A stretch of 55,000 nucleotides of DNA from an uncultured Pelagibacteraceae bacterium. Lineage in GTDB: Bacteria; Pseudomonadota; Alphaproteobacteria; Pelagibacterales; Pelagibacteraceae. The position numbers and the translations under genes are program-made. The notes under the pieces are model-generated. The model saw only the letters and a list, made by a program, of their open reading frames with translations, searched no databases and had not been told where the DNA came from. How positions within the stretch are numbered: position 1 is the first letter of the stretch; the number at the start of each line of letters is the position of its first letter. The stretch lies in contig CABXOW010000010.1 in assembly GCA_902513955.1 (NCBI GenBank), forward strand, positions 1 through 55,000, given 5' to 3'. Positions 1-55,000 of this stretch are shown here, piece after piece.

Positions 1-328
1 TGCTGGGGCAAAGGTAAAAGTGTCAGATATAAAGTATCTTGCGTCAAACAAAGTTTTTTTATTATTGATAGAAAGAACCAAAATCGAAACAGACCAGAAA
101 GATAAGAAAATTAACAGTATTTGTAGGTTTGATTTTGTCGATAAGGTTAAATCTAAAAATATTGATCAAAAAAATGAGGATTTAGTTTTGGAATTAATAG
201 GAATAGATTATTTAAAAAATAAAGATGATTTCGAAATTAATTTAATTTTTGATAATAATGCTCACATTGCTTTGACTACGGAAACAATTGAAGTAAGACT
301 AGAAGATCAAAACGAAATTAAAGACTAA
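1..328 (+). CDS. DUF2948 family protein (5' end outside window)
   Basis: The reading frame is open to the first base of the window and aligns from there with the middle of the DUF2948 family, a small alphaproteobacterial family commonly found just upstream of hisD. Visible family features are the segment around YLASNKVFLLLIERTKIE and the C-terminal LEDQNEIKD. A GTG at position 20 could be read as a start, but the residues before it (AGAKVK) also fit the family, so the true start probably lies upstream and the gene is partial. The stop codon overlaps the hisD start by one base, which suggests translational coupling. Its molecular function is unknown. Confidence 0.75.
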   Translation, partial: AGAKVKVSDIKYLASNKVFLLLIERTKIETDQKDKKINSICRFDFVDKVKSKNIDQKNEDLVLELIGIDYLKNKDDFEINLIFDNNAHIALTTETIEVRLEDQNEIKD

Positions 329-1611
329 TGAAAATATTAAATAGTAACAGTAAAAATTTTGATAAAAATTTAGATAGTTTGCTTTTTCAAAGAAAGAGAA
401 AAGTACAGTCTAATTCAGTTTCAGTTTCTAGCATTATTAAAGATGTTAGAAAAAATGGAGACAAAGCTTTGGTAAAATATGAAAAAAGATTTAATCATAA
501 CAAAGTAATTGTTCCTTCTCAAAAACAGATTTCTAATTTAATAAAATCACTGGATAAAAAAGTAAAGCAAGCAATTGATATCGCTTACAATAGAATTTAT
601 AAATTTCACTCACTTCAAAAATTCAAGAATATTTTGTACGTTGATAAGTATAAAAATAAACTTGAGTATAAATATATACCCTTAGAGTCTGTTGCAATTT
701 ATGTGCCTGGTTCATCAGCTTCATATCCATCAAGTGTACTAATGAATGCTATTCCAGCGATTGTAGCGGGAGTTAAAAGAATTGTAATGATTAATCCTGG
801 ATTTAAAGGAAAACAAAATCCAGCAGTATTATATGCGGCGCGTAAATGTAAGATTAAAGAAATTTATTCAATAGGTGGGCCTTCAGCAATTGCAGCAGTA
901 GCTTATGGAACAAAGAAGATTAATAAAGTTAACAAAATAGTAGGTCCTGGCAATGCTTATGTAGTCCAAGCTAAGCGTGAAGTCTTTGGGGATGTTGGAA
1001 TTGAAGGAATGACAGCAGGCCCTTCTGAAGTCACCATTGTTTGTGATAAATTTTCAAATCCAGAATGGGTTGCAAGTGATTTAATAGGACAAGCAGAACA
1101 TGATAATCTTGCACAATGTATTTTAATTTCCAAAGATAAATCTTTGATTAATAAAGTTCAAAATGAAATTTCTAAACAATTAAAAGAAATTTCAAGATCT
1201 TCTATTGCTAGAAAAAGCTTATCAAGTAATGGAATTTTAATGCATATTAGTTCTGATAAAAAGATAATTGAAGTTACTAATAAAATTTCACCAGAACACT
1301 TGGAACTGAATCTAAAAAATTATAAATCATTTATTCCAAAAATTAAAAATGCAGGATCTGTTTGTTTAGGAAAGTATGCTGTTATGGCAATGACAGACTA
1401 TAATGTTGGCTCAAACCATATATTACCAACAAATGGTTCAGCAAAATATTCAAGTGGAGTAAGTGTAAATGAATTTTATAAACGGATTTCCTATATAAAC
1501 TTAACTAAAATTGGTATTGAAAAGCTTGGTCCTTCAGTTATAACACTTGCAAATTACGAAGGATTAGCAGGACATGCTCAATCTGTAAAAAAAAGAATTA
1601 GGAGAAAATAA
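328..1611 (+). CDS. hisD: Histidinol dehydrogenase
   Basis: Catalyses the last two steps of histidine synthesis, the NAD-dependent oxidation of L-histidinol to L-histidine, in the cytoplasm. The 427-residue protein has normal family length. Visible family motifs are GPGNAYV (about residue 211), GPSEVT, the zinc-site signature QAEHD, the catalytic pair in SPEHLEL, the metal-binding Asp in [10 protein letters not shown], and the C-terminal zinc His in GLAGHAQS. The ATG overlaps the stop of the upstream DUF2948 gene by one base, and infA follows two bases after the stop, so the three are probably co-transcribed. Histidine genes hisZ and hisG lie nearby after a tRNA-His-hisS unit. Confidence 0.97.
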
Positions 1612-1613
1612 AA

Positions 1614-1829
1614 TTGTCTAAACAAGATTTGCTTGAATTTAAAGGAAAGGTCATGGACTTACTTCCAAATGCAATGTTTAGAGTTAAGCTAGAGAATGGG
1701 CATACGGTTACTGCTCATACTGCTGGTAAGTTAAGAAAAAATAGAATTAGAGTATTGCAAGGCGATAATGTGACAGTTGAGATGACACCTTACGACCTTA
1801 CAAAAGGTAGAATAATCTTTAGGGGTTAA
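1614..1829 (+). CDS. infA: Translation initiation factor IF-1
   Basis: A 71-residue single OB-fold (S1-like) protein of exactly the usual IF-1 size, which binds the 30S A site during initiation together with IF-2 and IF-3. Conserved stretches include [35 protein letters not shown] and the C-terminal YDLTKGRI. The start appears to be TTG, because no ATG or GTG in frame would give the conserved N-terminus. It lies two bases after hisD and six bases before a tRNA-Phe, so the transcript probably runs from hisD through the tRNA. Confidence 0.96.
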
Positions 1830-1834
1830 TTTTT

Positions 1835-1909
1835 GCCTCGGTAGCTCAGGAGTAGAGCAGAGCCCTGAAAAGGCTTGTGTCGGAGGTGCGAATCCTTCCC
1901 GAGGCACCA
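1835..1909 (+). tRNA. tRNA-Phe (anticodon GAA)
   Basis: A full cloverleaf can be drawn. The acceptor stem is GCCTCGG/CCGAGGC, the D stem GCTC/GAGC, and the anticodon stem GAGCC/GGCTT with loop CTGAAAA (anticodon GAA at 1867-1869). The T stem is GGAGG/CCTTC, the discriminator is A, and CCA is encoded. Two things are odd. The T loop reads TGCGAAT, with G where the near-universal T/pseudouridine 55 should be. The D loop is only seven bases (AGGAGTA) and does not show a normally placed G18-G19 pair. Since G18-G19 normally pair with positions 55-56, the elbow contact looks remodelled. It follows infA by five bases. Confidence 0.93.
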
Positions 1910-1991
1910 CCATCCACTTTTCATCTTGAAATAATTAAAAAATCCAATTAGCTTTATAAAATAATAAACAACATAAGGACTAAGAAATAAG

Positions 1992-2204
1992 ATGAGCACA
2001 CTAACTGGTAAAATTAAATGGTATAATGGTAAAAAAGGCTACGGTTTCATTGAAAGAGATGACAAAGAAAAAGATGCCTTTGTACATGCATCAGCAGTTA
2101 AAGCAGCTGACATGAGATATTTAAATGAAGGTGATAAACTAGAGTTTACATTAGAAGATGGTCCAAAAGGTCCTTCTGCGGTTAATCTAAAAAAAATAGA
2201 CTAA
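1992..2204 (+). CDS. Cold-shock domain protein (CspA family)
   Basis: A 70-residue single cold-shock domain, the usual size for CspA-type RNA/ssDNA-binding chaperones. RNP1 is seen as KGYGFIER and RNP2 as DAFVHASAV, and the start MSTLTGKIKWYN is typical. The 82-base leader after tRNA-Phe is AT-rich and likely holds a promoter, but I could not settle its boxes. A clear rho-independent terminator follows. The gene therefore seems to be monocistronic, as is common for cold-shock genes. Confidence 0.95.
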   Translation: MSTLTGKIKWYNGKKGYGFIERDDKEKDAFVHASAVKAADMRYLNEGDKLEFTLEDGPKGPSAVNLKKID

Positions 2205-2218
2205 TTTTAAAATATTTC

Positions 2219-2258
2219 AAAGGGCGTTAAATCTATAAAATAGATTAACGTCCTTTTT
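2219..2258 (+). terminator. Rho-independent terminator after the cold-shock gene
   Basis: An inverted repeat with arms at 2219-2235 and 2241-2256 (core CGTTAA pairing with TTAACG, one bulged A, one G-U pair) and a five-base loop TAAAA runs straight into a T-rich tract. It starts 14 bases after the stop codon. Confidence 0.85.
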
Positions 2259-2284
2259 ATTTTTACCTTGAATAATGATAATTA

Positions 2285-2376
2285 TTGTCTAAAAGACTGT
2301 CCATGATTATAAATATTACATACAGAGAGACTTCAAGAAGTACTCATAGAATCTGTTTCCATAGCCTGTAGGCTAT
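2285..2376 (+). promoter_or_regulatory. Candidate promoter and short hairpin leader upstream of tRNA-His
   Basis: TTGTCT at 2285-2290 and TATAAA at 2308-2313 are separated by 17 bases, a good sigma-70-like pair. About 50 bases past the predicted start is a perfect six-base-pair hairpin (ATAGCC, loop TGTA, GGCTAT, 2361-2376) followed by TTATTTAT. This could be a promoter with an attenuator for the tRNA-His-hisS-hisZ-hisG unit, or a very short independent RNA. A second weak -10 (TATAAA at 2414-2419) sits right before the tRNA. The call rests on sequence boxes only. Confidence 0.35.
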
Positions 2377-2429
2377 TTATTTATAATATAATTTTTAATC
2401 CACACAAAAATAATATAAAAACGAGGAAT

Positions 2430-2504
2430 GCCTGGGTGGTGTAACGGTTAGCACGAAAGTTTGTGGAACTTTAAGTTTGAGTTCGATTCTCAGCCCGGGT
2501 ACCA
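2430..2504 (+). tRNA. tRNA-His (anticodon GTG), lacking G-1
   Basis: The cloverleaf has acceptor GCCTGGG/CCCGGGT, D stem GTGT/GCAC, anticodon stem AAAGT/ACTTT with loop TTGTGGA (anticodon GTG), T stem TTGAG/CTCAG with loop TTCGATT, and an encoded CCA. The base before position 1 is T and the discriminator is A, so the usual G-1:C73 identity pair of tRNA-His is absent. Loss of G-1 together with A73 is known from a group of alphaproteobacteria that have an altered histidyl-tRNA synthetase. The tRNA lies directly upstream of hisS, whose start codon is seven bases after the CCA. Confidence 0.95.
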
Positions 2505-2511
2505 AAAAAAC

Positions 2512-3906
2512 ATGAATAAAGAAAATAAATTAGTTCCTGGATTGCCTTCAGGATTTGAAGATCGTTGGGGAAAAAAAATTCTTCTTAAAAAAAAGCTATT
2601 AAAAGCTATTGAGAATAATTTTATTAAATTTGGAGCAGAAGCTATTGAAACTCCAACGTTTGAAATTAGTAGAAATATCGGATCTTTTCTTGCAGAAGAT
2701 GATAGTAATCCTATGTCTGATGTATTTTCATTTCAAGATGGAGATGAAAGCTTAACCGCTCGTTATGATCTTTCAAGTCCGCTTGCAAGATTTTATGCAC
2801 AAAACAACCAAGAACTTCCATCAATATTTAAACGTTATCAAATTCAAAATGTTTTTAGAAATGAAAAAGCTGGAAATGGCAGGTACAGGGAGTTCCTTCA
2901 AGCAGATTTTGATATAGTTGGAAATGTTAATCCCGCTCAAGCTAATGCTGAACTTTGTAATTTAATTTCAAGTACATTATCAGATTGTGGATTAAAAAAA
3001 GATCAATTTACAATCAATGTAAGTAATAGAAAAATAGTTCAAGGATTAATTGATGAATTAAAAATTTCTGAAGAAAAACAAATTAAAGTCATTCGAGCAA
3101 TAGATAAATTGGATAAGCCTGGATTTGGATTAAAAGGAGTTGAAGATTTACTTAAAAAAGAAAGAAAAGATCAAAGTGGCGCTATTACTAAAGGAGCTGA
3201 TCTATCTGATGATCAAGCAGCACAAATATTAAATTTTTTAAAAATAAAAAATTTAAAACAATTAAAAGAAACTTTAAAAAATCCATTATCTCAAGAAGGA
3301 ATAGATGAACTTGAGAATGTATTTGAAGTACTTGGATATGGATCAAATTTAAATCAAGTAAAAACGAATTTTACGATAGTAAGAGGCTTAGCTTATTATT
3401 CGGACTTTATTGTAGAGACTAACTTGAATTTCAAAGTAACAAACAATAAGGGCAAAGAAGTAGATATTGGAAGCATATGCTCTGGTGGAGCTTATGCAAA
3501 ATTGATATCCAGATTTAGAGGAGTTGATATTCCAGGAACGGGAATAAGTTTTGGTGTGGATAGGTTATTATTTGCTTTAATGCAATTAGATCAAATTAAA
3601 ATAGAGGATCAAAAACCTGTTTTAGTTTGTGTCATGGATCAAAAGTATTTAAAAAATTATTATGAATTAGTTGATCTATTAAGAGACAATAATATTAACG
3701 CTGAAATCTTTTTAGATAGTAAAAAAAATCTTGGTAAACAATTAACCTTTGCAAATAAACGTGAATTACCAGTTGCGGTTATTTGTGGAGAAAACGAGTT
3801 TAATGATAACACGGTCACTATTAAAAACCTTAAAGGTGTTAAGGGTGAAAATAATCAAACAATTCCAAAAGCTGATTTAATTAATGAAATCAAAAAACTT
3901 ATCTGA
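2512..3906 (+). CDS. hisS: Histidyl-tRNA synthetase
   Basis: A class II synthetase that charges tRNA-His in the cytoplasm. Starting at the ATG at 2512 the protein is 464 residues. In-frame codons further upstream lie inside tRNA-His and are rejected as starts. Visible parts are LPSGFEDRWGKK near the N-terminus, motif 2 (VFRNEKAGNGRYREFLQADFD), the histidine loop RGLAYYSDF, motif 3 (GISFGVDRLL) and a C-terminal anticodon-binding domain. There is no Shine-Dalgarno sequence in the seven bases between the tRNA and the ATG, so tRNA 3' processing would leave an almost leaderless mRNA. The last 23 bases overlap hisZ. Confidence 0.96.
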   Translation: MNKENKLVPGLPSGFEDRWGKKILLKKKLLKAIENNFIKFGAEAIETPTFEISRNIGSFLAEDDSNPMSDVFSFQDGDESLTARYDLSSPLARFYAQNNQELPSIFKRYQIQNVFRNEKAGNGRYREFLQADFDIVGNVNPAQANAELCNLISSTLSDCGLKKDQFTINVSNRKIVQGLIDELKISEEKQIKVIRAIDKLDKPGFGLKGVEDLLKKERKDQSGAITKGADLSDDQAAQILNFLKIKNLKQLKETLKNPLSQEGIDELENVFEVLGYGSNLNQVKTNFTIVRGLAYYSDFIVETNLNFKVTNNKGKEVDIGSICSGGAYAKLISRFRGVDIPGTGISFGVDRLLFALMQLDQIKIEDQKPVLVCVMDQKYLKNYYELVDLLRDNNINAEIFLDSKKNLGKQLTFANKRELPVAVICGENEFNDNTVTIKNLKGVKGENNQTIPKADLINEIKKLI

Positions 3907-4930
3907 AAATATCCTTAGATCGGTAAAATCTAAAGGATTTAAGTATATTGATTTACCCTCAGTAATTGAGGCTAATCACATTGTTCAAAGATCAGGTGAA
4001 AACTTTAGAAAATTTATATTTTCTTTTATTGATCAAAATGGAAGTGAGCTTTGTTTAAGACCAGATTTAACCATTGTATCATGTCTTAGATATTTAGAGA
4101 ACAACTTAAAGGGAAAAGAGAAAATTTTTTATAGTGGTCAGGCTTATCGAAAGTCACAAAATAAAAAAGACTCTATTATTAGAAATCAAATAGGATTTGA
4201 AATTCTAGGATCTAAAGATGAAAAAAATGATGATAAAGAAATTATAACCACATCTTTAAAATCACTTCAAAATTTGAAATACTCATCAGGTACACTAACC
4301 ATTGGCAATGTTGAGATATTTAAATTGCTAATTTCAAAATTAGAAATACCAGCAAGATGGAAATTAAGACTATTAAGACATTTTTGGCGAGATGAATATT
4401 TCAATGATTTATTAAAAAGATTAGAAACTAACGCTGATATTGACCCCACAGTAGTAGCCGTGGATAAAAAAAAATATTTAGATTTATTAAAACAAGACCC
4501 AACAACAATGATTGCTGGAAGATCTATTGGAGAAATTTTAAAAAGATTTGATACTAAAATAAAAGACCCAAGAACAGCAAGTAAAGGTAAGAAGGTTTCA
4601 AAAATAATTAGATCCTTTTTAAAAATTAAATGTCCAATCAATAATGCAGCTAAAGAATTAAATAAATTTTTTAAAAAAAATAAAATTAATTTAGTAGTTG
4701 ATCAAAAATATTTTCCAATCTCAAATAATAAAGTCTCAAAACTAAATGTAATGTTTTCAACATCATTTGGTAGACAGCTTGAATACTATACAGGTATGGT
4801 TTTTAAAATTGATATTAAGTCAAATTCTAAGATGATTAACTGTTGTTCAGGAGGTCGCTATGACGAATTGATTTCTGACTTAGGATCTCAAAAGAAAGTT
4901 TCAGCAGTAGGAGCTGCTTTTAATTTATAA
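3884..4930 (+). CDS. hisZ: ATP phosphoribosyltransferase regulatory subunit
   Basis: HisZ is a catalytically inactive relative of histidyl-tRNA synthetase that joins short-form HisG in a hetero-octamer and carries histidine feedback control. The 348-residue protein has class II synthetase-like motifs (LPSVIEANHI, ELCLRPDLTIVSCLRYL, FYSGQAYRKSQ) and a degenerate histidine-loop region (FGRQLEYYTGMVF, then GGRYDELI) but no anticodon-binding domain. The ATG lies within the end of hisS (23-base overlap) and hisG begins four bases after the stop. The hisS-hisZ-hisG order places the enzyme and its paralogue side by side. Confidence 0.93.
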   Translation: MKSKNLSENILRSVKSKGFKYIDLPSVIEANHIVQRSGENFRKFIFSFIDQNGSELCLRPDLTIVSCLRYLENNLKGKEKIFYSGQAYRKSQNKKDSIIRNQIGFEILGSKDEKNDDKEIITTSLKSLQNLKYSSGTLTIGNVEIFKLLISKLEIPARWKLRLLRHFWRDEYFNDLLKRLETNADIDPTVVAVDKKKYLDLLKQDPTTMIAGRSIGEILKRFDTKIKDPRTASKGKKVSKIIRSFLKIKCPINNAAKELNKFFKKNKINLVVDQKYFPISNNKVSKLNVMFSTSFGRQLEYYTGMVFKIDIKSNSKMINCCSGGRYDELISDLGSQKKVSAVGAAFNL

Positions 4931-4934
4931 TTTT

Positions 4935-5633
4935 ATGAAAGATTTAATTAAAATTGGCATTCCTAGTAAAGGTAGACTTAGAAAAGACGTTTTAAATATT
5001 TTTAAGAAAAATAATTTAAAATTAATCTCAAAAAGAGGAGATCGTGATTTATTTGGCTCAGTTAAAGGAAAAAAAAATATTCAAATAATATACTTACATG
5101 CTCGTGAAATAATTGAGAGGTTAGCTGATAAGTCTAAATCACTTGATATGGGGTTTTCAGGATTAGATTTGTTAAAAGAAAGTGAAATAAATATCCAAAA
5201 AAATATCAAAGTATTTAAAAGTTATCCTTATGGCAAAGCAACACTAGTAGTTGCTATACCAGAAGATTGGCTTGATGTATTTTCCATGGCTGATTTAGAG
5301 GAGATGGCGTTTGAATTTAAAGATAAAAAGAAAAAAAGATTAAGGGTTTCCACAAAATACGCCAACCTCACACGTGAATTTTTTTATAGTAAGGGTGTAA
5401 CACAGTTTTCTATTGTGAAATCTGTTGGCAGTACTGAAGTGGCTCCTTTTACAGGAAGTTCTGAGTTGATAACAGATATTACAAGTACAGGGTCCACATT
5501 GAAGGCTAACAATCTTAGAATTATCAACGATGGTTATATTTTAAAATCTGAACTTTGTATGATGGTTGGAAAATCGTCTCTTAAAAATAAAGAGTTTCAA
5601 AAGTTAGTAAAATTACTTTCGACCAAGTATTAA
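4935..5633 (+). CDS. hisG: ATP phosphoribosyltransferase, short form
   Basis: Catalyses the first committed step of histidine synthesis, joining ATP and PRPP. At 232 residues it is the short form, which lacks the C-terminal regulatory domain and needs HisZ, the gene immediately upstream. Visible features are GIPSKGRL at the N-terminus, DMGFSGLDLL and the PRPP-binding loop DITSTGSTLKANNL. The end of the gene overlaps a possible small minus-strand gene by 21 bases. It marks the left edge of the accessory island. Confidence 0.95.
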   Translation: MKDLIKIGIPSKGRLRKDVLNIFKKNNLKLISKRGDRDLFGSVKGKKNIQIIYLHAREIIERLADKSKSLDMGFSGLDLLKESEINIQKNIKVFKSYPYGKATLVVAIPEDWLDVFSMADLEEMAFEFKDKKKKRLRVSTKYANLTREFFYSKGVTQFSIVKSVGSTEVAPFTGSSELITDITSTGSTLKANNLRIINDGYILKSELCMMVGKSSLKNKEFQKLVKLLSTKY

Positions 5634-5747
5634 GTCTTTCCAATAAATTAAAATAATCTTAATAATATCAAGGTTTCTAGCAATTGCGTACAGTGCTATG
5701 ATAACTCCAACAAAAAAGAGTATTTTTAATATTAAGAACAATTCCAT
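5613..5747 (-). CDS. Possible 44-residue single-pass membrane protein
   Basis: A short open frame starts with ATG at 5747 and ends at 5613, overlapping the 3' end of hisG by 21 bases on the opposite strand. The predicted product is very hydrophobic from residue 3 to about 21 (LFLILKILFFVGVIIALYA) and ends with basic residues, so it could be a small inner-membrane protein. No good ribosome-binding site is seen and no family is recognised. It would fill an otherwise empty 153-base gap. It may equally be chance in AT-rich DNA. Confidence 0.35.
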   Translation of the reverse strand: MELFLILKILFFVGVIIALYAIARNLDIIKIILIYWKDLILGRK

Positions 5748-5786
5748 AATCTGATTTAACTTATCAGAAAAAGAACTCAAAAAAAG

Positions 5787-6236
5787 TTAATGTTTATTAG
5801 TTATATATTCATAAGATTCTCTATTAATCTTGCAAATACCACCCTGAAAATATAATCCATATTTTTCTTTGTTTTTAATAAAGTCAAGATTATCAATATG
5901 ATCTTTAATAGTTATTTCATCTTTAAATATTTTTAAACCTTCAAACTGAACATAAAATAGAACTTGTTTGAATTCTTGATTGGGATCAATATCTGTTACT
6001 TTATTTTCAATAATATTTTTAATCTTAGCAGATCCAATAAAACTTTGTCTTTTGTTACCAGCTCCTGCAATATAAAACACAACATTTTTTCCTTCTTTTA
6101 CATTTTGTAGTTGTGGTGTTTTGTTGTAAATAGGCCATTTATTTTCTTCTATTCTTTCATTGAAAATATCTAGTCCTGTTTTCTTCCCGTCAGAAGAAAC
6201 AAATATTAAATAATTAGTTTCAATATTATCTCTCAT
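5787..6236 (-). CDS. EVE-domain (PUA-like) protein
   Basis: A 149-residue protein that fits the EVE/PUA-like fold, a family thought to bind modified bases in nucleic acids. Family-like features are NYLIFVSS near the N-terminus, the central VKEGKNVVFYIAGAG, QSFIGSAKI, and a C-terminal YGLYFQGGI. It is transcribed away from the DNA cytosine methyltransferase at 6283, with 46 bases between the two starts, so they may share a control region. EVE proteins often accompany methylation-linked restriction genes, so a role as reader of the methylated base is plausible. That role is inferred, and only the fold-type call rests on sequence. Confidence 0.65.
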   Translation of the reverse strand: MRDNIETNYLIFVSSDGKKTGLDIFNERIEENKWPIYNKTPQLQNVKEGKNVVFYIAGAGNKRQSFIGSAKIKNIIENKVTDIDPNQEFKQVLFYVQFEGLKIFKDEITIKDHIDNLDFIKNKEKYGLYFQGGICKINRESYEYITNKH

Positions 6237-6282
6237 TACATAGAATCATATACAAGGTTAATATTAATTATAAATAAAAAAA

Positions 6283-7263
6283 ATGAAAACACTAGGTGGC
6301 TTATTTTCAGGTATAGGAGGTATAGAAAGTGGCTTTGAAAAAGCTGGTTTTAAGACCTTGTGGTCTAATGAGAATGATCCTTATAGCGTTAGAAGCTTTA
6401 AACATAATTATAAACATCAGTTATATGCAGAAGATATTAGGAAAGTTGATTTTAAAAAATTAAAGCCAGTCGATGTTCTAGTGGGTGGATTTCCTTGTCA
6501 GGCTTTCTCAGTTGCTGGGTACCAAAAAGGTTTTAAAGATCCAAGAGGTAATCTATTTTTTGATATTTGTAGAGCTATTACAGAATTACCTAAAATGCCT
6601 AAGGCAGTAATGCTTGAGAATGTTAAAAATATTAGAGGTCATGATGGTGGAAAAACTGCAAAAGTAATCACTAAATCTTTGAGAGACTTAGGTTACTCAG
6701 TTTTTTGGAATGTATTTAATACATCCGTTCATACAGATATTCCTCAAAATAGAGAAAGAACATTTATTATAGGCTTTAAAGATGAAGTTGATTGGGATTT
6801 TGAACCTAATAAAAAAACATCAAGTTCTATATTTAATTCCCATTTACCTTTGGCAAAAAGTAAAACTAAAAAAAAGTTTAGAGAGATGTTAGAGAGCGGT
6901 GAGGTTGAGGAAAGATATTATTATAAACAAAACTCTTACATGTACAAAGATCTTAAAAAATCAATTAACTCCAAAGATACAGCCTATCAATGGCGTAGAA
7001 TTTATGTGAGAGAAAACAAAAGTAATGAGTGTCCAACACTTACAGCTAATATGGGAACAGGAGGACATAACGTTCCTTTAATTAAAGATGATCTAGGTAT
7101 TAGAAAACTTACTCCAAGAGAGTGTTTAAATTTTCAAGGTTTCCCTAAAAGTTTTAAGTTTCCAGATGATATGCCTGTTTCTCAAAGATATAAGCAAGTA
7201 GGGAATGCTGTTACAGTTACTTTGATTGCTAAGATTGCTAAAATTATTTTAAAGTCTTTATAA
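6283..7263 (+). CDS. DNA (cytosine-5) methyltransferase, type II restriction-modification
   Basis: A 326-residue Dcm-like enzyme that transfers a methyl group from SAM to C5 of cytosine in DNA. The conserved motifs appear in order: motif I GLFSGIGGIESGF (about residue 6), motif IV with the catalytic cysteine GGFPCQAFSVAG (about 68-79), motif VI LENVKN, motif VIII PQNRERTFIIGF, and motifs IX-X LTPRECLNFQGFP and QVGNAVT. The target-recognition region between VIII and IX is short. Its last six bases overlap the end of the convergent nuclease gene at 7258, the probable restriction partner. Confidence 0.93.
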   Translation: MKTLGGLFSGIGGIESGFEKAGFKTLWSNENDPYSVRSFKHNYKHQLYAEDIRKVDFKKLKPVDVLVGGFPCQAFSVAGYQKGFKDPRGNLFFDICRAITELPKMPKAVMLENVKNIRGHDGGKTAKVITKSLRDLGYSVFWNVFNTSVHTDIPQNRERTFIIGFKDEVDWDFEPNKKTSSSIFNSHLPLAKSKTKKKFREMLESGEVEERYYYKQNSYMYKDLKKSINSKDTAYQWRRIYVRENKSNECPTLTANMGTGGHNVPLIKDDLGIRKLTPRECLNFQGFPKSFKFPDDMPVSQRYKQVGNAVTVTLIAKIAKIILKSL

Positions 7264-7824
7264 CTTTCCAACCTTTATTGGCTTAAGATTTTTCTTTACT
7301 ACCAAAGTGCCTCTAATTTCAAATCTTGGTCTTTTCTCACCTTTTTGTTGATCAGTTAGCTTTTCTTTTTTATTTACCTTAACATTATCGATATCATCAT
7401 TTTCTAGTTTATATATTTTGTAAGTACCATCGATCTTACCTTCACTTTTAAAGTCAATAAAATATATTTCATCATATTCTGATCTGGGGCCAAAACTTGT
7501 TGGTCCTGCTGAAGCTGAGCATTTAATCTGAATCCTTTTGTCCCTTTTAGTATCATAAGCATCAAATGAAGTACTGTAGCCAGACTTTTTTTTTGCACTC
7601 AATAATTTACCACAGTTCATTTCAAAACAAAAAATTGCTTCAGATAATGACTCTGGAAAATTAATATTTCTAGTACCTTTCAAATCATTTTTAACATATT
7701 TATTAAGTTTTTGTAGTTTCTTAAAAACTGATTTAAAAATTTTTAAATCTGACTTATCAAAAGTCATTAGATTTAATATTACTGTCTTGTTATTATGCGC
7801 TAACTCATAATTAATGGTTTTCAT
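7258..7824 (-). CDS. Probable type II restriction endonuclease (Bsp6I-like, PD-(D/E)XK)
   Basis: The 188-residue protein resembles the Bsp6I-type restriction nucleases, known for cutting GCNGC. The pieces that point there are NFPESLSEAIFCFEMN (about 55-70), FDAYD (87-91) followed by QIKCSAS (99-105), and SFGPRSEYDEIYFIDF (110-125). D88 and Q99-x-K101 would form a QxK variant of the PD-(D/E)XK site. The convergent overlap with the m5C methyltransferase supports a restriction-modification pair. The family call comes from memory of the family pattern, not a search. The specificity is a prediction. Confidence 0.6.
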   Translation of the reverse strand: MKTINYELAHNNKTVILNLMTFDKSDLKIFKSVFKKLQKLNKYVKNDLKGTRNINFPESLSEAIFCFEMNCGKLLSAKKKSGYSTSFDAYDTKRDKRIQIKCSASAGPTSFGPRSEYDEIYFIDFKSEGKIDGTYKIYKLENDDIDNVKVNKKEKLTDQQKGEKRPRFEIRGTLVVKKNLKPIKVGKL

Positions 7825-7890
7825 AAATATTTATTATGACAGCTTATTAATTAGATTTAAATAATAAATAAGTTTGTTATTTATTTAGTA

Positions 7891-8229
7891 TTAAAGGTCA
7901 TCATTGTTCCAAGTAAATAAATCAGCTTCAAAAGGAATATCTCTAAACTTTAATAATGCCTTATATTTTTCTAGTCGATCTTCTTTTTTGGCATTTTTTA
8001 AGTAAGTGAATATCTGATCATAGGTCAGTCCTTTCAACCTATTTTTTTTAACATCAATATATTCTTCATATTCCATACCAGCTATTGCATAACCTTTATT
8101 TGGATCAATATGTTCAGCATAGCTAATAGTATCCTCAGTTTCTTTAAGGATATCATAATAATGAGCAATTTGATTATTAGACTCAAACAGACAATCTCTT
8201 CTGTATTTAAACAGTTCTAGTTGTTGCAT
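7891..8229 (-). CDS. Hypothetical protein, 112 residues
   Basis: I do not recognise a family. The protein is soluble and charged, rich in Lys, Asp, Glu and Tyr, with no membrane segment or signal peptide. It has the look of a helical protein (DILKETEDTISYAEHID, then a Lys-rich C-terminal half ending FTWNNDDL). It lies on the same strand as the restriction nuclease gene and could be co-transcribed with it across a 66-base AT-only gap. Codon use matches the surroundings. Confidence 0.6.
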   Translation of the reverse strand: MQQLELFKYRRDCLFESNNQIAHYYDILKETEDTISYAEHIDPNKGYAIAGMEYEEYIDVKKNRLKGLTYDQIFTYLKNAKKEDRLEKYKALLKFRDIPFEADLFTWNNDDL

Positions 8230-8478
8230 ATTTTAGGAGTTGTTTAAAATTCAGATGAAGAACTTTAACAATTAAAATATTAATTAATAAACATGGCAAT
8301 ATTTTGTTATATTTTTTATTGTTGAGGGCTTGAGTAGAGAGTCAGAACTATGATATAGTTAGTTATCTTTTAAAAAGATCGTCTTGGGCTTTTCCCATGC
8401 ACTCTTAATTAATGCCATTTATTGGTGAGTTAGTGATTACAGGTTCACATCTGTATTGTTAATAATATAGGAGGCCGC
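8230..8478. other. 249-base intergenic region with small hairpins; no gene recognised
   Basis: No reading frame of note is seen. The stretch holds two short inverted repeats, ATCTTT..AAAAGAT near 8367 and TGGG..CCCA near 8384, and ends in an unusually strong ribosome-binding site (TAGGAGG) six bases from the ATG at 8479. It lies between divergent genes, so it must hold at least one promoter, and a TATATTTTTTATTG stretch near 8310 is a possible -10 region. A structured leader or a small RNA is possible but not shown. Confidence 0.35.
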
Positions 8479-9012
8479 ATGGCATCAAAAAAACAAATCA
8501 TTGCTAATCAAAATAACTCTAAAAAATCAACAGGACCATTTAGTAAATTAGGCAAATTAAAATCAAGTCAAAACTCAATCAAGCATGGATTGACATCAAA
8601 ACAATTAATTATTGGAGAAGATATTAGTCAATTTGAAAATTATCGTGACAGAATGACTAATGAACTGAAACCCATTGGTATATTGCAAGAAGAAGTCGTT
8701 TTTAAAATTATAGATACAGGTTACCGTTTAAGAAGAATTGGTGAAGTTGAAGCTGGAATTTATAATCAAGAAATTCTTCATTATGAAGCAGACGATTATA
8801 AAGAGGTAATTGCATCTAAAATAGATTTTAAGGATGAAGACAGTAATATTTTAAAATCATCTAACCACAGTGTAAATCTTAAGGGTCTTGCTTTTGCCAG
8901 AGATGCTAATCATGGAAGCGCTATTTTAAAACTAAATACGATCGAGGATCGTTTGTTGAACAAGTATTATAAGTTACTTGATAAACTTGAGCTAATGAAA
9001 GGTAATATCTAA
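8479..9012 (+). CDS. Hypothetical protein with terminase-small-subunit-like N-terminus
   Basis: The 177-residue protein starts with a lysine-rich pattern (NSKKSTGPFSKLGKLKSSQN followed by KHGLTSK) seen in a widespread family of uncharacterised proteins of phage-like or mobile contexts, some annotated as small terminase-like. The middle is helical (LKPIGILQEEVVFKIIDTGYRLRR) and the rest is unremarkable. The start is set by a strong AGGAGG six bases upstream, rare in this genome. Its stop overlaps the next start by one base, so translation is probably coupled. I cannot name a function. Confidence 0.6.
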   Translation: MASKKQIIANQNNSKKSTGPFSKLGKLKSSQNSIKHGLTSKQLIIGEDISQFENYRDRMTNELKPIGILQEEVVFKIIDTGYRLRRIGEVEAGIYNQEILHYEADDYKEVIASKIDFKDEDSNILKSSNHSVNLKGLAFARDANHGSAILKLNTIEDRLLNKYYKLLDKLELMKGNI

Positions 9013-9470
9013 TGACTTGGAGAAAAAACAAAAATTATCATACTAATTATAGTGCAAAATGGAGAAATAGTTCACTTGGGAAAACGAACCCAAATCATCG
9101 GTACTTTTCAAGATTACTTAAAAAAGAAACGAATGATTATTTAACTTCAAACAAAGAGTACTTGTTAGCTAATGAACCTGAAATTTATTACTCAATGAAA
9201 GGTCAAAAATTACCAAAAAAATATCAACAAAAACAAGGAATTTGTATCACACCAGTTAATGCCTACGTATCACCTCAATCAAAATTAAATTCAAATGAGC
9301 TCAGGCAAGAAAATAAAAGAAAAGAAATGATTAAACAAAGAAATCAAAATGCTTATGCTAGAGAGCAAAGTTATATTCGTTGGGTTAATCCATTTACACC
9401 GATTAATCATAATAAGTTAGGATCCTCGCAAGCTTGGAAAATTGAAAAAAAGTACAAGTATTATGATTGA
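9012..9470 (+). CDS. Hypothetical basic protein, 152 residues
   Basis: The protein is strongly basic and rich in Asn, Lys, Tyr and Gln, with no membrane segment and few acidic stretches. This composition would suit nucleic-acid binding. No family is recognised. The ATG overlaps the stop of the preceding gene (TAATG), and the MGME1-like exonuclease gene follows 31 bases after the stop, so the three genes look like one transcription unit. Confidence 0.6.
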   Translation: MTWRKNKNYHTNYSAKWRNSSLGKTNPNHRYFSRLLKKETNDYLTSNKEYLLANEPEIYYSMKGQKLPKKYQQKQGICITPVNAYVSPQSKLNSNELRQENKRKEMIKQRNQNAYAREQSYIRWVNPFTPINHNKLGSSQAWKIEKKYKYYD

Positions 9471-9501
9471 AAATGATTATGTTATAAATTAATCAATCAT
9501 T

Positions 9502-10194
9502 ATGAAGTTAAATACTAAGTTTCAATATCCACCCTCAATGAGATCTATTTATAATGGATCTAGACATTATGAGGTAGGTGGGGAAAAACTACCAAGCGTA
9601 ACGACCATACTTTCACTGACCAAAAGCCAAAAAGATAAAGATGCATTGAATCGGTGGAAAAAAGACGTCGGGCTTGCAAACGCAACTGCTATTGCTAAGT
9701 CATCTAGTGACCGTGGCACAAGCATGCACTCTTATGTCGAGGCAATACTACTAGGTCGAATGAACGGTGAGTTGATTGAAGAGGTTAATTTACCCAAAAA
9801 AATGGCTGAAACTATAGTAACAAACGGCATTAATGATCATGTTGATGAGATTTACGGCTGCGAAGTAGTGTTACATTATCCAAACTTATACGCTGGAACT
9901 GCTGATGCCATTTCTAATTTTGATTCAAAAATGGCGGTATTGGATTTCAAACAAAGTAATAAGCCAAAGCAACGTGAGTGGAGTTCTGTAAACGAGTACT
10001 TCCTCCAACTTTGCCTATATTCGATGGCACACGACAAAGTATATGGGACTAACATTAAGACAGGGGTTATTTTGATGTGCACTCCAAATTTACTTTTTCA
10101 AAAATTTGAAATAGAAGGCCAGGAATTTGAGAATTTAAAAGGTGAAGCTATGAGAAGAGTAGATGCCTATTATGAATTAAAAAATAATAGCTAA
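9502..10194 (+). CDS. MGME1-like PD-(D/E)XK exonuclease, phage type
   Basis: The 230-residue protein has the layout of the single-strand exonucleases related to MGME1/RecB nuclease domains that are common in marine T4-like phages. Visible parts are LPSVTTIL (30-37), the helix RGTSMHSYVEAIL with the conserved His, AGTADAISNFDSKMAVLDFKQSN with the catalytic Asp pair and the DFK triad, and YFLQLCLYSMAH. The DNA is clearly richer in G and C than its neighbours, with codons such as GTC GGG and GAC CGT, which supports recent transfer, probably from a phage. Its end overlaps the convergent gene at 10191 by four bases. Confidence 0.72.
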   Translation: MKLNTKFQYPPSMRSIYNGSRHYEVGGEKLPSVTTILSLTKSQKDKDALNRWKKDVGLANATAIAKSSSDRGTSMHSYVEAILLGRMNGELIEEVNLPKKMAETIVTNGINDHVDEIYGCEVVLHYPNLYAGTADAISNFDSKMAVLDFKQSNKPKQREWSSVNEYFLQLCLYSMAHDKVYGTNIKTGVILMCTPNLLFQKFEIEGQEFENLKGEAMRRVDAYYELKNNS

Positions 10195-10388
10195 TTTTTT
10201 TTTTCAATTACAATACGACCATTATCCTCAGAAAACTTAAATATAGGTTTAATATCTGTAGTTAAAATCTTAAGTTTAGTCTCATTATTATTCTCAGATT
10301 TAACTAGTACCATATATCTACAGCCCGCATCATTCATAGCTTGTTTTTGAATTTCAATTTCTATTTTTTCTGATTTAACAATAGTCAT
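10191..10388 (-). CDS. Hypothetical protein, 65 residues
   Basis: A small soluble protein of alternating charged and aliphatic residues (EKIEIEIQKQA, RYMVLVKSE, KLKILTTDIKPIF, GRIVIEKKN), which looks like a mostly beta fold. No family is recognised. It begins one base after the stop of the exonuclease I homologue and is therefore almost certainly co-transcribed with it and with the S24-type regulator upstream. It may be an accessory subunit of that nuclease, but this is only suggested by position. Confidence 0.55.
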   Translation of the reverse strand: MTIVKSEKIEIEIQKQAMNDAGCRYMVLVKSENNNETKLKILTTDIKPIFKFSEDNGRIVIEKKN

Positions 10389-10389
10389 A

Positions 10390-11835
10390 TTATTTTAAAT
10401 ATTTTTCATGTTCAGATGCAGTCATCTCTAAATGTTTATTTATATTTTCAATAATTTTTAATTTTTCAGGATCATCTTTTTTTTCAACTCTAAGGTTATC
10501 AATACGTGCCATACCATCAGTTATTGTTGGAAAAGTTTCTTTGTTAGTAGAAAGCAATCTTCTACTTATACCTTTTCTAATTCTTGAATATTCAGTTTTT
10601 GTAAAAGGTTCGTCATCAAATCTATCAAGCAATATCATTTCAGATAAATGTTTAATAGGACCTTTGAAATTTTGATGAATTTTTTTCTGTTCATCCATAG
10701 AGTTTGCCATGACAAAATGATTCATTAATGTTTTGTCAGTTGGGGAAGGATTTAATGTAAAGATCATTTGTTCAGGAAGTAATTCAGTTTGATCCAAATC
10801 CTGACTTTCAAATTGGTCACTTATAATTAAGCTAACTCTGTTAGCAAGCTCTTTTCTATTTTTAATTATAAAGTTTGCTCTTTGTTCTAATATTTCATGT
10901 CCGAGTGTTGTATATTGATCTCCATAATTTGTGGCAAAAGATTTATCTTGAATGAATGGATTCTTATTAGCTTTTATAGTTCTATATTTTTTTGGGGCCC
11001 CATTAAGAACTTTCTTTAAAACTTCATTAGATTTTTCCGAAAACATTGCTTCAGGATCATGTTTTAAATCAAAAACTAAATGATAACCTTTATACACAGG
11101 ATGTTCACAAAGATAACTTGAAGTAAATTGTCTAGTTCGACCAAAAAACGTTTCAGGGTGACAAAAGTAATCAACATCTTTTATACTAGGTAAAACATTT
11201 TTTTTATCATTAAGGCTAATACATTTTTTAAACAATTCTGGATTTTTCTTATTTACTAATTCCATCAATCTACTCATTCCCCATGTATCTGCGTCACTAG
11301 TATGGGCTTTATCTCCTAGGTCAAAACCATTCATTCGGCATAAGCTACCTAATTTAAAGGTTTTATTTGATTTTTCATTCAACTCGACTGCAATTGAATT
11401 TGGAGCGTAAAAATCAAAATTTTGTAGAATCGGTAAAGAGTCTATTTGTTTGGCGTTTCCTGTTGAAAAGATCCAAGGCCATGTAAAGAGATTGGTAAAA
11501 AGGTGCGTAGATGTTAGCATATAGTCGAACTGATATCCATTATGTGCACAAAACAATACAGGCCCTTTATTTATCCAGGAGATAAATTTATCATTAGTTT
11601 TTTTTGTTAAATCAAAATTAGAGAAGGGGTGTTTATCAACTTCAAAAGGATCCATTCCATTTACTAAAAAACTATCTATCTCATATATTCTAGATTTTCT
11701 AAGACGAGCTGCACAATTAAATTCTTCAATTAATTTAAAATTTTTATCAACAAATAATGCTGAAATAGTTAAAATATCAGCATGTGATCGACCTGAATTT
11801 GTTTCACAGTCAAAAAATATATAATTATAATCCAT
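10390..11835 (-). CDS. sbcB: Exodeoxyribonuclease I-like DEDDh nuclease
   Basis: At 481 residues it matches E. coli exonuclease I (475) in length and layout. The DEDDh active site is visible: D9 and E11 in FFDCETNS, D104 in AHNGYQFDYM, H178 and D183 in KAHTSDADTWG, with the same His-plus-five-Asp spacing as ExoI. ExoI degrades single-stranded DNA 3' to 5' in recombination and mismatch repair. It starts one base after the stop of the regulator gene, so the two form one operon. ExoI is not a usual core gene beside folC, and placement in this island suggests an acquired copy with a role tied to the switch. The gene symbol reflects homology only. Confidence 0.8.
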   Translation of the reverse strand: MDYNYIFFDCETNSGRSHADILTISALFVDKNFKLIEEFNCAARLRKSRIYEIDSFLVNGMDPFEVDKHPFSNFDLTKKTNDKFISWINKGPVLFCAHNGYQFDYMLTSTHLFTNLFTWPWIFSTGNAKQIDSLPILQNFDFYAPNSIAVELNEKSNKTFKLGSLCRMNGFDLGDKAHTSDADTWGMSRLMELVNKKNPELFKKCISLNDKKNVLPSIKDVDYFCHPETFFGRTRQFTSSYLCEHPVYKGYHLVFDLKHDPEAMFSEKSNEVLKKVLNGAPKKYRTIKANKNPFIQDKSFATNYGDQYTTLGHEILEQRANFIIKNRKELANRVSLIISDQFESQDLDQTELLPEQMIFTLNPSPTDKTLMNHFVMANSMDEQKKIHQNFKGPIKHLSEMILLDRFDDEPFTKTEYSRIRKGISRRLLSTNKETFPTITDGMARIDNLRVEKKDDPEKLKIIENINKHLEMTASEHEKYLK

Positions 11836-11836
11836 C

Positions 11837-12943
11837 TTATGCAGTTTCCTTTTCTAAAAGCTTATTAGTTATTATTTTTTCTTCTGAAAATAAATCGGGA
11901 GTGTCATTAATATATTTTTCAAATTTTATATCTTTAAAGTTATTACATTTCCAAACAACTTCACCAAATATGCTTAGATCTTCCAGAGCAACGTTCTGAT
12001 CACTATAATTCTTATTATCTGAAATAATTGTAACTAAAGTTCTCTTAGGTAGTTTTAAAAATTGTAATCTTCTTATAGAAATTTTTTCATTAATATTTAA
12101 TGCATAAATACCATCTTCGTATTTTTTTGATGAAATATTATTTTTAAATTTAACTATTAATGCAATATCATTTTTATTAAATGTTCCTTGCATATTATCT
12201 TCATCTACATTCATTAAAACTAAATCGTTATATTTTTTTATATTTAAATTTCTTTTTATGAAATCTTTTGAAAACAAAATTTTTTCATTTGAATTTAAAA
12301 CAGGTAGTTTAAAAGTTTCATGTGGTGCAACAAAGTTTTCCATATAATGTTTTCTCAAAATTTCAGCATGAGGGAAAAAATTTTTTATAGATTGTTTTAG
12401 TTTTTGATTTTGAAGATATTTGTTAGCTTCTTTGTAACCAACTCTTGATCCTTCTTCAAATCCATTTCTGTAATCATCATAGTCATCAATAGATTCTTGA
12501 ATACCAGGTAGTGCCTGATTAATGTATTCTTTTTCAAAGTTATAAGTATCATGAATATATTGTGAATTTGATAATTTAATTAAGAGCATACAATGATGTT
12601 CTAAACATGGAATAATTAATTTTTTTACTATTTCTAAATCTTCACAGTCTGTAAGTAGTTTATAAAACTCATGGTTATTTACGTGATCTAATTTTTTAAA
12701 ATATTGAAATTTACTTATTTTTTGAGACTTATCTCGGTTAGTAGTTTGAGAAGATGAAACTGAACTAAGGAAAAAATAAGCAAAACTAGGTGGAAAGCTA
12801 ATATCTGAGTATTTATAAATATATGTATCTAGGGATTTTTGATGCCTTCCCAATAATCGACTACATTCAGCCTTAGTCAAATCTGATAACTTTAGTGCTT
12901 TAAGCAGTAATTTTCGGTTTTTTTCGTTAATTATTGTATTCAT
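11837..12943 (-). CDS. LexA/CI-like regulator with degenerate S24 domain
   Basis: The 368-residue protein has an N-terminal helix-turn-helix-like region (about 20-40, LSDLTKAECSRLLGRHQKSLD), a long helical middle, and a C-terminal domain (about 220-335) laid out like the S24 domain of phage repressors. Landmarks are ILFSKDFI, NKNDIALIV, DGIYAL, ISIRRLQF, IISDNKNYS and IFGEVVWKC. The catalytic serine of the GDSM-type motif is N250 (VDEDNM) and the catalytic lysine is R291 (IRRL), so self-cleavage should be impossible. It is divergent from the twin-hairpin operon and probably binds the palindrome at 13011-13029. It heads an operon with the ExoI homologue. Confidence 0.75.
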   Translation of the reverse strand: MNTIINEKNRKLLLKALKLSDLTKAECSRLLGRHQKSLDTYIYKYSDISFPPSFAYFFLSSVSSSQTTNRDKSQKISKFQYFKKLDHVNNHEFYKLLTDCEDLEIVKKLIIPCLEHHCMLLIKLSNSQYIHDTYNFEKEYINQALPGIQESIDDYDDYRNGFEEGSRVGYKEANKYLQNQKLKQSIKNFFPHAEILRKHYMENFVAPHETFKLPVLNSNEKILFSKDFIKRNLNIKKYNDLVLMNVDEDNMQGTFNKNDIALIVKFKNNISSKKYEDGIYALNINEKISIRRLQFLKLPKRTLVTIISDNKNYSDQNVALEDLSIFGEVVWKCNNFKDIKFEKYINDTPDLFSEEKIITNKLLEKETA

Positions 12944-12972
12944 TGGTTTAATTGATTCTTTATATATAATAC

Positions 12973-13001
12973 TTTATATAGAAGTAAAATTTATTTGTAA
13001 A
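12973..13001 (-). promoter_or_regulatory. Probable promoter of the regulator-ExoI operon
   Basis: On the minus strand TTTACA (12996-13001) and TATAAA (12973-12978) are separated by 17 bases, a good sigma-70-like pair. Transcription would begin near 12966, about 22 bases before the ATG at 12943. The palindrome at 13011-13029 lies about 10 bases upstream of this -35 element, so the regulator could affect its own promoter. Confidence 0.55.
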
Positions 13002-13010
13002 TAGATATTT

Positions 13011-13029
13011 TTACTGTTGACAACAGTAA
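13011..13029. promoter_or_regulatory. Perfect 19-bp palindrome, likely operator
   Basis: TTACTGTTG and CAACAGTAA form a perfect nine-base inverted repeat around a single central A. The centre overlaps the consensus -35 TTGACA of the rightward promoter. It lies between a phage-type regulator gene and the divergent operon, the classical position of a repressor operator. The regulator at 11837-12943 is the obvious candidate binder. Half-site-like CTGTTG also occurs in both hairpin loops downstream (13105-13111 and 13186-13192 area). Confidence 0.65.
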
Positions 13030-13045
13030 TATTAGTGTATATATA
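13017..13045 (+). promoter_or_regulatory. Consensus promoter of the twin-hairpin operon
   Basis: A perfect -35 TTGACA (13017-13022), a 17-base spacer and TATATA (13040-13045) are visible. Transcription should start near 13052, about 10 bases before the first hairpin. The -35 sits inside the palindrome at 13011-13029, so a bound repressor would exclude RNA polymerase. Confidence 0.6.
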
Positions 13046-13062
13046 AGTTTTAATGATTAAAA

Positions 13063-13213
13063 ATATTGAAAGCTTTAGTTCTCTTCATTCCTTTCTTTCT
13101 ACTTTCTGTTGGAAGAGCTTAGGCTTCAATATCTCATTATCATATATTGAAAACTCAGGTTCTCATTTTTCACTCCTTGTTCCTTTCTGTTGTGAGGATC
13201 TGAGCTTCAATAT
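13063..13213 (+). ncRNA. Two tandem 70-nt hairpins (structured leader or small RNA)
   Basis: Hairpin 1 spans 13063-13132 and hairpin 2 spans 13144-13213. Both are exactly 70 bases, 81 bases apart, opened by ATATTGAA and closed by TTCAATAT. Inner stems differ in sequence yet still pair: CTCTTC with GAAGAG in the first, CTCAG with CTGAG and then TTCTCA with TGTGAGG (two G-U pairs) in the second. Both loops are pyrimidine-rich and share TTTCTGTT. Such paired changes argue for a selected structure rather than coding sequence. The RNA starts at a consensus promoter and leads into the operon beginning at 13228, so it may be a cis leader, a processed small RNA, or both. No known family is recognised. 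Confidence 0.6.
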
Positions 13214-13227
13214 CTTAAATAGGGCTT

Positions 13228-13542
13228 ATGAAAGATAAATATTATTACGTTCTAAAAGATTGCCTTACTCATCGAGAGAATTGGGCAAATGATCAAAAAA
13301 ATTATCTAAAATTTAGAGGTTTGATTGCTGAAGCAAAAAAAAGAAGGTTTAAAGAGAATAAACTTATATTTACAATCTATAGTTTAATTTATCTACCCAT
13401 CATAACACTTAATTTTTTTCAAAAGATTCGAGAACACTCTCAATATCACAAGGCTCTCAGTGAAATTGAGGTTTTAAAAGAAGAGTTAAATAAATATGAG
13501 GTGCCACAAATCAAATATAGGAGGAAAAATGCCGAAAATTAA
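13228..13542 (+). CDS. Small protein with one membrane segment, 104 residues
   Basis: The first gene after the twin hairpins. The N-terminal 45 residues are basic and aromatic (KDKYYYVLKDCLTHRENW), residues 46-64 (LIFTIYSLIYLPIITLNFF) could cross the membrane, and the rest is a short coiled-coil-like helix (ALSEIEVLKEELNKY). No family is recognised. The ATG is 15 bases after hairpin 2, with only a weak AGGG upstream, so the hairpin could control access to the start. The 3' end overlaps the next gene by 14 bases. Confidence 0.6.
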   Translation: MKDKYYYVLKDCLTHRENWANDQKNYLKFRGLIAEAKKRRFKENKLIFTIYSLIYLPIITLNFFQKIREHSQYHKALSEIEVLKEELNKYEVPQIKYRRKNAEN

Positions 13543-13903
13543 AAAAAATAGTAAAAAAAAATCATCTAACGTTATTCCTATTAATAAAAATATAGTAGAG
13601 GCAGAAAATGCTACTCAGTTGTTATCTATAGAAGACCAGGAGCGCGAAAGAACTAATAAATTTGCTAGAAAAATATGTGATGAAATTGATGAGTTTGTTA
13701 AAGAATGTAAAATGAATAGTGATTTTACCTATTATCATTTTCTTTATCACATAAAACAACGTACGATATTACAAGTATCATATGGATTATTTAAACATGT
13801 TAATGAAGCTTCAACTGATGAAGTTACAAAAAATATGTCTGAATATTTAAATGAAAATGCACCAGAGTTGAAATTAGATGCAGCAAACAATACAATACAA
13901 TAA
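13529..13903 (+). CDS. Hypothetical protein, 124 residues
   Basis: The start is placed at 13529 because a strong AGGAGG precedes this ATG by five bases; an upstream in-frame ATG at 13496 has no such site. The N-terminus is very basic (MPKIKKNSKKKSSN), followed by a helical acidic body (DQERERTNKFARKICDEIDEFVKECK, then YYHFLYHIKQRTILQVSYGLFKH). No membrane segment and no known family. It lies between the membrane protein gene and the RmuC-like gene, 12 bases from the latter, and is most likely part of the same operon. Confidence 0.6.
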   Translation: MPKIKKNSKKKSSNVIPINKNIVEAENATQLLSIEDQERERTNKFARKICDEIDEFVKECKMNSDFTYYHFLYHIKQRTILQVSYGLFKHVNEASTDEVTKNMSEYLNENAPELKLDAANNTIQ

Positions 13904-13915
13904 AGGAATCAATTA

Positions 13916-15109
13916 ATGAATTTAATCACAATATTAGTAACAGCAATACTAACATCTATTCTTTGGGTAGCTTACATTAAGTTTTTTCAAAAAAAAGATA
14001 ACTCTGAAGAAATTGAAAACTTAAGATTAAAAGATGAAGAGCTTAAAAATCAGAAACATCAAATGGAATTATTAGAGGCTGAAAAAAATTCAGAGGCTGA
14101 TTTATTAAAAGAAAAAATTAATAGTCTTGAGAAACTTAAAAGTAATGTTGAAGGTAGTTTAAAAACTGAGAGAGAAACTAGTGCAAATCAGCTAAAAACA
14201 TTAGGAAAAGTGGATGATTTCAAAACTGCCGTGACAACTGATGTGGCCGAGCAATCTAAAATGATTAAAAATCAGCAGACATTTATTGATAAACTTACTG
14301 GAAATGCAAAATATCAAGGAGATTTTGGTGAAAAATTTCTAGAGCAATCATTACAATTTCATGGTTTCAAACTTGGTATCGATTATACCAAACAAAAAAA
14401 AGAAGAAGTTCTAAATATTGAGGATGATACCACTCAAACAGTTAAGCCAGATATAGTAATAAATTTATCTGATGGTAATCATATTATATGTGACTCAAAA
14501 GTTTCTTTAGATAATTGGAAAAAATTTGTTAATGCAGCAGATGATCAAGAAAAAGATGAGCAATTTAAAAAGCACGCTCTAGCTGTTAGAAAACACATTG
14601 ATGATCTTTCAAGAAAAGATTATATGAAAAATTTAAAGAAAGATGTCTTTGAAAAAGTAATTATGTATATGTGTCATGAGGCGGCTTATTTAGCAGCTTT
14701 AGAACATTTTCCAGATCTTTACGAATATGCTTATAAAAAGAATATATTGTTAGTAGGGCCTAAAAACTTGCTGGCAATAATTTCCATTGTTCAAACAATT
14801 AAAGGAAAAGAGAAACAAATAAACGGGGTAAAAGAAATTACAGATACTGCTACTCACTTAATGGACAAATATTCAGTTTTAAAAAAGTATCTTATTCAAA
14901 CAATGACCAGTTTTAATAGTCATGGAGAAAGTTTAAAAAAAGTTATTAGTGGTGCATGGGCTGGAAAAAGTAGCTTGGAACAAAGAATTGAAAAATTACA
15001 AGATCAGGGAATCAATCCTTCCACTCCAATACCCAAAACAAATCCCATCCAAGATAAATTAGTAGAGTTTGAGGAAAATTTAACTAAGGATAAAGATAAT
15101 CTAAATTAA
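13916..15109 (+). CDS. rmuC: RmuC-like DNA recombination nuclease
   Basis: The 397-residue protein has the RmuC order of parts: an N-terminal membrane anchor (about 3-24), a coiled coil (about 30-95), and the RmuC nuclease domain. The domain is seen as YQGDFGEKFLEQSLQFHGF, then VKPDIVINLSDGNHIICDSKVSLDNW with the PD-(D/E)XK-type residues, KDVFEKVIMYMCHEAAY and a C-terminal LEQRIEKLQDQG. In E. coli, RmuC limits recombination at inverted repeats. This copy sits third in the operon driven from the twin-hairpin promoter. Whether it is the genome's only rmuC cannot be told here. Confidence 0.82.
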   Translation: MNLITILVTAILTSILWVAYIKFFQKKDNSEEIENLRLKDEELKNQKHQMELLEAEKNSEADLLKEKINSLEKLKSNVEGSLKTERETSANQLKTLGKVDDFKTAVTTDVAEQSKMIKNQQTFIDKLTGNAKYQGDFGEKFLEQSLQFHGFKLGIDYTKQKKEEVLNIEDDTTQTVKPDIVINLSDGNHIICDSKVSLDNWKKFVNAADDQEKDEQFKKHALAVRKHIDDLSRKDYMKNLKKDVFEKVIMYMCHEAAYLAALEHFPDLYEYAYKKNILLVGPKNLLAIISIVQTIKGKEKQINGVKEITDTATHLMDKYSVLKKYLIQTMTSFNSHGESLKKVISGAWAGKSSLEQRIEKLQDQGINPSTPIPKTNPIQDKLVEFEENLTKDKDNLN

Positions 15110-15123
15110 AACATTAGAATAAT

Positions 15124-15588
15124 ATGGACAAAAATCCAGATAATTTAAAATTACTTGATGATAAGCCAAGTGATTTTTTAGATGCAGATGAGTTTATTTC
15201 TTTTTGCTTAAAGAAAAAAATTTTAATAAAGCGAAAAGATAATCTCCCAAGATTTTGCAGATCAAATGGTATTAAAATGGTCAAAATTAAACGTGAAGGA
15301 TCTGGTGGATCAGTACCTACTGTTTATAAAATTCTTAGTGAAACAAAAATAAAAGAAATTATTGATAAACTTAAAGATAATAATAATAGTCTTTTAGGAA
15401 GAGAAATACTTAAAAAGAAAAAAGAAAAAATACTAGAAATTTTTGATAAAGCAGAACCCGACAAAGAAACCAAAACATCTATTGCTTTAAAAGTTTCACA
15501 AATTATTGGTGTATCTTGTAACAGAAAATTAGTTAAAAGTGTTTTAGACCAAAAAAGATCGTCCAAAATAAACAAATTACAAAAATAA
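15124..15588 (+). CDS. Hypothetical protein, 154 residues
   Basis: Last gene of the operon, 14 bases after the RmuC-like gene. The first 60 residues include LDADEFISFCLKKKILIKRKDNLPRFCRSNGI, and a Gly-Ser-rich turn GEGSGGS-like piece (REGSGGSVPT) separates this from a lysine-rich helical C-terminal half. No membrane segment or known family is seen. The basic charge is compatible with nucleic-acid binding, but this is a guess from composition. Confidence 0.6.
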   Translation: MDKNPDNLKLLDDKPSDFLDADEFISFCLKKKILIKRKDNLPRFCRSNGIKMVKIKREGSGGSVPTVYKILSETKIKEIIDKLKDNNNSLLGREILKKKKEKILEIFDKAEPDKETKTSIALKVSQIIGVSCNRKLVKSVLDQKRSSKINKLQK

Positions 15589-15640
15589 TTTAGCTATATT
15601 AGCTAATTGACATTTCTAATAAAAAATTTATTAAGTACCT

Positions 15641-15955
15641 ATGATTACATTTAATGATAATGACTTTGAAGAAAAAATAAAAAATGAACCAATTTCTATA
15701 ATTCAATTCTCAGCGTCATGGTGCTCGCCCTGTAAGGCGTTGTCACCTGTACTAGATAAGTTAAGTAATGACTATGAAGGCAAAGCATCATTCTATTATG
15801 CAGATGTTGAGGAGGGTGGCATAAATACTGGAAGCGCCATGGGCATCAGAGGAGTGCCTTCAACAATTTGTTTCAAGCGCGGCGTCGAGGTAGACAGAAT
15901 GGTTGGTTTTCCAGGTGAAGCAAAAGTTAAAGAATTTTTAGATAAAAATATCTAA
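15641..15955 (+). CDS. trxA: Thioredoxin, atypical (WCSPC)
   Basis: A 104-residue thioredoxin fold that reduces protein disulfides. The redox motif is WCSPC (C28, C31) instead of WCGPC, and the cis-proline loop GVPST (P73) is present. The buried aspartate of bacterial thioredoxin (D26 in E. coli) is replaced by glutamine (Q22 in IIQFSASWC). The second half of the gene has richer GC content than the neighbouring folC. Its position next to folC agrees with the alphaproteobacterial trxA-folC order, but the divergent sequence and base composition suggest replacement by a foreign, perhaps phage-encoded, version. The 3' end overlaps folC by four bases, convergently. Confidence 0.88.
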   Translation: MITFNDNDFEEKIKNEPISIIQFSASWCSPCKALSPVLDKLSNDYEGKASFYYADVEEGGINTGSAMGIRGVPSTICFKRGVEVDRMVGFPGEAKVKEFLDKNI

Positions 15956-17211
15956 TTTTCTTTTAAAACTGATCCTACCCAATACAAACTACCCATCACA
16001 ACAATCAATTTTTTTTCTTTAGATGATAAAGTTTGTAGTGCTTGCTTAATCCCTTTAGCAATTTCAACATTATAATTTTGATCATTTGCTATATTCATTA
16101 ATTGTTTAGCCAAACATGAGTTAGGTTCATTAGGTATTTTCACAGTAATTATTTTTTTAAATATACCTTTAAATTCTTTTAAAAATTCATCTGGCGCTTT
16201 ATTTTTTTGCATACCCCAAACACAGTAAATTGGTAATTTTATTGTTTTAAGATAATTAAATAGATTTTTACCACTAGTATTTGAGTGTGCACCATCTAAA
16301 AGAAGCTCTTCATTTTTATTGAGATATTTTCTTAATTTACCTTTCTTTAAATATTGCATTCTTCCTTCATAATTAATCTTTGGAATGGTTTTTTTGATTA
16401 TTGATGGAGCAATATTAAAATCTAATGCCACTTTAATAGCTAAACCTAGATTATTAAGTAGCCCTTCACTATGGATATACCTTGATTTGATTGGAATAGT
16501 ATTTTTTCTATCTTTGTATGAATATTCATTTTTACTTTTAATTATTTTCCAAGTGGAAGGGTAAATGATTTTACTTGGATTTTTTTTTAATATTTTTTTA
16601 ATTATTTTTAAAACTTTTGGTGTTTGTTTGCCAATATATATGCTGGTCTTTTTTGATAAGTATCCAACCTTTATTTTTACAACTTCTGTTAATGTTTTAA
16701 CTTTAAAAAGATCTAAATGTTGTAAATTAATGTTAGTAATTATTTGAGCTTTAGGTGCTTCCCATAAATTTGTACTATCTGCCTCAAATCCAGCTCCAGC
16801 CTCACAAATGTTGTAATCAATTTTCTTTTGATCATTTGCTGCTAGCAAGTAAATCATAGTTAAAGCTTCAAAAAGAGTTAATTTTAAACGAGTTTTGTGA
16901 ATAATATCTTCATATTTTTGTATTTGATTAAGATTAATGAATTTTTTTTTCAATCTGAATCTATGACACACACTAACTAAATGAGGGGACTGAAAAAAAG
17001 TAGTATTTTTTTTATTTGCTTCAATAAAATTTAATAAATTTATACCAGTTGTGTATTTACCATCAGAGCCTATAAGATTAATTGGATTTTTAAGGTTTAA
17101 ATGAGGAAATTTAAGTTTTTTTAAAACCTTAAATATTCTTTTTCTGTCTAAATTTATCTTACGGCTATATTTTTTTTGAAGTTTGTTATAATAAATTTCT
17201 GAGCTAATCAT
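15952..17211 (-). CDS. folC: Dihydrofolate/folylpolyglutamate synthase
   Basis: A Mur-ligase-type enzyme that adds glutamate to dihydropteroate and to folates using ATP. The 419-residue protein has normal length. The P-loop reads GSDGKYT (48-54) where GTNGKGS is usual; the lysine (K52) is kept. Other landmarks are the FxSPH segment (FFQSPHLVSV), EAGAGFEADSTN, the NINLQHLD stretch and the C-terminal LDGAHS with WGMQKNK. It leads the long minus-strand series with accD 20 bases upstream. Confidence 0.93.
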   Translation of the reverse strand: MISSEIYYNKLQKKYSRKINLDRKRIFKVLKKLKFPHLNLKNPINLIGSDGKYTTGINLLNFIEANKKNTTFFQSPHLVSVCHRFRLKKKFINLNQIQKYEDIIHKTRLKLTLFEALTMIYLLAANDQKKIDYNICEAGAGFEADSTNLWEAPKAQIITNINLQHLDLFKVKTLTEVVKIKVGYLSKKTSIYIGKQTPKVLKIIKKILKKNPSKIIYPSTWKIIKSKNEYSYKDRKNTIPIKSRYIHSEGLLNNLGLAIKVALDFNIAPSIIKKTIPKINYEGRMQYLKKGKLRKYLNKNEELLLDGAHSNTSGKNLFNYLKTIKLPIYCVWGMQKNKAPDEFLKEFKGIFKKIITVKIPNEPNSCLAKQLMNIANDQNYNVEIAKGIKQALQTLSSKEKKLIVVMGSLYWVGSVLKEN

Positions 17212-17231
17212 TTTTGATTAGAATTAAATGA

Positions 17232-18164
17232 TTATGATGCTTCCCTAGTAAGCGATTGAGAAACTTCTGAAGTTTCATTTTGTTCAGAACTTATAACAGA
17301 ATTTTGCTTTAGCAATATTGATAAAAGGGTTCCTAGAGTTGGGTGTATATCTTTTCTATCAAGCACCATATCTATCTGTCCACCTTTTTTCTGAGCCCAC
17401 TCTACAGTTTGAAAATTTTCCGGTAATTGACTTTTTTCTGTATTTTCTACAATTCTTCGACCTGCAAAAGCCCAAGTTGCACCCGTCTCACCTATACAGA
17501 CATCAGACAAAGAAGCTATCGAAGCTGTTAAGCCACCAGTTGTTGGACTTGTAGCAACCACAATATAAGGAAGATTATGTTTACGAAGTTCATTAATTCC
17601 GACCGTCATGCGGGTCATTTGCATAAGGCTTAGCATATTAGTCATCATACGCATTCCTCCAGAAGCACTTATAAAAATATAAGGACATTTTTTATTTATG
17701 GCTACCTGTATTGAAGCAAGGACATTTTCTCCCTCTGCCATTGAAATTGATCCGCCAATAAATTTAAAATTTACAGCACTAACTACTACTTCAATGTCAT
17801 TAATTTTAGCCTCACATGATAATATTGCATTATCTTGACCAGTAATTTTTTTTGCATCTTTTAAACGATCGGTATATTTTTTTGTATCTTGCCAATTGTA
17901 AGGATCTGGTGGAGGTTGAGGACTTTCAATTTTTTGCCAATTATTTTTTCCAAACATAATATCGAATCTTTGTGTTGGAGATATATAATGGTGCTTGTTA
18001 CAACTAGCACATACAAAAAGATTATTTTCTAAATCTTTTTTTAAAATTGGTCCTTTACAACAACTTGTCCAATCACTTTTTGCAATATCCTCTTTTGTTG
18101 CTCTTTCATGGAAGGCAGTTTTAATTTTCTCTCCTGCCTTGATTATTTTAGTTATCCAATTCAT
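17232..18164 (-). CDS. accD: Acetyl-CoA carboxylase carboxyltransferase subunit beta
   Basis: Together with AccA it transfers the carboxyl group from biotin carboxyl carrier protein to acetyl-CoA, the first step of fatty acid synthesis. The 310-residue protein shows an N-terminal zinc-ribbon-like segment, then the carboxyltransferase core with FKFIGGSISMAEGE, SASGGMRMMTNM and PTTGGLTAS. The ribbon is irregular: the first cysteine pair is adjacent (WTSCCKG) instead of CxxC, while the second pair (CASC) is normal. The gene is next to trpA and folC, an order also seen in other alphaproteobacteria. Confidence 0.95.
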   Translation of the reverse strand: MNWITKIIKAGEKIKTAFHERATKEDIAKSDWTSCCKGPILKKDLENNLFVCASCNKHHYISPTQRFDIMFGKNNWQKIESPQPPPDPYNWQDTKKYTDRLKDAKKITGQDNAILSCEAKINDIEVVVSAVNFKFIGGSISMAEGENVLASIQVAINKKCPYIFISASGGMRMMTNMLSLMQMTRMTVGINELRKHNLPYIVVATSPTTGGLTASIASLSDVCIGETGATWAFAGRRIVENTEKSQLPENFQTVEWAQKKGGQIDMVLDRKDIHPTLGTLLSILLKQNSVISSEQNETSEVSQSLTREAS

Positions 18165-18165
18165 A

Positions 18166-18981
18166 CTATTTTAATTCTTCTGTAAAATTTTTTACTAAAT
18201 TGCCTAAACTTTGTGGTAAATCTTTGTTCTCAATATTATCTTGAATATATTTTACAAATGCTGATCCGACAATAACACCATTACACCCACTATTAGCCAT
18301 TTTCTTTGCATCCTCAGGACTCTTAATTCCAAATCCAGAACAAATTGGGATATCAGTTAAATTTCTGATTCTTTTTACAAAATTTGTAACATCAATTTCA
18401 TTTGCTGATTTTACTCCGGTTACACCCGAAACATTAACTTGGTACAAAAATCCAGAAGCTATATCAACAATATCTTTAAGTCTGTTGTCATCAGTAGTAG
18501 GAGCAGCTAATTTAATAAGTGATAATCCATTACTATTTAAAGCTTCTCTTAATTGATTTTCTTCTTTTAGTTCATGAGGAGCATCAACTACAAGCACAGC
18601 ATCAGCACCAGCCACTTTAATATCATCAACAAATTTTGAAATAGGGTACTTGTATAAATTAGCAATATAGCCCATCAATACAATTCCAACATCTTGATTA
18701 TAATCTCTTATATCCTTAACTAGTTTAATAATATCTTTAAGATTATGACCATTATTTAATACATGGTCGTGAGCAGCTTTAATAATAGGACCTTCAGCAG
18801 ATGCTTCAGATGTGCAGTATCCAATTTCCAATATAGATACCCCATTATCAATTGCTTCCTTGATCAACTCTAAACTTATTTCTGGAGTTGGGTAGCAGCC
18901 TACAAAATAAGAAACTAATTTTGTTTTAGGAGCAGGGGACTTAAAAATTTTATCTAATCTTTCACTCAAAATCTTTACCAA
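18166..18981 (-). CDS. trpA: Tryptophan synthase alpha chain (divergent active site)
   Basis: Cleaves indole-3-glycerol phosphate and passes indole to TrpB. The 271-residue TIM barrel is of normal length. The catalytic glutamate is present (E52 in SILEIGY, matching E49 of enteric TrpA). The loop that usually reads PFSDPLADGP reads YCTSEASAEGP, so the second catalytic residue D60 is replaced by glutamate (E63). The phosphate-binding GFGIKSPEDA and GVIVGSAFVK segments are kept. It overlaps trpB by 20 bases, which suggests coupled translation. Confidence 0.9.
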   Translation of the reverse strand: MVKILSERLDKIFKSPAPKTKLVSYFVGCYPTPEISLELIKEAIDNGVSILEIGYCTSEASAEGPIIKAAHDHVLNNGHNLKDIIKLVKDIRDYNQDVGIVLMGYIANLYKYPISKFVDDIKVAGADAVLVVDAPHELKEENQLREALNSNGLSLIKLAAPTTDDNRLKDIVDIASGFLYQVNVSGVTGVKSANEIDVTNFVKRIRNLTDIPICSGFGIKSPEDAKKMANSGCNGVIVGSAFVKYIQDNIENKDLPQSLGNLVKNFTEELK

Positions 18982-20155
18982 TATGTTCTTGAATTGTGTC
19001 TAAATCTTTTTCACCTCTGCCGCATAGGCTTAGGCATATGATATAGTCTTTAGGTTTATCTTTTGCTTGTCTAAAAATAATTTCAGCAGCACCTGCCATA
19101 GGTTCTAAGGCTGAACAAATCCCTTCTGTTTGAGCAATCATTTTATAAGCATCTAGCATTTCTTGATCAGTTGCAGATGAGTAGCTAACAGCTTTTTGAT
19201 CTTTTAAATATGAATGCATAGGTCCAACTGAAAAATATGTTATTCCAGCACCCAAACTCATTCCTCCTAAAGATTTAGCACCATCATCTGTTTGCAACAT
19301 ATAAGTTTTCATTCCCTGCATAATTCCAGGTGTACCATTTGATAACGCAGCAGTTTCAGAAGCTTCAACACCAATTTTTTTCACATTAGGTTCATCTAAG
19401 AATTCATAAATTGCTCCTGCAAAATTTGAGCCTCCACCAACACATCCTACAATCATATCTGGAATTTTCCCTTCTTGCTCCATGGACTGTTCTCTAATTT
19501 CTTTTCCAATAATACTTTGAGCAAATGCAACAAGTTTAGGAAACGGTGCTGATGATACAGCAGACCCGCATATGTAAGCATATTCTGGATTGCTAGACCA
19601 AATTTTAATTGCAGATGTGATAGCTTCTTTAAGTGTGCCAGGTACAGCTTCTAATTTTGCACCATAATGTTTTGCTTTAATAATATTTTGATTAACTCTC
19701 TTTATATCAATATCACCCATAACACCTATTAATGGCATATTAAATTTTGCAGCAACTGCAGCAGTTGCACTAAAATGTTGTCCGGCTCCAGACTCACAAA
19801 TTAAATGAGTTTTACCCATTCTTTTTGCAAGCAAAACCTGAAACAGACTATTATTTATCTTGTGTGAACCAGTATGATTTAGATGTTCTTGTTTAAAGAA
19901 AATTTTAGCACCACCTAATTTCTTTGTTAGATTTTCTGCATAATATAACGGTGAAGGTCTACCAATGTAGTGTTTACAGTAATAAGTGTATTCATCTAAA
20001 AATTCCTTATCTTTAATAGCTTCTTCAAATCCTTTACTTAATTCATGAAGTGCTGGCATAAGTGTTTCACCCACTGCCATTCCACCCATAGCAGCATCAC
20101 CTTCACCGTAATAACCTAGCTCATCTGGACCTGTTTTTAACGAATTTTTTGTCAT
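18962..20155 (-). CDS. trpB: Tryptophan synthase beta chain
   Basis: The PLP enzyme that joins indole and L-serine to make tryptophan. The 397-residue protein shows the usual FGGxx start region in altered form (YGEGDAAMGGMAVGETLMP), the PLP lysine in HTGSHKINNSLFQ, ESGAGQH, the phosphate loop VGCVGGGSNFAGA and a C-terminal CGRGEKD. The canonical start GxFGGxFVPE is changed to AMGGMAVGE. Nine bases separate it from trpF upstream, and it overlaps trpA by 20 bases, giving trpF-trpB-trpA. Confidence 0.95.
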   Translation of the reverse strand: MTKNSLKTGPDELGYYGEGDAAMGGMAVGETLMPALHELSKGFEEAIKDKEFLDEYTYYCKHYIGRPSPLYYAENLTKKLGGAKIFFKQEHLNHTGSHKINNSLFQVLLAKRMGKTHLICESGAGQHFSATAAVAAKFNMPLIGVMGDIDIKRVNQNIIKAKHYGAKLEAVPGTLKEAITSAIKIWSSNPEYAYICGSAVSSAPFPKLVAFAQSIIGKEIREQSMEQEGKIPDMIVGCVGGGSNFAGAIYEFLDEPNVKKIGVEASETAALSNGTPGIMQGMKTYMLQTDDGAKSLGGMSLGAGITYFSVGPMHSYLKDQKAVSYSSATDQEMLDAYKMIAQTEGICSALEPMAGAAEIIFRQAKDKPKDYIICLSLCGRGEKDLDTIQEHIGKDFE

Positions 20156-20164
20156 AGATAATTT

Positions 20165-20788
20165 TTAAGAACTTATATTATGGACTGTATTTAAAAACTT
20201 ATCAATTTTATTTATATCCTTAACACCTTTTTCTGACTCTAAATTACCACTGACATCTATTAAAAAAGGCTTATCTTTAAAATTATTTAGATCATCAGTT
20301 TTGATATCACCAGCAACCATAATTGGCTTTGAACTATTTACGTTATCTAAAAAATTATGATTAAAAGACTGAGTTTTTTCATAACCTTTTGAGTCAAAAA
20401 GTAATATATCTGCAATATCTTCAAAAGCTTTATACTTATTTACGTCATCTTGATTAGATACTGTTAGAGCAGTAATAATTTTCTTATTATATTTTTGCTT
20501 AATTTTTTTTATTTCATCAGGTGTGCTGTCATAAATTTGATAATAATCAAAAGGCAGATGTTTAATTTCTTCTAGAATAGTCTCATCTGGTCTTACAAGC
20601 ACAGCAACAAAATTAGATTTCTTTTTATCTAATTTCAGTAACTCATTTAACTTTTCAACTTCAACATATCTTGAGCTTTTTTTGTAGTTACAAATGAAGC
20701 CAATAAATTGAGGTGGATAGGGATGATTGATTATAAAATTAAGAGTATCGAGATCTGAGATCCCACAGATTTTAGACCCCTTAATCAT
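20165..20788 (-). CDS. trpF: Phosphoribosylanthranilate isomerase
   Basis: Converts N-(5-phosphoribosyl)anthranilate to its ribulose isomer, the third step of tryptophan synthesis. The 207-residue TIM barrel keeps the catalytic cysteine in KICGI (C8), an Asp in ILLFDSKGY at the general-acid position, and the phosphate-binding end IDVSGNLESEKGVKD. It is more divergent than its neighbours, with KSSRYV for the usual SPRYV. Its ATG overlaps the pyrF stop by four bases. Confidence 0.9.
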   Translation of the reverse strand: MIKGSKICGISDLDTLNFIINHPYPPQFIGFICNYKKSSRYVEVEKLNELLKLDKKKSNFVAVLVRPDETILEEIKHLPFDYYQIYDSTPDEIKKIKQKYNKKIITALTVSNQDDVNKYKAFEDIADILLFDSKGYEKTQSFNHNFLDNVNSSKPIMVAGDIKTDDLNNFKDKPFLIDVSGNLESEKGVKDINKIDKFLNTVHNISS

Positions 20789-21477
20789 TTATTTAAGTGG
20801 TCAATCAATCTTTGAGTATTGTTTTTGATATTTCCTTTAATTAACGATCTTCCCATTACAATTCCAGAGACTTTATTTTTAAAAGCATCATTAGGAGTCA
20901 TTACTCTTGATTGATCGTTCGCACTATCACCAGGCAATCTTATTCCTGGGGTGACAATAAATAAGTTTTTATATTTTTTTCTAACCATTTTTGCTTCTTG
21001 TGCAGAACAAACAATACCATCACATCCTGATTTTTTAATTAATCCTGCTTGTTTTAATACTAATTGTTCAACAGATTTTGTGTGTCCTATTTCTTTAAGT
21101 GATTTTTTATTAAGACTTGTCAAAATGGTAACTCCAAGAACTTTTAAATCTTTATTAATTGATTGAGCTTTCTTTTTAATAGCCCTTAACATTTCAAGAC
21201 CACCATTTGCATGGACGGTTATATATTTACATTTTTTTAGATCTTTTAAACTATCTACTGCAGATAATGCTGTTTGTGGAATATCGTTAATTTTTAAATC
21301 TAACCAAAAATCTTTTTTAAAATTTTTTAGAAATTTCCTTCCATTTTGAGAGTAAAAAAATTGTAAGCCAAATTTCGGAATAACTTTTAGTTTGTTAGTC
21401 TGTGTTTCTTTAATGATTTTTTTTATTTCACTTAAATTAGAAGTATCGCAAGCAACAAAAATGTTTTTATGTTTCAT
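20785..21477 (-). CDS. pyrF: Orotidine 5'-phosphate decarboxylase
   Basis: Catalyses the last step of UMP synthesis. The 230-residue TIM barrel has the catalytic D-K-D motif DLKINDIPQT, the phosphate-binding TPGIRLPGD and the terminal GIVMGRSLIKG. It starts inside the end of ihfB (11-base overlap) and overlaps trpF by four bases, so the group is probably translated in a coupled way. Confidence 0.95.
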   Translation of the reverse strand: MKHKNIFVACDTSNLSEIKKIIKETQTNKLKVIPKFGLQFFYSQNGRKFLKNFKKDFWLDLKINDIPQTALSAVDSLKDLKKCKYITVHANGGLEMLRAIKKKAQSINKDLKVLGVTILTSLNKKSLKEIGHTKSVEQLVLKQAGLIKKSGCDGIVCSAQEAKMVRKKYKNLFIVTPGIRLPGDSANDQSRVMTPNDAFKNKVSGIVMGRSLIKGNIKNNTQRLIDHLNK

Positions 21478-21757
21478 CGTTTAATTTTTTAAACAAGTCT
21501 TTTGACATTTTAAAGTGAATTGTTTTTTTTTCTGGTGTGTTAACTTTTTCACCCGTCTTAGGGTTCCTTGAGATACGAGCTTTTTGGATATTTGTTGAAA
21601 ATACACCAAAACCCCTTAGTTCAACTCGGTCACCTCTTTTAAGGGTACGTTTAATTTCACTTAAAATTATATTAGTAAACTTTTCTAGGTCTTTTTTTAG
21701 AAAATTGGGATAGTTTTCGGAGAGTTGTTTTAAAAGCTTTGATTTTACAATAGCCAA
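21467..21757 (-). CDS. ihfB: Integration host factor subunit beta
   Basis: A 96-residue HU/IHF-fold DNA-bending protein. The DNA-intercalating arm signature RNPKTGEKVNTPEKK and the GFGVFST beta-strand turn are present. Position directly downstream of rpsA, as in many proteobacteria, supports IHF beta over HU. It overlaps pyrF by 11 bases. Confidence 0.9.
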   Translation of the reverse strand: MAIVKSKLLKQLSENYPNFLKKDLEKFTNIILSEIKRTLKRGDRVELRGFGVFSTNIQKARISRNPKTGEKVNTPEKKTIHFKMSKDLFKKLNDET

Positions 21758-21771
21758 TTTAAATCTTCTGT

Positions 21772-23499
21772 TTATTCTTTATTATCTTCTTTTTTCTTTA
21801 AATCTTCAGAAAGTGATGAGAATGGTAAGTTTTTACCTGAACCTTCAGATCCATATTTATCTAAAGCTTCTTTTTTCTCAATTTCTTCTAATAGTTTAAT
21901 ACTTAAAGCTACTTTTCTCTTGTCTAAATCAAGGTTAGCTATTGCACAGTCAAGCTTTTCTCCACCTGTCCATCTGCTTGGTCTAGCATCAGCAGCATTA
22001 ATTGCGATTGCTGACTTTTTAATTTGGAAATCCAATTCACAACCTTCAGGTCTAACTGTTAAACCTTTATTGTCAGTAGATATAACTTTAACTGTAATTG
22101 TTTGGTTTTTAGATTTATCTTTAAACCAATCAAAAGGATCAGCCTGAGTTTGTCTTAGACCAACTCTTATCTTTTGTTCTGAAACTTTTACCTCAAGCAC
22201 TTTAACTTTAATTTTATCACCTTTTTTATATTTCTCTAATTCTTCTTCACCATTATTAAGATAAGTTAAATCATTGCAATGTAAAAATGCATCTACATCT
22301 AAATCCTCAACTTTTACAAATAATGAATATTCGTTTTTATTAACAACTTCTCCTTCAACAATTGTTTCAACAGGATATTTTTTTTCAAATGTTTCAAATG
22401 GATTGTCTTGAGTCAATCTATGTGAAATTGCAACACGTCTTTTTTCTTTATCGATTTCAGTAATTATACAATTTATTTCATCACCAACCTTAAACATTTT
22501 TTTAGCTGAAATATTTTTCTTAGTCCAACTTAGTTCACTTGAGTGAAGTAAAGTTGTAAGTCCTGGTTCTAATTCACAGAATGCGCCAAAGTCCATTAAT
22601 TTTACAACTTTCACTTTATAAATTTTATTTAATTCGTAGTTTTCAATATGTTCAAAAGGATCAGGTGATAATTGCTTTACGGAGCATCCAACTTGTAGTT
22701 TTTCATTATCTACAGTGATTACTTTTAAGTCATGTTTCTCACCAATGTTAAAAACTTCATCAGGATGATTAACTCTTGAATAAGAAATTTCCTGTAAGTG
22801 AACTAAAACATCTAATTCGCCGTTTACGTTAAAGAAACATCCAAAAGAGCTATAACCTTTAACTTCAGCACCTTTAATAATATCTCCAACTTTGTATTTT
22901 TCTACAATTTTAGCTTTATCCTCTTTTTTAAATGATGAAATTATTTCTCTTCGTGAGACACAAGCATTTCCTCTAACTTTATCTAATTTTATTAAAGCGA
23001 ATTTTTGAGGTTCATTCATTAAATGGCTAATATCTTTTAATGGCTTGTCACTTATTTGTGACCCAGGTAAAAACATAAGAGAACCTGTATCTATGTGCTC
23101 AACAATACATCCACCCTTACATTTTGATGTAATTTTACCCATGATTGGTTCATTTTTTTCGTAAGCTTCAACAAGTTTATCCCAACCTTTAATTTTTTGA
23201 GCTTTGCTAGCAGAAACTAGCACTTCTCCATGTTTATCCTCAATTTTTTCTAATAATACTGGAATTGTTTCACCTACTTTTATTTTTTCTCCAAGACCCA
23301 TGCTTTTTAATTCATTAACATCAAGCACTGGTTCACTCTTTAAGCCCTCAACAAATAAGAAAACGAATTTTTCTGTTATTTTATTAATCTTACCCTCTAT
23401 TATTTTTCCTTCTTCAATTTGGATTTTAGAGAGTTGACTATTAAGTAGTTTTTCGAATTCTTGTGATGCTGGATTTGATAGGTCTTTATAAATTTCCAT
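21772..23499 (-). CDS. rpsA: 30S ribosomal protein S1
   Basis: A 575-residue protein with repeated S1 RNA-binding domains. The canonical turns are visible as repeated G-x-V or G-x-I starts (GKINKITEKFVFLFVEG, GKITSKCKGGCIVEH, GAEVKGYSSFGCFFNV, VVKLMDFGAFCELEPG, GEVVNKNEYSLFVKVED). S1 binds mRNA and helps initiation on the 30S subunit, which matters here because many genes in this window lack clear Shine-Dalgarno sites. The ATG overlaps the cmk stop by one base, and ihfB follows 14 bases downstream. Confidence 0.97.
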   Translation of the reverse strand: MEIYKDLSNPASQEFEKLLNSQLSKIQIEEGKIIEGKINKITEKFVFLFVEGLKSEPVLDVNELKSMGLGEKIKVGETIPVLLEKIEDKHGEVLVSASKAQKIKGWDKLVEAYEKNEPIMGKITSKCKGGCIVEHIDTGSLMFLPGSQISDKPLKDISHLMNEPQKFALIKLDKVRGNACVSRREIISSFKKEDKAKIVEKYKVGDIIKGAEVKGYSSFGCFFNVNGELDVLVHLQEISYSRVNHPDEVFNIGEKHDLKVITVDNEKLQVGCSVKQLSPDPFEHIENYELNKIYKVKVVKLMDFGAFCELEPGLTTLLHSSELSWTKKNISAKKMFKVGDEINCIITEIDKEKRRVAISHRLTQDNPFETFEKKYPVETIVEGEVVNKNEYSLFVKVEDLDVDAFLHCNDLTYLNNGEEELEKYKKGDKIKVKVLEVKVSEQKIRVGLRQTQADPFDWFKDKSKNQTITVKVISTDNKGLTVRPEGCELDFQIKKSAIAINAADARPSRWTGGEKLDCAIANLDLDKRKVALSIKLLEEIEKKEALDKYGSEGSGKNLPFSSLSEDLKKKEDNKE

Positions 23500-24155
23500 T
23501 AATTATTAATTTTCCTGTCTATAATTTTTTTTATTTTTAAAAAACAGGCTCTTTTAGTAAGTTTCGATGTATTTAGCAACACTGAATCTTTAGTTTTCTT
23601 TAAGGGTGATATTTTTCTATTATAGTCACTTTTATCACGTATTTTGATGCTTTTTATCACTTCTTGAAAGGAAATTTTTTTCTTTAGACTTTTTAGCTCA
23701 TTATATCTTCTAAGAGCTCTTGTTTTTACATTTGCAGTTATAAAAAATTTAAAATCTGCATCAGGTACAATATTGTAAGTGATATCTCTTCCATCGAGAC
23801 AGGATCCTTTGTAACTCTTTGGAGGATTATAGGCATAATTTAACTGAAAAGAATGGACAAGTTTTCTTGTATTTTTTACTTTCGATATAATTGACGCTTC
23901 TGTTCCAACTTCATCTGACAGTAGAGCTTTATTTGCAAGATCTTTTATTTTCAAGGTTTTAATTTTAGATTTGATGAAATTTTGATTAAATTTTTTTGGA
24001 AATTTTATTTTTAGATAAGCAATCATTCTATAAATTTTTCCAGTATCTAAATAAAAAAGATTGTAATGTTTAGAAATTGCCTTTGCTAATGTCCCAGCTC
24101 CTGCGGCAGCTGGGGAATCGATTGCAATTTTAATAATATCTTTTCTTTTAATCAT
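23499..24155 (-). CDS. cmk: Cytidylate kinase with altered P-loop
   Basis: Phosphorylates CMP and dCMP with ATP. The 218-residue protein keeps the NMP-binding SCLDGRDITYNIVPDADFKFF and RALRRYNEL segments of the family and lies between aroA and rpsA, the normal alphaproteobacterial order. The P-loop reads SPAAAGAGT (14-22), so the invariant Walker A lysine of GKGT is alanine (A20). The reading frame is intact and the codon is GCT, two bases from a lysine codon, so a simple single-base sequencing error does not explain it. Confidence 0.88.
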   Translation of the reverse strand: MIKRKDIIKIAIDSPAAAGAGTLAKAISKHYNLFYLDTGKIYRMIAYLKIKFPKKFNQNFIKSKIKTLKIKDLANKALLSDEVGTEASIISKVKNTRKLVHSFQLNYAYNPPKSYKGSCLDGRDITYNIVPDADFKFFITANVKTRALRRYNELKSLKKKISFQEVIKSIKIRDKSDYNRKISPLKKTKDSVLLNTSKLTKRACFLKIKKIIDRKINN

Positions 24156-25471
24156 TATTTTTTTAAATCATCTATTATATCTAAGAATGTAGGAAAAGAA
24201 GTTTTTATAGAGTCTTTATCATGTATATTCCAAGTTCCACCAAAAGTTAATGCAGCTATTACACTTGTCATAAAAACTCGATGATCTTTTAAATAATCTT
24301 TAATAATAATCTTTTTATTAATTTTTAACTTAGGGTTTCCGAATATTTTTATGGAGTTATCAGTTGCAATTGTTTTGATTCCCATTTTATTTAAAATCTT
24401 TGCACCCCATTTAAGTCTAGGACTTTCTTTTTGATTAAGTTCCCCAATATCTTTGAAGTAAGATACTCCACTTGCTTTAGCAGCAACTAAAAAAATAATT
24501 AAAAATTCATCAATTGCTCCACTATTTAATTTTGGTGGACAGTTAATTGCTTTTATTTTTTTAGTGCTAGTAATTGAAATATCAGCTATTAGTTCACCTT
24601 TATAATTTTTTTTATTTTTAAATTGAATATTAACACCCATTTTTTTTAATATAGTTATTATCCCAATTCTAGATGGATTGATGTTTATGTTTTTTATTAG
24701 TAACTTTGAGTTAGTTGATAATGCTGTTAAAACGACAAAAAAAGCACTTGAGCTGATATCTGAAGGTATCTTATAGTTTAGAGGTTTAATTTTTTTTGCT
24801 TTTTCTACTACTATTAAATCATAGTTTTTTTTCTTTTTTACCTTTAAGGGTAATTCTAAATATTTACACAAAAGCTCAGTATGATTTCTTGATTTTTTTG
24901 CTTTGATAAATGTCTTTCCTGCCGTTTTTAAGCCCGCAAAAATAACACTACTTTTGCATTGTGCAGACCCCTTATTTTCTAAGTAATTTATTGGCAAAGG
25001 ATTTCCTCCTCCTTGTATTGTTAATGGTAATCCTTTTTTTCTAAGTTTAATTTTTGCACCAAATTTCTTTAATGGTTCTGCAATTCTATAAAAATCTCTT
25101 TTAGATAAACTTTTGTCACCAATAATTTTTATTTTATGTGGCGTATCTATTAAAAGACCCATAATCAATCTTCCTAAAGTTCCTGAATTTTTTGAATTTA
25201 TTGTAATATTTTTTTTATACTTATATCCATTTGGCCCATTACCAATAATAGTGCAATAATTTTTGCTTAATTTTACTTTTGCTCCTAATTTTTTTACTGC
25301 ATTGATTGCAGCCAGAACATCATCAGATAAAAGTAAATTATAAGCTTTTGACTTACCTGTTGCAATTGAGGAAAACAAAACCCATCTAATGCTTAAGCTT
25401 TTATCTCCTGAAACAGTTATGCTTTTATTGAAATCTTTAATTTTATTTTCTACGATGATTTGATTAGCCAT
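24155..25471 (-). CDS. aroA: 3-phosphoshikimate 1-carboxyvinyltransferase (EPSP synthase)
   Basis: Transfers enolpyruvate from PEP to shikimate 3-phosphate in aromatic amino acid synthesis. The 438-residue protein resembles the class II (CP4-like) lineage: GRLIMGLLI, GDKSLSKRDFYRI, SAQCKSSVIFAGL and NHTELL align with that group. The N-terminal signature reads SGDKSLSIR instead of PGDKSISHR, keeping the catalytic lysine, serine and arginine (K24, S25, R29). It overlaps cmk by one base and starts six bases after lptB ends. Confidence 0.94.
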   Translation of the reverse strand: MANQIIVENKIKDFNKSITVSGDKSLSIRWVLFSSIATGKSKAYNLLLSDDVLAAINAVKKLGAKVKLSKNYCTIIGNGPNGYKYKKNITINSKNSGTLGRLIMGLLIDTPHKIKIIGDKSLSKRDFYRIAEPLKKFGAKIKLRKKGLPLTIQGGGNPLPINYLENKGSAQCKSSVIFAGLKTAGKTFIKAKKSRNHTELLCKYLELPLKVKKKKNYDLIVVEKAKKIKPLNYKIPSDISSSAFFVVLTALSTNSKLLIKNININPSRIGIITILKKMGVNIQFKNKKNYKGELIADISITSTKKIKAINCPPKLNSGAIDEFLIIFLVAAKASGVSYFKDIGELNQKESPRLKWGAKILNKMGIKTIATDNSIKIFGNPKLKINKKIIIKDYLKDHRVFMTSVIAALTFGGTWNIHDKDSIKTSFPTFLDIIDDLKK

Positions 25472-25476
25472 TAAAT

Positions 25477-26253
25477 TTATTTAAAATTAAACGAGTCACC
25501 AAAATATGCACTCTTAGCATCTATATTATTTACTAATTCTTGAGGCGAACCTTCTGCAACAATTTTACAGTTACTAAGTATCATAGCTTTATCTACACAA
25601 GCTAGTAAGTCTCTTGCTTGGTGATCACATATACATATTGTTATATTTGACTCTTTTTGTAAGTTTACGATTATTTCTTGTAACATTTTAATTGTTAAAA
25701 CATCAAGCGCCGCAAAACATTCATCTAAAAGAAGAACCTTTGGATCACTTAATAGTGATAAAGCAATAACCAACTTTTTCTTTTGTCCACCAGATAAAAA
25801 TTTAGCTTTAACATCTTTTAAATTTTCTAGTTCAAATTTTGAAATTAAGGAATTAATTTTATATTCTTCTTTACTTTTATCGTTAATTACAATTTCAGCG
25901 ATCGCTTTTAAATTTTGATATAAGGTTAGATCATTAAAATAACCACCATATTGAGGAACATAACCTATATGGAATTTTTTTGTTCTCAAATATATTGGGT
26001 AATTTAAAACGTCTGTATTCCCTAATTTAATTTCACCGCTGTTTGGCAGTATTAAGCCTGTTATTAAGTTAAAAATTGTACTTTTCCCAACTCCATTGGG
26101 ACCGAGCATCCCAAAAATTTGACCTTCATTTATTTTAAAATTTATATTATCTAAAATTAACCTACTTCCATATGAAAGATTAATGTTTTCAAAAGAAATA
26201 ATCGAGTTAGGTTTTTTGTGAGATTTAATTCTAAATTCTTTAACTAATCCCAT
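25477..26253 (-). CDS. lptB: LPS export ABC transporter ATP-binding protein
   Basis: The cytoplasmic ATPase of the LptBFGC machine that drives lipopolysaccharide from the inner to the outer membrane. Walker A (GPNGVGKST), the Q-loop, the signature LSGGQKKKL, Walker B (VLLLDECFAALD) and the H-loop (CDHQARD) are visible in order in 258 residues. It starts one base after the lptC stop, with no gene between, although lptA usually lies at this spot. Confidence 0.94.
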   Translation of the reverse strand: MGLVKEFRIKSHKKPNSIISFENINLSYGSRLILDNINFKINEGQIFGMLGPNGVGKSTIFNLITGLILPNSGEIKLGNTDVLNYPIYLRTKKFHIGYVPQYGGYFNDLTLYQNLKAIAEIVINDKSKEEYKINSLISKFELENLKDVKAKFLSGGQKKKLVIALSLLSDPKVLLLDECFAALDVLTIKMLQEIIVNLQKESNITICICDHQARDLLACVDKAMILSNCKIVAEGSPQELVNNIDAKSAYFGDSFNFK

Positions 26254-26254
26254 T

Positions 26255-26848
26255 TTAATTTATATTAGTAACATTAACTTGTTCACTTGAATTATACATA
26301 AAAATTTTTGTATCTTTGGTTGTTGTATTGAGCTCTACCACATCTGCTTTCATAGTATTTTCAAGATTTTTGTAAATAACATTTCGTGAAATAATTAATA
26401 AATTCTTCATCATGGAGAAATCTAAATAATCACCTGTTATTATATTGTCAACATAATCTATTTTTACATTTTTTGAAAAAATTGTGTCATAATTTATGGT
26501 GTTATATTTGCCATAATTTGAGGTAATAACAATTAATTCAGAATTTTTAACTAATTTGATATAAGCCGTGACACCAGTAAGAAAAATTATATCACTATTA
26601 TCTAAGTCAATTTCACCTTCTTTTGCGACAAGAATATATTCGTTACCTTTCAAATCTCTTGAGGTATAATTTATATCTTTGATGATATTAGAGTTATAGA
26701 CAATTTCTTCCTCAATAACTATTTTTGGATTTGCTGTTTTAGATACTAAGCTTTCATTTTTTTTAAAATATTTTGAATAAACAAACCAAGTTATCATTAT
26801 TAAAGATATGATTAATAATGTCTTTAGAAAATTTTTTTTTTTCATCAA
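26255..26848 (-). CDS. lptC: LptC-like LPS export protein
   Basis: A 197-residue bitopic protein with one N-terminal membrane helix (about 7-25, TLLIISLIMITWFVYSKYF) and a beta-rich periplasmic part, matching LptC, which links LptB2FG to the periplasmic bridge. The repeated short beta strands (DIIFLTGVTAYIKLV, KYNTINYDTIFSKNVKIDY) fit the jellyroll fold. Sequence conservation in this family is low, so the call leans on topology and on position between kdsD and lptB. Its ATG overlaps the kdsD stop by four bases. Confidence 0.82.
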   Translation of the reverse strand: MMKKKNFLKTLLIISLIMITWFVYSKYFKKNESLVSKTANPKIVIEEEIVYNSNIIKDINYTSRDLKGNEYILVAKEGEIDLDNSDIIFLTGVTAYIKLVKNSELIVITSNYGKYNTINYDTIFSKNVKIDYVDNIITGDYLDFSMMKNLLIISRNVIYKNLENTMKADVVELNTTTKDTKIFMYNSSEQVNVTNIN

Positions 26849-27810
26849 CCAATGTTTGATTGCAGAATATTATGTATATGAAGAACGCCTATTGTTTTAT
26901 TCTTATTTTTTTTATCATGTACGCACAGTAAGGTAATTTTTTTTTCATTCATTAATGCTAAAGCTTTTACTGCAAGAGACTTTTTGTCTATACTAATTGG
27001 ATTTTTTGTCATTATTTTTACAACATTCATATCACTTAAATTTTGTTTCTTTTCATTAAAACGTCTAATTTGACCATCAGTAATTATACCAGTAGTCTTT
27101 TTTTGTAAATTTTGAACAATTAAAACTCCTAGTTTTTTATTACTCAATATTTTGATAGCATCCTTCATTTTTAAATTTTCTTTTACAAATGGAATTTTAT
27201 TTCCTATTAACATTATGTCTTCAACAGTTTTTAATTGAGCTCCAAGACTACCAGCAGGGTGTATTTTTTTAAAATCAAATTTGCCAAATTTTTTATATTG
27301 CATAGCTGATATTGCTAATGCATCTCCTAAAGCTAGCTGTGCAGTAGTGCTTGAAGTTGGTACAATACCACCGGACTCTTTTACTTCAGGAATTACAATT
27401 TTTATGTCTGATGCTTTATATAAAATTGAGTCTTTTTTAGACATAATTCCTATCAAAGTAATTTTATTTCTGTTTGCATATTGAATTATATTTTTGAGCT
27501 CACTAGTTTTACCTGAATAGCTTATTAAAATTAGAATATCTTTTTTTGAAATACTTCCTAAATCTCCATGAGAAGAGTCGCTTGCAGATAAATTGAATGA
27601 TGGAGTACCAACTGAAGATAGAGTAGCTGATATTTTAGCAGCTATCAATCCACTTTTACCTACACCGCATAAAATTACTTTGGATTTACATTTTGCAATT
27701 TCAACTACAGCTTTATTAAATGAGTTATCAATTTTTTTTTTTAATTTTTGTAACGCTTGTATCTCAAGATCAATTACTTTTTTTGCTAAGGGTATAAATT
27801 TTTTATTCAT
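26845..27810 (-). CDS. kdsD: D-arabinose 5-phosphate isomerase
   Basis: Interconverts ribulose 5-phosphate and arabinose 5-phosphate, the first step toward KDO. The 321-residue protein has an N-terminal SIS domain (VILCGVGKSGLIAAKIS, SDSSHGDLGSI, VPTSSTTAQLALGDALA) and two C-terminal CBS domains (VEDIMLIGNKIPFV and VVKIMTKNPISI). It lies in a lipid A/LPS cluster with lptC and lptB, and its ATG overlaps the RNase D-like gene by one base. Confidence 0.94.
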   Translation of the reverse strand: MNKKFIPLAKKVIDLEIQALQKLKKKIDNSFNKAVVEIAKCKSKVILCGVGKSGLIAAKISATLSSVGTPSFNLSASDSSHGDLGSISKKDILILISYSGKTSELKNIIQYANRNKITLIGIMSKKDSILYKASDIKIVIPEVKESGGIVPTSSTTAQLALGDALAISAMQYKKFGKFDFKKIHPAGSLGAQLKTVEDIMLIGNKIPFVKENLKMKDAIKILSNKKLGVLIVQNLQKKTTGIITDGQIRRFNEKKQNLSDMNVVKIMTKNPISIDKKSLAVKALALMNEKKITLLCVHDKKNKNKTIGVLHIHNILQSNIG

Positions 27811-28421
27811 TAATGGGACCAGATATCGTCTTTAAATAATGCCAAGTCTAAATTTACTCGAGTTTTTAAAAATTTTAAGCAATCTTTATATAGCTCGATT
27901 CTATTTTCTCTTTCTAGTATTTTATTTAGTTCTTCATGAATTTTATGTAAATAAACCACGTCATTGGCACAATATTTCAATTGAGCTGGAGACAGCTCGC
28001 CACCAAAATCTGAACTTTGAAATTGTTTGCTAATATCAATATTAACAAATTCTTTTATCAATGTTTTTAATGAGTGACTATCAGAGTAAGATCTTGCTAA
28101 TTTCGAAGCAATTTTAGTATCAAGAATGTTATTAGTGTCTGTTTTTAAATAGTATTTGATATGAGCAATGTCTGCTCTTCCGTAATGGAATATCTTTGTA
28201 ATTTTTTCATCAGCAAACAATTTTGTTAAATTTGGAGCATTATAATTCTTTCTATCAAATTGGATAATATGTGCATCTGAATTTCCTGAAGATATCTGAA
28301 TTAAGCAAAGAGGATCTCGTCTGACATTTAGACCCATAAACTCTCCATCAACAGCTATTAGATTGCCTAAATCTAAATCATCTGGTAAATCATTTTTGTG
28401 AAGTTGAATATTATTACTCAT
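27810..28421 (-). CDS. rnd: RNase D-family 3'-5' exonuclease
   Basis: A 203-residue DEDDy exonuclease domain alone, without the HRDC domain of E. coli RNase D, as is common in the short alphaproteobacterial form. Visible are AVDGEFMG (D-x-E, first site), IFHYGRADIAHIKY, DTKIASKLARSYSDSHSLKTL and the YCANDVVYLHKIH motif with the catalytic Tyr-Asp. The likely role is trimming of tRNA or other RNA 3' ends. It is the most upstream gene of the kdsD-lptC-lptB cluster and divergent from the NDUFA9-like gene. Confidence 0.88.
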   Translation of the reverse strand: MSNNIQLHKNDLPDDLDLGNLIAVDGEFMGLNVRRDPLCLIQISSGNSDAHIIQFDRKNYNAPNLTKLFADEKITKIFHYGRADIAHIKYYLKTDTNNILDTKIASKLARSYSDSHSLKTLIKEFVNIDISKQFQSSDFGGELSPAQLKYCANDVVYLHKIHEELNKILERENRIELYKDCLKFLKTRVNLDLALFKDDIWSH

Positions 28422-28447
28422 TTCTTAACATATATAACGGAATTTAA

Positions 28448-29440
28448 ATGAAAGCAAAAAATTGTCTAATTTTTGGTGGCAGTGGGCAAATTGGTAGAAA
28501 CTTAATTAGAAAGCTAACAAAAAATAACTATAGAGTAACTGTTGTTACACGTAATATTCATCAAAAAAGCTACATAATTAAAACCCAGGCTAATGCAGGG
28601 TATATTGATGTGGTAGAAGCTAATATTTTTGATGAAAATAAAATTAGAATTCTATTTAAAAAAGCAGATATCTGCATAAATTTAATTGGAATTTTATTTG
28701 AAAAAAAAAGAGGCAATACATTTAAAAATATTCACTCAGTTTTACCTTCACTATTAGCCAAACTTTGTAAAGAATATAATCTTAAGCATTTTGTTCACTT
28801 ATCTGCTTTAGGAATAAATGATGCTATAGACTCTTATTACGCAAAAAGTAAATTAGAGGGAGAGAGTAATGTATTAAAAAATTTCCCGTTAGCTACTATC
28901 TTAAGACCATCAGTTGTATATTCTGTGGACGATAATTTTACTACAAACTTTATGACTTTATTAAATAGATTGCCAATTTTTCCAATATATTACGAGGGTA
29001 AGACAAAATTTGCACCAATTCATTGTTCAGATTTAACAGATACTATTTATCATGTGATCTCTAAAAATATTTATTCTAAAATAATTGAATGTGTTGGTCC
29101 AGAAATTATAACTTTTAAAGAACTTTTAGAAAAATTACAGATATTAATCGGTAAAAAAAGAATTTTGTTACCTTTCCCTTTACCAATTGCTGAGTTGACA
29201 GCAAGATTTTTTGAAATTTTACCAAACCCTTTGCTTACAAGAGATCAATTGAGATTATTAAAATATCATAATGTTTCATCTGGAAAATATAAAACTAATA
29301 CAGATATTGGAGCCCCAAGTGTCAGGTTGTTTGATCATGAAGTAAAAAAATACTGCTATATGTGGAGAGATGGTGGACAATTTTCTACAGAAAAATATCT
29401 TTTAAATAATGAAGATTTAGATAATAAGGCTAAAAATTAA
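28448..29440 (+). CDS. NDUFA9-like NAD(P)-binding protein
   Basis: An atypical short-chain dehydrogenase/epimerase with an N-terminal Rossmann fold (CLIFGGSGQIGRNLIRKL), HLSALGINDAIDSYYAKSKLEGE containing the Ser and Y-x-x-x-K positions, and ATILRPSVVYS. At 330 residues it fits the bacterial family related to the complex I accessory subunit NDUFA9. Bacterial members are implicated in quinone or complex I function, but the exact substrate is unknown. The ATG is 27 bases from the divergent RNase D-like gene. Confidence 0.82.
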   Translation: MKAKNCLIFGGSGQIGRNLIRKLTKNNYRVTVVTRNIHQKSYIIKTQANAGYIDVVEANIFDENKIRILFKKADICINLIGILFEKKRGNTFKNIHSVLPSLLAKLCKEYNLKHFVHLSALGINDAIDSYYAKSKLEGESNVLKNFPLATILRPSVVYSVDDNFTTNFMTLLNRLPIFPIYYEGKTKFAPIHCSDLTDTIYHVISKNIYSKIIECVGPEIITFKELLEKLQILIGKKRILLPFPLPIAELTARFFEILPNPLLTRDQLRLLKYHNVSSGKYKTNTDIGAPSVRLFDHEVKKYCYMWRDGGQFSTEKYLLNNEDLDNKAKN

Positions 29441-29443
29441 TTT

Positions 29444-29938
29444 TTAGGCTGACTGTATTTTTTTTCCAATAAATTCGGGTACTTCTTCTTTTTCTGTAAC
29501 TTCTTCTTTTTTACCTTTAGGCTGGTAAGCATATAAAAGATGTAATTTACAATAAGAAAAGTCTTTTAAAGAAGATCTACCACAAAAATAAAACGATTTT
29601 TCATCTGGATGTCCAATTGGCCATTTGCACGAACTATCATCTAATTCCTCTAATTGTTTAGGGTTTTCTGGTTCAAAATCTTTTTCAATAATTAAAGATT
29701 TAAATTTACTTTTTCTACCTCTTTTAATTTTGTTGCTTTTTTCTTCTTGAGAGTTTTCGAAATTTTGATTTGAAGTTGCTGTTCTTGTTTTAATTTTTGC
29801 AGATAGATTTAATCTATGAGCTTTACCAATTACTGCGTTTCTACTTATACCACCAATAATTTCAGCAATTTGGCTTGCTGTATTTCCTTTCCCCCAAAGT
29901 TTTTTTAGTTTATTAACTTTTTCTTCGTCCCAGCTCAT
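29444..29938 (-). CDS. gcrA: GcrA-type cell cycle regulator
   Basis: GcrA is an alphaproteobacterial transcription regulator that binds sigma-70 RNA polymerase at methylated promoters. The 164-residue protein has the N-terminal helix-turn-helix (SWDEEKVNKLKKLWGKGNTA, then GGISRNAVIGKAHRLNLS), a basic linker, and the C-terminal cysteine-rich part (SSCKWPIGHPDEKSFYFCG, then SYCKLHLLYAY). I chose the ATG at 29938 that gives the conserved MSW start; an upstream in-frame TTG adds only two residues. In Caulobacter GcrA works with CcrM adenine methylation. No CcrM is in this window. Confidence 0.92.
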   Translation of the reverse strand: MSWDEEKVNKLKKLWGKGNTASQIAEIIGGISRNAVIGKAHRLNLSAKIKTRTATSNQNFENSQEEKSNKIKRGRKSKFKSLIIEKDFEPENPKQLEELDDSSCKWPIGHPDEKSFYFCGRSSLKDFSYCKLHLLYAYQPKGKKEEVTEKEEVPEFIGKKIQSA

Positions 29939-30109
29939 TATCAATATGTAGTATTACAATTTATATAGATAACAATATACTGATACATTGAGAAATTAAA
30001 CAAGCAAAATCTTAAAGTTATCAACAAAAGTAACTTAAAATTGGTTTATATGTTTTTTCAATCATAACTTGTGTCTAATAATTAAAATTTATAAAAACTG
30101 ATTAAAATT

Positions 30110-31276
30110 ATGAGCTATTTAGCAAAAAATTATAATAGAAAAAAAATTTCATTTAAATATGGAAAAGGAAGCTTTTTATATTCAGTTAATGGAAAAAAAT
30201 ATTTAGATTTTGTTCAAGGTATAGCTGTGAATTCTTTAGGACACGCACATCCTAAATTGGTAAATGCTGTAAACAAACAATCAAAAAAACTTTGGCATGT
30301 TTCAAATGCATTTCAAATTCCAGAAGGAGAAATGTTAGCTAAAAAACTAGCTAAAAAAACTTTTGCTGACTATGTTATGTTTCAAAACAGTGGCGCAGAA
30401 GCAACAGAGGCTGCAATAAAAGTTGCAAGAAGATATTTTTATTCAATTGGAAAACCTAAAAAAAATAGAATTTTATGTGTTAAAAATAGTTTTCATGGAA
30501 GAACATTAGCAGCAATATATGCAAGTGGTTCAAAAAAAATGACTGAAGGTTTTGGACCAAAAATAGATGGTTTTGATCATTTTGATTTTGGTAATCATAA
30601 ATCTTTAAAAAAGAAAATTACAAAAAATACAGCAGCTATAATGGTTGAAACCATTATGGGCGAGGGTGGTATTAAAGTAATACCAGATTGGTGTTTAAAA
30701 GATCTTAGAAAAATTTGTGATAAAAAAAATATTTTATTAATATTAGATGAGGTTCAATGTGGAATTGGAAGATCGGGTGATTTCTTTGCTTTTGAAAAAT
30801 CCAAGATAAAACCAGATATTGCTCCAATTGCAAAAGGTATTGGAGGTGGATTTCCAATTGGAGCAGTTTTAATGAATAAAAAAGTTGCTTCAGGTATGAC
30901 AGCCGGAACTCATGGATCTACTTTTGGTGGTAACCCATTAGCAATGGCAGTTGGTAATTCAGTAATAGATATAATTTTAAATAAGAAATTTTTAAAAAAT
31001 GTGAAAAATATTTCAGAATATTTTTTGTCCAACCTTAATAAAATTCAAAATGAATTTCCCAATATTATTAAAGAAATAAGAGGTAGAGGTTTGTTGATTG
31101 GAATACAACTTAAAACAGATCAAACAAAATTTATTAAGAAACTTATGGATAATAATTTATTAACAATAAGAGCAGCTGAAAATGTTGTTAGAGTTTTACC
31201 GCCACTTAACGTAAAAAAAAATGAAATCAATCAATCACTAAAAATCATTAAAAAAGTTTGCTCAGAGTTAAATTAA
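30110..31276 (+). CDS. argD: Acetylornithine/succinyldiaminopimelate aminotransferase
   Basis: A PLP enzyme of arginine synthesis, also able to serve lysine synthesis in many bacteria. The 388-residue protein shows QNSGAEATEAAIKVARR, HGRTLAAIYASG, ILDEVQCGIGRSG and the PLP lysine in PIAKGIGGGFPIGA. The 171 bases upstream of the start, between it and divergent gcrA, must hold the promoters for both. argF follows one base after the stop. Confidence 0.94.
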   Translation: MSYLAKNYNRKKISFKYGKGSFLYSVNGKKYLDFVQGIAVNSLGHAHPKLVNAVNKQSKKLWHVSNAFQIPEGEMLAKKLAKKTFADYVMFQNSGAEATEAAIKVARRYFYSIGKPKKNRILCVKNSFHGRTLAAIYASGSKKMTEGFGPKIDGFDHFDFGNHKSLKKKITKNTAAIMVETIMGEGGIKVIPDWCLKDLRKICDKKNILLILDEVQCGIGRSGDFFAFEKSKIKPDIAPIAKGIGGGFPIGAVLMNKKVASGMTAGTHGSTFGGNPLAMAVGNSVIDIILNKKFLKNVKNISEYFLSNLNKIQNEFPNIIKEIRGRGLLIGIQLKTDQTKFIKKLMDNNLLTIRAAENVVRVLPPLNVKKNEINQSLKIIKKVCSELN

Positions 31277-31277
31277 A

Positions 31278-32207
31278 ATGAAACATTTTATAAATTTAAA
31301 AGATATACCAGCTAAAGATCTCAGAAAAATTATTGTTGATGCAAAAAAAAGAAAATACCTTAGAAAAAAGTTAAGCACTTTAGAGGTTGATAAAGGGTCA
31401 CCTTTAAAGGGTAAAATGCTTATCCAAATGTTTGAAAAAGCAAGTTCTAGAACAAGAATAAGCTTTTATTTAGCAATAAAACAGCTTGGGGGAGGAACTT
31501 TAACCCTGAGATCTAATGAATTACATCTTGGCCAAGGTGGTGAAAGCATATCAGATACAGCTAAAATACTATCAACTTATGGCGATGGCTTTATGTTAAG
31601 AACAGATAGTGATAAAAAAATTGAAGATTTTAAAAATTATTTATCAATTCCAATAATAAATGGCTTAAGTCCATCTTCACATCCAACTCAAGTTTTATCT
31701 GATATTTTTACCGCCGAAGAAATAAAAAAAAAACCAATTTCAAAATTAAATATTTGCTGGATTGGAGATTCTAATAATGTTTTAGACAGTTTAATAGCTG
31801 CGTCTGTAAAATTTTCATTTAAACTTAGTATAGGATGTCCAAAAAATTTTGAACCAGGTAAGGAAGTTAGAGCATGGGTAAAAAAAAATAAAAAAAAAAT
31901 ATTTATTCATTATGATCCTATGAAAGCAGCTATTGGAGCTGATGTTATATTTTCAGATAAAGTTATATCTCTAAATGATAAGGTAAATAAAAAGAAAAAA
32001 ATTATACAATTTAAAAAATTTAAGATAGATAAAAAATTAATGAGTTATGCAAAGAAAGATTGTATTTTTCTTCACTGTTTGCCTCGTGGATCTGAAGTAA
32101 GTGATGAAGTTTTTTTAGGAAAAAAATCTTACGTTTGGCAACAAGCTCTTAATAGAGTTCATGTTCAAAAAAGTATTTTATTATATTGTTTTGGAAAATT
32201 AAGGTAG
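31278..32207 (+). CDS. argF: Ornithine carbamoyltransferase
   Basis: Joins ornithine and carbamoyl phosphate to citrulline. The 309-residue protein has the carbamoyl-phosphate loop as SSRTRISF (usual STRTR), HPTQVLSD (usual HPCQ), and the ornithine loop HCLPRGSEVSD (usual HCLPAHRG-like). The gene is coupled to argD with a one-base gap. Its last nine bases overlap the convergent cytochrome gene. Confidence 0.94.
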   Translation: MKHFINLKDIPAKDLRKIIVDAKKRKYLRKKLSTLEVDKGSPLKGKMLIQMFEKASSRTRISFYLAIKQLGGGTLTLRSNELHLGQGGESISDTAKILSTYGDGFMLRTDSDKKIEDFKNYLSIPIINGLSPSSHPTQVLSDIFTAEEIKKKPISKLNICWIGDSNNVLDSLIAASVKFSFKLSIGCPKNFEPGKEVRAWVKKNKKKIFIHYDPMKAAIGADVIFSDKVISLNDKVNKKKKIIQFKKFKIDKKLMSYAKKDCIFLHCLPRGSEVSDEVFLGKKSYVWQQALNRVHVQKSILLYCFGKLR

Positions 32208-32726
32208 TGGTACTGGACTATCTGAATTTTGATTTAAATATTTTATAATTGAAGCTCTATCTTCTTCTTTTTTAAGTCCTGCATAAGCCATTTTGGTTCC
32301 TTTGACCCATTTTGCAGGCTTTGTTAAAAATCCATTTAGTTCTTCGAATGTCCATTCTTTTTCATATGCAGCTAGAGCTTTTGAATATTTGTAATCAGCT
32401 ACTCCTCCAACTTTTCTTCCAACCACATTGTATAGTGCTGGTCCAATTTTATTTTTTCCACCTTTAACTATTGAATGACAGGAAATACATTTTTTAAAAA
32501 GTTTTTTACCTGAAGCTGCATCCCCTATTGCCATTAATGCAATTATATCAATTTTATTTTCAGTTGTAGACGAAGCCGTTGATACTTGTTTTACCTCAAC
32601 TACATAGCCAGGTGTTTCTGGTTTATCTACATAAAAAATTACATCAGATAATTTATCAATTCCTATTACCATTAGAACAACCACCAAAATGGCTGCAACA
32701 ATTTTGTTTATCTCGAAAGAATCCAT
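32199..32726 (-). CDS. cycM: Membrane-anchored cytochrome c (CycM type)
   Basis: A 175-residue class I cytochrome c with an uncleaved N-terminal membrane helix (about 8-28, KIVAAILVVVLMVIGIDKLSD) and a periplasmic haem domain. Haem attachment is CISCH, preceded by GKKLFKKC, and the distal methionine ligand is in GTKMAYAGL. CycM-type proteins pass electrons from the bc1 complex to cytochrome oxidase in alphaproteobacteria. It is divergent from kdsB and convergent with argF. Confidence 0.9.
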   Translation of the reverse strand: MDSFEINKIVAAILVVVLMVIGIDKLSDVIFYVDKPETPGYVVEVKQVSTASSTTENKIDIIALMAIGDAASGKKLFKKCISCHSIVKGGKNKIGPALYNVVGRKVGGVADYKYSKALAAYEKEWTFEELNGFLTKPAKWVKGTKMAYAGLKKEEDRASIIKYLNQNSDSPVPLP

Positions 32727-32837
32727 TTTATTAATTTTATTTGAACCTATAACATGATAAATTAAAAAAATATCAAATTTTAATGTATAATCTTGTCTCT
32801 ATTACTATTTAATAGATATAATAAAAATCAAACATTA

Positions 32838-33569
32838 ATGAAAACATTGACCATTATACCATCAAGATTGTCAGCATCAAGGCTGCCAGGTAAGCCTTTA
32901 CTAAAAATAAAAGGTTTATCAATCATTTCACATGTATTTAAAAGAGCTCAGGAAGCCAATATTGGAGATGTTGTCGTTGCAACAGAAGACCAAGAGATAG
33001 TAAATGATGTCATAAAAAATGGTGGTAGAGCTATATTAACAAGTAATGATCATAAAACGGGTACTGATAGAATTTATGAGGCATTAAAAAAATTAGAAAT
33101 AAAAGGTGTAGATTTAATAATGAATTTACAAGGAGACGAACCAGCAATTAATATTGAAGATATCATTAGCTTAAATGAAAAAATGATTAGCAATCAAAGT
33201 AAAATGGGAACTCTTGCTGCTAACATTAAAGACCTTAAAGATTTAGAAAATGAAAATATCGTAAAGGTTATAACTAAAAAAGATCTTAATGAAGATGAGT
33301 TTTCTGAGGCAGAGATTTTTTTAAGAAAGTCTTCAAATAGAGATAAAACTTATCATCATATAGGAATTTATTGTTATTCAACTGAAATATTAGAAAAATT
33401 TGTAAAATTAAAACAATCTCAAAATGAAATTGAAAATAGATTGGAACAGCTAAGAGCGTTGGATAATAATATTGAAATAAATGTTGCTCTCGCTAAATCA
33501 TCTCCAATAGGAGTTGATACTGAAGAAGATTATCTAGCCTTAAAAAAAATTATGGAATATAAAGATTAA
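32838..33569 (+). CDS. kdsB: 3-deoxy-manno-octulosonate cytidylyltransferase
   Basis: Activates KDO with CTP for lipid A core synthesis. The start is put at the ATG at 32838, which gives the family N-terminus MKTLTIIPSRLSASRLPGKPL; an upstream in-frame start at 32793 would add 15 residues with no family match. Other motifs are LQGDEPAIN and HHIGIYCYS. The stop overlaps the pheA ATG by one base. Length 243 residues is normal. Confidence 0.94.
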   Translation: MKTLTIIPSRLSASRLPGKPLLKIKGLSIISHVFKRAQEANIGDVVVATEDQEIVNDVIKNGGRAILTSNDHKTGTDRIYEALKKLEIKGVDLIMNLQGDEPAINIEDIISLNEKMISNQSKMGTLAANIKDLKDLENENIVKVITKKDLNEDEFSEAEIFLRKSSNRDKTYHHIGIYCYSTEILEKFVKLKQSQNEIENRLEQLRALDNNIEINVALAKSSPIGVDTEEDYLALKKIMEYKD

Positions 33570-34405
33570 TGAGTAAAATTTATTTTCAAGGTACTTTTGG
33601 AGCATATTCGCATTTAGCTGCTTTGTCAGTTGATTCTGATGCAGAAATATTGCCCTGTAAAACTTTTGATGAATGTTTTAATAAAGCAAGCCTAGAACTA
33701 GATTGTAAAATAATTATCCCTGAGTCAAACAGAATTACAGGAAATATTGGTATTGAATATTTGATCTTCAAGCACAGACTAAATATTTACAAAGAACATT
33801 TTCAAAAAATAGAACATAATTTATTAGGTCAACCTGGTGCAAAAATTAGTGATATTAAAGAAGTATATTCTCATGCACAAGGTTTGTCACAATGTTCAAA
33901 ATTTATAAAAGAAAATAATATAGTAGAACATATTAGGGCGGATACAGCTGGATCTGCAGAAATGATTTCAAAAACAAAAGATATAAAGCAGGCTGCAATA
34001 GCATCAACTTTAAGTGCTGAAATTTACGGATTAGATATTGTTAAAAAAAATATTGAAAATGAGAGTGGTAATTTAACAAGATTTTTAATCATGGGAAAAA
34101 ATATTTCTCAACCTGAATTTAAAAGTAAAAAATATATTACTTCTTTTTTATTTAAGCTTAAAAGTAAGCCAGCAGCTCTGTATCAATCACTTGGAGGTTT
34201 TGCGATTAATGGAGTGAATTTAACAAAGTTGCAAAGTTATCCAGAAAAAAATACATTCGACTCATTCTTTTTTTTGTGTGATTTAGATGGACATATTGAA
34301 GATCTAAAAATTCAAAAATCTTTAGAAGAACTGGGTCTTCATTGTGAAGATTTTCACGTCTTAGGTGTTTTTGAGGCTGATAAGTTAAGAGATAAAAAAA
34401 AATAA
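33569..34405 (+). CDS. pheA: Prephenate dehydratase
   Basis: Converts prephenate to phenylpyruvate. The 278-residue protein has a periplasmic-binding-fold catalytic part (FQGTFGAYSHLAAL, IIIPESNRITGNIG, NLTRFLIMG with the essential Thr-Arg-Phe) and a C-terminal ACT domain. The ACT effector motifs are altered: KPAALYQSLGGFAINGVNLTKL is normal, but the usual ESRP is QSYP, so feedback by phenylalanine may differ. It overlaps kdsB by one base. Confidence 0.92.
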   Translation: MSKIYFQGTFGAYSHLAALSVDSDAEILPCKTFDECFNKASLELDCKIIIPESNRITGNIGIEYLIFKHRLNIYKEHFQKIEHNLLGQPGAKISDIKEVYSHAQGLSQCSKFIKENNIVEHIRADTAGSAEMISKTKDIKQAAIASTLSAEIYGLDIVKKNIENESGNLTRFLIMGKNISQPEFKSKKYITSFLFKLKSKPAALYQSLGGFAINGVNLTKLQSYPEKNTFDSFFFLCDLDGHIEDLKIQKSLEELGLHCEDFHVLGVFEADKLRDKKK

Positions 34406-34412
34406 TCTTTTT

Positions 34413-34442
34413 TTGTAGAATAGAAAATATAACTGCTATAAT
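34413..34442 (+). promoter_or_regulatory. Extended -10 promoter of the SRP RNA gene
   Basis: TGCTATAAT places a perfect -10 (34437-34442) behind a TG extension, with a weaker -35 TTGTAG (34413-34418) at 18 bases. The predicted start falls at about 34449, exactly where the SRP RNA 5' stem begins. Confidence 0.7.
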
Positions 34443-34448
34443 AGTTTT

Positions 34449-34532
34449 GGAGGCTAGAGGTGGATTCTGCTTGAACCCGACCAGATCCTAACGGAAGCAG
34501 TCGTAGAGACAGTTATTCAGGTTCTAGTCTCC
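34449..34532 (+). ncRNA. ffs: Signal recognition particle RNA (4.5S type)
   Basis: The outer stem pairs GGAGGCTAGA (34449-34458) with TCTAGTCTCC (34523-34532). The conserved Ffh-binding domain is seen as GACCAGATCC, tetraloop TAAC, GGAAGCAGTC (34480-34503), with the CAG/GGAAGCAG symmetric loop typical of SRP RNA. The tetraloop is of the URRC class rather than GNRA. At about 84 bases it is a compact bacterial 4.5S RNA without an Alu domain. The gene sits between pheA and dnaX; in many bacteria ffs also precedes dnaX. Confidence 0.92.
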
Positions 34533-34546
34533 TTAAAATAAATAAA

Positions 34547-36217
34547 ATGAATAACAACTCTAAAGTATTAGCATTAAAATATAGACCAAAAACTTTTGAT
34601 GATCTTATTGGACAAGAAGTAGTGGCTGAAACTATAACAAATTCAATTAAAGCAGACAAAATTCCTAATGCTTATCTATTCACTGGAATAAGAGGAATTG
34701 GTAAAACTACAACTGCTAGAATTGTTGCCAAAGGACTTAATTGTTTAAATGGCATAGAAAATTTATGCAAACAAGATCTATGTGATAATTGTAAATCTAT
34801 AGCAGACTCTAGTCACATCGATGTGCTTGAAATGGATGCGGCCAGCAAAACAGGTGTGGATGATGTAAGAGATTTAATTGAATTTTCTAGATATGGCCCG
34901 ACATCAGCAAAATATAAGATTTTTATAATTGATGAAGTTCATATGTTAAGTAAACAAGCATTTAATGCTCTATTAAAAACACTTGAAGAACCACCGCAAT
35001 ATTTAAAATTTATTTTTGCAACTACAGAGATTAAAAAAATACCTATTACCGTGGTCTCAAGGTGTCAAAGATTTGATTTATCTAGAATTAAATCTTCAGA
35101 ATTATTTGAGTTCATTAAAGATATAAAAGAAAAAGAAAACGGTAAAGCATCAGATGAAGCTTTAAAATTAATTGTAAAAATATCAGAAGGATCCGTAAGA
35201 GATGCACTATCTTTATTGGATAGAGCTTTACTAAGCTTAGATGAAAAAACAGAGTTAGATCTTAATGCAGCACAAAAAATTTTTGGATATTTTGACAAAT
35301 CTCAATTAATTAATATATTTGAATTAATATTAAAAGGAGAAGAGGAAAAAGTTATTAATATTTATAGAAAAATTTACGATCAGGGTGTTGAACCAAAAGT
35401 ATTTATGAATGACTTTTTAGAAATACTTTATTATTTTAAAAATATTAACTCATTATCTTTGGAAAGCACAAATTTCTCTCTTAATGATGAGGAGTTTTCA
35501 AAAATAAAAGATATTTCTAATCAAGTAGATTCTAAAGTTTTAATTTTATTTTGGCAGTTTGCAATATCCTCACTTGAAGAATTAGATATTGTCTCCAACC
35601 AACATTTATCAATTGAAATGTTTTTAATAAGATTAATGCATTTAAGTTCAATTAAGTTAAAGAAAAATTTAGATCAAGAAGAAAGGAATAATAATTTAGA
35701 CAATCAAACAGTAAATGAAGAAAACGAACAGAAGTTTGAGGATAATTCAAGAACTGTTAATCAAATAAAAAATATAGCCCAAGAAGACAAACATAAACCA
35801 GAGGTTAAACCAAAAATTAAAGCGATAGATAAAAATTTGATAAATTCCTTTGATGATCTTATCGATATCTGTAATTTAAAAAAGGAAATTAAACTAAAAC
35901 ATGAATTAGAAAAAAATGTGAATCTTGTGAAATTTGAAAGAAATAGAATTGAAATTTCTTTTAATGATAATTTAGATAAAGATTTTGTAAAAGATCTTTC
36001 ATCAAAACTTTTTGAATGGACTGCTGAAAGATGGATTATTACTTTTAGTAAATCTAAAGGAGAGATGTCAGTAAAAGAAAAACAAAAGAATAAAAAAGAT
36101 GAATTGATTAATGAGATTAAAAATTTGGAAATTTATAAGAAGGTAATGAAAAAATTTCCTGATGCAGAACTTATAGATGTTAAGTTGAATGAAAAAGAAA
36201 AGGATAAAAATGACTGA
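34547..36217 (+). CDS. dnaX: DNA polymerase III subunit gamma/tau
   Basis: The clamp-loader ATPase. The 556-residue protein shows Walker A (GIRGIGKTTTAR), a four-cysteine zinc module (from CLNGIENLCKQDLCDNC), Walker B (FIIDEVHML), the SRC sensor (VVSRCQRFDL) and a C-terminal tau-like region rich in lysine. It follows ffs by 14 bases, and its stop overlaps ybaB by eight bases. The dnaX-ybaB-recR order is the classic one. Confidence 0.95.
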   Translation: MNNNSKVLALKYRPKTFDDLIGQEVVAETITNSIKADKIPNAYLFTGIRGIGKTTTARIVAKGLNCLNGIENLCKQDLCDNCKSIADSSHIDVLEMDAASKTGVDDVRDLIEFSRYGPTSAKYKIFIIDEVHMLSKQAFNALLKTLEEPPQYLKFIFATTEIKKIPITVVSRCQRFDLSRIKSSELFEFIKDIKEKENGKASDEALKLIVKISEGSVRDALSLLDRALLSLDEKTELDLNAAQKIFGYFDKSQLINIFELILKGEEEKVINIYRKIYDQGVEPKVFMNDFLEILYYFKNINSLSLESTNFSLNDEEFSKIKDISNQVDSKVLILFWQFAISSLEELDIVSNQHLSIEMFLIRLMHLSSIKLKKNLDQEERNNNLDNQTVNEENEQKFEDNSRTVNQIKNIAQEDKHKPEVKPKIKAIDKNLINSFDDLIDICNLKKEIKLKHELEKNVNLVKFERNRIEISFNDNLDKDFVKDLSSKLFEWTAERWIITFSKSKGEMSVKEKQKNKKDELINEIKNLEIYKKVMKKFPDAELIDVKLNEKEKDKND

Positions 36218-36527
36218 TTTTACAAAGATTTTGGATAAAGCTAAAGAATTAGAAGCAAAAATGAAAGAAAGCCAAGAAAAAATTAAGGAGATAAAAGCTG
36301 AGGGAGTTTCAGGTTCTAATTCAGTCAAAATTACTCTTGATGGTGAAGGTGAGATGCAAAAAATTGAACTTTCTGATGAGATAATTAAAGAAAATAAGAC
36401 AATAATTGAGGATTTAATTGTTGCAGCTCATAATAGTGCAAAATCACAGTTAAAAACAAAGACCACTGAAGAAATTTCAAAAGCTGCAGGAGGTTTTGGA
36501 ATTCCTGGTTTTAAATGGCCTTTATAA
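36210..36527 (+). CDS. ybaB: YbaB/EbfC nucleoid-associated protein
   Basis: A small DNA-binding protein, 105 residues, found between dnaX and recR in most bacteria. I chose the ATG at 36210 (MTDFTKILDKAKELEAKM); an in-frame start at 36189 would add seven lysine-rich residues inside the dnaX tail. A long N-terminal helix, then VKITLDGEGEMQKIELSDE and LIVAAHNSAK fit the family. It is coupled to recR six bases downstream. Confidence 0.93.
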   Translation: MTDFTKILDKAKELEAKMKESQEKIKEIKAEGVSGSNSVKITLDGEGEMQKIELSDEIIKENKTIIEDLIVAAHNSAKSQLKTKTTEEISKAAGGFGIPGFKWPL

Positions 36528-36533
36528 TTAATA

Positions 36534-37136
36534 ATGCAGAATATTAGCGAGATTGAGGAATTAATTAAATTAATTTCAAAGCTTCCAGGATTAGGACCTA
36601 AGTCAGCTAAAAGAATAGTTCTAAAACTTATTAATAACCGAGACGAGTTAGTAAAACCTATCGCAAGCACACTAGCCCAGGTTTATAAAAATGTAACAAG
36701 ATGTAATTCATGTGGTTCATTAAAATCTAATTTAAATGGGTGTTTTAATTGTGAAAGTTTGAAAGAAAAATATACAAAAATTTGTGTTGTGGAAGATATT
36801 GCGGATCAGTGGTCAATTGAAAGCTCGAATATTTTTCAAGGATATTTTCATATTTTAGGAGGAACAATTTCCTCTGTTGGTCAAAGAAAAGAGGATCTTT
36901 TAATTAATTCTTTAGTTGAAAGAGTAAATAGAGATAACATAGAAGAAGTTATACTTGCAACAAGTGCAACTGTAGAAGGACAAACTACAGCGTACTATAT
37001 TCAAGATAGTTTAAAAAATACCAATGTTAAAGTCACTAAATTAGCACAAGGATTACCTGTGGGTGGTGAGATCGAAAATCTAGATGATGGAACTTTATTT
37101 TCTGCTTTTAAAAATAGAACTGGTTTAAAATCTTAA
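36534..37136 (+). CDS. recR: Recombination protein RecR
   Basis: Acts with RecO and RecF in gap repair. The 200-residue protein has a helix-hairpin-helix (LISKLPGLGPKSAKRIVL), a four-cysteine zinc finger (CNSCGSLKSNLNGCFNC), the Toprim start VVEDIADQWSIE and the Walker B-like C-terminal region ATSATVEGQTTAYYI. It converges on malate synthase with no gap. Confidence 0.95.
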   Translation: MQNISEIEELIKLISKLPGLGPKSAKRIVLKLINNRDELVKPIASTLAQVYKNVTRCNSCGSLKSNLNGCFNCESLKEKYTKICVVEDIADQWSIESSNIFQGYFHILGGTISSVGQRKEDLLINSLVERVNRDNIEEVILATSATVEGQTTAYYIQDSLKNTNVKVTKLAQGLPVGGEIENLDDGTLFSAFKNRTGLKS

Positions 37137-39320
37137 TCAAATTGATTTTTTTATTAATCTATTAAAATGAAGTAATGGTTCTGTATACCCAGATGGTTGA
37201 TATTTTCCATGAAAAACTAAATCACATGCTACTTTAAAAGCTATTGATTTTTCAAAATTTCCAGACATAGGTTGATAAGGGTCTTGGTCTTTCATGCTAC
37301 TGTCTTTAAGGTTTTGGTAATCAACAACTTTAGCCATTTTTTTCATAATTTCTAAAACTTGTTTTTTACTACAGACGCCATGATGTAACCAATTTGCAAT
37401 ATGTTGACTACTTATTCTACAAGTTGCCCTATCTTCCATTAAACCTATACCATTAATATCTGGAACTTTTGAGCATCCCACTGATTGATCTATCCATCTG
37501 ACAACATACCCTAAAATACCTTGAGCGTTATTTTTTAGCTCCTTTTCAATTTCATCTTTTGACCAATTGGGATCATTATTTACTGGTATTGTTATTAAAT
37601 GATTTAAATTAGCTGGTTTTCTTTTTTTAATTTTTTGATGTAAAGAAAAAACATCAATTTCATGATAATGCAACGCGTGGATAGCAGCAGCCGTTGGAGA
37701 AGGGACCCAGGCACAATTTGCTCCAGACATGGGATGTGAAATTTTCTGAGTCATCATTTCATTTAGTAAGTCTGGCATGGCCCACATACCTTTCCCTATC
37801 TGTGCCTTACCAGAAAAACCACACATTAAACCTATATCAACATTATTATTTTCATAAGTTTTTATCCATTTAGTTGATTTCATATCGCCTTTTAATTCCA
37901 TTGGACCAATTTCCATAGATGTGTGAATTTCATCACCAGTTCTGTCAAGAAAACCTGTATTAATAAAAAATACTCTTTTTTTTAAAATTCTAATACATTC
38001 CTTAAGATTAACCGAGGTTCTTCTTTCTTCATCCATTATTCCACACAAGATTTGGTTTTTTTTTAATTTTAAAAATTTTTCAACCTTATCAAAGATAAGA
38101 TTAGTAAATGCACACTCCTCTGGGCCATGCATTTTTGGTTTTACAATATAAATAGAATTAGTTCTTGAATTACCTTTTTTCTTAAAATCGTGAAGACAAG
38201 CAGCTGAGGTTATAAAGGCATCTAGAATTCCCTCTGGACATTCAGAACCATCTTTTAAAAGTATTGCATGATTTGTCATTAGATGACCTACATTTCTGTT
38301 CAATAATAATGATCTTCCATGTAATTTGATTTTTTTATTCTTAACAGAATAATATTCTCTGTCAGGGTTTAATTTTCTTTTAATTATTTTACCTTTTTTT
38401 TTAAATTTTGAATTAAGAGTTCCCTTCATTAACTGTAACCAATTTCTGTATCCTAAAACTTTATCTTCAGCATCAACTGCAGCTACACTATCTTCATGAT
38501 CGCAAATTGTTGAAATAGCTGATTCTAAAATAACATCATGAATTTTTAATGGGTCTTGGTTGCCATCAGGATTATTTTTTTCTAATTTTTTATTATAATC
38601 AAATATTATATCTATATGAAGATTATTATTTACGAACAAAAGAGATGTTAATTTATTTTTAACTTTTTTATATCCAACTAATTGTTTTTTATCTCTTAAT
38701 TCAATATTTAATTTTCCATTATTTATATTTGGTATTTTATCCAAATTTTTCCAACTTATATTTTTAAGAGGTATATATTTGTCTAAAAGAATTCTGCTAT
38801 ATTCAATAACATTTTTTCCTCTTATTGGATTATATGTTTTACCTTTTAATGCACCTCTGGTTTCTGGAATTATATTTGAGCCATATAAACTATCATAAAG
38901 ACTTACCCATCTTGCATTGGCACCGTTTAATAAAAATCTTGCATTTGTCACTGGACAAACCAATTGAGGACCACAAATACTTGAGATTTCTTTGTCTACA
39001 TTTTTAGTTACAATTTTAAAGTTTGGACCAGATTTTTTAAGATAGCCTATTTTTTGTAAAAAGATTTTATATTCGTTAAAATTGAATTTTTTTTCTTTTC
39101 TTTCAAGATGGAAAGAATCTATTGATTTTTGTATTTTTTCTCTTGTCTCTAAGAGCTTTTTATTTTTTGGCGATAAATCATGTACAGTTTTACTAAACCC
39201 TCTCCAGAATTGATTAGTAGAGATACCAGTTCCAGGCAGTAATTCTTTATTAACAAAATCTAAAAGTACATGGGAGACAGATAAATCACAAGTTTTTATG
39301 AATTTTTCTTTTTTTTTCAT
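37137..39320 (-). CDS. glcB: Malate synthase G
   Basis: Condenses glyoxylate and acetyl-CoA to malate in the glyoxylate shunt. The 727-residue size fits the G isoform. Visible parts are the start region VLLDFVNKELLPGTGIST, GPEECAFTNLIFDKVE, FINTGFLDRTGDEIHTSME, KGMWAMPDLLNEMM and ANCAWVPSPTAAAIHALHYH. Only 53 bases separate it from divergent accA, so the glycine riboswitch reported before this gene in some SAR11 strains cannot be present here. Confidence 0.95.
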   Translation of the reverse strand: MKKKEKFIKTCDLSVSHVLLDFVNKELLPGTGISTNQFWRGFSKTVHDLSPKNKKLLETREKIQKSIDSFHLERKEKKFNFNEYKIFLQKIGYLKKSGPNFKIVTKNVDKEISSICGPQLVCPVTNARFLLNGANARWVSLYDSLYGSNIIPETRGALKGKTYNPIRGKNVIEYSRILLDKYIPLKNISWKNLDKIPNINNGKLNIELRDKKQLVGYKKVKNKLTSLLFVNNNLHIDIIFDYNKKLEKNNPDGNQDPLKIHDVILESAISTICDHEDSVAAVDAEDKVLGYRNWLQLMKGTLNSKFKKKGKIIKRKLNPDREYYSVKNKKIKLHGRSLLLNRNVGHLMTNHAILLKDGSECPEGILDAFITSAACLHDFKKKGNSRTNSIYIVKPKMHGPEECAFTNLIFDKVEKFLKLKKNQILCGIMDEERRTSVNLKECIRILKKRVFFINTGFLDRTGDEIHTSMEIGPMELKGDMKSTKWIKTYENNNVDIGLMCGFSGKAQIGKGMWAMPDLLNEMMTQKISHPMSGANCAWVPSPTAAAIHALHYHEIDVFSLHQKIKKRKPANLNHLITIPVNNDPNWSKDEIEKELKNNAQGILGYVVRWIDQSVGCSKVPDINGIGLMEDRATCRISSQHIANWLHHGVCSKKQVLEIMKKMAKVVDYQNLKDSSMKDQDPYQPMSGNFEKSIAFKVACDLVFHGKYQPSGYTEPLLHFNRLIKKSI

Positions 39321-39373
39321 TATTTTTTAATATATCATTTTATTGTCAAATTTTAGTTTATAAAGAAATTAAT

Positions 39374-40471
39374 ATGAAAAATTATCTTAATTTTGAAACT
39401 GATATTAAAAATCTGGAGTCTGAGATAGAAAAATTAAAAGATCCTTATAATCAAGAGGGTCTCTCTGAAGTAGACACTCAAAAAATATCTAGTACTCAAG
39501 CTGAGCTTGATGAAAAATTAAAAGAAATCTATTCAAACCTCGATCCTTGGCAAACAACTATGGTTGCTCGTCATGAAGATAGACCTAAATCAAAGTTTTT
39601 TATTGATAAATTGTTTGATGACTTCATTTCTTTATCAGGTGATCGTTATTATGGAGAGGACAAATCTGTATTAACTGGATTTGCAAAATTTAATGGCACC
39701 TCAGTTTTGGTGATAGGTCAAGAAAAAGGTGAAAATTTAGAGACTAGAATTGAAAGAAATTTTGGAATGATGAGACCCGAAGGTTATCGTAAAACAATTC
39801 GATTAATGAATTTAGCGAATAAATTTAGCATCCCAATAATATCATTTATAGATACACCAGGAGCATATCCAGGTGTTGGAGCAGAAGAAAGGGGACAAGC
39901 AGAGGCTATCGCTAAATCAATTGAGTGTTGTATGGAACTAAGAGTTCCAACTTTAGCAATTATCATTGGAGAAGGGGGCTCAGGAGGAGCAATAGCATTA
40001 GCATCATCTAATAAAGTAATTATGTTAGAAAATGCAATTTATTCAGTAATTTCTCCAGAGGGATGTGCAACTATTTTATGGAGAGATCCAAAAAAAATGC
40101 TCGATGCTGCAAAAGCGATGAAACTTTCAGCAAAAGATTTGTTAGAATTAAAAGTTATTGATGAAATAATTCCTGAGCCATTAGGAGGCGCACATAGAGA
40201 TAGGGATCAAATGTTAGAAGGATTAAAAGATTCTATATCAAAAAATTTAGGTTATTTCAAAGATTTGTCATCTGAAGAAATAATGAATGAAAGGAAAAAT
40301 AAATTTTTAAAAATTGGAAGAAATAAAGGATTTATTAGTAATTCTGAAGATTTAAGTACATTGACAGTTAAACAAAATAATCTTGATAAAATTTTCAAAT
40401 CAAAAAAAATTTTAATAGGATCAGTAATCGTGGGTTTAGTTTTGTTGCTTGTTGCTTTTAGCCTGTTTTAA
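39374..40471 (+). CDS. accA: Acetyl-CoA carboxylase carboxyltransferase subunit alpha, with membrane tail
   Basis: Forms the carboxyltransferase with AccD. The body fits AccA (LNFETDIKNLESEIEKLK, FDDFISLSGDRYYGEDKSVLTG, FIDTPGAYPGVGAEERGQ, IIGEGGSGGAIAL, SPEGCATILWRD). The protein is 365 residues, about 45 longer than usual. The extra C-terminus ends in a 20-residue hydrophobic run (346-365, ILIGSVIVGLVLLLVAFSLF) behind lysines, which looks like a tail anchor. There is no frameshift sign. Confidence 0.93.
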   Translation: MKNYLNFETDIKNLESEIEKLKDPYNQEGLSEVDTQKISSTQAELDEKLKEIYSNLDPWQTTMVARHEDRPKSKFFIDKLFDDFISLSGDRYYGEDKSVLTGFAKFNGTSVLVIGQEKGENLETRIERNFGMMRPEGYRKTIRLMNLANKFSIPIISFIDTPGAYPGVGAEERGQAEAIAKSIECCMELRVPTLAIIIGEGGSGGAIALASSNKVIMLENAIYSVISPEGCATILWRDPKKMLDAAKAMKLSAKDLLELKVIDEIIPEPLGGAHRDRDQMLEGLKDSISKNLGYFKDLSSEEIMNERKNKFLKIGRNKGFISNSEDLSTLTVKQNNLDKIFKSKKILIGSVIVGLVLLLVAFSLF

Positions 40472-40474
40472 ATT

Positions 40475-43012
40475 TTATAAAGCACCACAGCAATGTTTGA
40501 ATTTTTTTCCTGAACCGCATGAACAAGGTTCATTTCTACCAATTTTTTTGCCAGTTTTAATTTGATCTACCATTGATTTTTTGTTTTCTTCTTGTTGTTC
40601 TGTGACAACTTTTAAATTCATCAAAATAGTTACAAAATCTAATTTTAATTTATCTAGAAGGTTGGAAAATAGTTCAAAAGCTTCTTTTTTATATTCAATA
40701 AGAGGATCTCGTTGCCCATAAGATCTCAGTCCAATTACTTGTCTAAGCTGCTCTAAATATTGAATATGAGATTTCCAATTAAGGTCGATTGATTGTAAAA
40801 AAATTCTTTTTTCAATTTCTTTTGCATGATCTTCACTTAAAATTTTGATTCTTTCTTCTCTAGACTCTGAAAATTTTTTTATAATTTTTTCCTTTAATTC
40901 ACCATCTTTTGCAGAAATTAACTCTTTTAATTCTAATTCATCAAAACTTTTACCAACAATCTGTTTCAAACGATTACTAAACTCGTTACTTTTAGGATTT
41001 GATAAATTTTGAATTTTTAAATTAATAATATCTTTAATTATTTCATTCATAAATTCATCAGAATAGTCAAATATATTTTGACTATTCATGGCATTTTTTC
41101 GTTGAGAAAATACAACATGTCTTTGATCATTTAAAACATTGTCAAATTTAATTAAGGTTTTTCTAATATCGAAGTTTCTTGCTTCAACTTTTTGTTGAGC
41201 TCTTTCTAGCGCTTTATTGATCCACGGGTGATCTATGCTTTCCCCATCTTTAAGTCCCAATTTCTCTAACATTTTATTCATAGACTCTGATCCAAAAATT
41301 CTCATTAAATCATCTTCAAGACTTACATAAAATATAGAACTTCCTTCATCACCTTGTCTGCCAGATCTTCCTCTTGCTTGATTGTCAACTCTTCTTGACT
41401 CCATTCTTTCAGTTCCGACAACAAATAATCCACCTAAAGATTTTATTTTGTTTTTATCTATTTTAAGCTGATCCTCTTGGATAGATCCTTTTTTACCACC
41501 AAGCTGAATATCAACCCCTCTTCCAGAAATACTTGTTGTAATGATTACTGATTTTTCTTTACCCGCATTAGCTATTATATCTGCCTCATTTTCATGATTT
41601 TTAGCATTTAAAATAACATGTTTGATATTTTTTTTCTTTAGTAAGGTTGAATAAATTTCAGACTTGTTAATGCTAGATGTAAAAATTAAAATTGGTTGAC
41701 CTGCATTATGACGATCAACAATTTTTTCAATTATCGCGTTATTTTTTTCATTTTCTGTTCTAAAAATTTGATCATTGTAATCTTTTCTAATCATATCATT
41801 ATTAGTTGGAATAATTACAACAGTTAAATTATAAATTTCAAAAAATTCTTCAGACTCCGTTGCCGCAGTACCAGTACATCCAGATATTTTTTCATAAAGC
41901 TTGAAATAATTTTGATATGTTATTGAAGCTAAGGTTTGATTTTCTGCTTGAATATTTATTCGTTCTTTTGCTTCTAATGCTTGATGCAATCCATCACCAA
42001 ATCTTCTACCTTCAAGTATTCTGCCCGTCAGTTCGTCTATAATTTTTAAGCTTTCATCTTTAACAATATAATCTTTACCTTTTTCAAATAAATGATTAGC
42101 CCGAAGTGCTTGATTGACATGATGTACTAAATGCAAATTTTCTGGATCATAAAAGTTATTATTTTTTAAAATACCGGCACTAGAAAAGATTCTTTCTACA
42201 TTATTAATTCCATCATTGGTTAAAAGAATATTTTTTTCTTTTTCGTCTATTTCATAATCTTTATCATTCAACTGTCTTACAAGTTTATCAACAGCAAGAT
42301 ACTGAGCAGTTTTATCCTCAGCTGAACCTGATATGACTAATGGGGTTCTAGCCTCATCAATTAGACATGAGTCTATTTCATCAACTATTGAAAATGAATG
42401 TTCTCTTTGAACCATTTCATTCTCTGAAAATTTCATATTATCTCTCAAGTAATCAAATCCAAGCTCACTGTTTGTTGCATATGTAATATCACAATTATAA
42501 TTTCTCTTTCGCACATTATCATCTTGATCGTTATTGATGTAACCAGAAGACAAACCTAAAAAGTTATAAATTTGTCCCATTTCGATAGAGTCTCTTTTTG
42601 CCAGATAATCATTTACAGTAACAATATGAACACCTTTTTCATTGAGTGCATTTAAGTATGCAGCAAGAGAAATTGTAAGAGTTTTACCTTCTCCTGTTCT
42701 CATTTCGGCAATCTTGCCCTCATGAAGAACAACTCCTCCGATTATTTGAACATCAAAGTGTCTTTCATTTCGTGTTCTTTTTGAAGCCTCTCTTACCAAT
42801 GCAAATGCCTCAGGCAAAAGTTCATCCAAGGTTTTTCCTTGCTTAATTTGCTCTTTATATTCTTGGGTTTTTTTTGGAAAATCTGAGTCATCAATTTTTT
42901 TAAATTGATCTTCAAGTGAATTTATTGTTTTTACAATTTTACTGATTCTATCCAATTCTTTTTGATTGCTAGATTTAATAAATTTTGTAATTAGATTTAA
43001 TGGATTAAACAT
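40475..43012 (-). CDS. secA: Protein translocase ATPase SecA
   Basis: The ATPase motor of the Sec translocon. The 845-residue protein shows the Walker A (EMRTGEGKT), DEADlike DEIDSCLIDEARTPL, GRQGDEGSS and a C-terminal SEC-C zinc motif (CSCGSGKKFKHCC) that binds SecB/ribosomes. It converges on accA with a three-base gap. Confidence 0.97.
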   Translation of the reverse strand: MFNPLNLITKFIKSSNQKELDRISKIVKTINSLEDQFKKIDDSDFPKKTQEYKEQIKQGKTLDELLPEAFALVREASKRTRNERHFDVQIIGGVVLHEGKIAEMRTGEGKTLTISLAAYLNALNEKGVHIVTVNDYLAKRDSIEMGQIYNFLGLSSGYINNDQDDNVRKRNYNCDITYATNSELGFDYLRDNMKFSENEMVQREHSFSIVDEIDSCLIDEARTPLVISGSAEDKTAQYLAVDKLVRQLNDKDYEIDEKEKNILLTNDGINNVERIFSSAGILKNNNFYDPENLHLVHHVNQALRANHLFEKGKDYIVKDESLKIIDELTGRILEGRRFGDGLHQALEAKERINIQAENQTLASITYQNYFKLYEKISGCTGTAATESEEFFEIYNLTVVIIPTNNDMIRKDYNDQIFRTENEKNNAIIEKIVDRHNAGQPILIFTSSINKSEIYSTLLKKKNIKHVILNAKNHENEADIIANAGKEKSVIITTSISGRGVDIQLGGKKGSIQEDQLKIDKNKIKSLGGLFVVGTERMESRRVDNQARGRSGRQGDEGSSIFYVSLEDDLMRIFGSESMNKMLEKLGLKDGESIDHPWINKALERAQQKVEARNFDIRKTLIKFDNVLNDQRHVVFSQRKNAMNSQNIFDYSDEFMNEIIKDIINLKIQNLSNPKSNEFSNRLKQIVGKSFDELELKELISAKDGELKEKIIKKFSESREERIKILSEDHAKEIEKRIFLQSIDLNWKSHIQYLEQLRQVIGLRSYGQRDPLIEYKKEAFELFSNLLDKLKLDFVTILMNLKVVTEQQEENKKSMVDQIKTGKKIGRNEPCSCGSGKKFKHCCGAL

Positions 43013-43077
43013 GAGTATTTGATTTATTCTTTACTTATATTGTTTAATATATGTATTAAATAATTATTTTAAATACT

Positions 43078-44379
43078 ATGGGAATTAATTTATCAAACTT
43101 TTTATCTTCAAAATCAAAAAATGCTAGAATGATTGATTTTCAAGACCTTGATCATGTTGATGGTCTATCCATTTCTATTGTTAGTGCAAATTTGTACAAT
43201 GATAATAGAGATGACTTATCAATGTTTTATTTTAGAGATGGAGCTAATTATGCTTCAGTATATACGCAGTCAAAAATAGTATCTGAGAATATTAAATGGA
43301 ATTTAAAGCAAAATAGCAAAAGAATTTATTCCCTTCTAGTTAACACTCGGAATGCCAATGCTTTTACTGGTAAACAAGGATATGAAAGTTTAAAGAAATT
43401 ATCAGAAATTGTTTCATCTGAATTAACTAAAAAACAAGAGCAAGATGAGAATATTCCAAAAAAAATTACCTCAAAAGATATAATGTTTGGTTGTACAGGA
43501 ACTATTGGAGAACCTTATCCTTATGAAAAAATCTCTCATCAAATCCCAAATTTAACAAATAAAATTAAATATACCCAAAATAAATTTATTTGGATGAAAG
43601 CTGCACTTGGTATTATGACAACTGATACTAAGCCTAAGTTAGCAATGGAGGAGTGTACAATTGCAAATAAAAAAATTAAGATTTATGGAATAGCAAAAGG
43701 TTCAGGGATGATCCATCCCAAAATGGCAACTACATTAGCTTATGTTTTTACTGATGCGAAACTATCTAATGATATTTTAAACAAGTTACTTAAAAAAAAT
43801 ATTTCAACAACCTTTAATGCTATAACTTGTGATGGTGATACAAGCACTAATGATATGGCAACTATTTTTGCAACTGGTAAAGCAGATAACGCTCAAATTA
43901 AAAATATTAATGATAAAAAGATACAAAATTTTGACAAGGCTTTAAATAAGGTTTTATTAAATTTAGCAAAAAGAGTTGTTTCAGATGGAGAAGGATCTTC
44001 AAAATTTATAACTGTTAATGTTAAAAAATGTAAATCAGAAATAGAAGCTAAGCAAATTGCTCTTTCAATTGCTAACTCACCTCTAGTAAAGACTGCTATT
44101 GCGGGTGAAGATCCTAATTGGGGAAGAGTTATAATGGCGATTGGTAAAGCTGGACCAAAAATAAATTTAAAAAAACTATTAATTAAATTTGGAGATATTA
44201 AAATTGTAAGAGATGGAAAACTATATCAAAATTACGATGAAACAAAAACTTTAGAATATATGAAAAATGAAAATATCGATCTTGGTATTGAAATATTTAC
44301 AGGAACAAAAAGTTTTACTGTTTATACAATGGACTTCACGAAAAAATACATTGATATTAATGCAGATTATAGAAGTTAA
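43078..44379 (+). CDS. argJ: Bifunctional glutamate N-acetyltransferase (ornithine acetyltransferase)
   Basis: Recycles the acetyl group in arginine synthesis, and in bifunctional forms also acetylates glutamate with acetyl-CoA. The self-cleavage site is visible as KGSGMIHPKMATTLAYVFTD, with the threonine nucleophile in MAT. Other parts are FNAITCDGDTSTNDM and IAGEDPNWGRVIMAIGKAG. The 433-residue size is a little longer than average. The region between this gene and divergent secA is 65 bases. Confidence 0.93.
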   Translation: MGINLSNFLSSKSKNARMIDFQDLDHVDGLSISIVSANLYNDNRDDLSMFYFRDGANYASVYTQSKIVSENIKWNLKQNSKRIYSLLVNTRNANAFTGKQGYESLKKLSEIVSSELTKKQEQDENIPKKITSKDIMFGCTGTIGEPYPYEKISHQIPNLTNKIKYTQNKFIWMKAALGIMTTDTKPKLAMEECTIANKKIKIYGIAKGSGMIHPKMATTLAYVFTDAKLSNDILNKLLKKNISTTFNAITCDGDTSTNDMATIFATGKADNAQIKNINDKKIQNFDKALNKVLLNLAKRVVSDGEGSSKFITVNVKKCKSEIEAKQIALSIANSPLVKTAIAGEDPNWGRVIMAIGKAGPKINLKKLLIKFGDIKIVRDGKLYQNYDETKTLEYMKNENIDLGIEIFTGTKSFTVYTMDFTKKYIDINADYRS

Positions 44380-44418
44380 GAGTATTGAAAATTTTTTATA
44401 AATTATTAAATAAATAAT

Positions 44419-44835
44419 ATGATCAAATATAAATTAGCATGTAAACATTGTCAGACAACCTTTGATAGTTGGTTTGCTTCATCAAAAGAATTTGAAAAAT
44501 TAAAAAAAAATAATTTTTTAGTTTGCCATGTTTGCAATTCCACAAAAGTAGATAAAACTCTTATGGCACCAAGTGTAACGAATAACAAGAAAGACTTACA
44601 ATTAAAAAAATACGACAATATAAAAAAAACTATCAAAAGTTATCAAAAATTTATTAAAGAAAATTTTAAGTTTGTTGGTGAAAATTTTGCTTATGAAGCT
44701 CGATCTATACATTATGACTCCAAAAAAAAAATCAAGGGAATTTATGGAAATGCCTCTAAAAAAGATCTTTTAGAACTAAAGGAGGAAGGCATTGATGCTC
44801 AAGTGATACCTTGGGTAGAAGATAAGGAAAATTAG
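44419..44835 (+). CDS. DUF1178 family protein
   Basis: A 138-residue protein of an uncharacterised alphaproteobacterial family. The N-terminal zinc-ribbon-like CKHCQTTFDSWF and CHVCNSTKVDKTLMAPS, and the C-terminal YGNASKKDLLELKEEGI and PWVEDK are typical. It probably binds zinc, but the function is not known. The end overlaps ubiG by four bases, convergently. Confidence 0.9.
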   Translation: MIKYKLACKHCQTTFDSWFASSKEFEKLKKNNFLVCHVCNSTKVDKTLMAPSVTNNKKDLQLKKYDNIKKTIKSYQKFIKENFKFVGENFAYEARSIHYDSKKKIKGIYGNASKKDLLELKEEGIDAQVIPWVEDKEN

Positions 44836-45554
44836 ACTTTTATAAATTTTGCAATATAGTTAATCGAAGTATCTGAAGAGACACTCCATTCATCTTTAAC
44901 TAAATTAAAATTCATTCCATCTAATTTTTTTAATTTTAAATTATTTTTACCCAAAATTTTTTTTAGATCTTCAGGTTTTACAAATTTTTCCCAGTCATGA
45001 GTACCTATTGGAAGCCACCTCAAAACATACTCCGCCCCAATAATTGCAAACATATATGATTTTAATGTTTTATTTAAGGTTGCAACAAACATAAGCCCAT
45101 TTTTTTTTAGAAGTTTTGAGCAAGAGTTAATAAAAAAATTAATATCTTCAACATGTTCAATAATTTCCATATTTAAAATTACATCAAATTTTTTCTTAAT
45201 TTTTAATTTTTCAGGAGATGAACACAAATAATTAATTTTAAGTTTATTTTTTTTTGCATGTAATTTAGCAATATTAATATTTTTATTTGATGCATCAATT
45301 CCAGTTACATTCGCACCTAATCTTGTCATTGGCTCAGATAGAAGTCCTCCTCCACATCCTATATCCAATATATTGATTTTATCTAAAGGTTTCTTTTTAA
45401 CTTTTAATTTAAAATTACTAATAATATTTTCTTTGATATATTTAATTCTTATTGGATTAAATTTATGAAGAGGTTTAAATTTTCCGCTGGGGTCCCACCA
45501 TTCAGCTGCCATTTTTGAAAATTTTTCAATTTCTTTTTTATTTACACTGCCCAT
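44832..45554 (-). CDS. ubiG: Ubiquinone biosynthesis O-methyltransferase
   Basis: A class I SAM-dependent methyltransferase that performs both O-methylations of ubiquinone synthesis. The 240-residue protein has the family start EWWDPSGKFKPLHKFNPIRI, the SAM-binding ILDIGCGGGLLSEP, and DVILNMEIIEHVED. It is divergent from lysC with 78 bases between. Confidence 0.94.
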   Translation of the reverse strand: MGSVNKKEIEKFSKMAAEWWDPSGKFKPLHKFNPIRIKYIKENIISNFKLKVKKKPLDKINILDIGCGGGLLSEPMTRLGANVTGIDASNKNINIAKLHAKKNKLKINYLCSSPEKLKIKKKFDVILNMEIIEHVEDINFFINSCSKLLKKNGLMFVATLNKTLKSYMFAIIGAEYVLRWLPIGTHDWEKFVKPEDLKKILGKNNLKLKKLDGMNFNLVKDEWSVSSDTSINYIAKFIKV

Positions 45555-45632
45555 TATCGATAATTAGTTGACATAACAATTAAGATGTATTTTATCAATT
45601 ATTTATTAAATTATAATAAATAAATTAGATCA

Positions 45633-46844
45633 ATGAAAACTGTTGTTTTAAAATTTGGTGGAACTTCTGTAGGAAGTATAGAAAGAATTAAAAAGGTATG
45701 TAAAATTATTGCTTCCTATAAAAAAAAGAAAAATAAAGTCATAGTAATTTCCTCTGCTATGAGTGGTGTTACCAATGAACTTGTTAATAAATCTAAGTTA
45801 ATTAGTAACAATTTTGATAAAGCAGAATATGATACTTTGTTATCGACAGGTGAACAAGTTTCTTGTGCTTTAATAGCTGGAAGATTAAATCATATTGGGT
45901 TTAAATCTAGATCGTGGCTATCTTGGCAAATACCAATAGTAACTGAGGGTCCTTACTCAGCTTCAAGAATAAATAAAGTATTTTCAAAAGTACTTCAAAA
46001 CTATGTTAAAAGCGGAGGAATTCCTATTATCACAGGCTTTCAAGGAATAAACAATGAGTTAAGACTAACAACTATTGGAAGAAGTGGCTCAGATGCTACA
46101 GCAATAATGTTAGCTAAATTTATCAAAGCAGAAGAGTGTATTATTTATACTGATGTAGATGGAGTTTATACTACTGATCCTAGACAATACAAAAAAGCAA
46201 AAAAAATTAAAAAAATCTTTTATGATGAAATGTTAGAAATGGCATCTCTAGGTTCAAAAGTAATGCAACCAACTTCAGTTCAAGATGCCAAATTGAGTAA
46301 AATAGACATACAGGTTAAATCTTCATTTATTTCTAAACCAGGAACTTTGATTACAAATTCATCAAAAGCTTTTAGTGATCAAATAATAACTGGAATTTCT
46401 TCAACAAAAAATGATGCAAAAATTACAATTGAAGGAGTTAAAGATAGACCAGGGGTTGCGGCATCTATTTTCAAACCTTTGTCCAAAAATTTAATAAATG
46501 TAGATATGGTTGTTCAGAATATTTCTCTTAATGGCAAAGAAACAGATCTTACATTTACAATCAAATCTGATGATTTAAAAAAAGCAGAGAAATTTATCAA
46601 ACAAAATAAAAAAATTTCTTACAAAAAATTATCTTTTGATAAAAATGTGTCTAAAGTATCAATTATTGGTGTTGGAATGATAACAACTCCTGGAATAACT
46701 TATCGAATGTTTCAGGCTTTAGCTTCAAAAAAGATAAATATTTTGGTAATCTCTACATCTGAAATAAAAATTTCAGTTTTAATTTCTGCCAATCAAGTTA
46801 AAAAGGCTATAGCTGTTTTGCATAAAGAATTTAAATTAGACTAA
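45633..46844 (+). CDS. lysC: Aspartate kinase
   Basis: Phosphorylates aspartate, the first step to lysine, threonine and methionine. The 403-residue protein shows [37 protein letters not shown] and [12 protein letters not shown], then two C-terminal ACT domains ([17 protein letters not shown] and [19 protein letters not shown]), where feedback inhibitors bind. ispG follows after five bases. Confidence 0.96.
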
Positions 46845-46849
46845 ATTTT

Positions 46850-47950
46850 ATGAGCCTCAGGCCTTTCAGAAATATTAACCGAAGAAAAACTAAAGTAATA
46901 AATGTTGGAGATGTAAAAATTGGTGGGGACAATCCAATTTCAGTTCAGTCGATGACAAATACTTTGACAACTGATGTTAAAGCCACAATCAATCAAATAA
47001 ATGAAATTCATGAAGAAGGTGCAGATGTTGTAAGAGTTTCATGTCCTGATGAAGAATCGACAAAAGCATTAAAAAAAATAATTCATAGTGTGGAATTACC
47101 AATTATTGCTGACATTCATTTCCATTATAAACGTGCAATAGAAGCCGCTGAAAATGGTGCAAAATGTTTAAGAATAAACCCAGGTAATATAGGTGACAAA
47201 AAAAAAATTCACGATGTTTTAAGTGCTGCAAAAAATAACGGTTGCTCAATAAGGATTGGAGTTAATGCAGGGTCACTTGAAAAAGATATTCTTGAAAAAT
47301 ATAAAGAACCTTGTCCAGAAGCACTAGTTGAAAGCGCTTTAAGAAATATTAAAGTTTTAGAAGATCAAAATTTTTTTAACTTCAAAGTTAGTGTTAAGTC
47401 GTCAGATGTTTTTTTATCAATTGCAGCCTACCGACAACTTTCAAAAGCAATGGATTATCCATTGCATCTTGGAATTACAGAAGCTGGAAGCTTTGTTTCA
47501 GGAAGCGTTAAATCATCTATTGGGCTTGGAACGCTACTTTTGGAGGGAATTGGTGATACTATTCGAATTTCACTTTCTGAAGATCCGGTAAAAGAAATTA
47601 AAATTGGTAATGAGATTTTAAAGTCATTAGGATTAAGAAATAGAGGTGTAAAAATTATATCTTGTCCTTCATGTGCAAGACAAGCATTCCAAGTAATTGA
47701 TACTGTTAAGATTTTAGAGACAAAATTATCACATATAAAAACACCAGTTACACTGTCAATAATTGGATGTGTAGTTAATGGACCAGGTGAAGCAGCAATG
47801 ACAGATGTAGGTATTACAGGTGGCGGTAAAGGCAACAATATGCTTTATCTTTCAGGAGTTCAGAGTAATAAAGTCTTAACAGATAAAATAATAGATAAAG
47901 TTGTCTCTGAAGTTGAAAAAAAAGCCTCAGAGCTAGAAAAAAAACAATGA
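46850..47950 (+). CDS. ispG: 4-hydroxy-3-methylbut-2-enyl diphosphate synthase (IspG)
   Basis: An iron-sulfur enzyme of the non-mevalonate isoprenoid pathway. The 366-residue protein shows [22 protein letters not shown], the cluster cysteines in CPSCARQ and in [11 protein letters not shown], and ITGGGKGN. It occupies a lysC-ispG-prfA order where many alphaproteobacteria have ptsP between lysC and prfA. The stop overlaps the prfA ATG by four bases. Confidence 0.95.
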
Positions 47951-49020
47951 TACCCTCAAAAACAATTGAAGAATTAATATTAAAACATTCAACTTTAGAA
48001 AAAGATCTGTCTTCAGGTGAAATTGATAAAAAGTTATTTGCTGAAAAATCAAAAGAATATGCCGATGTAAATCAAATTATAGAAAATGCTAAAAAATATC
48101 TATCTTATAAAAATGATAAAAAAGAATTAGAAAAAATACTAGATGATAATTCTGCAGATAAAGAATTAAAAGATATGGCTGAATTAGAATTATCAGATTT
48201 AAAGATTGAATTTGAAAAAAATGAAAAAAAATTAAAATTATTTTTACTTCCAAAGGACGAAGCTGATAAAAAAAATGCTATTATTGAAATAAGAGCAGGA
48301 ACAGGAGGATTGGAAGCAAGTTTGTTTGCTTCGGATCTTTTTAAGATGTATGAAAAAGTAAGTCATAAAAAAAAATGGATACTAGAATTAATATCAATCT
48401 CAAGAAGTGATGCCGGAGGGTTAAAAGAGGTTATAGCATCTATTAAAGGAACCAACATTTACTCAACTTTGAAATATGAAAGTGGTGTTCATAGAGTACA
48501 AAGGGTGCCAGATACCGAAACTCAAGGAAGGGTTCATACTTCAGCTGCTACAGTTGCGGTATTGCCTGAAGCTGAGGAAGTTGATTTAAAAATAGAAGAG
48601 TCTGATCTTAGAATAGATGTATTTAGAGCAGGTGGACCAGGAGGACAATCAGTCAATACTACCGATAGTGCTGTTAGAATTACTCATATTCCAACAGGGC
48701 TTTCTGTCTCTCAACAAGATGAAAAATCTCAACATAAAAACAAAGCCAAAGGTATGAAAATTTTAAGGTCTAGATTATATGAATTAGAAAGATCAAGAAT
48801 TGATCAAGAAAGATCACAGGATAGAAAAACAAAAATTGGAACCGGTGATAGATCAGAAAGAATTAGAACTTATAATTTTCCACAAGGAAGAGTTACAGAT
48901 CACAGAATTAATTTAACACTTCATAGATTAGAAGAATTTTTAGAGGGAGAGGCGTTTGATGAGATGATAGAGTCATTGACATTGCAAGCACAAGAAGACA
49001 GTTTAAGCAGTTTGAATTAA
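47947..49020 (+). CDS. prfA: Peptide chain release factor 1
   Basis: Recognises UAA and UAG stop codons and triggers peptide release. The 357-residue protein has the GGQ motif ([20 protein letters not shown]) and the RF1-type stretch with the codon-reading motif near [21 protein letters not shown]. The glutamine of GGQ is the substrate of PrmC, encoded directly downstream without a gap. Confidence 0.97.
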
Positions 49021-49863
49021 ATGAATATTCAGTCAGCAGTTATAGAAGGAACAAATTTTTTAAAAGATAGATCTATTCTATCAGCTCAACTTGATACCGA
49101 AATCTTAATGGCAAAAGTTTTAGGTACAAACCGTGAATACATTATTTTAAATGATAATAAAGTTTTAGAGAAAAAAAATTTAGAATATTTTAAAAAATTA
49201 GTCCAAGAGCGAGCCACTAGAAAACCAATAGCCTATCTTTTAAAAAAAAAATTTTTTTGGAATAGTGAATTTTATGTAAATAAAAATACTCTTATTCCAA
49301 GACCTGATACAGAGCTTATTATCGAGAAAGTTTTAAAAATAACTAAAAATAAAAATAAACTTAATCTACTTGATATTGGTGTCGGTTCAGGGTGTATTCT
49401 TTTGAGTATTTTAAAGGAGAGAAAAAATTTTTATGGAACTGGAATAGATATCAGTAAAAACTCCTTAGAAATATGCAAAATAAATGCAAAAAAACTCCTT
49501 GTAGATGGAAGAGTAAAGTTTTTTAAATCAGATGTTGACAAATTTGATCAAGGCAAATATGATTTAATTGTTTCTAATCCCCCTTATATAAAAAGATGTG
49601 ATTTAAAATATTTGGAGAGTGATGTTATAAAGTTTGAGCCAAAATTAGCTTTAGATGGTGGATTAGACGGTTTATCAGTGATCAGAAAAGTAATAAAAAA
49701 ATCGTCTGAGCTGTTAAAAAAAAATGGAAAATTTATTTTAGAGATTGGTTTTGATCAAAAAAATAAAGTAGTTAAATTATTAAACAATAAAGGCTTTTAT
49801 ATAAATAGTACTATCAAGGATCTGGCAAAGAAAGATCGATGCATTATTAGTACCAAGATATAA
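49021..49863 (+). CDS. prmC: Release factor glutamine methyltransferase
   Basis: Methylates the GGQ glutamine of release factors with SAM. The 280-residue protein has the N-terminal helical domain, LIPRPDTELIIEKV, the SAM site LLDIGVGSGCILLS, and the catalytic SNPPYIK. It begins on the base after the prfA stop, the standard prfA-prmC pairing. Confidence 0.95.
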   Translation: MNIQSAVIEGTNFLKDRSILSAQLDTEILMAKVLGTNREYIILNDNKVLEKKNLEYFKKLVQERATRKPIAYLLKKKFFWNSEFYVNKNTLIPRPDTELIIEKVLKITKNKNKLNLLDIGVGSGCILLSILKERKNFYGTGIDISKNSLEICKINAKKLLVDGRVKFFKSDVDKFDQGKYDLIVSNPPYIKRCDLKYLESDVIKFEPKLALDGGLDGLSVIRKVIKKSSELLKKNGKFILEIGFDQKNKVVKLLNNKGFYINSTIKDLAKKDRCIISTKI

Positions 49864-49875
49864 TTAATTAATTTT

Positions 49876-50280
49876 ATGGTAACATTTAGAAATAATAATA
49901 ACGTTAGAAGAAACAATTTTAGACGAAACGATAGAAATTTTAAGAACAATGGAGATAGACCTAAATTTGGATCAAATTATTCAAACAATGATAGCTTTAA
50001 GAGAAAAGCTCCCGGCAGAAACAACCATAATGCTCCAAAATTAATTGAAAAATATAATGATTTAGCAAGAGAAGCCTCTTCAAATGGAGATAAAATATTA
50101 TCTGAAAATTATCTTCAGCATGCCGATCACTTTACAAGAGTTTTAAATGAACAAGAAAATTATAAAAAATTAAAATTTGCTGAAAATAAATCAACCGAAA
50201 TTTTAACCGATTCACAAGAATTAGCTGATAAATCTGAACAAATTAATACCGAAAAAAAAAAAATCATAGCAAAGATTTAA
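49876..50280 (+). CDS. DUF4167 family protein
   Basis: A 134-residue protein with a long Asn/Arg-rich N-terminus (RNNNNVRRNNFRRNDRNFKN) and a conserved central helix pair (APKLIEKYNDLAREASSNGDKILSENYLQHADHFTRVLNE). This is the DUF4167 pattern, found next to prmC in alphaproteobacteria. The basic disordered part suggests RNA binding. The function is not established. Confidence 0.88.
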   Translation: MVTFRNNNNVRRNNFRRNDRNFKNNGDRPKFGSNYSNNDSFKRKAPGRNNHNAPKLIEKYNDLAREASSNGDKILSENYLQHADHFTRVLNEQENYKKLKFAENKSTEILTDSQELADKSEQINTEKKKIIAKI

Positions 50281-50309
50281 ACAATTTCTAAAAAATAATC
50301 TGAAGCAAA

Positions 50310-51602
50310 TTATTTTAATCCAATAATTTTTTCAGATTTAAGAACATTTAGCTTAATTCTAATAGTTTCAAATAGCTCTCTATTTTTTCCTTTTAAAACC
50401 TTACCAGAAGGAAGTTTTAAGGTTTGAGAATTAACTTTTTTTCCATTAACAATAACTTCATAATGTAGATGAGGACCTGTTGATTTTCCCGTTGAACCAA
50501 CATAACCAATTGTTTGACCTTGTTTAACTCTGACGCCATTTTTAATTCCTCTTGCAAATTTAGACATATGAGCATAGACAGTTTGATATGTTGAGTTATG
50601 CCTAATTTTAACACAATTTCCACCACCTCCACACCAGCCAGCTTTTTTTACTATACCATTTCCAGACGCCATAATTGGTGTTCCCATAGGAGCCGCAAAA
50701 TCAGTTCCTCTATGCATTTTGTTAAATCCATCAATTGGATGCTTTCTCATTCCAAATGATGAAGATAGTCTTGCACCGTTGATAGGTGATTTCATCAATG
50801 CTTTTTGCACACTTTTTCCATTTTTATTATAATGACCCTCAAGATTTTCTTTATCAAAATAATACAATGAATTATCTTGACCACTCAATTTAAGATTTGC
50901 AAAAAGAATTTCTCCAGTTTCAATTACTTTTTTATTCTTATCAATAAAAACTTCATACATAATTTGAAACTTATCTTCTTTTCGAATATCTCTTTGAAAA
51001 TCTACTTGAAAACCATAAATTCTTGCAAATTCAATTATTGTATTTGGAGGAATATTTTGATCAGTAGCAGCTTTATAAAGACTTTGTAGTATTATATTTT
51101 CTTTATAAATAATTTTTTTATCTAATTTAATAGCTAATATTTTTTCATTAAATTTTGTATCTTCACTATTTTTTGATAAATAAATTTTTTCTGTATTAGA
51201 AATTTGAAAAATGAATTCTTTTATTTTATTGTTAGTTTGATCTATAGTAATCTGAATTTTTTGATTAGTTTTTAATTTATTAATATTAATTTTTTTAGTA
51301 AGATTTTCTTTAATAGTTTTAATCTCTTCTTTATCAATCGAGTAATTATTTAGTATTTTATCAAAAGTTTCACCAGATTTGATTTTATGATTATATTTTT
51401 TGTATCTAGGTTCTAAGTTATTAATAATTTCATTAAGTGTTTTCTTTACATAAATATTATCAATAAAATTATAGTATTGTTCACTATTTAAATTTTTTTG
51501 ATAACCAGATAAAGTTGCAATCATTATTGTAAAAATTACCAAAAAAATTAATCCTAATATTTTTAAGTTTTTATAAAAAAATTGTGTAAGTTTTTTTGGC
51601 AT
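50310..51602 (-). CDS. M23 family peptidoglycan endopeptidase
   Basis: A murein hydrolase of the LytM/M23 class acting in the periplasm. The 430-residue protein has an N-terminal membrane anchor (about 12-30, LKILGLIFLVIFTIMIATL), a LysM-like stretch (HKIKSGETFDKILNNYSI) and the C-terminal M23 domain. The zinc ligands are visible in HRGTDFAAP, and HMSK and HLHYE are also present. It lies just upstream of the rRNA operon on the opposite strand. Confidence 0.92.
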   Translation of the reverse strand: MPKKLTQFFYKNLKILGLIFLVIFTIMIATLSGYQKNLNSEQYYNFIDNIYVKKTLNEIINNLEPRYKKYNHKIKSGETFDKILNNYSIDKEEIKTIKENLTKKININKLKTNQKIQITIDQTNNKIKEFIFQISNTEKIYLSKNSEDTKFNEKILAIKLDKKIIYKENIILQSLYKAATDQNIPPNTIIEFARIYGFQVDFQRDIRKEDKFQIMYEVFIDKNKKVIETGEILFANLKLSGQDNSLYYFDKENLEGHYNKNGKSVQKALMKSPINGARLSSSFGMRKHPIDGFNKMHRGTDFAAPMGTPIMASGNGIVKKAGWCGGGGNCVKIRHNSTYQTVYAHMSKFARGIKNGVRVKQGQTIGYVGSTGKSTGPHLHYEVIVNGKKVNSQTLKLPSGKVLKGKNRELFETIRIKLNVLKSEKIIGLK

Positions 51603-51938
51603 TTAAAAATGTTTGATTAGAATTATTAGTTTAGCAGTATCAAAAAATCAAAAAAAACCCTATAAAATCATCAATTTTTAGCATTTTTTTTATTCTTAAA
51701 TGCTTGATTTCCTTTTATTTTAGCCTATAAGCATCGAACTTTCTCACGAATATTATTGTTAACACAATAGATTAGTGAGTATTATTGGGCTTTTTAGGCC
51801 CAATTAGCTATTTAAAAAGTAAAAATTTAAGAAGAGAAGTGTGGACGGTTAAGGTTACCAAAAATTTGTCGTACACACTTCAACATTATATAAATTTTAT
51901 TCTTAGAATTTATATAGAAGCTAGTGTGCGCCGTTTTT
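51603..51938 (+). promoter_or_regulatory. rRNA operon leader region
   Basis: A 336-base region without a gene. A promoter candidate is TTGATT (51704-51709), 16 bases, TATAAG (51726-51731), with transcription starting near 51738. Downstream is a perfect seven-pair hairpin ATTGGGC/GCCCAAT (51784-51804), and further on an imperfect long-range pairing of the GAAGTGTG and CACACTTC pieces (51836-51885). I saw no convincing boxA. The rest is AT-rich. Confidence 0.55.
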
Positions 51939-53413
<1,475 letters not shown>

Positions 53414-53509
53414 CTAAGGATGAATGAAAGTAAAATTTCATTCTAAATAATATACAGGTAATGTTGACCGTCCTCATTTCTCTTCTTAAATAGTGTTTCT
53501 CTTGCATGG

Positions 53510-53586
53510 GGGCCGGTAGCTCAGTTGGTTAGAGCACACCCTTGATAAGGGTGGGGTCGAAAGTTCGAGTCTTTCTCGGCCCACCA
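53510..53586 (+). tRNA. tRNA-Ile (anticodon GAT)
   Basis: Cloverleaf with acceptor GGGCCGG/TCGGCCC, D loop with GG, anticodon stem CACCC/GGGTG around TTGATAA, normal T loop TTCGAGT, discriminator A and an encoded CCA. It lies in the 16S-23S spacer, the usual place. Confidence 0.97.
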
Positions 53587-53598
53587 ATAAAAGATCAT

Positions 53599-53674
53599 GG
53601 GGGATTAGCTCAGCTGGGAGAGCGCCTGATTTGCATTCAGGAGGTCAGCGGTTCGATCCCGCTATCCTCCACCA
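53599..53674 (+). tRNA. tRNA-Ala (anticodon TGC)
   Basis: Cloverleaf with acceptor GGGGGAT/ATCCTCC, anticodon loop TTTGCAT, T loop TTCGATC and an encoded CCA. It follows tRNA-Ile after 12 bases, the standard Ile-Ala spacer pair. Confidence 0.97.
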
Positions 53675-53806
53675 AAACACTTAGTTATAAAAAATTGTAA
53701 ATAAAATAATAATTAATATCAATATCTATATCCGAACATTAGTAATGTTATTAGCTAATGTTCAAAATAAAAATTTGATTCAACACAGAATTTTTTTCTG
53801 TGCATA
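53675..53806 (+). other. tRNA-Ala to 23S spacer with hairpin
   Basis: AT-rich spacer. CACAGAA and TTCTGTG (53784-53802) form a short perfect hairpin just before the 23S start, and CATTAGTAATG-like repeats lie near 53739-53760. These are probably rRNA processing structures. No gene is seen. Confidence 0.5.

Positions 53807-55000
<1,194 letters not shown>

Follow-up and report, generated by a model that had tools for sequence, protein, structure and literature searches.

Three described systems come closest to the element presented here. The cuckoo RNAs of alphaproteobacteria (RFMSmelA075/A099 and CcsR, in Rhizobiales and Rhodobacter) combine variable stems with a conserved loop word, CCUCCUCCC, that resembles an anti-Shine-Dalgarno (anti-SD) sequence. 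As described in the available parts of the sources (PMC3927594, PMC4504443, PMC10253847), they have two to four hairpins whose helices are not conserved in sequence, are associated with a DUF1127 gene and carry a Rho-independent terminator at the 3' end. The DUF1127 uORF attenuator of S. meliloti consists of a translated leader upstream open reading frame (uORF) with an inner pyrimidine-rich element and a masking hairpin; this uORF has its own ribosome-binding site (RBS) and is separated from the gene by a gap (accessible text of PMC12218461). Finally, the SAR11 candidate RNAs of Meyer et al. (2009) include a motif beside the S24-like gene SAR11_0635, a three-stem junction that its authors regard as a separate non-coding RNA (PMC2704228, as far as available). 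Leaderless mRNAs are frequent in Caulobacter (375; PMC4117421).

The present element lies at the head of an operon in the window, by which is meant the whole stretch of 55,000 nucleotides that was analysed; the genome assembly to which it belongs measures 1.2 Mb. The relevant features are:

11837-12943, minus strand: divergent CI-like repressor with an S24-like C-terminal domain, according to domain matches
13011-13029: perfect palindrome TTACTGTTG-A-CAACAGTAA over the -35 box, an inverted repeat in the sequence whose core also occurs in the related loci L085, L087 and L092
13017-13022, plus strand: putative -35 box TTGACA, a consensus match only
13040-13047, plus strand: putative -10 region, a consensus match only; TATATA at 13040-13045 (spacer 17) by reading, or TATAAG at 13042-13047 (spacer 19) by best score
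13053-13238, plus strand: leader ORF of 61 codons, with its AUG 5-7 nt past the -10 box and an 11-nt overlap with the next gene
13063-13132, plus strand: hairpin H1, from inverted repeat, RNA fold and covariation
13089-13096, plus strand: loop octamer of H1, the shared 8-mer TCCTTTCT
13144-13213, plus strand: hairpin H2, from inverted repeat, RNA fold and covariation
13181-13188, plus strand: loop octamer of H2, the shared 8-mer TCCTTTCT
13228-13542, plus strand: first structural gene (104 aa), without a Pfam family; an all-helical structure is predicted at a mean pLDDT of 83
13529-13903, plus strand: 124-aa gene, no Pfam family above cut-off; used to find relatives
13916-15109, plus strand: RmuC family gene (PF02646, 1.1e-51)
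53408-53415, plus strand: 16S rRNA gene of the same genome, 3' tail: reference copy of the octamer by sequence identity, outside the element

With the cuckoo RNAs the element has in common the variable stems and the conserved anti-SD-like loop word, again in an alphaproteobacterium. The word itself is different, being UCCUUUCU in the RNA: the cuckoo-type CCTCCTCCC occurs in none of the 19 hairpins that were found, while TCCTTTCT is present in all of them. The stems vary and covary, and two hairpins are present only in the window, one in the other loci. DUF1127 is absent from the Pfam matches of ten window proteins or ORFs at 8479-15588, and the hairpins, with no following terminator seen by eye, sit in a uORF at the 5' end of the mRNA. 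The element resembles the cuckoo RNAs but lacks defining features of that family. The S. meliloti attenuator is similar in its leader uORF, its inner pyrimidine-rich element and its masking hairpin, whereas the present leader is apparently leaderless, has a uORF that overlaps the gene and displays an exact loop word. The motif beside SAR11_0635 comes from the same group of organisms and is set apart by its description, not by alignment. No Rfam family covers H1 or H2 at its gathering score (matches of 16.8, 15.4 and 14.6 bits against gathering scores of 90, 45 and 38), in agreement with the original prediction, whose author knew of no described family of such design in SAR11. Likewise, the accessible part of the open literature on UCCUUUCU-type words, cuckoo RNAs and CCUCCUCCC, anti-SD leaders, leaderless and small RNAs in SAR11, and RmuC holds no description of the element.

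Twin hairpins and their relatives

H1 and H2 are both 70 nt long and start 81 nt apart, which makes the duplication frame-preserving (27 codons). As predicted from the sequence beforehand, they share the closing arms ATATTGAA/TTCAATAT and the loop motif TTTCTGTT, while their inner stems are unlike in sequence and yet paired in both copies. Folded as RNA with two additional bases on each side, H1 reaches -18.3 kcal/mol (z -3.65) and H2 -22.6 kcal/mol (z -5.65); none of 200 dinucleotide shuffles folds as well as either of them, and the minus-strand folds are weaker (-13.1 and -15.6). H1 begins 10 nt past the A of the leader ATG, near the predicted transcription start. The gap between the 3' end of H2 and the ATG at 13228 is 14 nt. 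Inspected by eye, without a terminator scan, these 14 nt contain no U-run, and they leave little space for a separate terminator.

Relatives were collected by three routes: repressor homologues, homologues of the 124-aa protein and a blind octamer pattern. Among 300 genomes of the genus searched with the repressor, the four closest carry one hairpin each at the same position. Seven distant operons found in this way (L050-L056) have no leader hairpin; a single octamer of L050 sits in a weak hairpin of the opposite strand. In GTDB species genomes, homologues of the 124-aa protein led to 16 loci, 15 of which have a leader hairpin with TCCTTTCT in the loop, the exception being L089. Because the octamer had served to select the loci behind three of the eight query proteins (L075-L077), this outcome is partly circular for group B (L090-L093), but not for group A (L078-L088), where all 11 loci have the hairpin with the octamer. 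Seven of the 15 loci (L078, L083, L084, L087 and L090-L092) repeat the leader regions of L047, L046, L048, L049, L076, L077 and L075, respectively. A pattern of two octamers gave five matches in 397 genomes of the family, four of them leader hairpins (L073 and L075-L077) and one, L074, opposite a coding gene; 297 genomes of the order, many shared with the set of 397, gave only L073 and L074 again. The reversed control pattern occurs 19 times, so that the octamer word is not enriched as such. One further case, L012, was spotted by eye among homologues of the 104-aa protein; there and in L073 the element precedes other operons.

Altogether, 18 distinct loci carry 19 hairpins. All homologous loci come from records of uncultured Pelagibacteraceae, presumably single-cell genomes, and this fits the placement in SAR11 given in the original prediction. 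Since all relatives are from a single order, many of them close to one another, the counts do not represent independent events. Other homologues of the 104-aa or 124-aa proteins (L013, L014, L064-L066 and L068) are without the element, the single octamers of L013, L064, L066 and L068 lying outside such hairpins. L014 has, on the reverse strand at about 1146-1200, a 17-bp hairpin without octamer ahead of an operon with a 104-aa homologue, which is perhaps a different leader solution. At the level of DNA similarity, a comparison of the leader across 101 relatives gave, besides the window itself, only short and weak matches.

Six of the 19 hairpins, the window pair and four relatives, have matching arm lengths and could be aligned. 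In this alignment 96.4% of the cells are paired, against at most 55% in slid controls, and six of the 19 pairs show changes in both partners. Within group B, L093 has U-A in place of one G-C pair, and the remaining pairs are nearly invariant; here, shuffles score as high in 114 of 500 cases. The octamers of L073 are situated within a larger, weaker fold (z -2.62). The plus strand is more stable than the minus strand in 18 of the 19 hairpins, and 12 representative hairpins contain 26 G-U pairs on the plus strand versus six on the minus strand. A covariance model built from the six hairpins recovers the non-training loci L078, L080, L082, L083 and L084 at E-values of 0.0003 to 0.02, L079 and L081 at only 0.22 and 0.29; L012, L073 and the group B hairpins are beyond its range. 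In 389 genomes of the genus, searched with strict filters that lose weak matches, it found the window pair, G109, G310 and two weak extras opposite coding genes.

Both the compensating stem changes and the plus-strand fold support the initial view of a duplicated structured RNA heading an operon. Homologues that keep the 61-codon frame and lose the stems, named at the outset as the pattern that would speak against it, did not turn up: the homologues retain a stem that is spanned by an open frame, with variation in the sequence of the stem and in the peptide.

The loop octamer and the 16S rRNA tail

No 8-mer other than TCCTTTCT is common to the nine non-redundant leader groups (the window and eight others), and there is no common 9-mer. 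None of 300 shuffled sets had any 8-mer common to all nine groups, and without group B the octamer is still the sole 8-mer common to the remaining eight. The loop motif TTTCTGTT of the original prediction is present, but it merely overlaps this conserved word. The 19 hairpins hold 28 copies, several loops having two or three. For 22 copies the fold prediction leaves every base unpaired; in the group of L078 and L082-L084, four of the eight octamer bases are paired.

The 3' tail of the 16S rRNA gene in this genome, GGATTACCTCCTTTCT, ends with a sequence identical to the octamer. The octamer starts within the anti-SD core (CCUCC) and does not cover it. Pyrimidine words being few, this match is suggestive rather than a proof. 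RNA-seq-defined 16S tails reach GAUCACCUCCUUUCU in some other bacteria and end earlier in others, according to the available part of PMC6288834. The octamer is complementary to AAAGGA, which ranks first by frequency among seven SD hexamers counted in a crude set of 741 first-ATG ORFs of at least 120 aa from 844 kb of the same genome (22 ORFs versus 6.8 expected). By ratio, GAAAGG (10 versus 2.4) and AAGGAG (10 versus 2.6) stand slightly above it, and AGGAGG is near background (1 versus 0.6). These 844 kb contain 21 copies of the octamer, and of the hairpins around them those of the window pair are by far the strongest.

The idea that the loops touch purine-rich RBSs of their own operon, part of the original prediction, found no support. 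The RBS of the first gene pairs no better with the loops than with shuffled loops (P 0.14-0.94, 13 leaders), and the same holds for the RBS of the second gene (P 0.10-0.91, nine hairpins), for which the proposed AGGAGG lies at 13519-13524 and not at 13521-13526. Shuffled pyrimidine loops also pair with purines, so the power of this comparison is low. L079 and L012 have no evident SD ahead of the first gene, as judged by eye.

A proposed translated leader and its alternatives

Three features had escaped the original prediction: the octamer matches the 16S rRNA tail, the start is apparently leaderless, and the uORF overlaps the next gene. In 17 of the 18 leaders a uORF of 30-61 codons is open across the hairpin or hairpins, as in a uORF-dependent attenuator or coupled leader, with its AUG 5-7 nt past the predicted -10 box and an overlap of 4, 8 or 11 nt with the next gene. 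The 18th, L073, offers no more than 28 codons from a GTG, with 26 nt between the end of this frame and the next gene. The spacing of 5-7 nt was first found with a window of 4-9 nt only; in a free promoter search allowing 2-40 nt, it is kept relative to the best-scoring -10 box in 15 of the 17 leaders (not in L079 and L081). The chance of an open frame amounts to 0.015-0.17 per leader in the ten leaders tested. Gene overlap is common in this compact operon, so that the uORF overlap alone is weak evidence. Judging from the sequence, the mRNA would start at or beside the uORF AUG and be leaderless. In the distant operons without hairpin, the first gene begins 6-7 nt past the best -10 box in six of seven cases, and the leaderless start may therefore predate the hairpin.

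We propose that the element is a cis-acting, translation-coupled uORF leader that displays an anti-SD-like octamer in a repressor-controlled RmuC operon, a reading to which we assign a probability of roughly one half. The transcript would start at or next to the AUG of the small uORF, which would pass through one hairpin (two in the window) and stop within the start region of the first gene. Ribosomes on the uORF would melt the hairpin and deliver themselves to the first gene. If the uORF were untranslated, the hairpin would close and UCCUUUCU would be exposed in the pyrimidine-rich loop, where it could serve as a docking site for a second partner, either a purine-rich SD RNA or a factor that reads the rRNA tail. 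As an outcome, expression would track translation capacity. Action in cis with translational coupling is suggested by the uORF, which is open and overlaps the gene, and by the little space left ahead of the next start codon. The exact octamer in an exposed loop suggests a partner that likewise recognises SD sequences or the 16S tail. The sequence itself shows the predicted hairpins with their covariation and conserved position, the invariant octamer with its 16S identity and the open uORF; from there we infer the leaderless start, uORF translation, its coupling to the first gene and any partner of the octamer. Since pairing with the operon's own RBS is unsupported and L079 and L012 lack an evident SD, the partner may be either another RNA or a protein.

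The leader, or a piece processed from it, might act in trans as a cuckoo-like anti-SD sponge that pairs through UCCUUUCU with the SDs of other mRNAs and blocks their translation once the operon is on. The octamer, as a part of the 16S tail that complements AAAGGA and is present in several copies in several loops, would be suited to this, and perfect partners exist: on the minus strand of L102, at about reverse-strand position 17325, AGAAAGGAG, a perfect partner of CUCCUUUCU, ends 4-5 nt ahead of the ATG of an ORF judged by eye to be Hsp20-like. However, a coding transcript that opens with one or two hairpins, shows no terminator to the eye and has an overlapping uORF fits action in cis better. 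Furthermore, AGAAAGGA stands upstream of only three of 853 ORFs, in one case 22 nt from the ATG, and with 21 occurrences in 844 kb it is rarer than four rearranged words (29-61), so we consider a sponge rather unlikely. We are as doubtful about the pyrimidine loop being a protein site, whether for Rho loading in a translation-dependent attenuator or for a cold-shock-type or other RNA-binding protein. The loops are pyrimidine-rich with one to four CTTTCT words, and C exceeds G in nine of 17 leaders, but not in the other eight; an exact octamer with free flanks has a specificity above that known for Rho sites, and no candidate protein was identified. A precedent for such regulation is provided by the DUF1127 gene of S. 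meliloti, which stands under a uORF with a maskable C-rich element, presumably by Rho-dependent attenuation (PMC12218461, accessible text).

It is very improbable that the uORF encodes a functional small peptide and that the hairpin is incidental. The frame is open in nearly all leaders, and the uORF pN/pS of 0.10 in the group of L078 and L082-L084, near the 0.06 of a control gene, could reflect a constrained peptide; the value is 0.67 in group B, and L086 and L087 differ by zero synonymous and three nonsynonymous changes. Against this, the octamer is in frame 0, 1 or 2 of the uORF, depending on the leader, so that selection acts on nucleotides, the peptides differ between groups, the stems covary and L073 has no such ORF. 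No more credible is an element acting as DNA, either as an operator array for the repressor or as a recombination or transfer hairpin. It is an inverted repeat and adjoins the divergent repressor gene, but the better folding of the plus strand and its excess of G-U pairs point to RNA, and the separate palindrome over the -35 box is a more natural operator.

With the proposed coupled leader, one of the ocean's most abundant bacterial groups would gain a new structured leader element, and the study of translation regulation in bacteria with weak SD usage a small testable system. It suggests that a cuckoo-like design, with free stems and a fixed anti-SD-like loop, is possible inside a coding leader. 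One could go further and imagine, although we think it quite unlikely, that the loop functions as a copy of the 16S tail. A chromosomal island in SAR11 would then turn on a leaderless, SD-independent mRNA whose 5' hairpins, as decoy anti-SD tails, hit SD-led mRNAs of the host or tail-reading factors and thereby bias translation to the island.

Repressor, operon and neighbourhood

The palindrome at 13011-13029 is probably the operator of the divergent repressor. In the S24-like domain of this repressor, a motif scan of 16 sources gave matches in eight, with EDNM in seven of them (DDYM in L093) and RRL in all eight. Both motifs stand where LexA-type repressors carry their catalytic Ser and Lys, and the repressor is probably not self-cleaving. 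Its C-terminal half resembles proteins from Vibrio phage records, the best 20 of 39 being 13-15 kb long, which would be about the size of satellites. A phage origin of the operon was rejected, the 104-aa and 124-aa proteins having no match in phage records or viral contigs.

The genes of these two proteins overlap in the window, and the predicted structure of the 104-aa protein has no PDB match at an E-value of 0.001 or better. After the repressor, on the minus strand, follows a relative of exonuclease I (10390-11835). Together with RmuC, it matches the PADLOC models of reverse-transcriptase-associated SbcB and RmuC. An RNA linked to a reverse transcriptase was discarded as a candidate, as the genome itself (83% complete) gave no RVT_1 match. 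A type III toxin-antitoxin system seemed unlikely, most loci having a single hairpin and no toxin being recognised. Beside the exonuclease and RmuC block, an EVE-domain protein, a C5 DNA methylase and a Bsp6I-like restriction endonuclease (5787-7824) form a defence-like island. A PD-(D/E)XK-like exonuclease at 9502-10194 resembles exonucleases of phages (phrog_298, 6e-43).
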